In this document: positions 1 through 64,000 of the stretch, one piece after another | Layout of the letters: each line of letters starts with the position of its first letter | Numbering within the stretch: position 1 is the first letter of the stretch | Assembly: GCF_000379765.1 (NCBI RefSeq) | Contig: NZ_KB903432.1 | Location: 186,427 to 250,426, forward strand | Reading direction: 5' to 3' | DNA from: Flexithrix dorotheae DSM 6795 | Lineage (GTDB): Bacteria; Bacteroidota; Bacteroidia; Cytophagales; Flammeovirgaceae | Length of the DNA stretch: 64,000 nt | The notes under the pieces: model-generated | The model's input: the letters and a program-made list of their open reading frames with translations, nothing else | Databases searched by the model: none | What the model was told of the DNA's origin: nothing | Translations under genes and position numbers: made by a program

Positions 1-1
1 T

Positions 2-1822
2 GATGGATATGGTAATGGAAAAACTATTACGGGATTTGTACTGGATGATTCTCTGAATATTGTTACTCAGTTTAGCACTTCAGCTTTAGGATTCTCTACA
101 TTTAATTTTAAACCGGGAAATGGACAAAATTATACTGTAGTCCTGGATACTTCCCGATCTTCCGCAGAGAAATATGCCCTTCCAAAACCACAGTTATCTG
201 GGTATGTAATGGCTGCAAAACTCCAGGATTCACAGTTAACCCTGGATGTAAAAACCTCTGGAATTGCGGATAACCAAATGTATTTAGTGATTCATTCCAG
301 GGGATTGCTGCTAAAGGCCGATCAGCTGACAAATGTAAAAGGAAGTTTTCCCATGTCAATAAGCACAAAAAATTTCCCGGAGGGCATTCTCACTATAACC
401 CTGCTCAATGGCCGGTTCCAGCCCATTTGTGAAAGACTGGTTTTTAATTATGACGGAGGTTCCGAACCGCTTCAACTTGCTACCGATAAAGATATTTATG
501 CCCATCGGGAAAAGGTGAAATTAAATTTACAGTTGGATACAGAACAGCTCCAGGCTAACAAAGGAGCTTTGTCGATAGCCGTTTACAGGCATTTGGATGA
601 GGAAATAAAAAATAGTGATAATATTATTTCCAGTTTGTTGTTTACCTCGGATTTGAAAGGGGATATTCAAAATCCTGAATATTATTGTGAGGATATCCAG
701 GAGAAAAAAGAGGCGATAAACCTATTACTAATGACTCAGGGCTGGAGGCGTTTTAATTGGGATAATCTATTTGATAGTCAGGAGTTCGAAGTTAAATTTC
801 CACCCGAATTACGTGCTCCAATTATTAGTGGAAAAATTAAGGACCCAAACCCGAATCAGACCAATTTCACGGGGTTTTATGGTAAGTCATCTACGCTTTC
901 CCCACTTATTGTCAATGATGACGGTACATTTCATCAGGAAATTCCCTTCAGAATAACCAATAGCGAAGATATTTTTTTCTGGAGAGAAGGTGATACTTTA
1001 CAGGTGGATGACATTGACTTAATTTCTTCATTTGATGAGGTTATTCCGGAAGGTTTTTACCTGAAAAATAATATTAAAGAAACATTTAAAGAGGCTCTAG
1101 AGCAGGCAAATGCCAACATCCAGATTTCCCAAATCTACCTGGATGAGACGAAAATTAGTGGAGTAAATGGAAATGGTAAAATTAATATTTTACCATTTTA
1201 TGGCGAGCCTGAAAAGCAATATTACCTGGATAGATACACGCGTTTTGAGGACATGAACGATTTATTTATTGAGTATATAAGAGCTGTACTTGTCAGAAAA
1301 AGAAAAAAGGAAAGTAATTTCTATGTAGTAAAAGCGGAAGGCACCTTTCTTTCTCCTGCACTTGCTTTGCTTGATGGGATTCCTATTGAAGATCATGACT
1401 ATATTCTAACCTTGAGTCCACTAAAAATCGAAAAAATTGATGTAGTGGACAAAACCTATTCTCTGGGAGAAGAAAAATATGAAGGCGTGATCAATTTTAT
1501 TTCTTACAATGGTGATTTGGGAGGTATTCCCATGCCGGAAAACATTGCAGAAAAAGTATATACAGGTTTGCAATCACCCCGAATTTTCTATAGCCCCGAC
1601 TATGAGATCTCTGAAAATAAACATACCCCTGATTTCAGGAATCTGTTATACTGGAATCCTGAGGTGATTATAGGAAAATCAGGAGAAGTTAATCTGGAAT
1701 TCTTCACCGCTGATGATATCGGAAACTATAAAGTGGAGGTAAATGGAATAACGGCCAATGGCCAGCCTTTTTACCAGACCCTGGAATTTTCAGTTGGAGA
1801 AAAACTGGCTGCCGATAAGTAA
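2..1822 (+). CDS. MG2/TonB-plug-like envelope protein, 5' end outside the window
   Basis: The frame is open from base 2 to the stop at 1822, so the N-terminus lies upstream; the ATG at 209 is internal. About 605 residues are visible. The segment TDKDIYAHREKVKLNLQL is typical of the MG2 beta-sandwich of alpha-2-macroglobulin-like proteins. LLLMTQGWRRFNW is a signature of Bacteroidota MG2/carboxypeptidase-like proteins. Around codons for SLGEEKYEGVINFIS the protein resembles a TonB-receptor plug domain, and the C-terminus (GNYKVEVNGITANGQPF) is the usual closing beta domain. Family members are secreted or outer-membrane linked and mostly of unknown function. Inference: a surface protein linked to a TonB-type or peptide-handling process. 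The missing N-terminus prevents a check for a signal peptide. Confidence 0.75.
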   Translation, partial: DGYGNGKTITGFVLDDSLNIVTQFSTSALGFSTFNFKPGNGQNYTVVLDTSRSSAEKYALPKPQLSGYVMAAKLQDSQLTLDVKTSGIADNQMYLVIHSRGLLLKADQLTNVKGSFPMSISTKNFPEGILTITLLNGRFQPICERLVFNYDGGSEPLQLATDKDIYAHREKVKLNLQLDTEQLQANKGALSIAVYRHLDEEIKNSDNIISSLLFTSDLKGDIQNPEYYCEDIQEKKEAINLLLMTQGWRRFNWDNLFDSQEFEVKFPPELRAPIISGKIKDPNPNQTNFTGFYGKSSTLSPLIVNDDGTFHQEIPFRITNSEDIFFWREGDTLQVDDIDLISSFDEVIPEGFYLKNNIKETFKEALEQANANIQISQIYLDETKISGVNGNGKINILPFYGEPEKQYYLDRYTRFEDMNDLFIEYIRAVLVRKRKKESNFYVVKAEGTFLSPALALLDGIPIEDHDYILTLSPLKIEKIDVVDKTYSLGEEKYEGVINFISYNGDLGGIPMPENIAEKVYTGLQSPRIFYSPDYEISENKHTPDFRNLLYWNPEVIIGKSGEVNLEFFTADDIGNYKVEVNGITANGQPFYQTLEFSVGEKLAADK

Positions 1823-1927
1823 AGAAACATAAAATTTGTTTTCACTCACCTTTATTTTACCCAGGACGATGTGTTTTGGAAAAGAATAGCATCACTTCGC
1901 CAGGCAATGAAGTAAACCAGGGAAGTT

Positions 1928-2782
1928 CTAATCAAGGAATCGTTTTCTGTAAGCTTTAGGACTTACTCCCTTTAATTTAATAAACTGTCGGTTAAAATTT
2001 GCCAGCGTATTAAACCCACTTTCGTAGCCAATTTCTGAAACATTGAGCTGGGTTTCCACCAGAAGTCTACAGGAATATCCTATCCTGAAACGGATCACAT
2101 ATTCCATGAATGTACGGTTGGTTTTTCTTTTAAAATACCGACAAAAGGCTTCTTTAGTCATGTTTACCTCCTCCGCAATATCTTCCAGTTTAATCTGGTG
2201 CTTAAAATTTTCCATCACATATCTGTAGGCGACATTTATTCTTTTAGCAGATTCAGTCTGGATGGTTGCATTAAATCCCGGGGAAGACAGAATTTTCACA
2301 GCTTTGGATTTAGATAGTTTATCCAGAATTTTAATGAGTGTAAGTAGCTTATCGATACCCATCATTTCATGCATTTTTTCCAGTCCGCTTTTGGTATCTC
2401 TTCTTAGTTCCTCATCCAAAAATAGAATGCCTCTTTCACTTTTTTTGAGCAGATCAGCTATACTCCTCAATTCTGCAATATTAAAGAACCCATTTCCCAG
2501 AAAATTTTCTGAAAATTGAATCACTATGGATTTGGATCGGCCCTGTTTTTCTTTTGGATTGAGCCAGTAATGAGGAAGGTTTGGGCCAATTAACACCAGA
2601 TCCCCTGGCTCAAATGATTCCAGACTATCACCGACATAGCGTTTACCTTCACTTTCTGAAATAAAAGTCAGTTCAAATTCAGGATGGAAATGCCAGGGTG
2701 CATCAAAAAACGGCAAATCTATTTTCCTGTACATAAAGGAATTTTCATTTCCCTTGTCAATTTTTTCTAGAACTGCTTTCAT
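1928..2782 (-). CDS. AraC-family transcriptional regulator
   Basis: 284 residues from an ATG. The N-terminal half is a cupin-like sensing domain (HFHPEFELTFI near residue 35, then a GDLVLIGPNLPHYW stretch), the usual ligand pocket of AraC regulators. The C-terminal 100 residues form the double helix-turn-helix, with LEDIAEEVNMTKEAFCRYF as the first unit and SEIGYESGFNTLANFNRQF plus GVSPKAYRKRF as the second. It is a cytoplasmic DNA-binding protein, probably sensing a small sugar-type ligand as relatives do. It is transcribed towards the MG2-like gene and has its own 540-base upstream region. Target genes cannot be named from the window. Confidence 0.93.
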   Translation of the reverse strand: MKAVLEKIDKGNENSFMYRKIDLPFFDAPWHFHPEFELTFISESEGKRYVGDSLESFEPGDLVLIGPNLPHYWLNPKEKQGRSKSIVIQFSENFLGNGFFNIAELRSIADLLKKSERGILFLDEELRRDTKSGLEKMHEMMGIDKLLTLIKILDKLSKSKAVKILSSPGFNATIQTESAKRINVAYRYVMENFKHQIKLEDIAEEVNMTKEAFCRYFKRKTNRTFMEYVIRFRIGYSCRLLVETQLNVSEIGYESGFNTLANFNRQFIKLKGVSPKAYRKRFLD

Positions 2783-3323
2783 TTTAAGCTAAAATTTTGA
2801 CTGATTTGTAAAACGCGCAGGGGAATAATGCTAAAATGGAAAAGAAGGAAATATAAGAAATTTTTTCTTTGAAAAGGTTAAAAATTAAAAAAGCCCTACT
2901 TACGAAGCAGAGCCTTAGTCTTAAAAATATGAAAATGAAATGTCTTTATATACGCATGATTTTTATTAAAGATTCAATGAAAATTTTAAAATTTGTTAAA
3001 TTTCAAAGGTTTTTGTTAACTTTTCACTAAAACTTATAGTCCAAAACTACCTTTCAAATCTCCTCAATAAAACCCTTTTATTCTTAAAGAGGAAAAAACG
3101 CCTCCGAAGACCCCAATTTTTCCCAATAAATTTTCACTTTATTGGAAAAATACAATTTTTACTTGTTTAATGTATAAAAATGGAATCCCATTATATATGG
3201 ACTACCTCACTATCAATGAGAAATTAGCCGAAAAGGTTGCCTATATAAATAAAAAGCCTCCAACCATTTTCCAGGCAGGGGGCTTTTGTACAAAATTTTT
3301 AAATCGATATCCTTATGGAAAAT
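2783..3323. other. Intergenic region upstream of the AraC gene
   Basis: About 540 bases with no convincing gene. It holds the promoter region of the AraC regulator and, at its right end, the terminator of the membrane-protein gene. A CAAAACTA at 3042-3049 reads TAGTTTTG on the minus strand and matches the Bacteroidota -7 box, but no properly spaced -33 TTG was found. A 60-codon frame at 3170-3352 overlaps the terminator and was not accepted. Confidence 0.5.
3251..3286 (-). terminator. Intrinsic terminator of the 208-residue membrane protein gene
   Basis: On the minus strand an AAAAGCC arm and a GGCTTTTT arm enclose a pyrimidine/purine-rich middle that can extend the pairing, and the right arm runs into a T-rich tract. 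It lies about 40 bases past the stop codon at 3324. Confidence 0.7.
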
Positions 3324-3950
3324 TTAAGATGGGACTTTTTTCATGGCTTTGATACTGATAAAATATTCAATTGTACCAATAAGTAGTAAAGTATAACCCA
3401 GCAACTCTACTCCTTCTTCAGCGGCATCTGCTACACTTTTCAGGAATCCATCCATTACCATTTGCCAGATATCCTGTTCACCAAGCATCGGAGCGAAAAC
3501 GAAAGAAGTAAAAAATCCACTTACGATTATGCCAAAGCCGGGAAGACTAATGAACTGACCTAGGGCAAAAACTACATTATCTTTGTGTTTTATAAATAAA
3601 GCCACCCCAATAATAAAAACCACTAATTCGAATCCTAACCAGGCGTCTGCCATTATTTTTTTGTCTATAAACCAATCGAGTTCTCTTATAAGGATCATCA
3701 CAATTGTTACATTAAAGAAATTGGTTATAGGGGCAACAGTACTGTTTGATCTGCCGAGGTAATAATGGATTAAAAACATGATCAGTAAAAATAGCAACTG
3801 CAGCCACTCGGTAATTGTAGCTTCTTTTATTTCGGCAGGATCGATGGTAAGTGGAGCATCAATAAATAATATTTGGGTAAGGCCAAGAATTACAATTCCA
3901 TAAATAATGTATCGGATGCCAACTTTAATAATATGATCTAAATTATACAT
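3324..3950 (-). CDS. Hypothetical polytopic inner-membrane protein
   Basis: 208 residues from an ATG, with about six hydrophobic segments (near residues 12-30, 48-65, 75-95, 103-120, 130-152 and 180-200). Charged residues sit between or inside helices: RELDWF near residue 90 and ADAAEEGVELLGY near residue 175, the latter with three acids in a row at the edge of a helix. I do not recognise the family. It is a single-gene unit with its own terminator and AT-rich flanks. It could be a small-solute or signal-sensing membrane protein, but nothing in the sequence settles that. Confidence 0.75.
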   Translation of the reverse strand: MYNLDHIIKVGIRYIIYGIVILGLTQILFIDAPLTIDPAEIKEATITEWLQLLFLLIMFLIHYYLGRSNSTVAPITNFFNVTIVMILIRELDWFIDKKIMADAWLGFELVVFIIGVALFIKHKDNVVFALGQFISLPGFGIIVSGFFTSFVFAPMLGEQDIWQMVMDGFLKSVADAAEEGVELLGYTLLLIGTIEYFISIKAMKKVPS

Positions 3951-4229
3951 ATTTATTTGTTAAAAGTTTATTAAACAAATCGATCGAAAGTGCCAATTCC
4001 ATACTTTGGGAAAAGGTACCGACCAATTTTAAGGAATTCCTCCTCAATTGTTGTCAATAGTTATTGGATTGTATTGAATCGTTCTCTGAAGTAATAATTA
4101 AGCTGATAATGAGATTAAATTCATTACCAAAAAGTTGCGCTGGTCCTCAAAGTTTAATGATAAATAATTTCAATAAAAATTCAAAAATGAGAAGGGCGAA
4201 TTATTAGTACCGGGTTGATGGAATTGTTT

Positions 4230-4643
4230 TCAGTATAATAATTTGAAGGCCAATGTCGGGTTAGTAGTCAACGCTATAATGTAATCCAAAAGTCTTCGGA
4301 AATAATCTTCTGAAGTTGTCCAGAGTACACAGGTTTCCCACTCTGAATCTCCATTGGTATATTCTTCCAGTTTAGGGTCTTTTTGAATTAAATATTTTCT
4401 GATAAGTTCTTCCCAACCATAGCCGCTTATTTCCTGGTTTAATTCACGGAAAATATTGTTAATTTCCTCAAAATGATCATCTGGTTCAAAACTGATTTGG
4501 TAATTGGTATAACTTCTATCCCCCTCAAAGCCAAGTGTTATAATAATATTCAAGGGGAAAAATTGATCATCTTCCCAATATTCATCCTTTGATAGAATTT
4601 CCATCAGGTTTTCCGGGATGATAAGGTCTTTGGAAGTTTTCAT
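4230..4643 (-). CDS. Hypothetical acidic cytoplasmic protein, possibly immunity-type
   Basis: 137 residues from an ATG, no signal or membrane segment, very acidic and rich in aromatic residues (DEYWEDDQFFP, GYGWEELI, GDSEWETCVLW). The C-terminal pattern of a WETCVLW strand followed by a helix EDYFRRLLDYIIAL recalls small immunity proteins of polymorphic-toxin systems (Imm51-like) only loosely. It lies 10 bases behind the 151-residue membrane protein gene, so the two are probably cotranscribed, and both trail thiH. No toxin gene is visible next to it, which weakens the immunity idea. Confidence 0.65.
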   Translation of the reverse strand: MKTSKDLIIPENLMEILSKDEYWEDDQFFPLNIIITLGFEGDRSYTNYQISFEPDDHFEEINNIFRELNQEISGYGWEELIRKYLIQKDPKLEEYTNGDSEWETCVLWTTSEDYFRRLLDYIIALTTNPTLAFKLLY

Positions 4644-4653
4644 TAATTTGAAA

Positions 4654-5109
4654 TTATTTTAAAAAACCGAAAAGATTGAAAGAAATATCGAAGTGTGATC
4701 TTACAACTTTGGTATTTATTAATAGTAAAATAGCTAAAGGAATAAAAAATTCTACTGAAAATACAATAGGATTATAAATATTCAGAACCTTGAAAAGATA
4801 TCTGAATAGATCAATAAGGTTCAAAACAAACAAATAAGTGTAACTAATTGCTAATAGAAACCAGCCCCATTTTCTATTGGATAAAATCCCCAAGCAAGAA
4901 AAGACCTGGAATGAAGAGACAATGATTATCCAATAAATGTCAATCATTTCAGAAGAAAAATAATCGACTGGTAGGTAATTTAGCCCTATAAGTTCTGGTT
5001 GATTGAAATAGTAAAAATAAATACCATAAATAGTATTTAATAGGGCAATAAAAATTAAAATTACACAGACAATCCGAAGAATTGTTAACCAAGGAATTTT
5101 ATGTTCCAT
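4654..5109 (-). CDS. Hypothetical four-TM membrane protein
   Basis: 151 residues from an ATG. Four hydrophobic segments are seen near residues 8-30, 55-75, 80-103 and 115-138, typical of a small integral membrane protein. No motif known to me is present. It starts 17 bases after the thiH stop and ends 10 bases before the next gene, so it looks like an operon passenger in the position where many thiamine operons carry thiF. It has no resemblance to ThiF, which is a soluble nucleotide-binding enzyme. Confidence 0.7.
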   Translation of the reverse strand: MEHKIPWLTILRIVCVILIFIALLNTIYGIYFYYFNQPELIGLNYLPVDYFSSEMIDIYWIIIVSSFQVFSCLGILSNRKWGWFLLAISYTYLFVLNLIDLFRYLFKVLNIYNPIVFSVEFFIPLAILLLINTKVVRSHFDISFNLFGFLK

Positions 5110-5126
5110 TTTTTAGTTGTCAAACA

Positions 5127-6260
5127 TTAAATCGCCCGTTCAAATTTATCATAAGCCAAATCCCAGTCTTTCCAAACCACTTCATAGCCCTGATTTCGAA
5201 TCATTTGGGCAATTTCCTCCGGGCTTCTTTCATCGGAAATTTCAAATTGTTCCAGCGATTCCTGTTCCACAGAATATCCACCTGGATTTGTTTTAGAGCC
5301 AGCACTAATAGAAGTGATGCCCAGTTTTATCACATTATTTCTGAATTTTTCGGTTTCTCTGGTGGAAAGCGATAATTCTACTTCTTCATCAAAAATTCTA
5401 TAGGCACAAATTAACTGAACTAATTCCCGGTCATTCATTTCCACTTTTGGAGGTAAGCCTCCTGAGAAGGGACGCAACCTTGGAAAACTAATGGAATATT
5501 TGGTCTGCCAGTAATTTCTTTCCAGATAATCGAGATGTAAGGCGGTGAAAAAACAGTCGGTTCTCCAGTCTTCCAGTCCAATTAAAACACCTAATCCAAT
5601 TTTATGGATGCCTGCTCTTCCCAACCTGTCAGGTGTTTCAAGTCGATAATAAAAATTGGATTTCTTCCCTTTCGGATGGTGTTTTTTATAATCTTCCTGA
5701 TGGTAAGTTTCCTGATAAACCAATACGGTATTCAAACCAGAAGGAATTAAAGTTTCATAGTCCGGTTGGTCTAGTGGCTGCACTTCCATGGAGATGTGGG
5801 AGAAATGAGGCCTAATAAGTTCAATAGCATGTTTGAGATAATCTACACCAACAGTTTTATTTGCTTCACCAGTTACAAGCAGGATATGGTCATATCCCAT
5901 TTTTTTGATCACTTCAACTTCTCTAAGAATCTGTGTATCGGTCAGTGTCGTCCTTCTGATTTTATTATCCAGACTAAACCCACAATAAGTACAAATATTC
6001 TGGCACTCATTGGAAAGGTACATGGGGACATACATTTGGATAGTTTTTCCAAACCTTTTTTGAGTGAGCTGGTGGCTCAATCTGGCCATATCTTCCAGGT
6101 AAGGAGCTGCAGCCGGGGAAATTAAAGCTTTGAAATCTTCTAAATCCCTGTTGCCATTTTTATGCAAGGCAATTTCAACATCCACAGCGGTTTTGTCATA
6201 AATGCTGGCCTTTACATCGTCCCAGTTATGTTGATCAAAAATATCCCGAAAATCCTTCAT
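5127..6260 (-). CDS. thiH: 2-iminoacetate synthase ThiH (tyrosine lyase)
   Basis: 377 residues, the usual ThiH length. The radical-SAM cluster motif CxxxCxxC is present as C86, C90 and C93 (ECQNICTYC), followed by GFSLDNK. ThiH cleaves tyrosine with SAM to give 2-iminoacetate (dehydroglycine) and p-cresol, supplying the C2-N3 unit of the thiazole ring to ThiG. Later segments such as GLGVLIGLEDW and SFPRLRPFSGG are conserved in the family. It follows thiG after about 110 bases in the riboswitch-led operon. Using ThiH rather than the glycine oxidase ThiO fits an anaerobic-type thiazole route common in Bacteroidota. Confidence 0.96.
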   Translation of the reverse strand: MKDFRDIFDQHNWDDVKASIYDKTAVDVEIALHKNGNRDLEDFKALISPAAAPYLEDMARLSHQLTQKRFGKTIQMYVPMYLSNECQNICTYCGFSLDNKIRRTTLTDTQILREVEVIKKMGYDHILLVTGEANKTVGVDYLKHAIELIRPHFSHISMEVQPLDQPDYETLIPSGLNTVLVYQETYHQEDYKKHHPKGKKSNFYYRLETPDRLGRAGIHKIGLGVLIGLEDWRTDCFFTALHLDYLERNYWQTKYSISFPRLRPFSGGLPPKVEMNDRELVQLICAYRIFDEEVELSLSTRETEKFRNNVIKLGITSISAGSKTNPGGYSVEQESLEQFEISDERSPEEIAQMIRNQGYEVVWKDWDLAYDKFERAI

Positions 6261-6369
6261 TTGTTAATTTATCATCAAGTGTCTTTATAAATAAAACCCT
6301 GTTTGTATCTAGCATGAAATCTTAGAAATTGGATTCTAATCCTAATTACCAATCCCAAATCCCTATTTT

Positions 6370-7131
6370 CTAATCCAAAAAAGCCGTAAAAGGGCTACTC
6401 GCTTCAGCGTGTTTGGTTTGCTTTGCCAGTCTGGCCTCATAGGCCATTCTGCCGGATTCCACTGCCAATTTAAAGGCTTTTGCCATTTGAACCGGATTTG
6501 GGGAAACAGCTATTGCGGTGTTCACCAAAACGGCATCGGCTCCAATTTCCATAGCATAAGCAGCATGTGATGGCGCACCAATTCCCGCGTCAACTACCAC
6601 AGGCAAATTACTTTGCTCTATTATAATTTCAAGAAAATCAAGGGTTTTGAGCCCCTTGTTACTGCCAATAGGAGCACCCAAAGGCATGACGGCAGCAGCT
6701 CCTGCTTCTTCCAGTCTTTTACATAAAACAGGATCGGCATGGATATAAGGTAAAACTATAAAACCTTTTTTAGCCAGTTCTTCAGTGGCCTGAAGTGTTT
6801 CAATCGGATCGGGCATTAAGTATTTTGGGTCCGGATGAATTTCCAGTTTTACCCAATTGGTATTCAATGCTTCTCTGGCAAGCTCAGCGGCAAAAACTGC
6901 TTCTCTAGCTGTTCTTACTCCGGAAGTATTGGGCAATAAATTGAATTGAGGATGAGTAACATGATTCAACATATTATCTTCCTTATTTTGAATATCCACC
7001 CTTTTCAGGGCAACCGTAACGAGTTCACTTCCTGAGGCAATTAAAGCTTCTTCCATTAGGACGTTTGAACTAAATTTCCCGGTTCCGGTGAATAACCTGG
7101 AGTTAAAATTTTTATCTGCAATTGTTAGCAT
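6370..7131 (-). CDS. thiG: Thiazole synthase ThiG
   Basis: 253 residues, normal family length. It starts [10 protein letters not shown], carries the Schiff-base lysine context [17 protein letters not shown] (about K95), the phosphate-binding end [26 protein letters not shown] and NTAIA. ThiG condenses 1-deoxyxylulose 5-phosphate, iminoacetate from ThiH and sulfur from ThiS thiocarboxylate into the thiazole phosphate. One base separates its start from the thiE stop, a sign of coupled translation. The C-terminal [14 protein letters not shown] tail is the usual family ending. Confidence 0.96.
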
Positions 7132-7132
7132 T

Positions 7133-7756
7133 TCAAATTAATTTTTTTGTTAATTCCTGGGTAGTGGCAACGGGATTTTCTGACAAATTAATTACAGAGG
7201 AAACCGCTACACCATGTACACCAGTTCCCAAAAGACTTTTGATGTCATCTGGTTTTATACCTCCAATGGCAATTATGGGAATATCAATTCCCAAAGATTT
7301 ACATTGATTGGTTATTTCCTTAAACCCTTCCAATCCTAAAATAGGACTGAGATTTTCCTTTGTTTTGGTAAATCTAAAAGGACCAAGTCCGATATAATCT
7401 ACCTTGAATCTCGCTAGTTTTTCAATGTCTTCCAGGGTATTGGCAGTGCCTCCAATAATCATATCATTCCCTAAAAACAATCTGGCTTTTTCCGGGTTTT
7501 CATCTGTTTTTCCCAAATGAACACCATCCGCACCAATTTTTTTGGCAATAGCTACATGATCATTTATAATGAGTCTGGCTTTGTACTTTTTACAAACTTC
7601 CTGAGTTTCCAAAGCCCATTTCTCTATAATTTCTTCAGGCTGATTTTTTACCCGGAGTTGCACCCAGTCTGCTCCTCCTTTACAAGCCTGTTCAGCCAAT
7701 ACAGCATGAGATTTTCCCGAAATGGTATCTGTGATATAATGAAGTTTTGCGACCAT
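7133..7756 (-). CDS. thiE: Thiamine phosphate synthase ThiE
   Basis: The ATG at 7756 gives 207 residues ([10 protein letters not shown]) and sits one base after the thiD stop; a longer GTG/ATG start at 7793-7798 would overlap thiD and add a non-conserved tail. Family motifs are clear: [55 protein letters not shown] and [13 protein letters not shown]. The enzyme joins HMP pyrophosphate with the thiazole phosphate to make thiamine phosphate. It is a soluble TIM-barrel protein in the middle of a tightly packed thiD-thiE-thiG run. Confidence 0.95.
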
Positions 7757-7757
7757 A

Positions 7758-8501
7758 TTAATTATTTGATTGATGCCAGCCCAATAAACCTTCATCACTT
7801 TCCATATAATGTAAGGTATAAGTCTTGGCCTTTGTACAGGCAGCGATTAAATCCATTCCTTTTGCCAGATTGGAGGCTATGGCAGCTGATAACACACAAC
7901 CCGAGCCATGCTTTTCAGGGACATCTACTTTTTCGGCTGGAAACTGAGTTAGTTTTCCTTCCTCCACCAAGAAATCCAGCCCTTTATTTTCCGGATTATG
8001 TCCTCCTTTTAAATACACTTTACAGGCTAAAGAAAACATTTCGGTGGCATCTATTGTTGCTTGTCCTGCTGAAATCAATTCCATTTCCTTCCAATTGGGA
8101 GTGAACAGAAATACAGATTTACATATTTCAAATACTTCTTTATGGGAAACACCATTCTGGAAATCAAATCCTGCACTGGCTTTAATAATTGGGTCCCAGA
8201 TGATTTTAGCTCCTGGCTGATACTTATTGATCAGGGAAATCAATTTTTCCATGTTTGTAAACTGGATCAGCCCAATTTTAACCACAGGAAACTGATGCTG
8301 CCTGGCCAAAACACCAATCTGTTTTTCCACTTTATCCATATCTACCCAATCAACCCCTTCAAGTTCAGATTCATTTTGGAAAGTTAATGCTGTACATACC
8401 CCAAAACCTCCAACCTTATGGGCTTCGAAAGTTTTGATGTCTGCCAATAATCCGGCTCCTCCACAGGGATCAAATCCGGCAATAGAAAGTACATTATCCA
8501 T
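7758..8501 (-). CDS. thiD: Hydroxymethylpyrimidine (phosphate) kinase ThiD
   Basis: The ATG at 8501 gives 247 residues beginning MDNVLSIAGFDPCGGAG, which places the ribokinase-fold glycine motif where the family has it. Longer GTG or ATG starts upstream add an unconserved tail. The active-site loop KHGSGCVLSAAIA near residue 210 binds phosphate and holds the catalytic Cys/Asp region. ThiD phosphorylates HMP and HMP-P to the pyrophosphate used by ThiE. One base separates its stop from thiE, so the two are translationally coupled. Confidence 0.94.
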   Translation of the reverse strand: MDNVLSIAGFDPCGGAGLLADIKTFEAHKVGGFGVCTALTFQNESELEGVDWVDMDKVEKQIGVLARQHQFPVVKIGLIQFTNMEKLISLINKYQPGAKIIWDPIIKASAGFDFQNGVSHKEVFEICKSVFLFTPNWKEMELISAGQATIDATEMFSLACKVYLKGGHNPENKGLDFLVEEGKLTQFPAEKVDVPEKHGSGCVLSAAIASNLAKGMDLIAACTKAKTYTLHYMESDEGLLGWHQSNN

Positions 8502-8578
8502 AATTTTTGAATCTAAATTAAATATCATGCATAGCGATATTTTTTGAACATTATGCACTTTAATATTTGCTAAAAGTT

Positions 8579-9055
8579 TTATTTCTTCTTATCCAGCTGC
8601 TTTTTCGTTTTATCCCAATAGGTTTGACAAATAGAATCAAGCTGTTTAATTGTCATCTGGGTTTTAATATGATCAAACAAATCAAAGTCATTCGCTGAAA
8701 TCATTAATCTCCCTCCACAATAATCCAAATTGAGATCATGTTGGTTGCAAGTTATTAAGACGAAATTATCTTTTAACTCAGCGGATAAAATTTCTAAACC
8801 CACCTTTAAGTATTCATCATAGCTATTAAAATCAATCTTCTCTAAATCAATTGGATTCATCCACGGATCAAATTCTAATTTATTTATTCCAATTAAATCA
8901 ATATAGAAGTTTTCAAAATCAGGATTTATCAATTCTGCCAAAAAATTGCATTGAATGGTCAAGGTTAATTTATTAAAATCACCTTTACAATCAACAATCC
9001 TTGCGTCATGTAAGATTGAAAAAATATCACAAATGTCATTTTGAATTATGCTCAA
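8579..9055 (-). CDS. Hypothetical protein inside the thiamine operon, TTG start
   Basis: About 158 residues if translation begins at the TTG at 9055; the frame has an upstream stop at 9062-9064 and no ATG before about residue 65, so TTG (or ATT) is the only plausible start unless the gene is 5'-truncated. It is soluble and acidic, with alternating strands such as KLTLTIQCNFLAEL and NFVLITCNQHDLNLDY. I do not recognise the family; it is not a thiamine enzyme. It sits between thiC and thiD, about 45 bases downstream of a dispersed repeat, suggesting a later insertion into the operon. Confidence 0.6.
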   Translation of the reverse strand: MSIIQNDICDIFSILHDARIVDCKGDFNKLTLTIQCNFLAELINPDFENFYIDLIGINKLEFDPWMNPIDLEKIDFNSYDEYLKVGLEILSAELKDNFVLITCNQHDLNLDYCGGRLMISANDFDLFDHIKTQMTIKQLDSICQTYWDKTKKQLDKKK

Positions 9056-9100
9056 TTTTAATTATCTGCTTTTGAACCATTCTTTCACCGCCAGTCTTCG

Positions 9101-9164
9101 GAAAGTTGCAAACTTTCCTTTAATTAAAAGGCTTAAGTAATCGCTTCGCTTGATACTAAAGCCA
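9101..9164. repeat. Dispersed palindromic repeat, copy A
   Basis: A 64-base element about 90 percent identical to 58160-58222, in the same orientation. It contains two small palindromes: GGAAAGTT/AACTTTCC around 9100-9118, and an imperfect GGCTTAAGTA/TACTAAAGCC arm pair (9130-9139 and 9154-9163) with a loop holding CGCTTCGCT. It lies between thiC and the next minus-strand gene. It resembles REP-type or MITE-like intergenic elements. Confidence 0.8.
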
Positions 9165-9174
9165 TGCTTTTTTG

Positions 9175-9218
9175 ATTTTTCACTAGCGAAGGAATTAATT
9201 TCCTCGCTAGTGAAAAAT
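9175..9218. repeat. Long perfect hairpin between thiC and the downstream gene
   Basis: Arms 9175-9188 and 9205-9218 are perfectly complementary over 14 bases (ATTTTTCACTAGCG), and after one unpaired base the loop pairs again over AGGAA/TTCCT. It is 17 bases past the thiC stop. No clean T-run follows on the minus strand, so it may be an attenuating or mRNA-stabilising hairpin, or part of the repeat beside it, rather than a classical terminator. Confidence 0.75.
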
Positions 9219-9235
9219 AGCCTAACCCTTAATTA

Positions 9236-11122
<1,887 letters not shown>

Positions 11123-11211
11123 TTATAAAAAGTTGAAATGCCTTTGCTATCCTGGTTTTTAGCCGGAAAATAGTTTTGGCAAATTAAAATAAGGTTAAAC
11201 AGACCAGATCG

Positions 11212-11412
11212 TCAACCGCCCTGAGTGGCAGTAATGACTAGCAACTGGTCGTTTTCATGAAGCTGCTGAGTGTTCCAGTTATTTTTGGGAATCACTTCAT
11301 TGTTGATGGCAATGGCGGTTCCTTTTAAGGGTAAATCCAATTGTTTAATCAGATTTTCCAAAATCGGATGTCCATCAAGGTTAACAGATTCATTGTTTAC
11401 AAAAACTTTCAT
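11212..11412 (-). CDS. thiS: Sulfur carrier protein ThiS
   Basis: 66 residues from the ATG at 11412 (MKVFVNNESVNL); a TTG-initiated longer form is not conserved. The beta-grasp fold ends with the required Gly-Gly (ITATQGG), whose C-terminus is adenylated and converted to a thiocarboxylate that donates sulfur to ThiG. It is the first gene after the TPP riboswitch. The adenylating enzyme ThiF is not encoded in the window, so activation must be done by a ThiF or MoeB-type protein coded elsewhere. Confidence 0.93.
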   Translation of the reverse strand: MKVFVNNESVNLDGHPILENLIKQLDLPLKGTAIAINNEVIPKNNWNTQQLHENDQLLVITATQGG

Positions 11413-11524
11413 ATTTAATTCATAAAAGATGCATTCCTCAAAATCCAAATAAAATTAGATTTGAAAAAAAATTAAATGAATAAAAACTTTAGGAGAGCGA
11501 GCAAACGAATTGTATTTCATATTA

Positions 11525-11608
11525 CTTTTCCCTACGGTAGTGCTAACTACATCAGGTTCAAAGGGTAAGCTCTCAGTTTCGCCCAAATTAGGTGAAACAC
11601 CCCCAAAG
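11525..11608 (-). ncRNA. TPP riboswitch (THI element)
   Basis: Read on the minus strand the leader carries the conserved CTGAGA, a CCTTTGAACCTGAT block, and a CCGTAGGGAA block, the three hallmarks of the thiamine pyrophosphate aptamer. The GGGGGTGTTTCACC/GGGCGAAA side forms the outer helix and pyrimidine-sensing arm. It lies about 110 bases upstream of thiS and so should switch the whole thiS-to-thiH unit off when TPP is abundant. Whether it acts on transcription or translation is not clear; the long space to thiS leaves room for an expression platform. Confidence 0.95.
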
Positions 11609-11617
11609 CATTCGATA

Positions 11618-11625
11618 CAAATATA
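11618..11625 (-). promoter_or_regulatory. -7 box of the thiamine operon promoter
   Basis: On the minus strand this reads TATATTTG, an exact match to the Bacteroidota consensus TAnnTTTG. It is about ten bases upstream of the riboswitch, the expected place for transcription to begin. A matching -33 TTG is not obvious. Confidence 0.6.
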
Positions 11626-11741
11626 GTGTTAATATTGGTAAATCACAGGATTGGAGGAAGTAAAAGTGATACTGCCTGGATTGTATCTTTTCTACTTTAG
11701 CCAATTATACAAAAAGAGGCTATAGTAATTTAAAAAGTTAA

Positions 11742-12389
11742 ATGAGGAAAAAAAAAAGACAAAAAGGTACACAATCCAAAAGAAAAAAATACCACGTTTT
11801 ATTTAACCAACTTTCAATTTTCTCCACCTTTATATTGGTGATTTTGTGCTGGATTTTTAATTCTATTAATACCATTAATTCATCTTGGTTTTTACCTAAA
11901 GAAGGGTTTAGAACGGAAGTTTGGGATACCTTAAGAGTGATGAAATACTATGATGGAATTACTTGTAGTGGGGTTGGGGATGGAGCTGAACAACCGTCTC
12001 AATGGGATAGGTATTTATGGTTAAACGATTATGCTGAAGAGGATGAGTTGTTAAAAATGATGGATTTAGAAGATGGAAATTTAAACGGATTCGCTTTTAA
12101 AATATTGATGAATCGAAATTTTGAAGGTATCACACAATTATTAAAAGATCTCCCTCAATATGAAGGGAAAATGGTTTATGAAGAATGTGGCTGTTCGGGA
12201 GAAAGTTATAGACTTACTGATTATATGATAGGGAAATTGCTATGGATTAGAATTTATGATGAAAACAAAAAACTTATTCAACCTAATTCAGAACAAATTG
12301 AAATAATCAGCGAATTTTGGGGTAAAGCTAGGGTTGAGGAGGCACTAAACTCTCCAATGGTTTTAAGAGTAGGTAATTATTACCATTAG
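11742..12389 (+). CDS. Hypothetical single-pass membrane protein
   Basis: 215 residues. The N-terminus is strongly basic (MRKKKRQKGTQSKRKKYH) and is followed by one hydrophobic helix at about residues 22-42 (LSIFSTFILVILCWIF), giving an N-in anchor with an extracytoplasmic domain. That domain has four cysteines, including a CGC triplet near residue 148, which suggests a disulfide or metal site. I do not recognise the family. It is a lone gene, convergent with the phosphatase gene at 12411, with a visibly A+T-rich sequence. Confidence 0.7.
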   Translation: MRKKKRQKGTQSKRKKYHVLFNQLSIFSTFILVILCWIFNSINTINSSWFLPKEGFRTEVWDTLRVMKYYDGITCSGVGDGAEQPSQWDRYLWLNDYAEEDELLKMMDLEDGNLNGFAFKILMNRNFEGITQLLKDLPQYEGKMVYEECGCSGESYRLTDYMIGKLLWIRIYDENKKLIQPNSEQIEIISEFWGKARVEEALNSPMVLRVGNYYH

Positions 12390-12410
12390 CCAAAAAATAG
12401 GAAAAATGAT

Positions 12411-12983
12411 TTAAATTTCAGATCGCCAAAACCTTTTTTCAATATTCCGAACATTACTCACAGCCTTAAACTTCAATAAATATTTTTGAAGTAATAATAA
12501 TTCTTTATCATTCTTATATCCTTCAAACGGAATTGGATAAATGGCATTTCCATAGTTTTGAATACATTTATGTGGAGAGTCATCAATAATCAAAATTGTT
12601 TCAAGAGGAATTTTGAATTGTTTTTTGACTTTGGAGAGTTGTTTTACATAGTTGTAATGCTCATAGTAATCCAGATAGCCTGAATCATCCACTTTTGAGT
12701 AATCAAGTTTGAAAGTGCATTTTTCTCTTCCCCAAATAAACTCCAAAGGATAATCTGATGGAAAGATAATTTTAGAAATTGCTTCTACATAATCATCCGA
12801 AGCGGATGACCAAACAGCAACTTTAAAATGATCTTTTAAAAAAAACAGAAAATCACTTAAAAATGGTCTTTTATAAACTTTAAAGTCAAATAATTCAAAA
12901 TCCCAGTTCTCATGAGGAGGATTTCTTGTTGAATGAACCAATGTCTCGTCAATATCTAATATCACTAATTTTAGATTATTCAA
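12411..12983 (-). CDS. NIF/FCP1-type HAD phosphatase
   Basis: 190 residues from a TTG start; an upstream in-frame stop leaves no ATG option. The catalytic DxDxT motif is DIDETLVHS at about residues 9-17, followed by the NLI-interacting-factor pattern VYKRPFLSDFLFFL and VAVWSSASDDYVEAI, then the acidic motif ILIIDDSPHK. Family members remove phosphate from phosphoserine or small phosphorylated substrates with a phospho-aspartate intermediate. The substrate here is unknown. It is convergent with the preceding gene and not part of an obvious operon. Confidence 0.88.
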   Translation of the reverse strand: MNNLKLVILDIDETLVHSTRNPPHENWDFELFDFKVYKRPFLSDFLFFLKDHFKVAVWSSASDDYVEAISKIIFPSDYPLEFIWGREKCTFKLDYSKVDDSGYLDYYEHYNYVKQLSKVKKQFKIPLETILIIDDSPHKCIQNYGNAIYPIPFEGYKNDKELLLLQKYLLKFKAVSNVRNIEKRFWRSEI

Positions 12984-13080
12984 TTTTGATTTAGTTAAAA
13001 TTTTGAATAATTATCCTGAAAATTAATTATTATCGAACTTAACAACTAAGTTTCAATTTCTGTCCTCTAATCTAAAACTA

Positions 13081-13902
13081 ATGAAACAACTTATATTTTT
13101 TAGTCTGTTATTCCTTTCCTATTCGAACCTCCTAGCGCAGGAAGCTGAATATGCAACCAAAACCAATATTCCTTATTACACTTCAGATGAAGTTGCTGGC
13201 GATGCTTATAAAAAAGAAAGATGTGTACTTGACCTTTATTACCCTACCAATAAATCAGATTTTGCCACAATTGTCTGGTTTCATGGAGGGGGAATTACAG
13301 CTGGAGAAAAAGAACTGCCAGATGCACTGAAGGAAAAAGGAATCGCTATTATTGGGGTGAACTATCGCTTAAATCCAAAAGTAAAATCTCCAGCTTATAT
13401 AGAAGATGCAGCTGCTGCGATTGCCTGGGCTTTTAAAAAAATAAAGGAATACGGAGGAAGTTCGGAATTGATATTTGTTTCAGGACATTCTGCAGGAGGC
13501 TATCTGGCTAGCATGGTAGGTATGGATAAAAAATATTTGGAAAAGCATGGAATTGATGCCAATGATATCGCGGGTTTAATTCCTTTCAGCGGACATACCA
13601 TCACCCATTTTACCATTCGTAAGGAAAGAGGAATTCCCGGAACTCAGCCCATAATTGACGAATTTGCACCACTTTACCATGTAAAAAAGGATGCTCCACC
13701 TATTGTATTAATTACAGGGGATCGGGAATTGGAATTACTCGGAAGGTATGAAGAAAATGCGTATTTCTACCGAATGATGAAAGTTGCCGGCCATGAGGAC
13801 ATCAAAATCTATGAAATGGATGGATATGGACATGGAATGACTTACCCAGCATTTCCAATCCTGATTAGGGAAGTTGAAAACATTGCAAAGAATAAAGATT
13901 AG
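13081..13902 (+). CDS. Secreted alpha/beta hydrolase (carboxylesterase-like)
   Basis: 273 residues with a Sec signal peptide ending near residue 20 (SNLLAQ). An HGGG oxyanion motif (VWFHGGGITAGEK), the nucleophile elbow GHSAGG, an acidic residue in TGDREL and the C-terminal GYGHGM supply a complete hormone-sensitive-lipase-type triad. Such enzymes remove acyl or acetyl groups from small esters or polysaccharides in the periplasm. With the sulfatase and glycosidases nearby a role as carbohydrate esterase is possible, but this is inference. Single-gene unit. Confidence 0.9.
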   Translation: MKQLIFFSLLFLSYSNLLAQEAEYATKTNIPYYTSDEVAGDAYKKERCVLDLYYPTNKSDFATIVWFHGGGITAGEKELPDALKEKGIAIIGVNYRLNPKVKSPAYIEDAAAAIAWAFKKIKEYGGSSELIFVSGHSAGGYLASMVGMDKKYLEKHGIDANDIAGLIPFSGHTITHFTIRKERGIPGTQPIIDEFAPLYHVKKDAPPIVLITGDRELELLGRYEENAYFYRMMKVAGHEDIKIYEMDGYGHGMTYPAFPILIREVENIAKNKD

Positions 13903-14135
13903 TTTAAGGAATATTGTAGAATTCAATTCTCATTTATGAGGCTGATGTTCTACATCATTAATCCACTTTTTCCTTTTGAACACCAATATTCACCTGAGAT
14001 AGGGAGATATAATGTCTTTTTAGATTTTACGGTTTAATGAAATGGGTATGGTAAGGTTTTTTCGGCTTTTGGAAGTATAAACTACAGACAAAATCAAAAT
14101 AAACCAATTTTTTTAATTTAAATCATACATTAACC

Positions 14136-14783
14136 ATGCAAACTACAGAATTATCCAATAAACTGTTTGAACTTCCGGAACTTCAATATACCACGAATAG
14201 TCTGGAACCTTTCATTAACCAGGATACCATGGACGTACACTATGGAAAACACCACAGAGGTTATGTTGAAAAATTTAACAATGCCTTAGCAGGGAAAACC
14301 ATTGAGGTCAGTCCATTTGTAGATATTCTGAGTAATGTTTCCAAATATGGAGATGCGGTGAGAAACAATGGGGGAGGCCATTATAACCACTCCCTATTTT
14401 GGAGTATCATGTCGCCTGATGGTGGAGGAAAACCAAGAGGAAACTTTGCTAATTTGATTAATGATACCTTTGGTTCTTTTGAAAACTTCAAAAATGAATT
14501 TAAGGAAGAGGCCATGAGTAGATTTGGATCAGGTTGGGTTTGGCTGGTCGTAAATGATGACCAGCTTAAAATTGGGTCAACTCCCAATCAGGATAATCCG
14601 GTGATGGATGTTGCTGAATTCAGAGGTGTACCTATTTTAGGTCTTGACCTTTGGGAACATGCCTACTATTTAAAATATCAGAATAAGAGGGGAGATTATG
14701 TGGATGCCTTTTGGGATGTGGTAAACTGGCCGGAAGTAGAAAGAAGATATGAGGCTGCAATCACAGAACAGGTGATGATCTAA
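14136..14783 (+). CDS. Fe/Mn superoxide dismutase
   Basis: 215 residues without a signal peptide, so cytoplasmic. Metal ligands of the family are present: His in VHYGKHHRGYV, His in GGHYNHSLFW, and Asp and His in LDLWEHAYYLKYQNKRGDY. The enzyme converts superoxide to oxygen and hydrogen peroxide. GGGKPRGNF and FGSGWVWLV are typical of the Mn/cambialistic group, but the metal cannot be fixed from these motifs alone, so I give no sodA or sodB name. It is monocistronic, with a terminator about 110 bases after the stop. Confidence 0.96.
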   Translation: MQTTELSNKLFELPELQYTTNSLEPFINQDTMDVHYGKHHRGYVEKFNNALAGKTIEVSPFVDILSNVSKYGDAVRNNGGGHYNHSLFWSIMSPDGGGKPRGNFANLINDTFGSFENFKNEFKEEAMSRFGSGWVWLVVNDDQLKIGSTPNQDNPVMDVAEFRGVPILGLDLWEHAYYLKYQNKRGDYVDAFWDVVNWPEVERRYEAAITEQVMI

Positions 14784-15128
14784 TATTGAAGTTTTAAAGA
14801 TTTACTGTTTGGGAAAAACTAATTTTAACACACTATAATGATTAGTGCTGAATCCCATTAGTTTAAAGAAAAACTAAATCTGATGAACATAGGAGTCTGT
14901 CATGAAAAGTGACAGGCTTTTTTTGTGCTTTCCCTCCTGAATAATTAACCAAGGCAAATTAATAGGGTTAAAAATTCCCTATTCTGACATTCCTGTATAA
15001 TTTTAAGCAGATAATAATTTTGTGATTTGTGCTGGTATCTTTTTAAGAATTATTTTGCTCTTAATCAATGAATTACAGCAAGTGTTCTTAAAATAAAATT
15101 GTTAACAATTTAAAAAAACCTCTCTAAA
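14784..15128. other. Intergenic region between superoxide dismutase and sulfatase
   Basis: About 345 bases holding the sod terminator at 14894-14924 and the upstream region of the sulfatase. A TAATTTTG at 15015-15022 matches the Bacteroidota -7 box on the plus strand but lacks a clear -33 element. No gene is seen. Confidence 0.5.
14894..14924 (+). terminator. Intrinsic terminator after superoxide dismutase
   Basis: AGTCTGTCA and TGACAGGCT pair over nine bases with one G-U, with a seven-base loop, followed by a run of seven T. Confidence 0.85.
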
Positions 15129-16646
15129 ATGATGAAAATGAAAATGCTGCCTTTCCTTCTTTTATTTTTTACATTATTCTCCTGTAAAGATGAAAAAGAA
15201 ACTACTCAACAAAATACTCCAAAACCAAATATTATATTTATCCTGGCTGATGATTTGGGTTACGGAGATGTGAGTGCCCTAAACAAAGATTCCAAAATTC
15301 CTACACCCAATATGGATCAGTTAGCCAATGAGGGAATGGTGTTTACGGATGCCCATTCCAACTCTTCAGTTTGTACGCCAACCAGATATGGCGTTTTAAC
15401 GGGAGAATATGCCTGGAGAAGCCGGATAAAACAAGGTGTGCTATTAGGATATAGTCCTTCTTTGATCGAGGAAGATCAGGAAACGATTGCCAAATATTTA
15501 AAAAAATCGGGGTATAAAACCGCTTGTATTGGGAAATGGCATTTGGGAATTGACTGGAAACTTAAAAATGGAAATTATCACGAAGGGAAAAAGGGGGAAT
15601 TATTTACCAGGCAGCTGGTTGCTTTTAAGGATGCGGATGCCATCGCTTTTTCCGAAGAAGCCAAAGGAGGGCCTAAGAGAGCCGGTTTTGATTATTCCTA
15701 CATTTTGCCAGCCTCGCTGGATTTCCAGCCCTATTGTTATCTGGAAAATAACGTAACTGTGGAAGCTCCCACAGACAGTACTGCAGGCAATGACATGGAT
15801 ACCGGATATACCGGAGCTTTCTGGAGACCAGGGAGAAAAGCTCCTTCTTTCGAGTTCGATCAGGTATTACCCACATTTACTCAAAAGGCAGTGGATTTTA
15901 TAGACGAAAACAAAAAAGGGGAAAACCCATTCTTTTTATACTTACCCTTAAATGCTCCACATACACCCTGGGTACCCACCGAATCTTTTAATGGAAAATC
16001 TCAGGCTGGTCAATATGGTGATTTTGTAAATATGGTAGATGATGTGGTGGGCCAGATATTGGCGAAAGTAAAAGAAGCTGGTTTAGAAGAAAATACCATG
16101 ATCGTATTTACCAGTGATAACGGAGCTTATTGGAAACCTGAATTTATTGAAGAATTTGATCACCGGTCCAATTATAATTTCAGAGGAATGAAAGCAGATA
16201 TTTATGATGGTGGACATCATATTCCTTTTATGGTGAAATATCCTGGAAAAGTAAAGGCTGGAAGCAAAAGTGCCCAGACAATATGTCTTACTGACTTTTT
16301 TGCCACTTGTCAGGATTTGTTAAATAATACAAATTCCCGTCCAAGAGATAGTTTTAGTCTTTGGCCAATACTGAATGGAAAATCAACCAGTATAGACCGG
16401 GCACCAGTGGTACACCATTCGGGAGGTGGAAAATTTGCCATTCGTGATGGAGTTTGGAAAATGATAGAAGGCATGGGTTCAGGTGGATTTACTGAGCCGG
16501 TTTTTCCCCCATATAATCCGGATGATCCCAAAGGACAATTGTACAATTTGCAGGAAGATATTGCAGAAACCAATAACCTTTATAATGACCACCCGGAAAT
16601 AGTTTCAGACCTGGAATCAAAACTAAATCAACTAAAAACACAATAA
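15129..16646 (+). CDS. Sulfatase lipoprotein (family S1)
   Basis: 505 residues with a lipoprotein signal (lipobox TLFSC, Cys about residue 19). The metal-binding opening PNIIFILADDLGYGDV and the formylglycine site CTPTR (Cys about residue 82, in SVCTPTRYG) mark a type I sulfatase that needs FGE/anSME maturation of the cysteine. IGKWHLG, FTSDNG and a C-terminal LYNLQEDIAETNNL are the usual arylsulfatase-A-like blocks. It probably removes sulfate esters from a polysaccharide at the outer membrane or periplasm. It precedes two GH-A enzymes, and no maturase is in the window. Confidence 0.94.
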   Translation: MMKMKMLPFLLLFFTLFSCKDEKETTQQNTPKPNIIFILADDLGYGDVSALNKDSKIPTPNMDQLANEGMVFTDAHSNSSVCTPTRYGVLTGEYAWRSRIKQGVLLGYSPSLIEEDQETIAKYLKKSGYKTACIGKWHLGIDWKLKNGNYHEGKKGELFTRQLVAFKDADAIAFSEEAKGGPKRAGFDYSYILPASLDFQPYCYLENNVTVEAPTDSTAGNDMDTGYTGAFWRPGRKAPSFEFDQVLPTFTQKAVDFIDENKKGENPFFLYLPLNAPHTPWVPTESFNGKSQAGQYGDFVNMVDDVVGQILAKVKEAGLEENTMIVFTSDNGAYWKPEFIEEFDHRSNYNFRGMKADIYDGGHHIPFMVKYPGKVKAGSKSAQTICLTDFFATCQDLLNNTNSRPRDSFSLWPILNGKSTSIDRAPVVHHSGGGKFAIRDGVWKMIEGMGSGGFTEPVFPPYNPDDPKGQLYNLQEDIAETNNLYNDHPEIVSDLESKLNQLKTQ

Positions 16647-16817
16647 ATTCCCCAAATTTCAAAATTCCTTAATCTCAGAATAAAATACCGGAATAGTAAT
16701 TGATTAGTTTGAATAACATTAATTAGCTATTATAGTTATCTTTAATAAATATGGCTATAGTAGTTATATTTTTTGAAACACAGCAAAAATAAACACAGGC
16801 ACACTAATTATTATATT

Positions 16818-17228
16818 ATGAAATTCAGAGACCTAATGGAACTGGAAAGTTTGGATTTGGATGAGATTAATGAGGAAAAACAAGAAAGTAGGGTAATTCC
16901 CACAAACACAAATCTGACAAGGTTAGCGAATCAATTACTTGAAGAAGTTGGAACTTTCGTGCAAAAAGAGGAAGAAATGGGGGAAGCGGAATACGCACTA
17001 AAGCGTTTGCATGGCATATTCCAAAAGCATAGAATTCAGGTAAATTCACTTGTTACTTATACTGAGCTTACTAAAGTGGGTGCGTTTCAACCTGAGGTTG
17101 AATCAGAAGATTCCACCGCTTTAATCTCAGAAAACATCAAAGAAATCATTGAAAACCATATTTCCTTCTGGGATGAAGATGCTTTATTGGTTTTGAGGGA
17201 AACGCTGATGTATTTCGAATCGCTATAA
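16818..17228 (+). CDS. Hypothetical small acidic protein
   Basis: 136 residues from the ATG at 16818 (MKFRDLMELESL); a TTG frame upstream would add an unconserved basic tail. It is soluble and helical, with charged residues throughout and no cysteine or obvious motif. Heptad-like stretches near residues 35-75 suggest a helical bundle. A pair of near-identical 14-base direct repeats lies 50-90 bases upstream and a strong terminator follows, so it is a monocistronic unit. Function unknown. Confidence 0.65.
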   Translation: MKFRDLMELESLDLDEINEEKQESRVIPTNTNLTRLANQLLEEVGTFVQKEEEMGEAEYALKRLHGIFQKHRIQVNSLVTYTELTKVGAFQPEVESEDSTALISENIKEIIENHISFWDEDALLVLRETLMYFESL

Positions 17229-17258
17229 TTTTAGGTAAGAAAAAAGCTAAAGATAAAG

Positions 17259-17289
17259 GGGTTAGGTTTGTGCCTAACCCTATTTTTTT
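17259..17289 (+). terminator. Intrinsic terminator after the small acidic protein
   Basis: GGGTTAGG (17259-17266) and CCTAACCC (17273-17280) pair perfectly around a six-base loop, followed by a T-tract that overlaps the stop codon of the convergent glycosidase gene. Confidence 0.85.
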
Positions 17290-18731
17290 ATTCTTAAGGC
17301 AATTGCCCCTTCATACTCCGGACTTTTTAGCCTCACTACTTTTCCTCTACTTTCAAGAACTTCATTTTTTATGATTACGCCTGAGGTTACATTTACCCAG
17401 TCTGTGGAATATTTTCCCTTGGGTAACTCCAGTTGAAGTTCACATGAATTCCCCAATTCCAGATAAATTGCATATTGTTTTCCCGGTTCCGACAGAGTTT
17501 TAGCAATGACACCCGGAGCAAACTTAATAGTAGTATGATCAGGTTTTAATCTAATAAATTCAAAACTGCCTATAAAATCTTTAAGCACTTTAAGCTCTTT
17601 CCGCAGATTTTTGCTTCCCCCTCCCGGGGCTTCATTTACCATGGAACCATCTTCCTTTCCCGCAAAAAAAGAATAATCCAGATTATTAAAAATACCTCCG
17701 CCTGACATGATAAAATTCCAGGCTTGTTTTCTATAAACATCATCTTCCGAACCAGAAAAGCCTGATTCATCATAACTCAACACTTTGTTGTATCCATAAT
17801 TCCAATTTACTGCATCAGGCCAGGCATAGTGAAAATTTATTATGGAAATATTGGGCTCAACTTCTTTTAGAGGATATTTAAAATTACAGAAATTTTGAGC
17901 GATAATGTGCTTTTTAGGTAAGGTGGATTCGGTTTCTTTTACTACAGCAGCAATGTTTTTTTGCCATTCCAAAGATGCTTCAGAGGCTAAATCTACCCGT
18001 CTTTTCCAGTCCTGGTCGGATTTTTTATCAAATGGATTGATATAATAACCAGTCGCTTTTTGATCGGACCAGGGTTCGTTTTGAATTTCAAAGAAAATAT
18101 TATCAAATTCATTTACTTCCTTTACAATTTTACTCACCATTTTCTGCTGATAATCAGCTTTTTTCCCATTATCAGGCGTATGCACAGTTTTATAATCTTT
18201 GTGGTTAATTCCATTCACATTATTTTCCGGATGAAGGGGAGAAATTTCCCAACCTGATTCCCGATAAATTGAACTAAAAAAAGTGATTTCAACAATCACA
18301 TTATTGGCTTCAGCAGTTTTAAGAAAATCTTTTAGCCGGTTGAAATACTGCTCATCCCATTGGTCCAAATCAAATTTATTCCCACCATTGGCATAGCCCG
18401 GAGTTCCACTTCTTTTCCATGGGGTAATGACCCTGTTTGGTTTTGGGGCGAGGGTATTGTTTTTAATATTAAAAGCACCGGGTTCTTCCACATATACTCC
18501 GGTAAAAATTCGGGTATAGTTCATGCCTTCATCTCCCAAGGTTTTAAGGTAAGTTTCATAATCGAAATCCAGATTAAGCACAGCTCCGTAATGTTCGGCT
18601 GAGGTAATTAAAATTACCGGTTGATTCTTGTAATTCAGATAGTGCGGATTTTCAGGATTTAATTCCACAGTTTGAGCGGTAATTTGAAATGAAGCAAAAA
18701 TGAAAAAGAGAAAAAAGGTAAATAATCTCAT
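17280..18731 (-). CDS. Secreted clan GH-A glycoside hydrolase
   Basis: 483 residues with a Sec signal ending ITAQ at about residue 20. It has a TIM-barrel layout: N-terminal strand region, acid/base glutamate in FFEIQNEPW (E219) and a second catalytic candidate in LSYDESGFSG (E322), the two-glutamate plan of clan GH-A retaining enzymes. A C-terminal beta domain from about residue 395 follows. It resembles cellulase-like (GH5-type) proteins without a family I can name. It is divergent from the GH26 gene, sharing a 250-base control region, which suggests a common substrate. Confidence 0.82.
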   Translation of the reverse strand: MRLFTFFLFFIFASFQITAQTVELNPENPHYLNYKNQPVILITSAEHYGAVLNLDFDYETYLKTLGDEGMNYTRIFTGVYVEEPGAFNIKNNTLAPKPNRVITPWKRSGTPGYANGGNKFDLDQWDEQYFNRLKDFLKTAEANNVIVEITFFSSIYRESGWEISPLHPENNVNGINHKDYKTVHTPDNGKKADYQQKMVSKIVKEVNEFDNIFFEIQNEPWSDQKATGYYINPFDKKSDQDWKRRVDLASEASLEWQKNIAAVVKETESTLPKKHIIAQNFCNFKYPLKEVEPNISIINFHYAWPDAVNWNYGYNKVLSYDESGFSGSEDDVYRKQAWNFIMSGGGIFNNLDYSFFAGKEDGSMVNEAPGGGSKNLRKELKVLKDFIGSFEFIRLKPDHTTIKFAPGVIAKTLSEPGKQYAIYLELGNSCELQLELPKGKYSTDWVNVTSGVIIKNEVLESRGKVVRLKSPEYEGAIALRIKK

Positions 18732-18983
18732 GCTGAATAATAATTATTTTTAAGGGAATTAATGAAATTTTATGAGATGGTATCTTATTGATTTTTAGAA
18801 AAATAAAGATTTAAACCAGGTTAATAATGTTTGGGGAAGTTAAATAAATATTTTAGTTTTTTTTATTCCTTTAAAGAATTTTATGAGGGTTTTGGACTAC
18901 CTGGTTGTCTCTTTTAAAGTATGATCCATAATAGGATAGTTTAATTTTTACGGTGCAACATTCCAATCATCTTATTTTAGAAA

Positions 18984-20033
18984 ATGAAAATTTTCCCCAA
19001 ACATTTCTTCATTGTTTTTATTTTGCTTGTGGTAATTTCATGTGCGAAGGAAAAACCTGCAGCTACAACCCATGCAAATGAACCAGTGAACCCCAATCTT
19101 TCGGAAGAGGCCAGATCGGTATTGTCTTTTTTATATCAGATAAAGGGTGAAAAGATACTTACAGGCCAGCACAATTATGGTCACGAGCTGTTACGATCGA
19201 CTGATTCTGTAAAATATTTTACGGGAAAATTGCCGGCAGTTTGGGGTTCAGATTTATTAGGTTATGATTTTGGAAGTAAGAATGTAAGGCAAGACGTAGT
19301 TGAGGAGGCTATTAGGCAACACCAAAAAGGAAGTATAATTACCTTGATGTACCATCAGGTAAAGCCCTTTGATCATGATTCACTGGGTTTTCAGAAAAGT
19401 GTGAAAGGGAGGGTGACAGATGATGAATGGAAGCAAATTGTTACTCCGGGAACTGAATATTACCAAATGTGGGAACAAAAAGTAGATAGTATTGCAGGTT
19501 ATCTCAAGCAGTTAAAAGATGCCAAAGTACCTGTTTTGTGGAGACCCTACCACGAAATGAATGGAATTTGGTTTTGGTATGGCAATCGTCCTGGAGAGGA
19601 GGGATATCAAAAACTTTGGAAAATGATGTATGACCGATACGTGCATCATCATCAGTTAAATAACCTGATTTGGGTTTGGAATCCAAACGCGCCACGGGAT
19701 TTGGAAAATGATGAAGCTTATGCTTATGCAGATTTTTTCCCTGGTCTTGACTATGTAGATATTCTGGCAGCGGATATTTATCATAATGATTACCGCCAAT
19801 CCCACCATGATGAACTGGTTGAACTTGGGGAAGGTAAATTAATTGCAATTGGGGAATGTGGAAAATTACCCACCGCTGAAATTTTGGAAAAACAACCTGA
19901 ATGGGTCTGGTTTATGGACTGGGCCAGATACATCTGGACAGCAAATGATCCGGATTCTGTTAAATTGCTTTACGACAATCCAAGGTGTATGAGTTTTGAA
20001 GAATTGAAAACCCATTATCCCAAAGCAGAGTAA
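18984..20033 (+). CDS. GH26 beta-mannanase-like lipoprotein
   Basis: 349 residues with a lipoprotein signal (VVISC, Cys about residue 20). The GH26 acid/base motif WRPYHEMNGIWFWYG gives E191, and the nucleophile lies in AIGECGKLP (E291), about 100 residues apart as expected. GQHNYGHE and VWGSDLLGYDFG are further family blocks. GH26 enzymes cut beta-1,4-mannans, and some act on beta-1,3 links or release mannobiose. As a surface or periplasmic lipoprotein it probably works on oligosaccharides. The next gene, an L,D-transpeptidase, begins 31 bases later. Confidence 0.92.
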   Translation: MKIFPKHFFIVFILLVVISCAKEKPAATTHANEPVNPNLSEEARSVLSFLYQIKGEKILTGQHNYGHELLRSTDSVKYFTGKLPAVWGSDLLGYDFGSKNVRQDVVEEAIRQHQKGSIITLMYHQVKPFDHDSLGFQKSVKGRVTDDEWKQIVTPGTEYYQMWEQKVDSIAGYLKQLKDAKVPVLWRPYHEMNGIWFWYGNRPGEEGYQKLWKMMYDRYVHHHQLNNLIWVWNPNAPRDLENDEAYAYADFFPGLDYVDILAADIYHNDYRQSHHDELVELGEGKLIAIGECGKLPTAEILEKQPEWVWFMDWARYIWTANDPDSVKLLYDNPRCMSFEELKTHYPKAE

Positions 20034-20063
20034 AACGGAAATAAATTAACCTTGATCGATATC

Positions 20064-20810
20064 ATGAAAATATTACTTTTGGGATTATTATGCCTAAATA
20101 TTCAGGCATGTACCCAAGTGAAATCCAATCAGAAAGAAGAAGCCTTATTACCTAAAAACCAAGAACTTACTCAACAAATCATCCTTGTAGAAACTGAGGG
20201 TTGGAATAATTTTAAGGCCTCAATGACTTTATTGGAAAAGCATGAAAATGGCTGGATTGAGGCTGGGCGTTTCAAGGCAGTAATCGGGAAAAAGGGATTT
20301 GGGATAGGGAAGGGCAAAACCAGGCAATTTGACCATAATTACATACAAAAAGTGGAAGGAGATGGGAAATCTCCTGCTGGAATTTTTTCTTTAGGCCAGC
20401 TTATGGGATATGCGCCTGAAACTGATGAAAAAGTCCATTGGGATTACAGGACATTAACTAAAAATGATTTGGGAATTGATGATCCGGCTTCGCTTTTCTA
20501 CAATCAGGTGATTGATACAACTGAGGTAAAAGCTACTGATTTTAAATCATTTGAAACCATGCGGAGGAAGGACAATCAATACAAATGGCTTTATGAAATC
20601 AATCATAACAGGGAAAACATCCCCGGAATGGGTAGTTTGATTTTTTTACATATCTGGAAAAATGAAAAAACAGGCACTGCAGGCTGCACTGCCATCTCAG
20701 AGGAAAATTTTAAAATATTGAGACACTGGCTTGATCAGAAAAAAAATCCTGTAATAATTCAGGGTCCAAAAGAATTGAAAGCTCATTTGTTACAGGATTT
20801 TATTAATTAA
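20064..20810 (+). CDS. L,D-transpeptidase (YkuD family) lipoprotein
   Basis: 248 residues from the ATG at 20064, with a lipoprotein signal (LNIQAC). The catalytic region GSLIFLHIW gives His about residue 196, and GTAGCTAIS gives Cys about residue 208, the His-Cys pair of the YkuD fold in its YafK-like variant. These periplasmic enzymes form 3-3 peptidoglycan cross-links or attach proteins to peptidoglycan. GDGKSPAGIFSLG is another conserved block. It follows the GH26 gene closely, but the two functions do not obviously connect. Confidence 0.88.
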   Translation: MKILLLGLLCLNIQACTQVKSNQKEEALLPKNQELTQQIILVETEGWNNFKASMTLLEKHENGWIEAGRFKAVIGKKGFGIGKGKTRQFDHNYIQKVEGDGKSPAGIFSLGQLMGYAPETDEKVHWDYRTLTKNDLGIDDPASLFYNQVIDTTEVKATDFKSFETMRRKDNQYKWLYEINHNRENIPGMGSLIFLHIWKNEKTGTAGCTAISEENFKILRHWLDQKKNPVIIQGPKELKAHLLQDFIN

Positions 20811-20815
20811 AAACT

Positions 20816-21577
20816 TTAGGCAATTCCATTATTGTGAGTCAGGATAATTGGTTTATTATCGGTTACCACCAGCGTATGTTCATGTTGAGCCACAAAACTG
20901 CCATCTTCTGTAAATAAGGTCCATCCATCCTTTGCTGTCCTCACATATCTCGATTTTGTGGAAATAAAAGTTTCAAGAGCTATTACACTGTTTTTTCTGA
21001 ACCGTTCCAGATTGAATCGGTCTTTATAACAGGGCAATTCTTTGGGGGAATCATGCAGTTTTTTTCCAATTCCATGTCCTGTAAGGTTTTTAATCGTGGT
21101 AAATCCCCTTTTTTTGGCTTCCTTTTCAATAAATCCACCGATAGCAGAAATTTTCACACCTCCTTTTATTCTACCAATGGCTGCCAATAAAATATCCTGG
21201 GAAGCAGCTACCAGAGGATTTAAGTTATTAATATCTTTCCCAATAACAAAGGAGCCTCCATTATCTCCATAAAAACCATTTAGTTCAGCTGAGACATCAA
21301 TATTCACCAAATCGCCTTCTTTCAGGATGACATGGCTGGAGGGAATGCCATGGGCTGCCTCATTGTTCACACTGATACAATTCCATCCTGGGAAATTATA
21401 TTCTTTTTTTGGTGCCGGATTGGCTCCGTAACTATTCAGGATCTGATAACCATATTCATCTATTTCCAGAGTGGAAACCCCAGGCTTGGCAAACTCCCGC
21501 ATTTTAGATAGTGCTTCACCCACTACCTCAGAAGCTTTTTTCATCCCGTCTAAATCCTGTGCTGATTTTATTGACAT
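20816..21577 (-). CDS. map: Type I methionine aminopeptidase
   Basis: 253 residues, no signal. The metal-site residues are in place: Asp in VNIDVSAEL and YGDNGG, His in TGHGIGKKLHDSP, Glu in IALETF and in QHEHTLVV. NNEAAHGIPS is the substrate-binding His. It removes N-terminal methionine from new proteins. Several genomes of this phylum carry more than one map copy; the ribosomal-operon copy is not here, so this is likely an additional paralogue. Convergent with the L,D-transpeptidase gene (5-base gap). Confidence 0.94.
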   Translation of the reverse strand: MSIKSAQDLDGMKKASEVVGEALSKMREFAKPGVSTLEIDEYGYQILNSYGANPAPKKEYNFPGWNCISVNNEAAHGIPSSHVILKEGDLVNIDVSAELNGFYGDNGGSFVIGKDINNLNPLVAASQDILLAAIGRIKGGVKISAIGGFIEKEAKKRGFTTIKNLTGHGIGKKLHDSPKELPCYKDRFNLERFRKNSVIALETFISTKSRYVRTAKDGWTLFTEDGSFVAQHEHTLVVTDNKPIILTHNNGIA

Positions 21578-21681
21578 AATTTTTAATATGTTGATTTTAA
21601 ATTAAAGTTCTATAGCTAAATTATTAAACCCACTGAAATGGCCTTACTTTTTTCCTTTGGTAAAATTTTTTACTTATTGTA

Positions 21682-23262
21682 CTAGCCAGCTTCCTTTTCC
21701 TCTACCTTAACATCAAATCCTGCTGTAAGAATTTCTCCATCTATTTTTACCTGAACCCAAATGCGATAATCCCCTGCTTTTGGGAATGCATAAGGAAAAG
21801 AAACCTTATTGCTCAGTCCTTTTTCATTCATCAGTTTCAGGATATCATCCCGCATGGTGGTCACCTGGTTCTGATCCAATAATCCCAGGGACCGCACATC
21901 ATAGTTGGTTGAATCAAGTGTAAGGCATAAAGAAACTTCATCTCCTACTTTTCCGGCTATAGCTTCCTGAGCAGCCATGGAAATGGTCCCAATTGGATGT
22001 AAATGGATAAAAACAGAAGCATCCTGCTTAAATACTACAGAATGCCCGAGCATTCCCAAATAAGGTTCTAAAACCACTGGCATTCCATTTTCCCTTTCAA
22101 AAGAAAATTTTAATGATTCGATCTGATCTACCTTAAATTTTTTATCAATTGAATTTTCCCACTTCACTTTTATTCCATTATCTAAAATCTGGACTTGCCC
22201 TTTTGGTTTTGAATATTCATACCAGGTATCATCAGCATCAATGGGAAGTTCATTTTCTTTCATTTCAGTTACCAGCCCTATTCCCGCATTTTGTGGTTCA
22301 CCCTGAATTTCGAATTCAGAAACCAACGTTTCACTTAAGCCACTTAAATGAACAATATCGGCAAAAGCGTGATAATTCCCAGCTGGTAAATCGGGAAGAA
22401 CTACATCATAAGTTACCGAATCAACTTTTAGCGGATGAAGATGGGCAAAGGACTTTCCCTCATCCTGATTAATCAAAAACAAATGCATGAGTTTTCCATG
22501 GTCAGGTACTAAATCACCCGCTTTTCTATCCCAATGTCCCTTATCATCAAGATGAATAGTTAATTTGTTTTTATGATCAATTGCTGTGATTTCTGTATTG
22601 ATTCCAACAGGCTGATACATGTACCGCTGATATTTATTTTCCTCACTATTCCACCAACCTGCCCCAAAATAAATAGTTCCGCCCAATAAAAGGGCAGCCA
22701 AACACCCAATTAAAATTGATTTTACCCTTTTTTTACTAGTGAGTTTTTCTCCCGGTTTTAGCATACCTTCTCCTGCACTGGCCCCAACAATTGTGGCACC
22801 ACCAATAAATAAAATGGCCCCTAAAATGATTAGCAAAATTTCCAGTTCGGATTCCATCTCTAACTGGGCAGAAGCCAATGCTGGAACGGGAATAACTGTA
22901 GATCCGGTTCCCTTATTTCCTTCTACAATAATTTTCACACTGGCTGAGCCATGACTCATCAGCCAAAGCTGGCCTGTAAATAATTCATCATCTCCAGGAA
23001 CTTTTTCGGTTGGATCTGCTGAAGGAGCCTTCTCATCTCCATATCGGTAATATACAGCCTGTAAAAATACTTCCCTGGCTTCTTTATCCATTACCCTGAC
23101 AGAAACCTGAGCTGTGCCTGGGACCACTTCAGGAGGTAATATACTGACTAAAACTGGATATTCTCCTGCACTTCCCTCAAATACGATGTTAGGACTTCCA
23201 ATATGAGCAGCATTTAAAAAGTAAATGGCCAATAATATTGGGTAAATTAATATTTTCCGCAT
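21682..23262 (-). CDS. Membrane-anchored protein with paired periplasmic HLHP domains, PmoB-like layout
   Basis: 526 residues. A signal peptide (about 1-19) could leave His20 as the mature N-terminus. Then come an N-terminal beta domain (about 25-130, with LWLMSHGSASVKI), two TM helices (about 141-160 and 181-201) and a large C-terminal region with two related His-rich modules: DHGKLMHLFL plus FAHLHP (H255, H260, H274, H276), and LGHSVVF plus FIHLHP (H407, H420, H422). The HLHP modules resemble YtkA/FixH-type or CopC-type copper-binding sandwiches. Proteins with the PDHGKLMHLFL and AHLHP blocks occur widely as hypotheticals. The gene follows the polytopic protein at 23298 after 35 bases, so they form one unit. 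The signal-beta-TM-TM-beta order is that of PmoB/AmoB; sequence homology is unproven. Confidence 0.8.
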   Translation of the reverse strand: MRKILIYPILLAIYFLNAAHIGSPNIVFEGSAGEYPVLVSILPPEVVPGTAQVSVRVMDKEAREVFLQAVYYRYGDEKAPSADPTEKVPGDDELFTGQLWLMSHGSASVKIIVEGNKGTGSTVIPVPALASAQLEMESELEILLIILGAILFIGGATIVGASAGEGMLKPGEKLTSKKRVKSILIGCLAALLLGGTIYFGAGWWNSEENKYQRYMYQPVGINTEITAIDHKNKLTIHLDDKGHWDRKAGDLVPDHGKLMHLFLINQDEGKSFAHLHPLKVDSVTYDVVLPDLPAGNYHAFADIVHLSGLSETLVSEFEIQGEPQNAGIGLVTEMKENELPIDADDTWYEYSKPKGQVQILDNGIKVKWENSIDKKFKVDQIESLKFSFERENGMPVVLEPYLGMLGHSVVFKQDASVFIHLHPIGTISMAAQEAIAGKVGDEVSLCLTLDSTNYDVRSLGLLDQNQVTTMRDDILKLMNEKGLSNKVSFPYAFPKAGDYRIWVQVKIDGEILTAGFDVKVEEKEAG

Positions 23263-23297
23263 GTTTTTCTGTGGAATTATTGAAAGAATTTTTTTGA

Positions 23298-24509
23298 TTA
23301 TCGCTGTACTTTGCTCATCCAGTTACCCCACCAGCAGCCGATACGGGAAAAAATTACGGATAAGGTAGCAGCCACAACCAATCCAATGATCAGGGTCAGG
23401 TTGCTATCCTCCAGCCAGGGGTAAAATGCATATCTGTGTTCCCAATCAGGATTCCAGTTGTATCCTAAAGCATCACCAGCAAAAAACCAATTAGCAGCGT
23501 AAGGAGTAAACATAAATTCGGCAAAAAACCATTGTGTGATTAAAAAACTGAAAAAGAAAACCAAACCAATTATTAAAGCTGCCCACCAGTCATTTACGGC
23601 TTGTTTATTTATTTTTTGAAAGGATAAGTCTATAAAAAAGCATGGAACGATTAATAAAAGGGGAAACTTGTAAGGTACATAATGGGTAATCTGGTTAATG
23701 ATTGGACCTAGTTTTGGTTCGGCAGGGAATAATGGTAAAACCCACAGCATGAACATGTTAATTCCCATATAAAATGCTGCTGCTGTGGTAGCTGGCCATT
23801 TTAATTTGGAAGCTTTAGAGGCTGCTACCAAAATCAGGGGAAAAATTACACAGCCAATTTTGTAATAAATAGAGGCATGTGCATAATTTGGGTTTAAATA
23901 TTCCGAAGACAAAATGAACAGGATAGCCAGCAACATGCCTACTGTGTAAATATACAAAATCCTGGAAAGCTGAATTTTACCTTCCATTTCAGGAGTGTCT
24001 TTTTTCGAATATTGTAGCCGGTTCTGGTAGGTTAACAATTGCATTACCCCACCAAGTTGAACCATTACCATTCCAAGGGCCAACACAGCATGAGGCGGGC
24101 TTAAAATTTTCACATCCAGTCCGTAGGCATTGTGCCACCAGTCATCAAAAGGGGCGGAAGTCATCATGGCCAAAGCTCCCCAAACCAAAAAGAGGGCACT
24201 TAGAGGAGATCGGAAACCCCAAAACCAGACAGAAGCAGCTCTTTCTTCTTTAGTGCCAAAAAATGTAGTTTTAATCATCAGATAACCTCCACCAAACCCT
24301 GCCAAAATACCTCCAATATACATGAGGATATGGGGCGGAGAAAAAAGTCCGTCACGGCCAATACTTATGTGCCAGGAAATATCCCAGATTAATCCAGTGA
24401 TAATACAGGTAGTGGCAATCACCGCTGAATAAATATACCAGGGCATATGATATTTCCCCAGTGAAACATTCTCTTGTTTATTTTCGGGTTGAGTTATACT
24501 GGCTTCCAT
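23298..24509 (-). CDS. Polytopic membrane protein with duplicated D-x3-H-x12/13-H motif
   Basis: 403 residues with about ten hydrophobic segments. Motif 1 lies between TM1 and TM2: D43, H47 and H60, ending in SPPH. Motif 2 lies between TM3 and TM4: D122, H126 and H140, again ending in SPPH. The pair implies an internal duplication of a two-helix unit. The spacing of motif 1 (+4, +13) equals the PmoC copper-site ligands known from Methylococcus (Asp156, His160, His173). The C-terminal part has an aromatic/acidic periplasmic loop (WNPDWEHRY near residue 355). I know no functional name for this family. It is cotranscribed with the HLHP protein, and the promoter is upstream of 24509. Confidence 0.8.
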   Translation of the reverse strand: MEASITQPENKQENVSLGKYHMPWYIYSAVIATTCIITGLIWDISWHISIGRDGLFSPPHILMYIGGILAGFGGGYLMIKTTFFGTKEERAASVWFWGFRSPLSALFLVWGALAMMTSAPFDDWWHNAYGLDVKILSPPHAVLALGMVMVQLGGVMQLLTYQNRLQYSKKDTPEMEGKIQLSRILYIYTVGMLLAILFILSSEYLNPNYAHASIYYKIGCVIFPLILVAASKASKLKWPATTAAAFYMGINMFMLWVLPLFPAEPKLGPIINQITHYVPYKFPLLLIVPCFFIDLSFQKINKQAVNDWWAALIIGLVFFFSFLITQWFFAEFMFTPYAANWFFAGDALGYNWNPDWEHRYAFYPWLEDSNLTLIIGLVVAATLSVIFSRIGCWWGNWMSKVQR

Positions 24510-24620
24510 TGGTTACTCTTGTACTGTTTTTTAAATTTAGGAAAAATCCACTTAAAACAGTGCGAATTCTAATACAATAAGATTTTATACTGTAAATAAA
24601 GAAATGAGGAAAAATAAATT

Positions 24621-25070
24621 TTAGTTGTTTGCAGCTTCTTTTTCTGCAAAATTTTTGAACAAGTCGAGGTATTCCTGAGATTGTTTTTTAAATGCTCCGG
24701 GCATGAAAAATCCAAATAGCTTCATCATTAAACCGGTGAACTGAAATTCATTTTCTGCTATGTATTTTGTTTTATTACCTTCAATAGGAATAAATTTATT
24801 GCTTACTTTATTAAAAACGCCTTTGGTTTCGTAAGTTCCCGTAAATTCCTGTGGCAGATTTCGGGTAATTATGGTTTCAATCATCTCGATTTCCCGCTTT
24901 CCCATCATGTATTTTAACCTCGATTTTGCTCCTGGCTGGCCATAATCTCCGCTAATGTGCTCAAAACTTTGAAGACCGGGCTGCCATTTTTTTAAATTGT
25001 CGGGATTATCAAATAGGGAAATGACTTTTTCGATGGGTACTTCTATGATTACTTCATTGGTGTAGTGCAT
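24621..25070 (-). CDS. SRPBCC (START-like) domain protein
   Basis: 149 residues, soluble. The opening IEVPIEKVISLFDNPDNLKKWQ and the strand/helix order with a long C-terminal helix (FKKQSQEYLDLFKNFAE) match the helix-grip fold of polyketide-cyclase/SRPBCC proteins, which bind hydrophobic ligands. The ligand is unknown. It stands 110 bases upstream of the polytopic protein gene, in the same direction, so it may belong to that unit or be separate. Confidence 0.85.
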   Translation of the reverse strand: MHYTNEVIIEVPIEKVISLFDNPDNLKKWQPGLQSFEHISGDYGQPGAKSRLKYMMGKREIEMIETIITRNLPQEFTGTYETKGVFNKVSNKFIPIEGNKTKYIAENEFQFTGLMMKLFGFFMPGAFKKQSQEYLDLFKNFAEKEAANN

Positions 25071-25195
25071 GGTTTTTCATTTGAAGCCAGGGAAAATTTC
25101 TATTCAATATAAAAATTTCCCCTGGTTTATTGAAAACTATGGGGGAGATATCTGAAATAACACAGGAAAACTTCGATCAAACAAAAACTTTTTCC

Positions 25196-25903
25196 CTAGT
25201 TTGGGAAAAAGTTTGACTCAGTATCCACACAACCATCACTTACAATCTGGATGTTGTCTATCATACCTGAATCATCGAAAGAACCAAAACCAATTGCTCC
25301 TTCTCCAAATTTAGCATTGGTGGCTGTCATGATTGGGGTTTCCATATCCTTAAAGTAAATTTCGATTTTACCCGATTCCACTTCTCTCACTACCCGAACA
25401 TGATTCCAGTCTTCATTTTTGCCCCAATCATTTCCTTCATTGGTTTTGGTAGAAATCTTTGTTCTGGGCGCCCCATCAACTATAAATATATTATTGGCAT
25501 GATCATCAGTTTTGGTGGCTATATGTACATAATAGAAATGGGCAGGATCCTGAAATCCAAAAAATATGCACATATCCCGGTGACCGTATTCTTTACCTGT
25601 TTGTCTTAAGTCCACATCAAGTGTGAAGTTTTTGAACTTTTTCTCTTTTATCAATCCAATCGTATGAGGAGATCTGTGAGGAGGTTTATAACCTTCACTT
25701 TTTCCGGTAAATTCGAGTGCATATCCTTTTTTTCCTTCCGATAACAACCATTTTTCCGGCTGGGAAAATTCAAAGTCATTAAGGGATTTTTTTGATTTAA
25801 AGTTTTGCTTGTAACATACTGAACTTTTATCTCCAGTAAAGGAAAGCGCTAAGATGAGGGCAACACCCCAAAAAAAGATTTTAGTTAATTTGTTAGAATT
25901 CAT
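25196..25903 (-). CDS. Secreted LamG/DUF1080-like protein
   Basis: 235 residues with an N-terminal signal (SFTGDKSSVC region). The rest is a concanavalin-like beta-sandwich: HTIGLIKEKKFKNFTLDVDLRQ, then AHFYYVHIA, WNHVRVVRE and EGAIGFGSFDDSGMIDNI, which is the standard order of DUF1080/3-keto-disaccharide-hydrolase-type domains. It is extracytoplasmic and may bind or cleave a sugar. Catalytic residues cannot be assigned. Monocistronic, with about 330 bases upstream. Confidence 0.75.
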   Translation of the reverse strand: MNSNKLTKIFFWGVALILALSFTGDKSSVCYKQNFKSKKSLNDFEFSQPEKWLLSEGKKGYALEFTGKSEGYKPPHRSPHTIGLIKEKKFKNFTLDVDLRQTGKEYGHRDMCIFFGFQDPAHFYYVHIATKTDDHANNIFIVDGAPRTKISTKTNEGNDWGKNEDWNHVRVVREVESGKIEIYFKDMETPIMTATNAKFGEGAIGFGSFDDSGMIDNIQIVSDGCVDTESNFFPN

Positions 25904-26236
25904 TTTTATATTTTTAAATTATGATGTAAAAAATTAGCTTCTGTTCAAAAAGAGGTTTACGGTTATTCAGGTGTATACTAGAAAAAAAGCTACCTATTCA
26001 AAAGACACCAACTATTCTGTAGAGTTATCATTTTTTTGAACAAAGTATCTTAAAAATTAGTTAAGTCGGAAAGTTAACCTTTAAAAAAGTGTTTAAGGCT
26101 CAATTGTATTCGAATTTATTGCCGAACTAATACATTTATTATTTGAATAGATAGAATTAACCCTTAAACTTGTATCTTCATTCTACCTTTAGTACAACTA
26201 ACAGTTTTAAATCTTTAATTATTAATCATTGCAATC
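25904..26236. other. Divergent intergenic region between the LamG-like gene and the YceI gene
   Basis: About 330 bases, strongly A+T-rich, holding divergent promoter space. A TACCTTTA at about 26186 is a one-mismatch -7 box for the YceI gene. No gene or repeat was seen. Confidence 0.4.
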
Positions 26237-26917
26237 ATGTTTAAAGCACTAAAATTCTCATTTGTCGCCCTTATTTCAATTTTTGTAATTGCCTGTAGTG
26301 GCAAAAAAAGTGGAGAAACCACTGAGGAAGCCCCTGCAGCAGCTGAAATGGTGGAAGAAAAGGATGCTTCTTCACTTGTAGATGGGACTTATGCATTCGA
26401 TACTGAAAATAGTAAGGTAAATTGGCATGCAACGAAAATTACCGGAGAACATAATGGTACTGTGGATTTATCAGAAGGTTCTTTCACTGTTTCTAACGGA
26501 AGTATCTCATCTGGTACAATCCAATTAGATTTAAATTCTATTTATGTAATCGATTTGGAGGGAAAAGAAGAGATGCAAACCAAATTAACCAATCACTTGA
26601 AGTCTGCGGATTTCTTTAATGTAGAATTAAGCCCGGTAGCTACTTTAGAAATTACTTCTGTTGAAAAAAGTGCCGAAGCAGATGCTACCCATACTTTAAA
26701 TGGTACGCTTACTATTAAGGAGATTAAAAAAGAAGTTGCTATTCCGGCAACTATTTCTCAAGAAGGTGATGCGATTAAAACCTCAGCAAAATTTAAATTA
26801 GACAGAACAAAATGGGATATGATGTTCCATTCAGGTTTCGAGCAGTGGGGTGATAAAACCATCAATGATGAGTTTGATGTAGAATTTGATTTAACTGCTT
26901 CAAAAACAGCGATGTAA
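26237..26917 (+). CDS. YceI-family lipoprotein
   Basis: 226 residues with a lipoprotein signal (VIACSGKK). After an acidic linker, DTENSKVNWHATKITGEHNG begins the YceI lipocalin-like domain; SADFFNVELSPVATLEITS, HTLNGTLTIKEIKKEVAIPA and LDRTKWDMMF are its conserved strands. YceI proteins bind polyisoprenoid or other hydrophobic molecules in the periplasm. Its paralogue follows 231 bases later; an intrinsic terminator between them shows separate transcription. A common -type promoter region lies upstream. Confidence 0.92.
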   Translation: MFKALKFSFVALISIFVIACSGKKSGETTEEAPAAAEMVEEKDASSLVDGTYAFDTENSKVNWHATKITGEHNGTVDLSEGSFTVSNGSISSGTIQLDLNSIYVIDLEGKEEMQTKLTNHLKSADFFNVELSPVATLEITSVEKSAEADATHTLNGTLTIKEIKKEVAIPATISQEGDAIKTSAKFKLDRTKWDMMFHSGFEQWGDKTINDEFDVEFDLTASKTAM

Positions 26918-26945
26918 TTTGAAGGAAGTTTTAAATACAATTTCG

Positions 26946-26981
26946 AAAAGCCTTTTCAGATTTCCTGAAAAGGCTTTTTTT
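26946..26981 (+). terminator. Intrinsic terminator after the first YceI gene
   Basis: AAAAGCCTTTTCAG (26946-26959) pairs perfectly with CTGAAAAGGCTTTT (26965-26978) over a five-base loop, followed by more T. Confidence 0.95.
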
Positions 26982-27148
26982 ATTCCTTTGAATTATTTCG
27001 CACTTTTTAGACTAGTGAATTGTTCCCCAAAAGTATTTGTTTACCACAGAAGGTAAATTAGCTGTATTTTTGGGAATTTTCTGCTTATAACGGATTGCAG
27101 TGCCTTATACCCAAAAGAGGAAATTTTTAACTAAAACTATAATTCATA

Positions 27149-27796
27149 ATGACCCAATCTAATTTTTTCAAATCCTCAATTGCCCTGATAATAACAAGTT
27201 TGTTGGTGGCATTTAACCAACCAGATATTCCTGCATCCACCACAGAAGCAATAGCCTTTGCAGATGGTACTTATGAATTTGCATCGGGAAGTAAAATAAA
27301 CTGGAAAGCGGCAAAAATCACCGGAAAACACAATGGTACTATTGATATAGCCTCAGGTGAATTTAAAATGGAAAATGGATTAGTTACTTCCGGAAATATT
27401 ACAATTAACCTGAAAACCATTTATGTAGAAGATTTAAAAGACAATCCTAAAAGTCAGAAAAAACTTACCGGTCATTTAAAATCTACTGATTTTTTTGGTG
27501 TTGAAATTAGTCCGACTGCTGAGTTTGTAATTACCAGCTCCACCAAGGGTGGGGAGAATGGCGCAACCCATACTTTAAATGGAACTTTAACGATCAAAAA
27601 GATCACCAAGGAAATTTCTATTCCCGTAAAAATTTCTGAGGAGGGAAGTAATATCAAAACTTCTGCTGAATTCAGGCTGGACCGAACCAACTGGGATATG
27701 ATGTTTCACTCTGGTTTGGAAAAATGGGGAGATAAGGCCATTGACGATGAGTTCGATGTTTCTTTCGATTTAGTTTCCAAAAAATCAGCATCTTAA
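27149..27796 (+). CDS. YceI-family secreted protein, tandem paralogue
   Basis: 215 residues with a Sec-type signal and no lipobox cysteine, unlike its upstream paralogue. The YceI domain starts SGSKINWKAAKITGKHNG and keeps the STDFFGVEISPTAEFVITS and LDRTNWDMMFHSGLEKWGDK blocks. The two proteins are alike across the whole domain, so a local gene duplication with a change of anchoring is likely. Same presumed role, hydrophobic-ligand binding in the periplasm. Own terminator follows. Confidence 0.92.
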   Translation: MTQSNFFKSSIALIITSLLVAFNQPDIPASTTEAIAFADGTYEFASGSKINWKAAKITGKHNGTIDIASGEFKMENGLVTSGNITINLKTIYVEDLKDNPKSQKKLTGHLKSTDFFGVEISPTAEFVITSSTKGGENGATHTLNGTLTIKKITKEISIPVKISEEGSNIKTSAEFRLDRTNWDMMFHSGLEKWGDKAIDDEFDVSFDLVSKKSAS

Positions 27797-27821
27797 GCAT
27801 ATTCAGTTATCAGAAAATTGG

Positions 27822-27852
27822 AGCAATGGTTTTCGAATCATTGCTTTTTTTA
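27822..27852 (+). terminator. Intrinsic terminator after the second YceI gene
   Basis: AGCAATG and CATTGCT (27822-27828, 27839-27845) pair over a ten-base loop, followed by a T-run. Confidence 0.8.
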
Positions 27853-27892
27853 TTTCTAATTTGTTAAATTAAAATCAAAAATTTCTTTGCAG

Positions 27893-28276
27893 ATGACATT
27901 TGAAAGTTTCCGTAGCTACTGCCTGGCAAAAAAGGGGGTTACAGAAGATTATCCTTTTAAGGGAGAGTCTGTTTGGATGAAAGTAATGGGTAAAATGTTT
28001 GCCCTGGCCAATGTGGAGGAATTTAAAATGGGGCAGGAACTCGTACCCCCATTTCATTTTATCAACCTGAAATGTGAACCCGAAAAAGCCATTGAGTTAC
28101 GGGAAAAATACCCGGCAATTCAGCCAGGCTGGCACCAAAGTAAAAAACACTGGAATTCTCTTTATATGGATGGTTCTTTAAGTGATGTTTTGATAAAGGC
28201 GTTAATTGATCATTCTTATGAAATAGTAGTGGCCGGAATGCCGAAAAAAACACAAGATGAGCTTAAAAACAAGTGA
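27893..28276 (+). CDS. MmcQ/YjbR-family protein
   Basis: 127 residues from the ATG at 27893; a TTG two codons upstream is an alternative. The pattern KGVTEDYPFKGESVWMKVMGK followed by FINLKCEPEKAIELRE, YPAIQPGWHQSKKHWNSL and the closing helix is diagnostic for the YjbR (CyaY-like fold) family. These small cytoplasmic proteins are annotated as DNA-binding, but the function is not well established. Single gene after the YceI pair. Confidence 0.9.
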   Translation: MTFESFRSYCLAKKGVTEDYPFKGESVWMKVMGKMFALANVEEFKMGQELVPPFHFINLKCEPEKAIELREKYPAIQPGWHQSKKHWNSLYMDGSLSDVLIKALIDHSYEIVVAGMPKKTQDELKNK

Positions 28277-28526
28277 AAATTTTCTACTGTAAAAAGGTAA
28301 TTTGGCAAGAAATAGTTAATTTTATAGAGCAACTTACTGGCAATATAAGTTCAAGAACTGATTTTATTGAGCAATGGAGCAAATACCTGTGTTTTTAAGA
28401 ATTGCTCCTGTTGTTTACCTACCTGAAAAGCATACATTAAATTTTTTACTAACGATCAGGAAATGAGGCTTTCCGTTTCATTTCCCCTGATTTTGAAAAC
28501 TTATTTAACCAAAAAAGTAACAGAAG

Positions 28527-29102
28527 ATGAAGAAAATTCTTTTTTTAACTGGTGATTTTGCTGAGGATTATGAAACCATGGTTCCTTTCCAAATGCTGGA
28601 AATGGTGGGCTATGAAGTTCATGCAGTTTGCCCCGACAAGAAAAAAGGGGAATTTATCAAAACAGCCATTCACGATTTTGAAGGAGACCAGACCTATACC
28701 GAAAAACCAGGTCACCTTTTCCAACTCAATTATAATTTTATTGATGTAGATTATGATGATTATGTAGGGTTGGTGATTGCCGGAGGAAGGGCGCCTGAAT
28801 ATTTGAGACTTAATAATGGCGTAATTGAATTGGTGCAGCATTTCTTCAAAAATAACATTCCGGTGGCAGCGGTTTGCCATGGTATCCAGATTCTCACCGC
28901 AGCCAATGTGGTGAAAGACAGAAAACTCACCTGTTATCCAGCGGTTGCTCCGGAAGTGACTTTGGCAGGGGGAAAATATGTGGAAGTGGAGGTTAACGGA
29001 GCAGTGGTAGATGGCAATTTAGTGACCTCACCTGCCTGGCCGGGACATGCGAATTTTATTAGGGAATTTTTAGAAGTATTGGGTGCAAAAATTGAGATTT
29101 AG
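28527..29102 (+). CDS. DJ-1/PfpI-family protein
   Basis: 191 residues, soluble. The nucleophile elbow [10 protein letters not shown] supplies the conserved Cys followed by His, and [13 protein letters not shown] is the second PfpI signature. Members act as glyoxalase III/deglycase-type or chaperone-type enzymes, or as general stress proteins; the substrate of this one is unknown. [14 protein letters not shown] is typical of the plant DJ-1-like subgroup with a long insertion. Monocistronic with its own terminator. Confidence 0.9.
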
Positions 29103-29135
29103 AAAAAGACTCTAATTTGGATGATTAACTTAATT

Positions 29136-29171
29136 AACCGGCTACAGCTTGATTGTGGTCGGTTTTTTTAT
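29136..29171 (+). terminator. Intrinsic terminator after the DJ-1/PfpI gene
   Basis: AACCG and CGGTT close a longer interrupted stem (CTACA/TGTGG side pairs) ending in a run of seven T. Confidence 0.75.
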
Positions 29172-29179
29172 TAAAATGA

Positions 29180-30433
29180 CTACGGCATCTTAAATTTTTT
29201 CTTTTTAATTACCCGATCTAAAATCTTTTTCTTGGTTTCAAGCTCCCTTAAATGAGAGGAATGACTATCTAAAAAAAGATTAGCTTCTTGAATATTTTTG
29301 AAAAACCCTGAATATTTTAGGTTGAAATGAATGATCAGCTTATAAATAAATGTTTGAGCATAAAAACATGCTACTAATGGATTTAATTCTTTATCTCCTT
29401 CATGAACATATTCATTTCGAAATAATCTTAAACATTCTAATATTTGTTTATGATGTGCCTTGACATCTTCATTAAACATTGAAATACATCTATTCATTAA
29501 AATATCATTATTGTCAGTGTTAGTTAATATTTCAAGTACTGTCCAAGATTTAAGAAAGCAAATAAATTTATTCTTTTCATCAAATGCGTTTACATAATAA
29601 TTTAAGGCCAAGCCTAATTTTTCTTGATGTTTTGGGTTGCAATTTTGGAAATTAAAAATTAACCATTTGATGTTTTTTTTAATTTCTTGCTTCTTTTTCT
29701 TATCTAAAATTAATATTTTCCTTTCTTTAAAATCAGGAAAATACCAGCAAGTACTATTTGGAGCTAAATTTCCATCTTCTTCATGAATTGTGGTTACATT
29801 CCCTTGAATTACTTTATTAATAGGATCTAACGAATTATTTCCTTTTCTGATTTCTATTGTGGAATTGAGGAGTAAGCATAAAAAGGAACGAAAAATTTCT
29901 AAAGCATAATTAGCTTTTTGAAATGCATCATCATGGTTCTTTGAACTAACATGAATGGATAGTTTTGAATAGTTATTGTCACTTAAAAAATGAGACTTTT
30001 TTAAACCTTCATTTCTATATTTTAAAAACTTATTAGGAAAACTTTTTCCATGAATTCGGATTGTACTATTTGCAACTTCAAGTTTTCTAAAAGGAAGGTT
30101 TGTAATGGAAATTGAAGTTAATATGTAAAAGGATTTTATTTTTCTAAGATTATGTTTCGTTATTTGTTGATTTAATTCATTAATAAAATAGGTTTTTTCG
30201 AAATTTTGATTTTTCACAATCATTTCAAAAGTTTTATTCAGAATCTTTTTTTTCGAATCGGAACTTAACGTGTTACCTAAGTCTAAAATCACTAGAAATT
30301 GCCAAAATAATTTTTCATATTCAAAGAGATTATAGTTCACATTAAATTTATCATCAATTGATGAAATAATTCGCAGTCTGTTTAACAGAATTTCGATATT
30401 TTGTTTTTTTTCGAACTTTATTTTGGCGACCAT
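29180..30433 (-). CDS. HEPN-like (Apea-type) protein of unknown function
   Basis: 417 residues, soluble, lysine- and asparagine-rich, with visibly higher A+T than its neighbours. The C-terminal third has a HEPN layout: FLKSWTVLEILTNT, then LECLRLFRNEYVHEGD. This contains R339 and H344, an RX4H motif like the catalytic pair of HEPN RNases. The first 250 residues match nothing I know. HEPN proteins cut RNA in abortive-infection and toxin systems or bind partners without cutting. No antitoxin is visible next to it. It looks like a recently acquired single gene between housekeeping-type genes. Confidence 0.65.
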   Translation of the reverse strand: MVAKIKFEKKQNIEILLNRLRIISSIDDKFNVNYNLFEYEKLFWQFLVILDLGNTLSSDSKKKILNKTFEMIVKNQNFEKTYFINELNQQITKHNLRKIKSFYILTSISITNLPFRKLEVANSTIRIHGKSFPNKFLKYRNEGLKKSHFLSDNNYSKLSIHVSSKNHDDAFQKANYALEIFRSFLCLLLNSTIEIRKGNNSLDPINKVIQGNVTTIHEEDGNLAPNSTCWYFPDFKERKILILDKKKKQEIKKNIKWLIFNFQNCNPKHQEKLGLALNYYVNAFDEKNKFICFLKSWTVLEILTNTDNNDILMNRCISMFNEDVKAHHKQILECLRLFRNEYVHEGDKELNPLVACFYAQTFIYKLIIHFNLKYSGFFKNIQEANLFLDSHSSHLRELETKKKILDRVIKKKKFKMP

Positions 30434-30526
30434 TTAATAAAAATAGGTAAAGTTTCATAATCACAAACATATTAAATATTTTCCAATGACACTATAAATT
30501 AAACCACCGTGCTATTTTTTGTAAAT

Positions 30527-31531
30527 ATGAAACTAATCCCATTAATTTTCCTCTTCCTCTTTTCCTGCCAAAATACCTCTGAACCTGACCAACCAATATC
30601 GATTAATACGGTAAATGGTCAAATTCCAGTAGAGGATTTGGGTTTTGCATTGCCTCATGAGCATGTAATGTCCAACTTTGGGGCGGCTATAGAAAAAGCG
30701 GATAGTTATGATGAAGCTAAATTATTTGCTCAGGTGGTTCCTTATCTTAAAGAAGTGAATAGGTTAGGTGTAAAATCTATTTTTGATTGTACAGCGGCTT
30801 ATTTTGGCAGAAATGTAAAACTTTTAAAGGTACTCTCAGATTCCTCAGGCATGCAAATTATTACCAATACGGGGATTTATGGGGCTGCCAATGACAAGTA
30901 TATTCCCCAATTTGCCTTCGAAAAGTCAGCTGAAGAAATTGCCAAAATCTGGATTGATGAATTTGAAAAGGGTATTGAGGGTACTGGAGTAAAACCCGGA
31001 TTTATCAAACTGGCCTTTGATGATGGAACTCCTTCCGAAATTGATCTGAAATTATTCGAAGCAGGAGCCATAACGCATTTGGCAACCGGATTAACCATGG
31101 CCGTACACACCGGAAATAACCCTGAAGCAGTGACCAGGCAATTAGCCATTTTGGAAAAATACCAAATCCATACTTCTGCCTGGATTTGGGTACATGCCAA
31201 TAAAACGGAAAATTCTGCTGTAATAATTGAAACAGCAAAAAAAGGTGCCTGGATTTCCCTGGATGGAGTAAAAGCTGATTCAGAAACATTGAATCATCAC
31301 CTTAAATTATTGAAGGATTTAAAAGCAGAGGGATTATTGGCTAATGTGCTAATCTCACACGATGGCAATTCCTTTCCCCGGGGTAAAGCTATCCGTCCTT
31401 ATGATGCCATTTCCAAAGTTTTCCTAAAAGCTCTGGTGGAAAATGGGTTTTCTCAGGATGAAATAAATTTGCTCACTCAAAAAAATCCGCAGGAAGCTTT
31501 TGGGATTCGTATTAGAAAAGTAAAACAATGA
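30527..31531 (+). CDS. Phosphotriesterase-family lipoprotein
   Basis: 334 residues from the ATG at 30527, with a lipoprotein signal (FLFSCQ); a GTG at 30509 is less likely. The amidohydrolase metal ligands are all visible: HEH in ALPHEHVMSN, the bridging-lysine context PGFIKLAFDD, His in AVHTGNN, His in WIWVHANK, and Asp in LISHDGNSF. The family hydrolyses phosphotriesters or lactones; the natural substrate is unknown. It is translationally coupled to the next gene by an ATGA overlap. Confidence 0.9.
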   Translation: MKLIPLIFLFLFSCQNTSEPDQPISINTVNGQIPVEDLGFALPHEHVMSNFGAAIEKADSYDEAKLFAQVVPYLKEVNRLGVKSIFDCTAAYFGRNVKLLKVLSDSSGMQIITNTGIYGAANDKYIPQFAFEKSAEEIAKIWIDEFEKGIEGTGVKPGFIKLAFDDGTPSEIDLKLFEAGAITHLATGLTMAVHTGNNPEAVTRQLAILEKYQIHTSAWIWVHANKTENSAVIIETAKKGAWISLDGVKADSETLNHHLKLLKDLKAEGLLANVLISHDGNSFPRGKAIRPYDAISKVFLKALVENGFSQDEINLLTQKNPQEAFGIRIRKVKQ

Positions 31532-32142
31532 TATTCAGTTATTTAATTTCTATTCTCTATTTGATTAATTTTTCGTTCTCTCAGGATATTAAGCAGGAAG
31601 ATTTATGTACTCAAATAAAAAGTAAGGGAAAGCAATTTTCAGGAGATATCATCACCATAAAGCTTTCTGAAATGGAGCTTTTTACTCAGGAATTTGTTCC
31701 AGTTGATGCCAGGATTTTAGATGCTTACATTAAAGAGGATTCCTCATTTAAAATTAACCAGAATACAACCGGAGAACTGGATTACTATCATTATGGATAT
31801 ATAGAACAGGAGGACTTTTGCCTATTATTAGTCTATGAATATTTTGTAGCCAGCCATTCTGAAAACAAGTTGTTTTTGTTGGTTTTTAATAAAAGCGAGG
31901 TATTGGAAAGTGTATTGAAAGTGGCAGAACTCACTTATAAACTGGATGAAAAATACGAAGAATCCAGTGTTTTCTCCAACGACTATTTTAAATCAGAAAT
32001 CATAAAAAAGGAAAGAATTCAGGATGATGGTCCTTCAAATAACTACAAAGAAACCACCATCTTAAATTCCTATCATATTGAAAATTTTCATTTTACCGAA
32101 TTACTTTCTTCCGATACCACTTCCATTGTTGTAACAAATTGA
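31528..32142 (+). CDS. Hypothetical secreted protein coupled to the phosphotriesterase gene
   Basis: 204 residues. The first 19 residues form a signal peptide (ILYLINFSFSQ). The mature part is acidic and mostly beta, with two cysteines (EDLCTQIK and EDFCLLL). No family recognised. Its ATG overlaps the upstream stop by four bases, which implies coupled translation and a shared process with the phosphotriesterase-like lipoprotein. It is convergent with the DUF1501 gene, 10 bases apart. Confidence 0.75.
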   Translation: MIFSYLISILYLINFSFSQDIKQEDLCTQIKSKGKQFSGDIITIKLSEMELFTQEFVPVDARILDAYIKEDSSFKINQNTTGELDYYHYGYIEQEDFCLLLVYEYFVASHSENKLFLLVFNKSEVLESVLKVAELTYKLDEKYEESSVFSNDYFKSEIIKKERIQDDGPSNNYKETTILNSYHIENFHFTELLSSDTTSIVVTN

Positions 32143-32152
32143 AATAATGGTT

Positions 32153-33616
32153 TTAAGCAATAATTTTCTTTACTACATGCCCATGGACATCTGTCAGTCG
32201 GAAATTTCTCCCCTGAAAAGGATAAGTCAATTTTTCATGATCAATGCCTAATAAATGCAGCATTGTAGCTTGCAAATCATGTACATGTACCCGATCCTTT
32301 ACACCGTAATAACCAATTTCATCAGTTTCTCCAAAAGAAAACCCTTTCTTCAACCCTCCACCAGCCATCCACATGGTGAATGCTTCGGAATGGTGGTCCC
32401 TTCCGTAAAACTTCCATTCTTTGCCTCCCCTGTTTTCCTGCATGGGCGTTCTTCCAAATTCACCTCCCCAAACCACGAGCGTTTCATCTAATAGGCCCCT
32501 CTGTTTTAAATCTTTTAATAAAGCGGCTATTGGTTGGTCCACATCCCGGCACCGGTCTCTAAATCCATCGGTTAGGGAAACATCTTTTCCAGTTCCGTGC
32601 GTATCCCAACCCCAATCGTAAAGTTGAATAAAGCGAACTCCTTTTTCTGCTAATCTTCTGGCCAACAGACAATTATTGGCAAAAGCTGATTCTCCTGGCT
32701 TGGTACCATACATTTTATGGATATATTCAGGTTCCTGGGAGATATCCATGGCATCGGGTACGGAAACCTGCATTTTAAAAGCCATTTCATATTGGGCTAC
32801 TCTGGAGAGTATCTCCGGGTCACCGAATTCCTTGTATTGCTCCTCATTCATGGCACTGATGGCATCCAAAGACTTTCTTCTAATGTCTCTGCTTACGCCA
32901 TTAGGATTTGACACATATAAAATGGGATCACCTTTGCTTCTACATTGCACTCCCTGATATTCCGAAGGCAAAAAGCCACTTCCCCAGGCATTTTTGCCAG
33001 CACTTGGTGTTTTTCCTCCTGAAACCAAAACCATAAAACCGGGTAAATCTTCATTTTCCGAACCCAATCCGTAAGTTACCCAGGCACCCATACTTGGCCT
33101 ACCCACTCTGGGACTGCCGGTTTGTAATAATAATTGAGCCGGAGCATGATTGAATTCATCGGTATGAACTGCCTTCAACAAAGTCATATCATCTACCATA
33201 TTGGCCAGATAAGGCAAATTATCCGAGACATAAGTACCGGATTGTCCGAATTGCTGGAATTCGGCCATTGGTCCCAACATTTTGGGAACTCCCTGAATGA
33301 AGGCAAACCTTTTTCCCTCCAAAAGTGATTGAGGACATTCCTTTCCGTGCAATTCTTTGAGCTTAGGCTTATAATCGAATAACTCTAGTTGAGAAGGTCC
33401 ACCAGCCATATGCAGGTAAATTACCCGTTTGGCTTTAGGGACAAAATTGGGGAAAGTATCAAATCCTGTGTTGACTTTAGTTTTGCCGAATACGTCTCCT
33501 GAACCAAATAGTGAACTTAAAGCCAGGCCTCCCAAACCTGCCATACTTTGTTTCAGAAAATATCTTCTGGTATTGAGTTGTAGATGTTTCTGTTTGGCTT
33601 CTTCAAATAATTTCAT
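32153..33616 (-). CDS. DUF1501 protein, Tat-type secretion signal
   Basis: 487 residues. Residues 18-40 carry a twin-arginine-type signal (RRYFLKQSMAGLGGLAL). Conserved DUF1501 blocks include YLHMAGGPSQLELFDYKP, GSPRVGRPSMGAWVTYGLGS, and the metal-style WGWDTHGTG and FGRTPMQ. The family is an alkaline-phosphatase/sulfatase-superfamily relative common in Planctomycetes and marine Bacteroidota; the substrate is unknown. It lies directly downstream of the PSCyt1/DUF1549/DUF1553 gene in the same direction, the standard pair for these proteins. Confidence 0.92.
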   Translation of the reverse strand: MKLFEEAKQKHLQLNTRRYFLKQSMAGLGGLALSSLFGSGDVFGKTKVNTGFDTFPNFVPKAKRVIYLHMAGGPSQLELFDYKPKLKELHGKECPQSLLEGKRFAFIQGVPKMLGPMAEFQQFGQSGTYVSDNLPYLANMVDDMTLLKAVHTDEFNHAPAQLLLQTGSPRVGRPSMGAWVTYGLGSENEDLPGFMVLVSGGKTPSAGKNAWGSGFLPSEYQGVQCRSKGDPILYVSNPNGVSRDIRRKSLDAISAMNEEQYKEFGDPEILSRVAQYEMAFKMQVSVPDAMDISQEPEYIHKMYGTKPGESAFANNCLLARRLAEKGVRFIQLYDWGWDTHGTGKDVSLTDGFRDRCRDVDQPIAALLKDLKQRGLLDETLVVWGGEFGRTPMQENRGGKEWKFYGRDHHSEAFTMWMAGGGLKKGFSFGETDEIGYYGVKDRVHVHDLQATMLHLLGIDHEKLTYPFQGRNFRLTDVHGHVVKKIIA

Positions 33617-33680
33617 TTTTGTTTAATATTTTAAGTGGCGCAAAGGCCTGATTTTCTATAGTTTATTTTTTATGCTTTGG

Positions 33681-36398
33681 TTAGCTTTTTACAATCACTT
33701 CATCCAGGTTCATCAGAGAATTGGCTACAATGATGAGTGCTGCCAATTGGATATCATCTGTTCCAGTCACAATTTTGGCTTCCTCATTATTTTCCTCATA
33801 ATACTGGTAAGTTTCATGGAATAAGGTTTCTAAAATTTGACTTTTCTCTTTAGTTAATGGTTTAAACAATAATTTTTGATAACCATGTTCAAGCTGTTCT
33901 TTTAATTCTGCGGAAGTGTTTTGCATTTCTTTGGCCAATACCTGAGCCGTTTCGAAATAAACTGAATCATTCAGGGTAACCAATGCCTGAAGTGGTGTGT
34001 TTGTTCGGATTCTTCTCGATAGGCAAAATTCCCTATTGGAGGCATCGAAAGTGATAAAAGAAGGGTAGGGGCTCGATCTTCTTAAATAAGTGTACAACCC
34101 TCTTCGGTATTTGTCTTCTCCTTCAGAAGTTTTCCAGGAAAGTCCACTATAAACTACCTGCCATACACCTTCAGGTTGCGTAGGCATTACACTTGGGCCA
34201 TACATTTTATCACTTAGTAATCCTGAAGCCATTAAAGCCTGATCTCTCACTTGCTCTGCTGATAGCCTTACTCTAGGAGCTCTGGCCAGAAAAACATTAT
34301 TGGGATCTTTTTCCAACAACTCAGGAGATACCGAAGAGGATTGCCGGTAGGTATTGGACATTACGATCAGTTTAACAAGCTTTTTTACACTCCATTGGTA
34401 ATCATCGGAAAACTTTAAAGCCAGCCAGTCCAGCAATTCGGGATGAGAGGGTGCTTCTCCCTGTGCTCCAAAATCTTCCACAGAACTAATAATTCCTTTT
34501 CCGAAAATTTTATTCCAAAACCTGTTGGTAATTACCCTGGAAGTTAAGGGGTTATTTCCATCCACCAGCCATTGGGCAAAGCTTAATCGGTTAGCTGTTT
34601 TATTCGCTGGAATGCTGTCAAAAATTCCCGGTACAGCAGGGGTAACCTCCTGTCCGGTCACCATCCAGTTTCCACGCATAAAAACATGGGTTTTTCGCTG
34701 AAACTTTTCAGGATTCTCACAAACTATTGCAGTAGATTTCCCACCCTTTTTAATTAGTAGAGAATCTACCATGGCCTGGATGTGCTGATAACCCTCTAAA
34801 TTTTTCCCTGGTAAACTTTCAGTGAGTAAAATACCATCTACAGTACATTTATATTCATTTTTTTCTCCCTCAAAAACCAAATAAAGATCCGTTGTCTCAT
34901 TTGATTGTAGAATTTCCGTTCCCGATAAAGTTAAATTTCCCCAACCTCTGGCATAGCCTAATTCAAATTCTCCTATTTTTTCCCCATTTACACTATCTTT
35001 TCGTACAACTACTTCTGCTGGCTCCTTATCGTTTCTATAATATTGTAAATAAACCTGAGCGGTTTTACTTAAATCTACATCGGATAACTTTATAAAAGCA
35101 CCACCCAATACAACCATAAAATCCTGATCTCCTCTGTTTTGAAAACTCACATTATCAAAATCAGAAAAGAGTAGTGGGCGAATCATAGGCTCTTTAGTTC
35201 GAATGATTCTTTCCCATTTATTGGATTCTTCTTCATTAGCATTTTTTACAATCCAGCTTTTGATTTCTTCCAAATCAGTAGAGTCTTCTCCTTCAAAAGT
35301 TCTTAATTGAGGGAGGTCATGAGGCAGGTCTCCATCAGTAGAGTTATTGAAAAAAGCATAACTGGTATAAAATTCTTCCAGTTTAATGGGATCGTAAGGA
35401 TGGCTGTGACACTGGACGCAACCCATGGTAATTCCCTGCCAAACTTCCCAGGTAGTATTTACACGATCAATCACTGAGGCCACCCTGAACTCTTCATTAT
35501 CGGATCCCCCTTCATCATTACTGACAGAATTCCGATGAAAACCAGTGGCTATTAACTGGTCAATACTGGGGTTTGGTAATAAATCCCCAGCCAATTGCTC
35601 AATGGTAAACTGATCGAAAGGCATATCACTATTAAAAGCCTTTACTACCCAGTCCCGGTACTGCCAGATACTTCGGTAAGAATCCTTCTCATATCCTCTG
35701 GAATCTGCATATCTGGCCAGATCCAGCCACATGCTTGCCCAATGCTCCCCATACTTTGGAGAGTTTAACATCTCATCAGCTAATCTTTCATAATTTTGGT
35801 AGGTAGAATCTGCTAAAAAGCGATTAACCTGATCCTGAGTGGGAGGAAGACCAGTTATATCCAGGCTAAGTCTTCTGATTAGCGTATATGGATCAGCAAC
35901 TTTAGATGGGGTAATTTGATTATCTACCAGTTTCTTCATAACAAACTGATCAATCTCATTTTTAACCCAGGGAGAATCGATTGCAGGAGGCTGTATAGAT
36001 TTGGGTGGAATGAAAGCCCAGTGCTCCTCCCATTCTGCACCTTGTGCTATCCATTTTTCGATAAGTTCAATTTCTTCTTCTTTCAGTGGTTCAGCTTCCA
36101 AAGGCATTCTCAATTCAGGATCATGATGCCTTATACGTTTAATGATCTCACTTTTATTGGGTTCTCCCGGCACAATGGCCATTACTCCGGATTCCGTTTC
36201 TTTCAGGGCATTTTCCCGGAACACCATTCCAAACCCGCCTGATTGTTTTACACCTCCATGGCAACTAATACAGTTTTTATTTAAAATAGGCCGGATTTCT
36301 TTATTAAAACTAATTTTGTCTTCCTGGCACGAAATAAACTGAAAAAGGAAAACACAACATCCGATAAGGGAAAGTAGTTTGTACCGAATACGCTTCAT
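33681..36398 (-). CDS. PSCyt1/DUF1549/DUF1553 cytochrome-like lipoprotein
   Basis: 905 residues, with a lipoprotein signal (FISC, Cys24). A class-I heme motif CISCH at residues 43-47 belongs to the PSCyt1 domain; DUF1549 follows (ADPYTLIRRLSLDITGLPP), with a second CVQCH motif near residue 328, and DUF1553 closes the protein (NRFWNKIFGKGIISSVEDFG, RRLIR-like segments). Two CxxCH motifs imply covalent heme. It is exported to the periplasm or outer membrane. With DUF1501 it is thought to help handle sulfated or complex polysaccharides, but the reaction is not established. A 21-base-spaced direct repeat lies 75-105 bases upstream. Confidence 0.92.
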   Translation of the reverse strand: MKRIRYKLLSLIGCCVFLFQFISCQEDKISFNKEIRPILNKNCISCHGGVKQSGGFGMVFRENALKETESGVMAIVPGEPNKSEIIKRIRHHDPELRMPLEAEPLKEEEIELIEKWIAQGAEWEEHWAFIPPKSIQPPAIDSPWVKNEIDQFVMKKLVDNQITPSKVADPYTLIRRLSLDITGLPPTQDQVNRFLADSTYQNYERLADEMLNSPKYGEHWASMWLDLARYADSRGYEKDSYRSIWQYRDWVVKAFNSDMPFDQFTIEQLAGDLLPNPSIDQLIATGFHRNSVSNDEGGSDNEEFRVASVIDRVNTTWEVWQGITMGCVQCHSHPYDPIKLEEFYTSYAFFNNSTDGDLPHDLPQLRTFEGEDSTDLEEIKSWIVKNANEEESNKWERIIRTKEPMIRPLLFSDFDNVSFQNRGDQDFMVVLGGAFIKLSDVDLSKTAQVYLQYYRNDKEPAEVVVRKDSVNGEKIGEFELGYARGWGNLTLSGTEILQSNETTDLYLVFEGEKNEYKCTVDGILLTESLPGKNLEGYQHIQAMVDSLLIKKGGKSTAIVCENPEKFQRKTHVFMRGNWMVTGQEVTPAVPGIFDSIPANKTANRLSFAQWLVDGNNPLTSRVITNRFWNKIFGKGIISSVEDFGAQGEAPSHPELLDWLALKFSDDYQWSVKKLVKLIVMSNTYRQSSSVSPELLEKDPNNVFLARAPRVRLSAEQVRDQALMASGLLSDKMYGPSVMPTQPEGVWQVVYSGLSWKTSEGEDKYRRGLYTYLRRSSPYPSFITFDASNREFCLSRRIRTNTPLQALVTLNDSVYFETAQVLAKEMQNTSAELKEQLEHGYQKLLFKPLTKEKSQILETLFHETYQYYEENNEEAKIVTGTDDIQLAALIIVANSLMNLDEVIVKS

Positions 36399-36472
36399 AC
36401 TTTATCTGATAGCTTGTTAGTAATTTTAGAAAGCTTGAAGATAGTCTGAATTCCTAAATTGGGCTGGTCTGG

Positions 36473-36504
36473 CCGTATCAAATACTGTTATATCCGTATC
36501 AAAT
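36473..36504 (-). promoter_or_regulatory. Direct-repeat operator candidate upstream of the PSCyt1 gene
   Basis: CCGTATCAAAT occurs at 36473-36483 and again at 36494-36504. The starts are 21 bases apart, two helical turns, as expected for a dimeric regulator. It is 75-106 bases upstream of the PSCyt1 gene start. Confidence 0.55.
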
Positions 36505-36569
36505 CATCCTTATTTGGCTATAATTCATGGTTTTTTGTAGAATTAAAGCCAATGGCTCTTTTAATCCAA

Positions 36570-36599
36570 TAAAAAAGCACTACCAGGAAAGTAGTGCTT
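36570..36599 (-). terminator. Intrinsic terminator after the VWA gene
   Basis: On the minus strand AAGCACTAC and GTAGTGCTT pair perfectly around a seven-base loop, followed by a T-rich tract; it lies about 30 bases past the VWA stop. Confidence 0.9.
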
Positions 36600-36627
36600 A
36601 AAGGTCAGTTTTCTGAGGGAAAAAAGG

Positions 36628-37290
36628 CTAACTTTTCTTTCCTGACTCTTTCCTCTGCTCTTCTGTAAATGCTAGAGATTCCTTGGAAGGAGCTGCACTT
36701 TTTCTGAAATTGGCTATGTTTTTAGACAGGCTGGAATACATCATTCTTGTTTTGGAAACCTCATATGTCATGGCCATTTTAGCACTAAATCCCATAGATT
36801 GCCCTTCAGCAATTGCATCCTGATTGGCTCCTAGATAAATAAAGTTCCAGGAATATTTATCCTCCTGGTGCTGGACCATTTTATTAATTTGCTCTTTTTT
36901 AAATTCCCTGCTCGCATTTTCAAGCCCATCGGTAATGATGACCAACACAATTCTTTCGGGTCGGTCCTCGGAATTCATACCCCTGTACCTGTTGCCAGTT
37001 TCATTGATTAATTTTCCCATAGCATCCAGTAATGGTGTCATGCCTCTTGGTACAAAATTTTCGTCATTAAGATTACCAGCCTTTTTTATAGGTACTTCCC
37101 TATAAATGGTATCATAACTTAGTCGCCCGTTATTTTCATCGAAGCTGTATAAAGAAATGGTACATTCTCCATCCAGTTTCTTTTGCTCTTTTAAGAAGGT
37201 ATTGAACCCACCCATCATGTCCTCTTTTATTGAAGACATTGATCCTGATCTGTCCAGTAAAACTACGATATCGGTATATCCCTTTTTCAT
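36628..37290 (-). CDS. Cytoplasmic VWA-domain protein
   Basis: 220 residues from the ATG at 37290 (MKKGYTDIVVLLDRSGSM); a TTG frame upstream is unlikely. The MIDAS metal site DxSxS is DRSGSMS, with the threonine in RGMTPLLDA and the later acid in ITDGLENAS. No signal or TM is seen. VWA domains bind partners through a coordinated metal ion. It is divergent from the large TonB-type gene and shares a 426-base control region, which hints at shared regulation. It is a terminal one-gene unit. Confidence 0.9.
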   Translation of the reverse strand: MKKGYTDIVVLLDRSGSMSSIKEDMMGGFNTFLKEQKKLDGECTISLYSFDENNGRLSYDTIYREVPIKKAGNLNDENFVPRGMTPLLDAMGKLINETGNRYRGMNSEDRPERIVLVIITDGLENASREFKKEQINKMVQHQEDKYSWNFIYLGANQDAIAEGQSMGFSAKMAMTYEVSKTRMMYSSLSKNIANFRKSAAPSKESLAFTEEQRKESGKKS

Positions 37291-37716
37291 ATCTATTTTT
37301 GAATAGTTAATACATAAAATCCACAATAACAATAAGTACAAAATCTTTCGAATTTCTTACAAATCACTTCGAAAAAAGTGTTAATTTCTTCTCAGTGATG
37401 TAACCTTTTTAAAGAAAGAAATTGCTCCGATTTAAAATTTTTTCTCATAAAAGTGAAAAAAAATCAAAGAATATTACATTAATTTAAGTTTTTGGCTTTT
37501 TCTTTGCGCCTAAGCTAATAAGCAAAATTTGATGAAAATCGATCCAATTCTTGCCTAACTCTGAATATTTGTTAAATTATTTAAACAGAATATTTAACTC
37601 AACCAGCCTTTTACTACATTGCATTAGCTTTTTCAATACCTGCTTTAGATTAAACCATACATACCACACAATAAACTAAAATTAGGACGATTTTTTTACC
37701 AAAAAACCCATTACTT
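37291..37716. other. Divergent intergenic region between VWA and TonB-type genes
   Basis: About 425 bases, very A+T-rich, with promoter space for both genes. No convincing -7 box with a matching -33 element, operator or small gene was found. Confidence 0.4.
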
Positions 37717-40194
37717 ATGGATCATTTAGAAGCATTGTCTTTTTTTGATGCAGACACTGAAACTTCACTTGAGGAAATTGAAAACAGGTATAAAAATAAA
37801 CGAACAACTTTTAATACCCTTCTTTCAAGAACTACTTCCGACCATTTCGAAAAACTCTATACCAACTATATTAATAATATAGATGCGGCACTTGAAGTGC
37901 TGAAACTAAAGCAGAAAAAATCTCTTTGGGGAAAACTTTCCCTTTCAAAGTCGGGGGAAGTAGCTGAAAAAATTAAGATAAAAACATTAAAGGATTTCCT
38001 TAAACCTGATGGATCATTTGATACTTCCGGCTTAAAAAATTATGGTGAAGAATATTTTAAGTTAGGAAGATTTAAAGATGCCTTTCCGCTATTCCATAAG
38101 TTGAATAGCCTTGAACCCTCCAATACTGCTATAAAATTCCGGGTCACAGAATGCAGGATTATTTATGCCGAAATGGAAAAGCTTCGGCTGGAAAAAGAAA
38201 AGGAGGAAAAGATCCGATTAGAAAAAGAAAGAAAGGCTGAACTGGAGAGACTGAAAAAGGAAAAAGAAGAAAAAGAAAGGCTTGAAAAGGAAAGACAGGA
38301 AAAGGAAAGGCTTGAATTAGAAAGGCTGGCCGAACTGGAAAGACTGGAAAAAGAACGCCAGGCAGAGTTGGAAAGGATAGAGCAGGAACAAAGAGAAGAA
38401 GAGGAAAGGCGTAGAAAGGAAGAAGAAGCCCGGTTGGAGCAAGAAAGGAAGGAGGAAGAAGAACGTTTGGAGCGGGAAAGACAGGAAAAAGAAAGACTTG
38501 AATTGGAACGTTTGGCCGAGCTGGAAAGACTGGAAAAAGAAAAGCAGGCAGAACTTGAACGCTTAGAACGAGAACAAAAAGAAGAGGAAGAAAGGATAAG
38601 GAAAGAAGAAGAAGCCCGGTTAGAAAAAGAAAGAAAAGAGGAAGAGGAAAGACTGGAAAAAGAACGATTAGCCAGGGAAAAGGAAGAACTGGATAAATTG
38701 TCGGAACTTCAGAAACTGGAAGATTCTCTTCTTTCAGGAATTGAAGGGGTTGATATGGAAAGTGATTCCCTTGAAGATGGAATTAAAATGAAATCGGAGG
38801 AGGAAAACGAGGAAGAAGATCCTTTATTAATGGAATTGAAAAGACTGGAGCAGGAAATAGGAGGAGCTGAGGACAATGAAGGAAATGACAAGGAAATTTC
38901 CCTTGATGATACTTTAAAGGAGATTGAGCAACAAGAGAAAGAAAGAGAAGAACAGGACAAAAAAGAGCTGGATTCCTTAGAATCCGAACTACAAAATGAA
39001 TTTAATGGATTCGAAAGCCTGGAATCATTAACCTTACAAAATGATGAAGAGGATAAGGAAACTTTGGCAAAACCAGAAGATTTAAACCATAATGATCATA
39101 ATTTTTTTGTAGATGACAAGAAGAATACTAAAAATGGAACTGTATTAAACGGAAAAGCAAATAAGGACTCCAAAGAAAATGTCGGGGATGAAGTTGTGGC
39201 AAATGAAAGCTTCTTTCAATCCACAAAGAAGAGAGCCTTATTCCTTATTCTGCTAATTCTTTTTATTTCCCTACAATTTTTTGCTTTCAGTAAAAAATCA
39301 TCTTTCGGGCTGTTAGCCGGGTTGGGCAATATTTTCAATTCAGAATCCAAAACTTCTGATTTTGAGGATTTAAAAGAAGAAGCCGAACAATTGTATAAGG
39401 ATGGTAATTTCGTTGAAGCCCTTACAAAATTCGTGATGGCGGCTGAAAAACAGCCTGATAACGAATATATCAAAGACCGAATAGATGTTTGTAAAGTTTT
39501 ATTGAGCAGACAAAATGAATTGCCGGCTAATGATGATTTTGGAGGAACATCCAACAATCTGGAAACAGAATTTGAAGACGAGAACTGGGATGAGTTGGAA
39601 GAGCTTTCCATCACTCAGGAAAACCCTACACCACAGGAACAATTGGCTTCTCAAGTGCAAAATACAAAACCGCAGCCTACACCTCAACAGGAACCAAAAG
39701 AATACATCCCGGAAAGGCCTGTAGAAGAGGAGGTGATTCAAGAACCCGCTCCTGGGGCAAACTTAGGTAACATCGGACTAGCTGCCAGTGCCGGGGTAGG
39801 ATTACAAGTGGAAAACCCTTCAGAATCTGTGATGGAGGAAGTTCAAAGAAAATTGGCTGAAGAGAAGGAATTGATGGATAAAATTTATATTGCGGTAGAG
39901 GAAAGACCCAGACCCCAGGGAGGCCTAAAAGCCTTTGGAAATTTTGTGAGAGATAACCTGAATTATCCACAAGAGGCTATAGAAAGAAATATTTCCGGGA
40001 GGGTAATTCTACAATTTGCCGTAATGCGAGATGGAACAGTACAAAATGTTCAGGCTATGTCGAATGTAGGATATGGCTGTGAGGATGAGGCTATAAGAGT
40101 ATTAAAGTTATATCCAAAATGGGTTCCTGGTAAATTAAAAGGAAGGGTCGTAAACTCTCAAATTTCCATTCCAATCCAGTTTAACATCAGGTAA
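37717..40194 (+). CDS. Large TonB-type transducer with cytoplasmic coiled-coil and TPR parts
   Basis: 825 residues. Residues 1-60 form a J-domain-like helical start (EALSFFDADTETSLEEIENRY) but lack the HPD motif. A TPR-like hairpin lies near residues 105-150, a long charged coiled coil at about 150-345 contains a perfect-phase tandem repeat of 62 residues (192-253 and 254-315), and an acidic stretch follows. A TM helix at about 507-527 leads to a periplasmic TPR-like hairpin (about 550-595) and a TonB C-terminal domain (728-825, YPQEAIERNISGRVILQF). TonB domains pass inner-membrane energy to outer-membrane transporters; the 500-residue cytoplasmic part is unusual. ExbB/ExbD are not in the window. 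Confidence 0.88.
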   Translation: MDHLEALSFFDADTETSLEEIENRYKNKRTTFNTLLSRTTSDHFEKLYTNYINNIDAALEVLKLKQKKSLWGKLSLSKSGEVAEKIKIKTLKDFLKPDGSFDTSGLKNYGEEYFKLGRFKDAFPLFHKLNSLEPSNTAIKFRVTECRIIYAEMEKLRLEKEKEEKIRLEKERKAELERLKKEKEEKERLEKERQEKERLELERLAELERLEKERQAELERIEQEQREEEERRRKEEEARLEQERKEEEERLERERQEKERLELERLAELERLEKEKQAELERLEREQKEEEERIRKEEEARLEKERKEEEERLEKERLAREKEELDKLSELQKLEDSLLSGIEGVDMESDSLEDGIKMKSEEENEEEDPLLMELKRLEQEIGGAEDNEGNDKEISLDDTLKEIEQQEKEREEQDKKELDSLESELQNEFNGFESLESLTLQNDEEDKETLAKPEDLNHNDHNFFVDDKKNTKNGTVLNGKANKDSKENVGDEVVANESFFQSTKKRALFLILLILFISLQFFAFSKKSSFGLLAGLGNIFNSESKTSDFEDLKEEAEQLYKDGNFVEALTKFVMAAEKQPDNEYIKDRIDVCKVLLSRQNELPANDDFGGTSNNLETEFEDENWDELEELSITQENPTPQEQLASQVQNTKPQPTPQQEPKEYIPERPVEEEVIQEPAPGANLGNIGLAASAGVGLQVENPSESVMEEVQRKLAEEKELMDKIYIAVEERPRPQGGLKAFGNFVRDNLNYPQEAIERNISGRVILQFAVMRDGTVQNVQAMSNVGYGCEDEAIRVLKLYPKWVPGKLKGRVVNSQISIPIQFNIR
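38290..38661 (+). repeat. Tandem 186-base coding repeat
   Basis: 38290-38475 and 38476-38661 each encode 62 residues beginning ERQEKERLELERLAELERL. The protein copies differ at only a few positions while synonymous sites differ more, so the repeat is old and kept by selection for the coiled coil rather than a fresh slippage event. Confidence 0.9.
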
Positions 40195-40217
40195 ATGACC
40201 TGAGAATTTTCAGAAAT

Positions 40218-40258
40218 AAAAAAGTCTCCGGGAAGGTATAATCCAGGAGACTTTTTTA
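40218..40258. terminator. Bidirectional terminator between TonB-type and barrel genes
   Basis: AAAAAAGTCTCC and GGAGACTTTTTT pair around a 16-base middle between two convergent genes; A and T runs on both sides serve both strands. Confidence 0.9.
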
Positions 40259-40263
40259 TTGGG

Positions 40264-41007
40264 CTAGTTTTGGTTCAAAAAATAACCCAGACTAAAAATA
40301 AATTGCTGGCTCGTTGGCTTAGCCAAAATCACTCCCTGACCCACACCTGTTTCTCCACTGAAACTATCCTCATATTTCAAATCAATGGCAAATTTTTTCC
40401 CTAAATTCATACCAAAAGCAATTTGAAAAGATAATACAGGGGAATCAAAATTATCACTAATGTCTATGTTTACCCTATCTTCCAGCAAATTGGTAAGTGT
40501 TTTATTATTTGAGAGAAAAAAGGTGGGAACAGGACCAGCAGAAACTCTAAAAGGGCTTAAATCTAAGGCAACTATCAGAGGGACTTCCAATCTGCCATAA
40601 ATTTGATTTTCTGAAGTCGTATTGATTTCAGCACCATTCATGGATTCCATAATTTTTATTTTTCCACCAGTGGTAGAGTATAATATTTCCGGATTGAACA
40701 TTAAAGGGATATTAGTAAAACCTATCTGGCTAAATACACCTACATGATACCCTACATAAACACCATCACTGCTTACATTTAGTTTAATTCCATCTTTATC
40801 AAGAAACTCAAAAGAATCAAAATCAAGGTTGGAGAAATTTAACCCGGCTCTTGCTCCCCATTTGATATCCTGGGCGTTTCCTACCAGAGAAATGAGGAGA
40901 AGTCCAATGAAAGCCAAAGCATAAATTGCAGAGTGAATATTAGGAAAAGGTATTTTGGTAACTGTGGATATTTCCACTTTCCTGGAACCAAATTTTCTAG
41001 ATGCCAT
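40264..41007 (-). CDS. PorT-like outer-membrane beta-barrel protein
   Basis: 247 residues from the ATG at 41007; a TTG start 27 bases upstream is less likely. A signal segment (AFIGLLLISLVGNAQ) is preceded by a longer than usual basic N-terminus. The mature part is an 8-strand barrel of the outer-membrane-beta-brl_2 type: KWGARAGLNFSNL at the start, YHVGVFSQIGF in the middle, and a C-terminal strand ending in QQFIFSLGYFLNQN. Such proteins occur throughout Bacteroidota with no fixed role; some serve secretion or adhesion. Monocistronic. Confidence 0.88.
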   Translation of the reverse strand: MASRKFGSRKVEISTVTKIPFPNIHSAIYALAFIGLLLISLVGNAQDIKWGARAGLNFSNLDFDSFEFLDKDGIKLNVSSDGVYVGYHVGVFSQIGFTNIPLMFNPEILYSTTGGKIKIMESMNGAEINTTSENQIYGRLEVPLIVALDLSPFRVSAGPVPTFFLSNNKTLTNLLEDRVNIDISDNFDSPVLSFQIAFGMNLGKKFAIDLKYEDSFSGETGVGQGVILAKPTSQQFIFSLGYFLNQN

Positions 41008-41107
41008 AAATAATTTCACTAATGTAAAGGCCAAAAAATAATTGAATTGTAATCGAAACCGAATCCAATTTAATTAGTTTGTGTAAGATTAAAAAATCTG
41101 GATGATT

Positions 41108-42058
41108 TTATTCATTCTGCATTTCCCTTTCCCTCTCGGCAACATCTTGCGGACGTGTTTTCCATCTTTCATGCATCCATACCCATTGCGTAAGATCCTT
41201 TCGAATGAAAGCCTCTAAATTTTCATTAAAAATCTGGGTGTATTTATCAATATCTTTATCTAAATCTCCACTTTTCACAATTTCGATTTCTGGTTTTACT
41301 GAAATAAGGTGCTTATCATTTTCTAATCTTCTAATAGCAAATGGCACTACCGCTGCACCGGTTTTTAAGGCAATCAGGGCTGCACCCAGAGGTGTATAAG
41401 CCGGAATTCCGAAAAAATCGGCAAAAGTACTTTTTACTCTGGTATCCTGGTCTATCAACATTCCAACTACTTCCCCTCTTTTCAGAGTTTTGATCAGTTT
41501 AATGGTGTCTTTTCCCCTGTGAATAAATTCCACTCCCCGGCTTGTCCTCATATTCACCACAAAATCATCAATTCTTTTATTACTCAACTCTGTTCCCACA
41601 ATACTGGCGGGATATCCCCTCAGAACCATATTTGTAGCCAGCATTTCAAAAGCCCCCATATGGCAGGTCACACATATCACACCTTTTCCTTTGTTAAAGG
41701 CATTTTCAAAATGTTCCCATCCTTCAGTTTCTACATATTCCTTCCAGTGTTCCAGGTCCGTAATATGTTGGGTTCTGAGTACATCGGCTCCATTTTTTCC
41801 CAGATTTACAAATACTTTTTTGGCGATCTCCAGAATTTCCGCTTCAGACTTTTCTTTTGAAAGTGCAAGGGTCAGGTTTGCAATCGTTTTTTTTCTGGCG
41901 TCTTTTACCAGATAATAGGCCAAACCGCCTAATTTTCCACATACCCACAAAACCAGTTTCCTTGGAAATATTCTGGTAAAAAACATTAATCCTTTAAGTC
42001 CCTGAAAAAGGAAATAATACTTGATGTCTTTCCGTGTCTTTCTAATTTTTTTTTTCAA
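41108..42058 (-). CDS. LpxL/HtrB-type lipid A acyltransferase
   Basis: 316 residues from a TTG start; an in-frame stop upstream leaves no ATG before about residue 25, and the basic N-terminus MKKKIRKTRKD fits a membrane-anchor start. A hydrophobic segment at about 15-55 anchors it to the inner membrane. The catalytic HX4E motif is CHMGAFE, followed by the family block IHRGKDTIKLIKTLKRGEVVGMLIDQD. It transfers a secondary acyl chain to lipid A precursors. It may instead act on another lipid acceptor, since several paralogues exist in Bacteroidota. Confidence 0.9.
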   Translation of the reverse strand: MKKKIRKTRKDIKYYFLFQGLKGLMFFTRIFPRKLVLWVCGKLGGLAYYLVKDARKKTIANLTLALSKEKSEAEILEIAKKVFVNLGKNGADVLRTQHITDLEHWKEYVETEGWEHFENAFNKGKGVICVTCHMGAFEMLATNMVLRGYPASIVGTELSNKRIDDFVVNMRTSRGVEFIHRGKDTIKLIKTLKRGEVVGMLIDQDTRVKSTFADFFGIPAYTPLGAALIALKTGAAVVPFAIRRLENDKHLISVKPEIEIVKSGDLDKDIDKYTQIFNENLEAFIRKDLTQWVWMHERWKTRPQDVAEREREMQNE

Positions 42059-42202
42059 GCTTTTAATATTTAGTATTGCTGTTGCCTAAGGATCCCTCAG
42101 TAAATTTTGGCAAAAATAATTAAAAATTATTCCTGAGGATAAGGAAAGCATTGTTGAATTTAATTTTTCCAGTCCCATACCTGTCTGTGAATCATCCAGC
42201 TT

Positions 42203-42244
42203 CAAAAATAAAATTGGGAAAATAGTTTTAAACTACTTTCCCAA
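42203..42244 (-). terminator. Terminator after the PDZ-hydrolase gene
   Basis: TTGGGAAA and TTTCCCAA (42214-42221, 42237-42244) plus an inner TAGT/ACTA form a hairpin; on the minus strand it is followed by a TTTTATTTTT tract. Confidence 0.75.
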
Positions 42245-42303
42245 AGTACTAATGCCCACAATATTTTCAGGGCAAATGGCTCAGAAGTATTCAATTAAAA
42301 AAC

Positions 42304-43632
42304 TTATTTCACCTGATTATTCGCCAATTCCTTCGCCCATTGCACTATTATATCACTGATATTCTGATCCCATTTACCTGGGTTTCCGAAGAAAGAATCT
42401 GCTGGTTTTTCATGTATGGTATTCCAATGGTCCAGTCCCGGGAACTCATAAAGTTCGGCTTGTTGGTTTCCATTTCTGGCCAAAACTTCCATAATCATCT
42501 GGTTATCGAAAGAAGACATAATCCAGTCATTTGTTCCCCTCATTATTTTTACAGGCACTTTCAACTTTTCCCATTCCCCGGCCAGGTTGAAATCCTGTAA
42601 TTGCTGATAATAGGAAAGAGGCCTTCCATACATGTGGTTTAATCCGTGGTAATTATATTGGGCAATGGCCGGGTTTTCCTGTATAATTTCTTCATAAGAT
42701 TTTTTCCCGATCAGCATCCCGTAGTAAAGAGGAATAAAAGCCGTATTCATTTTTTCTACGATTTCAGCCTCAGAATCTCCCTGCATTTGTCTGATTCTCC
42801 GTTCAATTTCCAGCATATGCTCAAACCAGGTTTTAAAAAAGGTCCCATCAGAAATCACACCAGCCAATCCATATTCATTGGCAAATAACGGGGCCAGGGC
42901 ACTTCCCATACTCGAACCATACACAATAATCCTGTTTGTATCCACAAAATTCAGGGATTTTAAATGAGCTATGGCCGCATGATATCCGGCCTTTTCGGTG
43001 TGAAAATCTGTAGAAGCGCAATCCCCATCACTATCTCCAACTCCGGGTTTTTCTATCCTTAGCACTACCATACCCGATTTTTCCACAATATCATTGATTA
43101 CTTTTCCCCAGTTTGAATTTCTTCCGGGATATAACTCAATACTGGAGCAACTTAATCCGGAAAGAAAAAATATAGCTGGTTGTTTATCACTTTGGCCTTT
43201 GGGTTTTGTGATAATTACTCGCTGGGTAATACCATAATCACTGGTCAGTTGGGTATAAATTGTTTCAATGTTTTCATGGCTTTCTTTTGCCATTCCGGGG
43301 AAAATTATAGTTTTCGAAAATGTGGTTATGCCTCTTTTTACCAATATTTCTACTGGCTTGCCGGCTCTTAACCCATAAGTAATGGTCCACCAGCTTTCAG
43401 AGGAATTAGCTAAAATATCATCAACTTTCAGGATGATATCTCCGGATTGAATTCCATTTTTATGCAATGGTGAGTTTTTTTCTATACTATTTACCAGTGC
43501 CCCGGGAGTTGGAAAGGAAGGTTCTGCAATCTTTGCCTGCCAGGAAGCTCTTCTGCCCAAATCCTGCGCACTTATAGGATTGAAAACCAAAAGCATAAGG
43601 ATCGAAAAATTGATCAGGATTATTTTTTTCAT
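42304..43632 (-). CDS. Secreted PDZ plus alpha/beta hydrolase protein
   Basis: 442 residues with a Sec signal (FNPISAQ). A PDZ domain spans about 38-105 (GALVNSIEKNSPLHKNGIQ, GDIILKVDD). The rest is an alpha/beta hydrolase with the nucleophile elbow YGSSMGSALA, an acid in GTNDWI and His in GLDHWN. The PDZ may recruit a substrate or a protein partner in the periplasm. Relatives are annotated as dienelactone-hydrolase or peptidase S9-like; the substrate is not evident. Single gene with its own terminator, divergent from the LytTR gene. Confidence 0.88.
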   Translation of the reverse strand: MKKIILINFSILMLLVFNPISAQDLGRRASWQAKIAEPSFPTPGALVNSIEKNSPLHKNGIQSGDIILKVDDILANSSESWWTITYGLRAGKPVEILVKRGITTFSKTIIFPGMAKESHENIETIYTQLTSDYGITQRVIITKPKGQSDKQPAIFFLSGLSCSSIELYPGRNSNWGKVINDIVEKSGMVVLRIEKPGVGDSDGDCASTDFHTEKAGYHAAIAHLKSLNFVDTNRIIVYGSSMGSALAPLFANEYGLAGVISDGTFFKTWFEHMLEIERRIRQMQGDSEAEIVEKMNTAFIPLYYGMLIGKKSYEEIIQENPAIAQYNYHGLNHMYGRPLSYYQQLQDFNLAGEWEKLKVPVKIMRGTNDWIMSSFDNQMIMEVLARNGNQQAELYEFPGLDHWNTIHEKPADSFFGNPGKWDQNISDIIVQWAKELANNQVK

Positions 43633-43817
43633 AAACGTTTTTTTGATCCAATTTTAAAGGAAATCTTCCTGGGAATTTGGAGATTTATATGAAATACCCC
43701 TTTATTTATACCAAATAGCGGGATTTTATGACTTGTGAAAATTCTTAATTTTGGATTCGACTAATGGGTTATTAAACCTGAAAATTTAAACTCAACTGGA
43801 AATCAAATTTATCCCAA

Positions 43818-44561
43818 ATGAAAAGCTACTATTTATTTGGCTCCAGAATACTGACTCATGTGTTGTTTTGGGTAAGTTACTTTCTATTGTTTGGATTTAT
43901 CTGGGCAAATGAAAACAATTATTTCCAATCGTATTTTCTCGAATTTATCCTCCTGCCAATCCGGATTGGAGCAGTTTATATCACCATTTATGTACTTCTT
44001 CCCAAGAATTTACTTCCAAAAAAATACATTTCTTTTGGCTGGCAGTATTTATTGCTATTGTTAATTTCCGGAGTTCTGCAAAGGGTATTCATTTACTTTT
44101 TTTATGAAACCATACTTCAACTTCCCCACAGCCCTTTGTTCGACCTGAATGGTATTTTGAGAGCTATTATTTTGGTGAATTCTACCGTAATTTTTGTAGG
44201 AGCTGCAAAAATTCTGGAGTTGTTTCATCAGGAAAGGGAATTAAACCAGAACCTGAAAAAACCAGATCAGATAATTGACATTAAGGCGGATAAAAGGATT
44301 TTCAGGATCTCAACAGATGAGATACAGTACCTTGAAGGACTGGGTAATTATGTGACTTATCAACTGACAGGTGATCAAAAACTGATTGCCTATACCAGCT
44401 TGAAAGAGGCCTTAAAAAATCTGCCCGCGCATTTTTTGAGAATTCATAAATCCTACATTATCAATAAAAACCACATCAGGTCTTACAACAATGAAAATGT
44501 AGAAATTGCCGGGAAACTTTTGCCTATTGGTAAGGCAGTTCAAATTGAGTTTGAGGACTAG
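43818..44561 (+). CDS. LytTR regulator with N-terminal membrane domain
   Basis: 247 residues. Four hydrophobic segments occupy about residues 10-125 in the manner of the sensor part of LytS-type kinases. The C-terminal 95 residues are a LytTR DNA-binding domain (DEIQYLEGLGNYVTYQL, HFLRIHKSYIINKNHI). No receiver or kinase domain is present, so this is a one-component membrane-bound regulator. It probably reports a membrane or extracellular signal directly to nearby promoters. A TAATTTTG -7-like box lies 65 bases upstream. The next gene is a separate lipoprotein. Confidence 0.9.
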   Translation: MKSYYLFGSRILTHVLFWVSYFLLFGFIWANENNYFQSYFLEFILLPIRIGAVYITIYVLLPKNLLPKKYISFGWQYLLLLLISGVLQRVFIYFFYETILQLPHSPLFDLNGILRAIILVNSTVIFVGAAKILELFHQERELNQNLKKPDQIIDIKADKRIFRISTDEIQYLEGLGNYVTYQLTGDQKLIAYTSLKEALKNLPAHFLRIHKSYIINKNHIRSYNNENVEIAGKLLPIGKAVQIEFED

Positions 44562-44739
44562 AAATTTAATGTGCGGTGTCACAATTTTGGAATCAATTTC
44601 TCTAAAATATTGTAGATAAATTAGCCAATCATAACAACCAGTCTCACTTCCAGTTATTTTTATAGCCAGCAAGTTTTTTACCTACTCAGGACATTCTTAA
44701 ATACCCTATTTTTTTGATTATTTAAATTACGCCACCAAC

Positions 44740-45240
44740 ATGAAAATACTTTTATTCCTTTGTGCTTTGGCAGGTTCATTTTTTTTATTTAATTCCTGTG
44801 AGCCGGTTTATGAATTACCGCCACAACTTGCACCGGTAAAACCTCCAAACCCCCAAGTTAAAACCCTGTGGATGAATGATTTGTACACTTCTAATTCTGA
44901 TAATTGGGAGATACTGGAAGGCCCTGGATATAACACTGTTTTCGATTCCAAAAGACATCAGAATGCCAAAGAGATCGTGTTTCATACTGTAATTAGAACA
45001 AACAAAATTATGAATGCCTGTGAAGTAGCGCTTTACAATCATACAGAGGGAAAGTTTGTGAAAAACTCAAACATTATCACCGATAAAAACAGCATCACTG
45101 TGCAAAATAGATTTTCTGAAAACCTGATTAATTCATTTCCAAAAAATAAAGAAATAAAAATCGGTCTGGCCATTCGCAGCGAGAATGAAGGCGAAAATGT
45201 AAGTGTAACAGGCAGCTTTTTGGAAATTCGATACAATTAA
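44740..45240 (+). CDS. Hypothetical lipoprotein
   Basis: 166 residues with a clear SpII signal (FLFNSCEPVYELPP, Cys about 20). The mature part begins proline-rich and continues as a beta-rich domain (EIVFHTVIRTNKIMNACEVALYNH), with no motif I recognise. It stands alone between the LytTR regulator and the galM-like gene. Possible roles include outer-membrane anchoring or adhesion, but nothing fixes this. Confidence 0.7.
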   Translation: MKILLFLCALAGSFFLFNSCEPVYELPPQLAPVKPPNPQVKTLWMNDLYTSNSDNWEILEGPGYNTVFDSKRHQNAKEIVFHTVIRTNKIMNACEVALYNHTEGKFVKNSNIITDKNSITVQNRFSENLINSFPKNKEIKIGLAIRSENEGENVSVTGSFLEIRYN

Positions 45241-45468
45241 TGCTTTTGGTAACTCCTGGAAACTTCCCTTTTAACTTGAAATATAAAGCAATTGCTGAAA
45301 TTCATGGAAAAGGATATTTTTTGCGCATTTAATAGAAATATTGATTTATTTCTAATTTTACTTCCCCTCTCAAAAAAATTAATGGTTTGAAAAGTATATT
45401 CTTTCTCAAATCATTAAATTAGAGCATTTTACAGATTTCAAAAATCTAACGTCCTAATAATTAAACAA

Positions 45469-46662
45469 ATGAAACAAACGATTTTTTGTACCTTATTCTA
45501 CCTCCTTTCTTTAGGCTTTTTTTCTTGCCAGCCAAAACAAGAAGAAGATAAAACTGTGGAGGTACCCGAAGAAATTAAGAGTAATCTCACTGTAAATACC
45601 TCCTTTTTCGGAACACTTCCATCTGGGGATACAGCCACCTTATTTACCATTAAAAACCAGGACAATATGGAAGTGAAAATTACCAATTATGGTGGAATTA
45701 TCACTTCTGTTTTAGTTCCGGATAAAGATGGGAAAATGGAAGACGTTGTTTTAGGTTATGACAACCTTGAAGGCTATCTGAAAAGCTCACCCTACTTTGG
45801 GGCTATTGTCGGGCGATATGGAAACAGAATTGCCAATGGAAAATTCATGCTGGATGGTAAGGAATATCCATTGGCTGTGAACAATGGGAAAAATCATTTA
45901 CATGGAGGATTAGTAGGTTTTGACAAGGTGATATGGGAAACCGAAATTGAAAAAAAGGAAAATTCGGTAGCCTTGAAAATGAAATACCTGAGTAAAGACA
46001 TGGAAGAAGGATACCCTGGAAATCTTAATGTGGAAGTTATTTACACCATTGACAATGAAAATGCGATTGCCATTGATTATATAGCTACCACAGATAAAAC
46101 CACTCATGTTAATCTCACAAATCACACCTATTTTAACTTAACAGGAGATGTAAAAAGAGATATTCTTGATCACTCCCTTATGCTGAAAGCAGATCATTAT
46201 TTACCAGTAGATGAAGGACTTATCCCAACCGGAGAGTTAAGAAATGTGGAAGGAACTCCATTCAATTTCAAAGACTTTCAAAAAATTGGTGAGGAAATTA
46301 ATGCCAGTAATGAGCAAATTAAACTTGGAGGCGGTTATGATCATTGCTGGGTTTTCAATCGTCAGACTCCTAATGACCTGGAAATTTTGGGTGAATTAAA
46401 GGAGCCGACCAGTGGAAGGGTAATGCAGCTTTTCACCACAGAGCCTGCTGTACAATTTTATACTGGAAATTTTCTCGATGGAAAAATTACCGGAAAAATG
46501 GACAAGGTCTATAACCAAAGATTTGCCTTATGTCTGGAAACACAACATTTTCCTGATTCTCCCAATCACCCAGATTTTCCATCTACTGTTTTAAAACCTG
46601 GAGAAAAATATGAATCTTCTACGGTTTATAAGTTCTCAGTTGAAAAAGAAGTAGGAAATTAA
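45469..46662 (+). CDS. Aldose 1-epimerase (GalM-like) lipoprotein
   Basis: 397 residues with a lipoprotein signal (GFFSCQ). Family residues are present: substrate-binding NRIANGKF and NHTYFNL (the conserved His), the acid-rich GGYDHCWVF, FTTEPAVQFY and the C-terminal catalytic Glu region LCLETQHFPDSPNHP. The enzyme interconverts alpha and beta anomers of aldoses, mostly galactose. As an exported lipoprotein it may act on sugars released outside the cell. It is monocistronic here, about 230 bases after the preceding gene. Confidence 0.94.
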   Translation: MKQTIFCTLFYLLSLGFFSCQPKQEEDKTVEVPEEIKSNLTVNTSFFGTLPSGDTATLFTIKNQDNMEVKITNYGGIITSVLVPDKDGKMEDVVLGYDNLEGYLKSSPYFGAIVGRYGNRIANGKFMLDGKEYPLAVNNGKNHLHGGLVGFDKVIWETEIEKKENSVALKMKYLSKDMEEGYPGNLNVEVIYTIDNENAIAIDYIATTDKTTHVNLTNHTYFNLTGDVKRDILDHSLMLKADHYLPVDEGLIPTGELRNVEGTPFNFKDFQKIGEEINASNEQIKLGGGYDHCWVFNRQTPNDLEILGELKEPTSGRVMQLFTTEPAVQFYTGNFLDGKITGKMDKVYNQRFALCLETQHFPDSPNHPDFPSTVLKPGEKYESSTVYKFSVEKEVGN

Positions 46663-46680
46663 AGCTAAGCCTTATTTATT

Positions 46681-46869
46681 TTATCGGGACGAAAGCAATG
46701 TTTTTGTAAATAGTTTTATGGCTGGTTTTTGATTTTCAATAGAATCCAGTTTGATGAGTTGTCCATTTTCATCTGTTACAAGTACTTCTTTTTCAGATTT
46801 CTGAAAAGCAAAATGGAAAATATTAATTAATGCAATAAGCCCGAAAAATAAAAGCATGTGTTTTTTCAT
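46681..46869 (-). CDS. Small hypothetical membrane or exported protein
   Basis: 62 residues from an ATG, with a hydrophobic segment (residues 5-21, LLFFGLIALINIFHF) and a short hydrophilic tail. No relative known. It lies between galM and the LysR gene, convergent with galM. Codon use looks normal and a clear start exists, but its shortness leaves doubt. Confidence 0.45.
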   Translation of the reverse strand: MKKHMLLFFGLIALINIFHFAFQKSEKEVLVTDENGQLIKLDSIENQKPAIKLFTKTLLSSR

Positions 46870-46908
46870 AGCTAAAAAGTTTTTTGGTTAGAGGTATGTT
46901 TTAAGCAA

Positions 46909-46940
46909 TTCCCGGTTGGCAATTAAATTCCAACCGGGAA
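46909..46940. repeat. Perfect hairpin between the small gene and the LysR gene
   Basis: TTCCCGGTTGG and CCAACCGGGAA pair over eleven bases with a ten-base loop. No long T-run follows, so it may mark the 3' end of the LysR transcript or be another intergenic palindrome. Confidence 0.65.
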
Positions 46941-47129
46941 ATTACCTATTTTGGTTTATTTGATCATTAATCAAGGTCAGATGATTCCTTACGGTAAAAA
47001 TTTAATACCAAAAAATAAAATTATATTAATGAGCTGGTTTACAATGGTTTAACAAAAAAGAAGGAATTAAGTCCCCGGGCAAAGTGTGGATTAACTGGGG
47101 AATTTTATCCCCAAAAATGGATTTTAGGA

Positions 47130-48017
47130 CTAAAACTGAATTTCCTGCCGAAGAAAACTTATAAAACAATCGAAATAGGAGGGAAAAGTACGGTCTTTTA
47201 ACCGCGCCACATACCATTTCCGATGAAGACCTTCAGGAGAAACTTTAATGGCCTGTACACTATTTTGGGCTAAATAGGATTTAATGGCCCATTTGGCCAG
47301 TACGGCAATTCCCATTTCTGCCTTTATCATCTCAATAGTTGCTTCTGTCAAAGGAATGATGGTAATCTTCTCAGGAGTGATGTTGTTGACAGAAAGCACT
47401 TTTTGATAAACTGTTACGCTTTCCAGAGGCAAAGAGTGGATAATAAGATTGACATCACAAAAATCTTCTGCGGTTACATAATCCAGATCTGTCCAGGGAT
47501 GATTTTCCCCAACAACAGCCATCAATTCATCACAAAAAAGATCGATATATTCAATTTTGTCATTTTCTACTTTATCACTGGTAATGGCCAAATCCAATTT
47601 TCCATTCAACAGATTTTCCATTGGATGATGCGTAAATTCAAACATCACTTTCACCTCGATACTGGGAAAGTCATGATTAAACCGCTTTAGCAAAGGTGGT
47701 AACCAATGGTAGCAGGTATAGCATTCAGTACTCACCGAAAGGCTTCCTTTTTCTCCGCTGGTAAGGGCTTTCACTTCAGATTTTGCCTTTTTTAATTCAC
47801 TTAAAATAACCCTGGATGCTTCCAGCATTTTTTCTCCTGCCGGTGTCAATACAAGTTTTTTATTAATTCTATAGAAAATTGGTGTTCCCAGCTGTGATTC
47901 CGCCTCTTTCAATTGATGGCTAATTGCACTTTGGGTTAAGTGTAATTTTTCCGTAGCATTGGTAATGCCTCCTTCTTCTACCACCGCTTTTATGAGTTTT
48001 AAATGCCTGATTTCCAT
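47130..48017 (-). CDS. LysR-family regulator, MetR-like
   Basis: 295 residues. The winged helix lies at residues 1-60 (GGITNATEKLHLTQSAISHQL). The effector part is close to MetR in pattern: SVSTECYTCYHWLPPLLKRF matches the MetR block ECHSCIQWLTPALENF in my memory, and DLAITSD follows. MetR senses homocysteine and controls methionine synthesis genes. Assignment by a few motifs is tentative. It is divergent from the DinB/YfiT gene, with TCATGA palindromic hexamers at 48112-48130 between them. Confidence 0.85.
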   Translation of the reverse strand: MEIRHLKLIKAVVEEGGITNATEKLHLTQSAISHQLKEAESQLGTPIFYRINKKLVLTPAGEKMLEASRVILSELKKAKSEVKALTSGEKGSLSVSTECYTCYHWLPPLLKRFNHDFPSIEVKVMFEFTHHPMENLLNGKLDLAITSDKVENDKIEYIDLFCDELMAVVGENHPWTDLDYVTAEDFCDVNLIIHSLPLESVTVYQKVLSVNNITPEKITIIPLTEATIEMIKAEMGIAVLAKWAIKSYLAQNSVQAIKVSPEGLHRKWYVARLKDRTFPSYFDCFISFLRQEIQF

Positions 48018-48111
48018 AAATTTTTATTTGGATTTTCCCGGAAAACTAAATCTGGTTAATCTTCACAATTGCCAAAATAACAACGGGATTTAAATTATCA
48101 TCCATTTTTTG

Positions 48112-48130
48112 TCATGAAATTATCTCATGA
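48112..48130. promoter_or_regulatory. Candidate operator for the divergent LysR/DinB promoters
   Basis: Two TCATGA hexamers (48112-48117 and 48125-48130), each its own reverse complement, lie 13 bases apart in the 182-base divergent gap; a LysR dimer could bind here. Confidence 0.4.
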
Positions 48131-48199
48131 TGGTGATGAAAACTTTTCGTTTTACATGAAGCCAAAAATCCTGTATTCTTGTAAAAAATCCCTATACTC

Positions 48200-48724
48200 A
48201 TGGAAAATCAAAAATACCCAATAGGACAATATCAATATCCAGGTGGATATAATGATCAGGAAAGGAAAGCACTGATTGCTGAAATTGAAGACACTCCAAA
48301 AAAATTATATGAAGCCGTAGCCGGATTATCTGAAAAACAACTGGATACTCCCTATCGGATTGGAGGCTGGAGTGTACGTCAGGTGGTGCATCACCTGCCT
48401 GATAGCCATCTCAATAGTTTCGCAAGGTTTAAGCTTGCACTTACGGAAGACTGCCCTCAAATTAAAGCATACAATGAAGCGGCCTGGGCTACGCTTTGTG
48501 ACTATAAGGAAACCCCATTAGAAACTTCCCTTAAATTACTGGAATGTCTACATCAAAGGTGGGTTATTTTACTGCGTTCTCTACAAGAAGATGATTTCAA
48601 AAAAAGGTTCTATCATCCGGAAAATGGCACTGTTAGCCTGGACTATAACCTTGGATTATATGCCTGGCACGGAAAACATCATATTGCCCATATTACTTCC
48701 CTTAGGGAAAGAATGAAATGGTAA
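48200..48724 (+). CDS. DinB/YfiT-family metal-dependent protein
   Basis: 174 residues, soluble. The four-helix DinB fold is shown by WSVRQVVHHLPDSHLNSF and the C-terminal WHGKHHIAHI, the His residues that hold a divalent metal. YfiT/BstA relatives transfer bacillithiol or other thiols or hydrolyse small substrates; the actual reaction here is open. It is divergent from the MetR-like regulator, which may control it. That link points to thiol or sulfur metabolism, an inference only. Confidence 0.9.
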   Translation: MENQKYPIGQYQYPGGYNDQERKALIAEIEDTPKKLYEAVAGLSEKQLDTPYRIGGWSVRQVVHHLPDSHLNSFARFKLALTEDCPQIKAYNEAAWATLCDYKETPLETSLKLLECLHQRWVILLRSLQEDDFKKRFYHPENGTVSLDYNLGLYAWHGKHHIAHITSLRERMKW

Positions 48725-49200
48725 ATAGAAAAAATTGCTATAACATCTCTTGTAAGGCTTGGAAGATACCTATAGATTAATTGCTTTTGCTAAATTACAG
48801 GGGAATAAAAATAGAACAATATTACAGGATATTTGTAAAGTCACCTGATTTAAAATTTGCCATAATAACGGCAATTTTATATTTTTAACTGTTTTTGTAA
48901 TCAGTACTGATTTTCAAAAATGAATTCTCAATTTGCATGATAAAGTTGGCGCTTGATAATGCAATCGAGATAATCGCACTCTATTAAGCCGGATAGTATT
49001 TTACTTCCGGCTTTCTTTGTATAGCGGAAGTCTTCCTTTACAAAAATTTATTTCAGATGTAAAACCTTGGGGAGACACTTTGCTTTCAGGTCCGGTTCAG
49101 CTACTAAAAGAATGTTCTTCACCAGAAATAATAAATGTCCCTTATTGCTTTTGAAACATTTATGGGTAAGAACCAGGGAATAAAATAAAATTCAACAAAA
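48725..49200. other. Intergenic region with a terminator-type hairpin
   Basis: About 475 bases without a gene. The only structure seen is the AAGCCGGA/TCCGGCTT hairpin at 48986-49013. The remainder is A+T-rich and shows no repeat or frame that I trust. Confidence 0.5.
48986..49018 (+). terminator. Terminator-type hairpin downstream of the DinB gene
   Basis: AAGCCGGA (48986-48993) pairs perfectly with TCCGGCTT (49006-49013) around a 12-base loop, followed by TCTTTGT. It is 260 bases past the stop, so its link to that gene is loose. Confidence 0.6.
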
Positions 49201-50055
49201 TCAGGAGCAACACCTTTGTCCGCTATCCTTAAATTCTTTAATAGTCATGCCATAAGAATTTTTGAAGGTCCGGGCCAGATGGCTACTATCAGTGAAATTT
49301 AATTCAAAGGCAATTTCCTTTAAAGTCAGATCGGTATGTAGCACTTTTGTTTCCACCAGTTTTAACTTCGATTTTGTAATATATTCATTCAAATTCATCC
49401 CGGCCTGCTTTTTAAAATATTCTGAAAAATAAGTAGGGGAAATCCCAAATTTCTCTGAAAGCACAGGGATTCTGAGATTATCAGTATTACTAATATGTGT
49501 ATTGATGAAGCGTAAAACCTCTCCAAATCTTCTTTCTGATTCATTCCCCTGATCAACATATCTTTTTTCAATACTTCTGGCTAAAATATTCAGAATACTG
49601 GCTATTGCTCCTGTTATAATAGCATCTGAATAAGAATCCCCATGAAGATATTCCTGATAAATAGACTTAATAGTTTGTATAATATATGACCTTTCCCGAT
49701 CTGAACTGATTATATCTCCTGGGACCTTATTGTAATTCGCCAGTATGTAGGCCATTCGATCAAACCATTCCTTGTAGTCTGCAAGCTTATGGTTATTCAA
49801 AAAGTAATGATCGGTAAATCGAATAAAATAAAATCTGGAGAACTCCTTAATTTTAAATGAATGGCAATCCAGTGGGGGGAGTAAAAAAATATTTCCTGCT
49901 TCATAATCAAATTCATGCTGGTTAATGCACTGATGCCCTCTTCCCTCATCCACATAAACGATCTCAAAGAAATTGTGCTTATGGGGTCTTTTTTTCCACT
50001 CAGTTATCTCTTCTACATGAATCTCGAAAATTTTTTGGGCTTCCTCTGTAATCAT
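49201..50055 (-). CDS. AraC-family regulator of the electrophile-response operon
   Basis: 284 residues from the ATG at 50055; a TTG nine codons upstream is an unlikely start. The N-terminal cupin part ([22 protein letters not shown]) is followed by the C-terminal double HTH ([38 protein letters not shown]). It ends SGQRCCS, with a Cys-Cys pair at the extreme C-terminus that could react with electrophiles. It is divergent from the MDR-LLM-SDR-Kef operon and is the obvious candidate for its regulator. Confidence 0.92.
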
Positions 50056-50197
50056 TGTAAGAATATTGGTTTTAGATGACAATTATAGGATAATTTCCCT
50101 AAAAAATGCCAATATTTTATTCCAAATTTTATGATCACAGACCACAATCCTGTTTGCATACCATAAAAACCGAAAGTGATACAACTGAATATTAAAG

Positions 50198-50217
50198 TTT
50201 GACACCGATCTTTGACA
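50198..50217 (+). promoter_or_regulatory. Direct repeat TTTGACA in the operon promoter region
   Basis: TTTGACA occurs at 50198-50204 and 50211-50217, 13 bases apart, about 41-60 bases upstream of the MDR start. It could be an AraC half-site pair or overlapping promoter elements. Confidence 0.4.
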
Positions 50218-50257
50218 TAATAATCAAACAAGTAATTTAACAAAGCAATTAATAATA

Positions 50258-51274
50258 ATGAAAGCAATAGGGTTTAAACAATCATTACCAATTAATGAAG
50301 CAAACAGTTTCATTGAATTTGAAACAGAGAAACCAACCCCAGATGGTTATGATCTGCTAATAAAGATTTCTGCAATTTCAGTTAACCCGGTCGATTATAA
50401 AATAAGACTGAATTCGGCTAAAGATCAAACTTTAGAAGTTCCTAAAATTATAGGTTGGGATGCAGTGGGAACAGTAGAGGCTGTAGGGGAAAAAACATCC
50501 CGATTCAAAGTTGGGGACGAGATTTACTATGCTGGGGATATCACCAGAAGTGGCAGCAATGCAGAGTTTCAGTTGGTAGATGAACGCATTGTGGGCTTTA
50601 AGCCAAAAAATTTAACTGATGCGGAAGCAGCAGCCATACCACTTACCGGACTGACTGCTTATGAATCTCTCTTTGACCGGATAAAGATTGATCCTGAAAA
50701 GGATAAAGGGAAATCAGTACTTATACTTGCAGGTGCCGGTGGTGTAGGATCTATAGGCATTCAGTTAGCTAAAAAATTGGCTAAACTTACCGTGATAGCA
50801 ACCGCCTCCCGCCAGGAAACAATCGATTGGTGTTTGGAAATGGGAGCTGACCATGTAATCAACCATAGAGAAAACCTGCAATCAGAATTGGAGCGAATTG
50901 GCTATCCGCAGGTAGATTATATCCTGGACTTTGTAGATTTAGAAGGATATTGGGATAGCATTGCTGAAATTATAAAACCCCAGGGCCATATTGTTTCAAT
51001 TACTGCCAGTAGTAAACCACTAAACCTGGATATTCTTAAAAGTAAAAGTGTTTCCTTTAGCTGGGAATTGATGTATACCCGATCTATGTACCATACAGAA
51101 GATATTGACCAGCAACACAAGATTTTAAATCATGTAGCGCAATTGCTGGAAGAAGGAACATTAAAGTCTACCCTGACAACTACCCTGAAAGGATTATCAG
51201 CAGACAACCTCAAAAAAGCCCATGAGATGCAGGAATCAGGAAAAACCATTGGTAAGACTGTCATACAATTTTAG
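50258..51274 (+). CDS. MDR-family NAD(P)H-dependent oxidoreductase
   Basis: 338 residues. It has the GroES-like N-terminal domain (ISAISVNPVDYKIRL) and the Rossmann glycine motif LAGAGGVGSIGIQLAKKL, with the long-range order of quinone-oxidoreductase-like zinc-free members: no catalytic Zn cysteine or histidine set is apparent. Relatives reduce enals, quinones or other activated double bonds. First gene of the five-gene unit, opposite the AraC regulator, with a terminator-like hairpin before the next gene. Confidence 0.92.
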   Translation: MKAIGFKQSLPINEANSFIEFETEKPTPDGYDLLIKISAISVNPVDYKIRLNSAKDQTLEVPKIIGWDAVGTVEAVGEKTSRFKVGDEIYYAGDITRSGSNAEFQLVDERIVGFKPKNLTDAEAAAIPLTGLTAYESLFDRIKIDPEKDKGKSVLILAGAGGVGSIGIQLAKKLAKLTVIATASRQETIDWCLEMGADHVINHRENLQSELERIGYPQVDYILDFVDLEGYWDSIAEIIKPQGHIVSITASSKPLNLDILKSKSVSFSWELMYTRSMYHTEDIDQQHKILNHVAQLLEEGTLKSTLTTTLKGLSADNLKKAHEMQESGKTIGKTVIQF

Positions 51275-51425
51275 TAGTGACTACCTATTTCTTAAAAACT
51301 TATATCCTTCTCTCAGCTTTGAAAATCATATTTATTGAATTCAGAAATGGCCTGTTAGGTAAGTCCTCATTAAATGATTTAAGCTAAAATAAACTGGGTT
51401 TAAACTTTTGAATTTTCATGGTAAA

Positions 51426-51454
51426 ATAGGCTTCTTCTAATTTGAGAAGCCTAT
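51426..51454 (+). terminator. Hairpin after the MDR gene
   Basis: ATAGGCTTCT and AGAAGCCTAT pair perfectly around a nine-base loop, followed by TTATTT. It may attenuate transcription into the LLM gene rather than stop it. Confidence 0.7.
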
Positions 51455-51473
51455 TTATTTCCCCTCTATAAAG

Positions 51474-52448
51474 ATGAAAGATTTTAAAAAAATAAATAAG
51501 GGATTTAATCGCGTTTTCAGGCCGGGAAAGCTCAGTGTGGGCATTGTCATCCCTATTGAAAATTATGAAAGTGGGCCCATCCCAGGAATGAAAGATCACC
51601 TGGAAAAAGTCAAACTTGTGGAAGAACTTGGGTTTAAAGCTCTTTGGGTTCGGGATATCCCTTTTAATGTTCCTTCCTTTGGAGATGCTGGGCAAATGTT
51701 TGATCCTTTTACTTACCTCGGGTTTCTTTCAGCTCATACTTCTGAGATTGCTTTGGGCATTTCCAGTATTGCTTTACCCCTTCATCATCCACTTCATATA
51801 GCTAAATCAGCTACCAGCATAGATCAACTTTCTGAGGGTAGAATGATTTTGGGGGTGGCCTCAGGAGACAGACCTGACGAATATCCGGCTATGGGCATCG
51901 AATTTGAAAAACGTGAGGAATTATTTCGTGATGCATTTGACTATATCCGAAATATACAGGGAAATTTTCCCATCGGTGGAAATACAAATTATGGCAACCT
52001 GAATGGCAATATGGATATGTTGCCAAAACCTTATGGTAATAAAATTCCTTTATTGATCACAGGGAGTAGCAGACAAACACTGGAATGGAATGCCAAAAAT
52101 GCAGACGGATGGATGAATTATCCCAGAAATTTATATCAACAATATAACAACATCCTTCAATGGCGGGAATTGATTTCCAGAGACTTTGAATACGATAAAC
52201 CATTTATGCAACCTTTGTATGTAATTCTGGAAGAAAATGATGACGCCAAACCTCAGGCCATACCACTGGGTTTCAGAATTGGGCCAAAGTATTTGCTGGA
52301 TTATTTTCAACAATTGGAAGAAATTGGAGTCAACCATGTAGCGATCAATCTTAGGTTTAACTCCATGCCTATGGAAGCAACACTCCAAAAAATTGCGAAT
52401 AAAGTTTTGAATCAAATCCACCAAACAGAAAAAGAAATTCAATTATGA
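51474..52448 (+). CDS. LLM-class flavin-dependent oxidoreductase
   Basis: 324 residues with the luciferase-like TIM barrel pattern: LSVGIVIPIENYE, LWVRDIPFN, HTSEIALGISSIALPLHHP, and the LILGVASGDRPDEYPAMG block. It resembles the TIGR03571 group. Such enzymes use F420 or FMN to oxidise or reduce small molecules; substrate unknown. It overlaps the following SDR gene by four bases (ATGA), so the two are translated together. Confidence 0.9.
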   Translation: MKDFKKINKGFNRVFRPGKLSVGIVIPIENYESGPIPGMKDHLEKVKLVEELGFKALWVRDIPFNVPSFGDAGQMFDPFTYLGFLSAHTSEIALGISSIALPLHHPLHIAKSATSIDQLSEGRMILGVASGDRPDEYPAMGIEFEKREELFRDAFDYIRNIQGNFPIGGNTNYGNLNGNMDMLPKPYGNKIPLLITGSSRQTLEWNAKNADGWMNYPRNLYQQYNNILQWRELISRDFEYDKPFMQPLYVILEENDDAKPQAIPLGFRIGPKYLLDYFQQLEEIGVNHVAINLRFNSMPMEATLQKIANKVLNQIHQTEKEIQL

Positions 52449-53242
52449 AAAAAATACTAGTCACTGGAAGCACAGATGGTATAGGAAAATTAGTGGCAAT
52501 AAAACTTGCTAAAGATGGCCACCAAATATATCTGCATGGCAGAAACCAAGAGAAATTAACCAAGGCAATTGAGGAAGCCAAATTTGACTCAGGAAATGAA
52601 AATGTATCAGGTTTTGTTGCTGATTTCTCTGACTTATCTGCGGTAAAAAGCATGAGTGATGAGGTGAAAAATGACCTGGAATCATTGGACATCCTGATTA
52701 ATAATGCTGGGGTATATAATAGTTCTGTTCCTCAAAATGAAGATGAATTAGATACGCGCTTTGTCGTAAACTATCTGGCCTCGTATCTATTGACAAAGGA
52801 ATTATTGACCCTACTTAGATACGGAAATGATGCACGGGTAATTAATCTGGCATCTGCTGCTCAGGCTCCCGTTGATCTTGAAGTATTAATGGGAAGAAGA
52901 AAAGCATCTGAACCAGATACTTATGCACAAAGTAAGCTGGCGTTAATTATGTGGAGTTTTCAATTGGCAGAAAACGAAAAAGATTTAAATGTGATAGCCG
53001 TAAATCCTGGTTCCCTATTACATACAAAAATGGCTTTGGAGGCCTTTGGTAGTTTTTGGTCACCTGCAGAAAAAGGTGCTGATATTTTGTACGCCCTGGC
53101 AATTTCCGAAAAATATAAAAGTGTGTCTGGAAAGTATTTTAACAATGATAGTGGTAACTTTGCCCAGGCACATCCTGATGCTTATGACAATCTGAAAATT
53201 GGTAAGCTCATGAAAGTTACAAATGAAATTTTAGAAAGATAA
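52445..53242 (+). CDS. Short-chain dehydrogenase/reductase
   Basis: 265 residues. The cofactor motif TGSTDGIG and the catalytic YxxxK (YAQSK) are present, with NNAGVYN as the fold signature; the Ser is in NLASAAQ. The substrate is unknown. It is the third gene of the operon, coupled to the LLM gene by overlap, and precedes the KefF-like gene by five bases. Confidence 0.93.
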   Translation: MKKILVTGSTDGIGKLVAIKLAKDGHQIYLHGRNQEKLTKAIEEAKFDSGNENVSGFVADFSDLSAVKSMSDEVKNDLESLDILINNAGVYNSSVPQNEDELDTRFVVNYLASYLLTKELLTLLRYGNDARVINLASAAQAPVDLEVLMGRRKASEPDTYAQSKLALIMWSFQLAENEKDLNVIAVNPGSLLHTKMALEAFGSFWSPAEKGADILYALAISEKYKSVSGKYFNNDSGNFAQAHPDAYDNLKIGKLMKVTNEILER

Positions 53243-53247
53243 TCCCT

Positions 53248-53853
53248 ATGGCCGAGGTTCTCATCCTATTTGCTCATCCTAAATTTGAAAGTTCACGTGT
53301 AAACAAAGCATTAGTTGAAAAAATAAAGAAGAGACCGGGAGTAACATTCCATGATCTTTATGAGCATTATCCTGATTTTAATATTGACATTATTAAGGAG
53401 AAAAAACTATTGTTGGAGCATGATGTGATTGTTTGGCATCATCCGCTTTATTGGTATAGCTGCCCTCCAATACTTAAACAGTGGATTGATTTAGTACTGG
53501 AGTACAAATGGGCTTATGGTCCTGATGGAAATGCCCTGAAAGGAAAACAGGTTTTGAGTGTGATCACTGCGGGAGGTTCGCGTGCAGTGTATTGTGCTGA
53601 AGGAAACAATAATTATTCAGTCAATGAATTTATGAGGCCTTTTGAACAGACAGCCCGACTTTGCGGAATGACATATCTGCCTCCCTTTACTGTAATGGGA
53701 ACACATTTATTAGCTGAAGAGGAACTTCAAAACTATAGTGAACAATATGATAAAGCAATTTCCTTACTGCAACAGGGAATTACTGCCCAAAAACTGGGAA
53801 GATGTGACTACCTGAATGATCTAAAACAACTTCATAATTCCATTATAAAATGA
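53248..53853 (+). CDS. KefF/KefG-like NAD(P)H quinone oxidoreductase
   Basis: 201 residues with the flavodoxin-like fold: AEVLILFAHPKFESSRVN, WHHPLYWYSCPPILKQWID, and AGGSRAVYCAEG. Kef ancillary proteins bind FMN, reduce quinones and activate the KefC antiporter. Here the kefC-like gene follows with a four-base overlap, as in the classical pair. I do not choose between KefF and KefG. Confidence 0.9.
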   Translation: MAEVLILFAHPKFESSRVNKALVEKIKKRPGVTFHDLYEHYPDFNIDIIKEKKLLLEHDVIVWHHPLYWYSCPPILKQWIDLVLEYKWAYGPDGNALKGKQVLSVITAGGSRAVYCAEGNNNYSVNEFMRPFEQTARLCGMTYLPPFTVMGTHLLAEEELQNYSEQYDKAISLLQQGITAQKLGRCDYLNDLKQLHNSIIK

Positions 53854-55748
53854 GCGGCAGTATTCTATTTGAAGCCATAATTTTTCTTGCGGGAGCTATT
53901 ATTTTTGTTCCGATAGCCAAACGTTTTGGTTTAAGTTCCGTGTTGGGCTACCTAATTGCAGGAATGTTTATAGGCCCCTATGTATTTGGTTTTGTGGGGG
54001 AAGAGGGAGAAGATATTCTCCATTTTGCGGAATTTGGAGTAGTAATCATGCTCTTTCTTATCGGTCTGGAAATAGAACCAAAGAGCTTTTGGCATATGAG
54101 AAAAAGCATTGTGGGAATGGGTGGGTCCCAGCTTGTATTCACCCTGGCATTATCCCATATCGCTTTCTTATTTCTAGGATTTGACTGGAAGGTTTCTCTT
54201 GTCGTTTCCATGGCTGTAGTCCTTTCCTCCACTGCAATTGTCCTACAAACCATCAAGGAAAAAGGATTAATGAACACCTCCTATGGCACGGCATCATTCT
54301 CTATTCTCCTTTTTCAGGACATTATTGTTATCCCTATGTTGGCCGTGATTCCTTTGCTTTCGAATTCCAACCCGGCTGCTTCAACTGATACTCATGAAGG
54401 GGAAGTACAAACCTACTTATTAGAAGGTTTACCAATAGGAGTTCAAACACTGGCTGTAATCCTTTCTGTAGCCATTGTAATACTTGCCGGCCGTTACCTG
54501 ATTGTACCTATGTTAAAGTTGGTCGCCACCACCAAACTAAGGGAATTACTTTCAGCCTCTGCTTTGCTTATCATATTAGGTCTGTCTTTTGCAATGGAAT
54601 TAGTAGGGTTAAGCCCGGCTTTAGGGGCTTTCCTGGGCGGAGTAGTTTTGGCAACCAGTGAGTTTAAACATGAGCTCGAAAGCAACCTTGAACCATTTAA
54701 GGGACTGCTCCTTGGTCTGTTCTTTATGGCTGTGGGAGCTTCCATTAATTTTATTGTCATTCGGGAAAATCCTATAATGATAGGTGGGTTGGTTGCCGGA
54801 GTGATCCTTTTAAAGGCATTAGTGATATATCTCATTGCCCTCCTTTTTAAGTTAAAAATGGATCAGAGATTACTTCTAAGCATAGGATTGGCACAGATAG
54901 GAGAATTTGCTTTTGTATTGCTCTCATTTGCATTTCAACTAAATATTCTGACAAGAGAATACCTAGATATGATGTTGGTAGTAACCGCCTTATCCATGAC
55001 ACTTGCCCCAATATTGGGAATCATTAATGAAAGGGTAATCCTGCCAAAGGTGGGCACAAAAGAATCTGAAAAAAGACCCATTGACCACATCGCCAAATCA
55101 CATAAAATCATTCTGGTTGGATTTGGTCATTTTGGAAGTACAATTGGAAGGTTTTTACGGTCACATGGGGTTGAGGCCACTATACTCGATCACGATTCCA
55201 ATCGGGTAGATCTGCTGAGAAAAATGGGATTCGAAGTTTATTATGGGGATGCCACCCGGATTGACTTGTTGGAGTCGGCTGGCATAAATGAGGCTGATTT
55301 ATTAATCAGTGCAGTTGACAACCCGGACACTACCATGAATCTTGTAGAAATTGTAAAGGAAAAATATCCACATGTGAAACTTATGGTAAGAGCTAAAAGC
55401 AGGTACGATGCCTACGAATTATTGAACTCAGGCATTGAGCATGTCTATCGCGAGTCCCTGGATACCTCAGTAAAACTAGCCGCGGATGTGCTTACTCAAA
55501 TGGGATTTAGAAAATACAGCGTATACAGACAAGCCCAGAATTTTATTAAATATGATGAAGACAGTTTGAAAAGACTGGCTGATAAACCAAAGGATAGCCG
55601 TGAGTATATTTTCCAGGCAAAAGAAGAAATCGCTGAACAGGAAAAGCTTTTGGAAGAAGATCTTAAACGAGGATTTATTGAAGCCGATCACCATTGGGAT
55701 AGTGAGCAAATGCGTCTTCAGAAAAACAATTCTGAAAAAAAGGCTTGA
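53850..55748 (+). CDS. KefC-like potassium/proton antiporter (CPA2)
   Basis: 632 residues. About twelve TM helices lie at residues 1-385, with the family signatures GVVIMLFLIGLEIEP, STAIVLQTI and GLSPALGAFLGGVVLA. A TrkA-N (RCK) domain follows (about 405-520), with ILVGFGHFGSTIGRFL as the Rossmann motif. The C-terminal tail is charged. The antiporter exports potassium for protons and acidifies the cytoplasm when glutathione or other electrophile adducts bind the RCK site. It closes the operon; the next gene is convergent. Confidence 0.95.
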   Translation: MSGSILFEAIIFLAGAIIFVPIAKRFGLSSVLGYLIAGMFIGPYVFGFVGEEGEDILHFAEFGVVIMLFLIGLEIEPKSFWHMRKSIVGMGGSQLVFTLALSHIAFLFLGFDWKVSLVVSMAVVLSSTAIVLQTIKEKGLMNTSYGTASFSILLFQDIIVIPMLAVIPLLSNSNPAASTDTHEGEVQTYLLEGLPIGVQTLAVILSVAIVILAGRYLIVPMLKLVATTKLRELLSASALLIILGLSFAMELVGLSPALGAFLGGVVLATSEFKHELESNLEPFKGLLLGLFFMAVGASINFIVIRENPIMIGGLVAGVILLKALVIYLIALLFKLKMDQRLLLSIGLAQIGEFAFVLLSFAFQLNILTREYLDMMLVVTALSMTLAPILGIINERVILPKVGTKESEKRPIDHIAKSHKIILVGFGHFGSTIGRFLRSHGVEATILDHDSNRVDLLRKMGFEVYYGDATRIDLLESAGINEADLLISAVDNPDTTMNLVEIVKEKYPHVKLMVRAKSRYDAYELLNSGIEHVYRESLDTSVKLAADVLTQMGFRKYSVYRQAQNFIKYDEDSLKRLADKPKDSREYIFQAKEEIAEQEKLLEEDLKRGFIEADHHWDSEQMRLQKNNSEKKA

Positions 55749-55780
55749 AGTGATTAATTAAATTTTTTCCGGAAGTTAAC

Positions 55781-57715
55781 TCAATTAATTTGAGTAAAAA
55801 GTAATTCAGTTTTTCCTTTAAGCTCTTGATTTTGGATTGTAAAAACAATTCTGGTTACACCATCAGGCCAATATTTTTTTAAGCTTTCATCTGTCACCTC
55901 AATAAATTCAATCTTTGGTAATAAAATATTGGGATTATACTTTAATGCCAATTTAAAATCCTCTCCTTCCAATTGGAGGTTTCCTTGAGAAGTTTTAGAT
56001 ACCTTGCAATACGTAATTAAATTTAAGGTAGTCTCATCTTGACTTTTTTTAACCAATTCAAAATCATCCTGAATGGTAAAACTTTTCCCTCTTTTCAGCA
56101 AATAAGTCCTTTCCCATTTTTTTACATCTGCTAATTCGGAATAAGCTCCTGCAATATTTGTAGCAAATATAACTTTTTTGGAATCTGACTTGAAGGTAGA
56201 ATTGACCGCTTTAAACTCAGCTCCGGGAGATTGGTCCTGTCCATTTATCCTTGGTGTATTATGAAATTGAGACTGCATGGTCCAAATTTCATAACGTTGT
56301 GGACTAAATGTTTTGGCTACATATTTTTCCCTACCTAAATCTATTAAGCAAGGTTTTCCATTGTAATACATCACACAGGAACCAACATCATTATGATTGT
56401 GATTTTCACCATTATGTCCACCTTTGGCAGCAAAAAAGAAACCTTGAGAACTCCCTTCTTTATCTCTTCCTCCGGCAATTTGGGTTTGTGGTAACCAAAA
56501 ATCGCTAATCAGTACGTCCTTAGATGGAACTTCTTCTAATTCCTTTAGCCACATTAATTGCGAAATTTGTTCGTCAATTTTCCCATGAGGAGCTTTTTCT
56601 CCAAAGTCTTGTCTCTTCGCTAAATAGGCCCCAAATTCCTGCATTTTTGGATCATCAATAGCTTTTCCATAACTATAAATTACATCGGGATAGCTACCTG
56701 TAGAGGCATCTGCATCTGCAAAATTGATAAAATAGGGGTAGGCTATATAAGCTTTATAAATGTAGCTTCCCATTTTCTCTATTTTTGGAACATCAAAGAG
56801 ATCAAATGCACCATTAGTAGCCCTTTTAAGCAGATCCAAATTTTTGAACATAGTGGCACCTGAATGCCCCCAGTAAGTCGGGCCTTCATCACAACCTCCA
56901 TCTTCTGGATATTGATTTAAAAATACATCCAATGACCGAATTACTTTTTTTACTCCTTCGATCCGTTTTTCCTGGTCATCTTCTAAAATTAGTATCGCAG
57001 TTAACATATTGTGATTGACCCATGGAACCCAGTTATTTACTTGTCTGGGGCTAGTTAACCCCATCCACCAAAAGTCATCTCGCTGGTAATAAGGGATCAC
57101 GGCTTTTTTCATAATTTCATCTTTTAGCCTTTCGGCTATCAAAGGATGAATATGGTCGAACTCGTCCTTAAAAAGGTACCAGGTCCAGGAAAGAATATTA
57201 GTGATTTCACCAACACCAAGGTCAACCAAAGGTTCGTTTATATCCGGCAATCCATGAGGTGATTTTTGATGCTTTAGGTGAGCGGACCAACCCCACCAGG
57301 TTTGCTCGCAGTAATACCAGGAGCCATTTACGATCTGGTCGATAAATCGACCTTTACCCTCGATTAATTCTCCCATTACCAGGGCTAATAAGGCAGTTCT
57401 GGGAGCTGCAAAAGCCTGTTGGTTTCTTCCTCCAGACCGAATAATTTCCAAATAATCAGTGGCTTTTACAACCGGCCAGTCATAATCAAGATATCCTGAA
57501 GCATTCTCAATATATTGTTTTTTTATTGAAAGAGGTACCTTTTCCCAAAATTCACGATTGTGGTATGTAGGATAGTTTAATTCAGAAAAATTTTGAATTA
57601 ATTGACGCTCAAAATTAACTTCATCCGCCTTTTTTTGAAGCAGGTTTTCATTTTCTAAAGTTAAACTACTCAGTGTTAAAAGACTCAATATTAAAATTGA
57701 AGCTAAAATTTTCAT
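55781..57715 (-). CDS. Heparinase II/III-like polysaccharide lyase
   Basis: 644 residues from the ATG at 57715 (a GTG is two codons upstream), with a signal peptide (SILILSLLTLSSLT). It has an N-terminal alpha/alpha-toroid with a WWGWSAHL/WWMGL pattern and a C-terminal beta-sandwich of heparinase II/III type: GENHNHNDVGSCVMYY carries the paired His and Asp typical of the active site and metal site. Members eliminate uronic-acid glycosides. Exported to the periplasm. It stands at the end of the minus-strand carbohydrate cluster, before RhaM and the sulfatase-GH78 fusion. Confidence 0.82.
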   Translation of the reverse strand: MKILASILILSLLTLSSLTLENENLLQKKADEVNFERQLIQNFSELNYPTYHNREFWEKVPLSIKKQYIENASGYLDYDWPVVKATDYLEIIRSGGRNQQAFAAPRTALLALVMGELIEGKGRFIDQIVNGSWYYCEQTWWGWSAHLKHQKSPHGLPDINEPLVDLGVGEITNILSWTWYLFKDEFDHIHPLIAERLKDEIMKKAVIPYYQRDDFWWMGLTSPRQVNNWVPWVNHNMLTAILILEDDQEKRIEGVKKVIRSLDVFLNQYPEDGGCDEGPTYWGHSGATMFKNLDLLKRATNGAFDLFDVPKIEKMGSYIYKAYIAYPYFINFADADASTGSYPDVIYSYGKAIDDPKMQEFGAYLAKRQDFGEKAPHGKIDEQISQLMWLKELEEVPSKDVLISDFWLPQTQIAGGRDKEGSSQGFFFAAKGGHNGENHNHNDVGSCVMYYNGKPCLIDLGREKYVAKTFSPQRYEIWTMQSQFHNTPRINGQDQSPGAEFKAVNSTFKSDSKKVIFATNIAGAYSELADVKKWERTYLLKRGKSFTIQDDFELVKKSQDETTLNLITYCKVSKTSQGNLQLEGEDFKLALKYNPNILLPKIEFIEVTDESLKKYWPDGVTRIVFTIQNQELKGKTELLFTQIN

Positions 57716-57803
57716 ATCCACTAGTATTTGGTAGTTAGGATTTGTAAAAGGATAAGTTGAAGAAAATCAGCATAATTTAGCCTTTTCAAAAGATTGATTT
57801 TCA

Positions 57804-58118
57804 TTACAGGGTAAAAACTTTTTCCAATTCTACTGAAACAGGGGAATTATCAGGGTTTGTTTCCATAATATCCTTCATATAAGCCCACCATTTTTTCACG
57901 ATTTCTGTATTTCCTAAATCCTGGGAATTACTATCTCCGGACACAGTTTGGAAGGCAAAAAGGATATTGGTTTCCTCATCAAGAAAAATATGGTATTCTT
58001 CTATTCCATTATCCTTTAAAAGCTGTCTTAACTCGGGCCAGATTTCATTATGCCTTTTTTCGTATTCTTCCTTCATGCCTTCATGAAGTTTCATTTTAAA
58101 AGCCAGTGTTTTTTTCAT
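57804..58118 (-). CDS. rhaM: L-rhamnose mutarotase
   Basis: 104 residues, the normal family length. The fold-defining sequence KLHEGMKEEYEKRHNEIWPEL gives the active-site His (about residue 23), then YHIFLDEETNILFAF and WWAYMKDIM follow. It interconverts the alpha and beta anomers of L-rhamnose so that an isomerase can use it. The gene links this cluster to rhamnose use. The repeat copy B lies 40-100 bases upstream of its start. Confidence 0.96.
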   Translation of the reverse strand: MKKTLAFKMKLHEGMKEEYEKRHNEIWPELRQLLKDNGIEEYHIFLDEETNILFAFQTVSGDSNSQDLGNTEIVKKWWAYMKDIMETNPDNSPVSVELEKVFTL

Positions 58119-58159
58119 ATTAGAGGTTGGACGTGTGAAGTTAAATTGTACAATTTACA

Positions 58160-58222
58160 GAAAGTTTCAAACTTTTCTTTATTAAAAGGCTTAAGTAACC
58201 GCTTCGCTTTATACTTAAGCCA
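58160..58222. repeat. Dispersed palindromic repeat, copy B
   Basis: 63 bases, about 90 percent identical to copy A at 9101-9164. Here the second palindrome is perfect: GGCTTAAGTA (58188-58197) with TACTTAAGCC (58212-58221), with a 14-base loop including CGCTTCGCT. Like copy A it sits about 45 bases upstream of the next minus-strand gene. Confidence 0.85.
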
Positions 58223-58245
58223 GGTATGGTATTTCTATTTTTATA

Positions 58246-60114
58246 TCACTTCTTTTTCACCAAAACCAACCAGTCTTTTTCCTTATCTTCGGGTGGAAAA
58301 CCTATAGAAGTTACTCCCTTGGCCTCAATAGCTTCAACTGAGCCTGACAGAAGATTTCCCCCCGCTCTGGGATTATACCACTGAACAGAAAATTCATCCT
58401 GAGTATCTTTAAAATTGATTTCGGTAGTTTCCAGGTTTTCAGGGATAAAAATGGCATAAACTTCATTTTCTTTGGCCAGACAGAATGATAAGGTATCAGA
58501 AGTTAATTCATCCGCTGGTTCCATTTCCCAAAAAGGCAGGTGGTTTTCAAAAAACTGCAATGCATATCTGTTCTGATCCCAGAATAAATCCCGGCTTCTA
58601 AAGTCCTCACAGGTTAAATCGGAATGGGGACTCGCATATCCAAAATACCATTCTACCCCAAATCCACCTGCCATTAAAGTACCATACATGGCATTGGCTC
58701 GTGCCAGGTTGTGTTCCATATCTTCAGCATCCGGCAGAAGGGCAATATTGGCTTTTCCCGGTTCATCAACTGCCAAAGCCCATCTCTTTCCAGTAGCATC
58801 AGATTTCTTCTTCCATTTCAGCACCCGGGGATGTACATCAATAAAATCAGGGTGACTCAATTGTAAAGAGGCTCCCGTAAGTGGGGACTGATCTCCAATA
58901 AAAGAAGCATAGCGATCATCCTGGTTGGGGAAAGTATGGATCACTAGGTGATGCTTATATGGATCGAGATTGTAAACATAATTTGCCACTTTAATCACCT
59001 CCTCAATTGGCTGATTATTTTCCTCTCCCAAATTCCAGTTCATAGAAAGATGATGACCAAACCTGGCAATCAATTCCCTGTAATACAATTTCCCCTCCGT
59101 TCCGAAAATGCCTTTATCCATTAAGTGGTCAGTTTCGGTTTCGTGGGTTTTAAAATGTAAAAACATACCTTTCGTTTCTGCGTATTCCAGTACCCTTTCC
59201 CACTGTTCTAATTTGGAAATATCGAACCGGGTTTTATGAAAAAGGGAATCCCAGGCATTTTTATTCTTTTTTACATCTGCATATTCCTTATATTCCGATT
59301 CGGAAACTTTTAGCAGATAGGGAAATACATTCCGGTCATCTCCATCCACATTAAAAGTAAGAAATGAAAACACATTCAGTTCTTCAGCAGCCAGATAATT
59401 AATGGCACCCAGCAAATTTTTTCCTTTATTGCCCTGCCAGGTGAATGGCTCAGCTGAAGGCTCAAAATCCTTCTCATGTGCTGCCCATTTTTTCTGAAAA
59501 TCAAAAACATTTGTAGAGGCATCAAAGTCTGCGTAGGCAAATAAATTCTCCGGAGCATCTACTCCTAGTTTAATGAAATATTTCCCGGTTTCTTCAAACT
59601 TTAAATAAGGCTCTCCTACATAGTTTAGCCTGCCTTTTGCCCGATTATCTATTCCTGTTTTATCATTGGGACTAATAGAAAATTCACCTTTTGCCCCATC
59701 CATATATTCCCCGCTTTGTGCCTTGGTAATATCATCGGCTATGGCAATTTTTTCTCCTTTTTTAAAAGAAACCTGATAATTCCATTCTCCAGTCTGGTTG
59801 GGAGTAAACCTGACCATCCACTTATTTCCTTTGTCAGCACTGGTTTCTGCCGCATTTCCATCGGCTGCATAAAATCCTGGCACTACAAATTTTTCATTGC
59901 CATTGGTAAAAGTAACATCAAGTCTGTAATTCAGAAATGGATTGTCATCTGCCATTTCGCTACTTTCCGGCCCATCGAAAATGAGTGTAATCCGATGCCA
60001 TTTTTTGAGTTCTCCATCAATTTTAACCTTTGGAGGCTGTTGACAAGAATTTAAAACCAGAAGGAAAATGGAAAAAAAGATTCCTCTAAATAAGCGGGGG
60101 TGGGGGTCTATCAT
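58246..60114 (-). CDS. DUF5060-type glycoside hydrolase lipoprotein
   Basis: 622 residues with a lipoprotein signal (VLNSCQQP). A DUF5060 beta domain at about 30-125 (WHRITLIFDGPESSE, GEWNYQVSF) is followed by a TIM-barrel GH-A-type body with possible catalytic acids in NLGEENNQP and VDEPGKAN, and by a C-terminal collagen-binding-like domain (VQWYNPRAGG). Proteins of this architecture occur in pectin- and ulvan-type loci. It lies between the GH78 fusion and rhaM, so a rhamnose-containing substrate is likely; family not assigned. Confidence 0.8.
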   Translation of the reverse strand: MIDPHPRLFRGIFFSIFLLVLNSCQQPPKVKIDGELKKWHRITLIFDGPESSEMADDNPFLNYRLDVTFTNGNEKFVVPGFYAADGNAAETSADKGNKWMVRFTPNQTGEWNYQVSFKKGEKIAIADDITKAQSGEYMDGAKGEFSISPNDKTGIDNRAKGRLNYVGEPYLKFEETGKYFIKLGVDAPENLFAYADFDASTNVFDFQKKWAAHEKDFEPSAEPFTWQGNKGKNLLGAINYLAAEELNVFSFLTFNVDGDDRNVFPYLLKVSESEYKEYADVKKNKNAWDSLFHKTRFDISKLEQWERVLEYAETKGMFLHFKTHETETDHLMDKGIFGTEGKLYYRELIARFGHHLSMNWNLGEENNQPIEEVIKVANYVYNLDPYKHHLVIHTFPNQDDRYASFIGDQSPLTGASLQLSHPDFIDVHPRVLKWKKKSDATGKRWALAVDEPGKANIALLPDAEDMEHNLARANAMYGTLMAGGFGVEWYFGYASPHSDLTCEDFRSRDLFWDQNRYALQFFENHLPFWEMEPADELTSDTLSFCLAKENEVYAIFIPENLETTEINFKDTQDEFSVQWYNPRAGGNLLSGSVEAIEAKGVTSIGFPPEDKEKDWLVLVKKK

Positions 60115-60185
60115 GGTTAATTAGTTTAGATAATTATAAGGCTAAAAAGTTGATAATTTTCCAATCTCTGGGGAGTGAATCCATA

Positions 60186-60218
60186 TCCTCCTTGTTTCGC
60201 GAAGCGAAACAAGGAGGA
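60186..60218. repeat. Perfect 15-base palindrome between GH78 and DUF5060 genes
   Basis: TCCTCCTTGTTTCGC (60186-60200) and GCGAAACAAGGAGGA (60204-60218) pair perfectly around a GAA loop, 12 bases after the sulfatase-GH78 stop. It may end that transcript or shield mRNA; no T-run follows. Confidence 0.8.
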
Positions 60219-60230
60219 GTTCTTTTCCCA

Positions 60231-63200
60231 TTAAAATGAATTCACCTGAATTTGAATTACATTTTCCCCCGGCTGTAAGCGGAGGGTACCAAATGCCAGA
60301 TTCACTTTTTCTCCATTTAGACTTACTACATGGTTTGGAGAAAAATCCACACTAAATTCTCCAACCATATTCGCTGGTAATGTAATGGAGTATCGAGTCA
60401 GTCTGTTGTTAACCTTTTCGTAGTCACCTTTAATTTGTCCCAATGGAGTAGGGTAGGTGATTGATGTACTTTTAAGACTCGCCATTTGTGGTTTTACACT
60501 CACCTTCCCAAAACCTGGAGTAATGGGTTGAATTCCCCATAAGCCTCTTGGAATAATATTAGCCGGAGCTGCTCCCCAGGCATGGTTCCAGTCCGCATTT
60601 GGTTTGTATTTCATATCCCATGCTTCCAAGGAAATGGTTGACCCGATTTTGATCATATTGTACCAGCTTCGGTCATGCGTAGCCGTCATTAACTCCAAAG
60701 CATAATCTGCTGATCCTGCATTATACAAAGCCTCCATTAAGAATTGTGCTCCGTAAACACTGCAACCCATTCCCCTGGTTTTGAGGTAAGCAGCTACTTT
60801 TGCTTTTCTGGATTCTGGTACAATATCGAAGGCTAAAGGCATCATATTGGCGTGAACTGATCCATGATCTGTCCCAACACCATCTCTGTAATACCCTCCT
60901 TCCTCATAGTATAATTTTTCATTAATGGCTCTTTTTACTTTAGCAGCCCTCAATTTAAAATCAAGTTCCTCCTCTGGTTTATTCAATACCCTGGCGAACT
61001 CTGCCATAATTTTCATATTTTGATAATAAAAACTATTGATCACAGTATTGATGGGCTTAAAAACAAAACCATCTCTTTCTCCTTCTGCTGTAGCTAGTTT
61101 CCAACCTGTGTCTTTCTGAGCAGGAGGCCAGTCTACAATGTCTCTTAATCTCTGGGTAGTATCGGCAAAACCCAAATCGGCCATCACTTTTCCATTCAAC
61201 TTTGGAGAATGAGTACTGATGAAACCTTCTTCATTTTCCAAAGCTATCAAAGTTTTGTGCTTCAGGGGTTCGTAGTATTTCTCAATCAGTTCGGTATTTC
61301 CTGTGTACATATAGTCCTGATAAAACAATAAGGCCACATGCAATTGCCACTCAGTAGGCCAGGTAGGATAATCCATGAAATATTCTATGGTATTTCTTGC
61401 CATGGCATATTCATTATCCACACAATAATGGCTCAATTGATTGAGATACGCATCTGCTTCATAGGGAATTCGTTCTCTGTCTCCATCCACATAATAGCCG
61501 GCAAAAGTGGTGGCTTTGATAGAATATTTACAAAGATCCCAAACCTGATTCAAAATGTCATCGGTGCTTTCAAAACTACTGGTATGATTATCAAAATAAC
61601 CAAAATAGGCTACCTGGGTTATATCCTCTTTTTTAATGGAAGAAGTTGCCCCTTCTATTTCACAATAGCGGAAAGGGAGGATTACCGGAAAGGAATCAGG
61701 CAAAGCCACTGCAACCGATTTTGTATTTCTTTCATCGGGAACCAGTTCAATCTGATAGTTTTGTTTATCAGGATTTACTTCCAGTTTCACTTCCTGATAC
61801 CGAACATTTCCCGGAGGATTACGATCAATTTTTCCCTCCAATAGCTTTTCTCCCAGCCTGATAATTAACGTTTCTTTCTTATCTGATTTGTAATTTAACT
61901 GAAGTGTACCAAAGGCATCCTTTCCAAAATCTGCAAAATAACAGCCATTCGTTTTTTTAGTAATTGAAACAGGTTTAATTTTTTCTATCTGGAAAAAGTT
62001 ATGGGTTGAAATATTTCCTTCAAAAGTCCCTGTTTTAAAAGCCTGTGGCTCAGCATATTCTGTCAATCTGTTATCCTGATCAAATATTCTTACTTTCCAA
62101 AAGTATTCAGTATTTGAATTCAAAGGCTCTCCTCCAAATTCTACGTTGGAGGAAGCACTCGTTTGCACCCTTCCACTATTCCATATATCACCAATATTAT
62201 TCGCTAATAATGCTTTACTTGAAGCTACTAATATCTGATATCCTTTTTGAGTTACAGCTTCTTTTGGAACTTGCCATCCGAATTCAGGTTGGGGATCATT
62301 AATAATGGTTTTTCCAGGCTCCCGGATAGTTTCAACTGTTAAGTTGGAGGGAATTCCAGAATAAGGATCCGCAAATTTCTGAGTCAGCTGGTCACATTTC
62401 TGCTGCAATTCAGTCAGAACATCCTTGTATTTGGCGTCTCCGGCAAGATTGTTAAGTTCCTGAGGATCCTTTTCCAAGTCATACAATTCCGGAGCAGTTT
62501 TATCATTCACATAGCGCAAATACTTCCATTTAGCTGTTCGCACCCCTTCACTTGGAGGAATGTGCTCAAACTCCCAGAGATGTTCAATCAAAATAGTATC
62601 CCTGTCCATCGATTTTTGCTTGCCTTTGACCAAAGGCAAAAGGCTTTTCCCATGCCATGAATCTGGTTGGGAAACCCCTGCAAGATCTAAAATTGTGGCA
62701 GGCACATCAATATTTAAAGCCATATCTTCTACATCTTTCTGGCCTTTTTCCCTGGGATCGAAAACGATTAAAGGCACGCGAATAGAATTATCATACATGA
62801 GCCATTTTCCCGCCAGTTGTCTTTCACCGAGGAAATAGCCATTATCTCCCATGAGTACAATTACCGTGTTTTTATCAATCCCTTTCTCCTTTAGCTTCTT
62901 TCTGATTTTGGCAATTTCCAGATCTATTCCTTTTATCATTCGGTAATAGCCTTTCACACTGTGCTGATATTTTTCAGGTGTATCGTATCTCCATGTCCAT
63001 CGCAATCGGTTAAATCCTTCCTGAACTGGTAGGGGTAATTGTTCGAAATATTTGTCCTCTGCCAATGCAGGACCGGGCATGTCCATTTTTTGGTACAATT
63101 TCCCTGATTCATCCTGCCAAAAATATTGTTCTTTCGCGCCATCGTGTGCATGAGGTGCACTAAAACTTAAAGACAGACAAAATGGTTGGTCTGAATTGGA

Positions 63201-63767
63201 TTGCTCTATAAATTCAAGTGCCTTTTCCCCTGTATACCTTGTTAAGTGCACAGTATCATTCCCAATTTTTTTATAATAATATCCCCGATAATCTTTAAAT
63301 TGGTTGTTTCTATCGTAATCCTCAATTTCATCGAATAATTCTTCTTTCCCGGGATAATTTACCCCAAACTTCCCATAAAAACCTGTGTAATAACCCGCCT
63401 CTTTCAAAAGTTTAGGATAAGCCCGATTCATGTATTCTTCGAGAATGGGAGCAGTTTGAAATGTATATTTATGTGTCCGCTCATGCAAACTTGTGAAAAT
63501 ACTCGCTCTGCTTGCCGCACAAATTGGAGTAGTAACAATAGCATTTTTGAAATAAGTCCCCTCTTTGGCCAGTTTATCCATTTCCGGGGTCTGGATAATT
63601 TTATTTCCAGCATATCCCAAAGCATCCCATCTCTGATCATCGGTCAGAATAAATATAATGTTGGGTTTTTCATTACTATTTTGTTGACCAAACGCTGAAA
63701 GCGCCCGAATCAAAAGTAATGTGATGAATAAAAATTTGCCCACCTGTTGAATTGTTTGTCTTTTCAT
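60231..63767 (-). CDS. Sulfatase-alpha-L-rhamnosidase (S1-GH78) fusion
   Basis: 1178 residues with a Sec signal (ALSAFGQQ). Residues 30-465 are a type I sulfatase: [14 protein letters not shown], formylglycine site C83 in [10 protein letters not shown] (CxAxR form), and [10 protein letters not shown]. From about 470 a GH78-type rhamnosidase follows: N-terminal beta domains ([27 protein letters not shown]), then the alpha/alpha barrel with [14 protein letters not shown] and [14 protein letters not shown]. The product may desulfate rhamnose 3-sulfate and then release rhamnose, as known for a Formosa ulvan-locus protein of this order. The gene is the first complete one in the minus-strand cluster. 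Confidence 0.93.
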
Positions 63768-63912
63768 ATTTAGAGTTTGGTATTGAAATCTCTCGTTTTT
63801 CGATTTTTAAAACTTGTAAAGTTTTAAATTGACCACCAAACTATTGAATTAATCTAATTTACCTGTCCTGTTGTGTAGGTTTACCGGCAATACTTTTTGC
63901 AATACATGCAGG

Positions 63913-64000
63913 TTACGAAGAAAAATAATCTTTAAAAACAGCTTTCTGTTTCAGAGCATTTAATTGATCTTTCACCAGAGGTTTATCGAGAAAATCCATC
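63913..64000 (-). CDS. C-terminal end of an unidentified gene, cut by the window edge
   Basis: A minus-strand frame open to base 64000 ends with a TAA at 63913-63915. The 28 visible residues (ending LKQKAVFKDYFSS) are helical and lysine-rich. The position, upstream of the sulfatase-GH78 gene and in the same direction, suggests another member of the carbohydrate cluster, but the fragment is too short to classify. Confidence 0.5.
   Translation of the reverse strand, partial: MDFLDKPLVKDQLNALKQKAVFKDYFSS

Follow-up and report, generated by a model that had tools for sequence, protein, structure and literature searches.

A conserved two-gene membrane module of Bacteroidota and Acidobacteriota that resembles copper membrane monooxygenases

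Introduction

Can two neighbouring genes of Flexithrix dorotheae DSM 6795 encode a copper membrane monooxygenase (CuMMO)? CuMMOs are encoded by three separate genes, usually in the order C-A-B. An earlier note on the window, the whole 64,000 nt stretch of DNA that was analysed, compared two adjacent genes to those of PmoB and PmoC, found no PmoA, and left the pair as a distant relative or as an independent copper-dependent membrane enzyme or transporter. Here we ask what the two proteins are related to and which of these descriptions fits them.

Results

The two genes are conserved as a pair

Both open reading frames described in the earlier note are present, 35 bases apart. The first, at 23298..24509, encodes P2, a 403-aa ten-helix membrane protein (AF2 mean pLDDT 91.8). 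The second, at 21682..23262, encodes P1, a 526-aa exported protein (pLDDT 83.0). Both lie on the minus strand of the window, as do all features given below, and the gene for the polytopic P2 is therefore transcribed ahead of that for P1. Both genes are real and evolve under purifying selection, with dN/dS of ∼0.06 for each in one genome pair. Of 80 named loci, mostly from Bacteroidota, 78 have the two genes side by side, and so do all 13 loci of an Acidobacteriota set. The hosts include deposited strains of Dyadobacter, Runella, Larkinella and Mucilaginibacter, among them D. koreensis DSM 19938 and R. zeae DSM 19591; to our knowledge the host bacteria are ordinary soil and water species that are not known as methane consumers.

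The genome neighbours were surveyed for a third subunit, as the earlier note had proposed, and no third gene was found at 91 loci. P1 aside, no family among the 30 largest groups occurred in more than 32 of the 91 loci, and the neighbour families that do recur look like within-family synteny. Inspection of 11 listed loci by eye showed no recurring third gene except between near relatives. No relatives of P2 were found in viral contigs or in plasmids, and a PADLOC run gave no result. Neither the module nor a PmoC-PmoA fusion is described among the best-ranked matches, at most 20 per listing, from the open-access literature.

The N-terminal part of P2 is related to PmoC/AmoC

Judged by profile comparison, P2 is a remote homologue of PmoC/AmoC, and the likeness resides in residues 20–165, four helices encoded at 24015..24452. 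When a 38-row profile of P2 was searched against the PDB (177,635 sequences), the single match with E up to 10 was AmoC (9cl6_C, E 0.0013); an 86-row profile, mostly of Bacteroidota, gave no match. Aligned by hhalign with 13 PmoC/AmoC sequences, residues 20–165 gave P 1.8e-5 and a probability of 78, and whole P2 against PmoC gave 43–55%. The P2-PmoC score was 38.2 where 100 column shuffles reached at most 26.1, and 38.8 where 91 other families reached at most 22.8. Identity to PmoC/AmoC is 24% over 102 aligned columns.

Scanned singly, the 38 members matched the subunit C models most often, TIGR03078 in NCBIfam (5/38, best 7.7e-4) and PF04896 in Pfam (4/38, best 9e-4), all below the curated cut-offs; two other Pfam families gave a better single E-value than the AmoC model. 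In the larger set PF04896 matched only one of 86 members (E 0.017). DUF6338 matched eight of the 86 (best 2.1e-4) and was set aside as an identity for P2 because so few members match, as were other scattered membrane families with few members each. A reading as an AzlD transporter (E 0.0096, below cut-off, residues 244–320) was rejected, as it was found in only 2/86 and 1/38 members. Over the whole genomes of 24 carriers of P2, PF04896 had a match at E≤1 in 11, with the best one on P2 in all 11, and none at this threshold in 13; its curated cut-off was exceeded in none of the 24. The match in the F. dorotheae genome itself (E 0.28, 12.5 bits vs. a cut-off of 26.7) extends beyond the P2 start codon and includes internal stops.

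Foldseek alone gave no match under 0.001 for P2. The earlier note had named a confident match of either fold to some unrelated family of transporters as evidence against its reading; none was seen by Foldseek or by structure comparison. Its suggestion of a distant relative is supported for P2 as PmoC by the PDB profile search, by the subunit C models of NCBIfam and Pfam, and by the in-register ligands described next.

Two Asp-His-His motifs align with the CuC and CuD ligands of PmoC

The first motif of P2, D43-ISW-H47-ISIGRDGLFSPP-H60 (24330..24383), is of CuC type and aligns with D156, H160 and H173 of PmoC and with R165 and D166. The second, D122-DWW-H126-NAYGLDVKILSPP-H140 (24090..24146), is of CuD type and aligns with N227, H231 and H245. 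The spacings D43-x3-H47-x12-H60 and D122-x3-H126-x13-H140, each closed by SPPH, are exactly those first reported for this protein, and the motifs do sit between helix pairs. In the AF2 model D43 and H47 are at the end of helix 24–49 and H60 at the start of helix 58–84; D122 and H126 are at the end of helix 103–129 and H140 at the start of helix 138–167. The first spacing equals that of the PmoC ligands Asp156/His160/His173, as had been claimed (CuC ligand identity from PMC12576850). The second, which had gone unremarked, is PmoC-like as well, with Asn227/His231/His245 spaced x3/x13 (PMC12576850). Thus, all six CuC/CuD ligand positions of PmoC align in register with P2 and with identical spacing.

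D43, H47, H60, D122, H126 and H140 are invariant in 86/86 and in 38/38 aligned relatives, the window protein included, and this invariance in both sets argues that the motifs are not due to chance. W46, R52, D53 and P138, the equivalents of W159, R165, D166 and P243 in PmoC, are likewise invariant (38/38 and 86/86), and with R52 the second-shell arginine is retained. In pMMO, Arg165, Asp156 and His173 are described as holding a water beside CuD (PMC12576850). P2 differs from PmoC at the CuD asparagine, which is Asp in 38/38 and 86/86 relatives with both CuD histidines kept, and at the position of Glu237, which is Asp throughout. The D-site is reported to be conserved within bacterial lineages only (PMC9038741).

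The C-terminal half of P2 has a predicted PmoA-like fold

The remainder of P2, residues 169–403 (23301..24005), forms six helices in the model. By VIA-align its top 12 PDB entries are all pMMO or AMO, matched via subunit A at Z 11.2–12.4, a value that near 12 is possible between unrelated helical bundles; the rmsd was 3.8–4.5 with 192–204 residues aligned and 11–14% identity. The next family followed at Z 8.1. PmoC was not in this structural match list; as only chains ranked by Foldseek could appear in it, this is no evidence either way.

At the level of sequence, hhalign of this half with PmoA scored 24.2, which is not significant (the maximum was 22.9 in 60 shuffles and 25.2 in 91 decoys), although the alignment has about the same register as the structural one. 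An HMM search of the half against the PDB returned no PmoA, and the PmoA family model (PF02461) had no match on P2, its weak matches in the same genome falling elsewhere. The structural match makes P2 look like a PmoC-PmoA fusion in the predicted model. The statement that no PmoA is present is therefore probably wrong, since structure comparison places a PmoA-like fold, as yet without confirmation from sequence, within the C-terminal half of P2. About 200 residues of predicted fold would be common to both, with six helices in the P2 model vs. seven in PmoA (PMC12576850). PmoA is a separate subunit, whereas its predicted counterpart in P2 would be fused behind the subunit C part.

P1 has a predicted PmoB-like domain order and additional histidine-rich modules

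In subunit B of CuMMOs a pair of TM helices connects two cupredoxin-like domains, and its CuB site is formed by the N-terminal His33 together with His137 and His139. The AF2 model of P1 has the layout claimed for it: a signal helix (2–16), beta structure (26–128), two helices, and then mostly beta structure to residue 521. The codon of His20, with which mature P1 is predicted to begin, lies at 23203..23205. His20 is invariant in 78/78 and 32/32 relatives and is always preceded by Ala, Ser or Gly, from which we infer cleavage at this site. It is followed by an N-terminal beta sandwich (residues 20–130, 22873..23205) and a membrane anchor (residues 138–212, helices 138–167 and 176–212, 22627..22851).

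The two HLHP modules previously noted are also present. Module 1 (22288..22617) contains H255, H260, H274 and H276, each conserved in 78/78 members of the larger P1 set and in 31 or 32 of 32 in the smaller. Module 2 with the C-terminal beta domain (21700..22200), which goes beyond the PmoB domain order, contains H407, H420 and H422 (78/78 and 31/32). The modules are alike (P 1.3e-5). The structural neighbours of residues 20–130 include the copper protein CrdA at Z 10.0, a score shared by carbohydrate-binding and other Ig-like domains, and residues 355–520 match CrdA at Z 10.8. A weak YtkA match falls on the HLHP modules in 9/78 members. The modules thus resemble periplasmic YtkA-like and CrdA proteins; none of these is known to be coupled to a PmoC-like protein.

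The reading of P1 as PmoB is supported in part. The signal peptide, the order of beta domain, two helices and beta domain as modelled for P1, the N-terminal histidine, which in P1 is predicted, and the gene order, in which PmoC/AmoC genes like the P2 gene precede that of subunit B, are all common to P1 and PmoB/AmoB (PF04744). P1 is unlike PmoB in its extra C-terminal HLHP domain and in showing neither a significant sequence match nor a conserved CuB His-x-His, which was sought among the conserved columns of residues 21–135. The best P between pieces of P1 and PmoB was 0.002 in 30 comparisons, which is not significant, and the one weak match of the PmoB model in the same genome falls elsewhere. 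PmoB was missing from the structural match list of P1, the P1 profile gave chance matches only in the PDB (E 0.34 and above), and the chains returned by Foldseek alone were all generic Ig/FNIII ones of low TM-score. The CuB site is also reported to be unconserved in Verrucomicrobia (PMC6215863).

Discussion

The pair is best read as a deep, undescribed branch of the copper membrane monooxygenases, and we think it somewhat more likely than not that P1 and P2 together form a complete, very divergent complex of this type. The module has two genes vs. three in CuMMOs, with the order C(A)-B preserved. P2 is without the first part of PmoC and would carry the PmoA-like half in addition. Archaeal AMO has separate subunits where those in P2 would be fused, and its AmoB is without the C-terminal soluble part where P1 is longer than PmoB. 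A shortened subunit C is also reported for archaea (PMC9038741, PMC10030591).

In such a complex, the PmoC core of P2 would place its two Asp/His/His sets on the periplasmic side, at the ends of two neighbouring helix hairpins, where they may hold copper for O2 activation, while the PmoA-like half may build the membrane scaffold and the substrate cavity. P1 would take the position of PmoB as an exported subunit with a two-helix anchor and periplasmic beta domains that start with a histidine, its His-rich HLHP modules being likely to bind or deliver copper. Quinol would be the probable electron donor, and the substrate, oxidised at the CuC/CuD region, would be a small molecule that is either hydrophobic or an amine.

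The many conserved histidines of P1 and the likeness of its domains to the copper resistance protein CrdA could also suit a complex akin to copper monooxygenases that does not oxygenate and serves copper acquisition, storage or transport, with the HLHP modules catching periplasmic copper and handing it to the Asp/His/His sets of P2. The HLHP region is also found without P2: in Gloeocapsa next to genes for a heavy-metal P-type ATPase, a heavy-metal-associated protein and a cupredoxin, in Alkalihalophilus near a gene for a four-helix copper-binding protein, and in a further case joined to a heavy-metal-binding domain. Three other plasmid cases that were inspected have no clear metal-linked placement. 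A matching oxidation pathway was not seen in the window's phylum as judged by one model, the PQQ methanol-dehydrogenase type, which matched above cut-off in 0/12 genomes there and in 5/12 of the other set. We nevertheless consider this account less likely, as the equivalents of Arg165, Asp156 and His173 are invariant, as are those of all other positions in the CuC/CuD array apart from Asn227, a transporter has no obvious need for a PmoA-like half, and the recurring neighbours, not all of which are annotated, did not indicate a copper-resistance cluster.

The invariant change of Asn to Asp makes both sites 2-His-1-carboxylate, and the first crystal structures had shown zinc at the CuC site of PmoC (PMC12576850), so that a monooxygenase- or oxidase-like enzyme with iron, zinc or manganese at the two sites has also to be weighed. 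Shared descent with a copper family and the setting of the P1 modules, which is linked to metals and in part to copper, make this improbable. Least probable is a chance resemblance, in which a ten-helix protein of other descent would have gained its two D-x3-H hairpin motifs by convergence. Such a protein would fit the failure to reach the cut-off of any curated model and the empty results of the 86-row profile search and of Foldseek alone. It would not fit subunit C coming first both in the 38-row PDB search and in the NCBIfam scan, nor shuffles and decoys scoring far below the P2-PmoC alignment, nor the other half of P2 independently returning PmoA, the neighbour of PmoC.

We are evenly divided on the fuller form of the CuMMO reading, in which the module would be a widespread minimal monooxygenase of two polypeptides, with subunits C and A in one chain and copper at two Asp-His-His sites, found in cultivable heterotrophic Bacteroidota and Acidobacteriota, acting on a substrate new to the class and branching outside all described CuMMOs.

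Aerobic oxidation of methane and of ammonia begins with CuMMOs, and where their active site lies and what it consists of has been a matter of dispute for decades (PMC12576850). A branch that has the CuC/CuD positions and the second-shell arginine, is without the CuB His pair and has Asp for the CuD Asn would be a natural experiment on this question, and the CuC/CuD positions being kept where the CuB His pair is absent would single out the PmoC sites as the essential ones. As host strains are deposited, deletion and purification would be feasible in bacteria whose growth is probably independent of the enzyme. If the reading is true, a wider range of bacteria than is now thought may be capable of oxidation of the CuMMO type.

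Conservation and Sequence Affinity of the Gene Pair

The gene for the polytopic ten-helix protein P2 (23298–24509, minus strand, 403 aa) is transcribed first, and the gene for its exported, membrane-anchored partner P1 (21682–23262, minus strand, 526 aa) follows after 35 bases. Compared with L015, a locus from the same genus, dN/dS is ∼0.06 in both genes (0.092/1.60 for P2 and 0.073/1.14 for P1), a rough estimate as dS exceeds 1 in both comparisons and only one genome pair is used. Both genes are thus under strong purifying selection. As single queries, neither protein matched anything above the curated cut-offs of Pfam or NCBIfam, and searches of the PDB sequences with P2 or P1 alone gave no meaningful match.

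A profile of 38 P2 proteins gave a single match at E ≤ 10 among 177,635 distinct PDB sequences, the ammonia monooxygenase subunit AmoC (9cl6_C, E = 0.0013), in an alignment that passes through D-x2-WH-x4-RD-x6-H. An 86-row profile, drawn nearly all from the phylum of the window, had no match in the PDB; thus, the wider set was needed. When the 38 members were scanned singly, subunit C was the family most often matched both in NCBIfam (5/38, with the best E-value of the scan, 7.7e-4) and in Pfam (4/38, best 9e-4), where two other families with two members each beat it on single E-value; all these subunit C matches fall under the curated cut-offs. Of the 86-row set scanned singly, one member matched AmoC and eight matched DUF6338.

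The Pfam AmoC model was also run over 24 whole genomes. It matched at E ≤ 1 in 11, with the best match on P2 in all 11, had none at E ≤ 1 in the other 13 and exceeded its cut-off in none. In the genome of the window the match on P2 (E = 0.28) is the only one at E ≤ 10 and overruns the P2 start codon. The control genomes of E. coli and Haloferax showed a sub-threshold match as well, so a single match tells little and it is the location on P2 that counts.

Profile alignment of P2 with 13 PmoC/AmoC sequences places all six metal ligands of PmoC in register. The whole-length alignments had P-values of 2.5e-4 and 1.2e-4 (probability 43 and 55), and residues 20–165 gave 1.8e-5 (probability 78). The alignment score of 38.2 exceeded those of all 100 column shuffles (maximum 26.1), and a score of 38.8 exceeded those of 91 other protein families (maximum 22.8), of which only eight are polytopic. 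We conclude that P2 is very probably a homologue of PmoC and that, by homology, it belongs with subunit C of the copper membrane monooxygenase (CuMMO) class.

Putative Copper Sites of P2

According to PMC12576850, the ligands of the methane monooxygenase (pMMO) site CuC are Asp156, His160 and His173, those of CuD are Asn227, His231 and His245, and water in the CuD region is held by Arg165, Asp156 and His173. D43/H47/H60 of P2 have the x3/x12 spacing of CuC and D122/H126/H140 the x3/x13 spacing of CuD; the motif spacings reported in the earlier note were exact. R52 and D53 stand at Arg165 and Asp166 of PmoC. The sole ligand change relative to PmoC is Asn227 to Asp, seen in 86/86 and 38/38 sequences. 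D43, W46, H47, R52, D53 and H60, as well as D122, W124, H126, D132, P138 and H140, never vary among the 38 proteins, whose identity goes down to 28%. Two consecutive helix hairpins carry the ligands at their ends in the AF2 model. The helix order puts both sets on one side of the membrane, probably the periplasmic one as the opposite loops carry basic residues.

A Probable PmoA-Like Half in P2

The P2 model was compared by VIA-align with 990 PDB chains ranked by Foldseek. The top 12 were pMMO/AMO entries (Z 11.2–12.4, rmsd 3.8–4.5, 192–204 residues), a range in which helical bundles, with Z under ∼13, may share only a common arrangement, so that the match to PmoA is strongly suggestive but falls short of proof. 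Residue 169 of P2 is the starting point of 11 of these alignments and residue 11 that of the remaining one, all end at 402 or 403, and the next family listed is CcmF (Z 8.1). A subunit A sequence was found for each of the 12 entries, with the exact named chain in six; for the other six chains the assignment to subunit A relies on entry, length and chain letter. The hint is strengthened because the rest of P2 is tied by sequence to PmoC, of which PmoA is the partner and operon neighbor.

By sequence, the C-terminal half of P2 did not align significantly with PmoA (score 24.2; 60 shuffles reached 22.9 and 91 decoys 25.2), the 163 aligned columns being in about the register of the structural match. 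When a profile of this half was run against the PDB, PmoA was not retrieved, and the Pfam PmoA model had nothing above cut-off in 24 genomes, its weak matches in the genome of the window falling outside P2. Judged from the model, P2 probably carries a PmoA-like half, and the earlier statement that no PmoA is present is probably wrong.

P1 and Subunit B

P1 was previously likened to PmoB. Like PmoB, it indeed runs from a signal through a beta domain and two helices to another beta domain, and its gene occupies the pmoB place of xmoCAB, a three-gene operon reported in PMC6215863. His20 is invariant (78/78 and 32/32) and always preceded by Ala, Ser or Gly; mature P1 therefore likely starts with this histidine, as predicted from the sequence. 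The likeness did not extend further: P1 had no sequence match to PmoB, the Pfam PmoB model gave only one weak match in the genome, not on P1, the N-terminal domain has no conserved His-x-His, unlike the CuB site of PmoB, and PmoB is absent from the list of structural neighbors of P1. That list includes the copper protein CrdA (Z 10.0 and 10.8), tied with Ig-like and carbohydrate-binding domains. On balance, P1 is somewhat more likely than not to be the PmoB equivalent.

The two His-rich HLHP modules of P1 are related to each other (P = 1.3e-5). Plasmids carry relatives of this region in the absence of P2 (14 records); of five cases inspected, two lie near copper/heavy-metal genes and three not clearly so. 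A separate protein that matches the P1 profile over its HLHP part is found in L242 (6635–7792), joined to a heavy-metal-binding domain (PF19335), and in L243 (7250–8254). At L238 a di-haem cytochrome c peroxidase/MauG-type gene (9718–11037) lies 5′ of the most divergent P2–P1 pair, whose P1 has lost 5/7 conserved HLHP-region histidines and kept His20.

Distribution and Gene Neighborhood

P2 was found in 11/97 relatives and in 5/395 genomes of an overlapping phylum-wide sample (own genome counted in both), and, in some cases as fragments only, in 16/297 sampled genomes from the phylum of L094 (Thermoanaerobaculum), here called Acidobacteriota. A collection of named genomes held 413 stretches with P2 relatives. 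The best 80 of these 413 are mostly from Bacteroidota, e.g., Dyadobacter, Larkinella, Runella, Belliella and Mucilaginibacter; L026 is from Flammeovirgaceae (Bacteroidota).

Among the best 80, P1 adjoins P2 on the same strand in 78 loci (77 from ORF comparison and L094 from tblastn), 3′ of a P2 copy in 77 and before P2 in L073. The exceptions are L032, and L049 with a contig that stops just past the second P2. P1 is missing only in L018 among the 11 loci of relatives, and it follows P2 in 13/13 Acidobacteriota loci holding most of P2, a count that takes in a broken P2 (L234) and a broken P1 (L232) and omits three fragment loci. In the 395-genome sample, full-length P1 profile matches were confined to the five genomes with P2, and three more matches covered only the C-terminal part of P1. 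Apart from P1, all gene families are limited to 32 of the 91 loci or fewer.

Second P2 copies, tandem or flanking, are present in L023 (8061–10773), L049 (8001–10509) and L051 (5094–9206), and recall the extra pmoC copies of methanotrophs. P2 is broken into two ORFs in L024 (9288–10534) and L234 (8399–9616) and P1 is split in L232 (9294–10748), with intact copies in related genomes. In one Acidobacteriota genome an ammonium transporter gene (L227, 4946–6223; PF00909, E = 4e-96) lies directly 3′ of P1; none was seen beside the pair in 10 other loci judged by eye. Many viral contigs (best 80 of 117 relatives kept) carry pmoC-like genes, in some cases 82% identical to the PmoC of M. capsulatus. 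In the window, two adjoining plus-strand genes (26237–26917 and 27149–27796) encode similar exported-looking proteins, an apparent tandem duplication.

Function and Classification

No description of the P2–P1 module was found in search listings of the open-access literature. As the pair lacks matches above the curated cut-offs, a CuB site and the three-gene layout, we do not assign it to any CuMMO family described so far. Matches above the cut-off of the PQQ methanol/ethanol dehydrogenase model occur in 0/12 genomes of the window's phylum versus 5/12 of the Acidobacteriota set, and weaker matches of the broad PQQ dehydrogenase family occur in 22/24. Judged from the methanol/ethanol dehydrogenase model, growth on methane seems unlikely in the window's phylum. 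The main rival explanation of the pair is copper transport. We lean modestly toward oxygenase activity, and the best reading of P2–P1 is a copper membrane monooxygenase-type enzyme in which subunits C and A would be fused and subunit B would be unusual.
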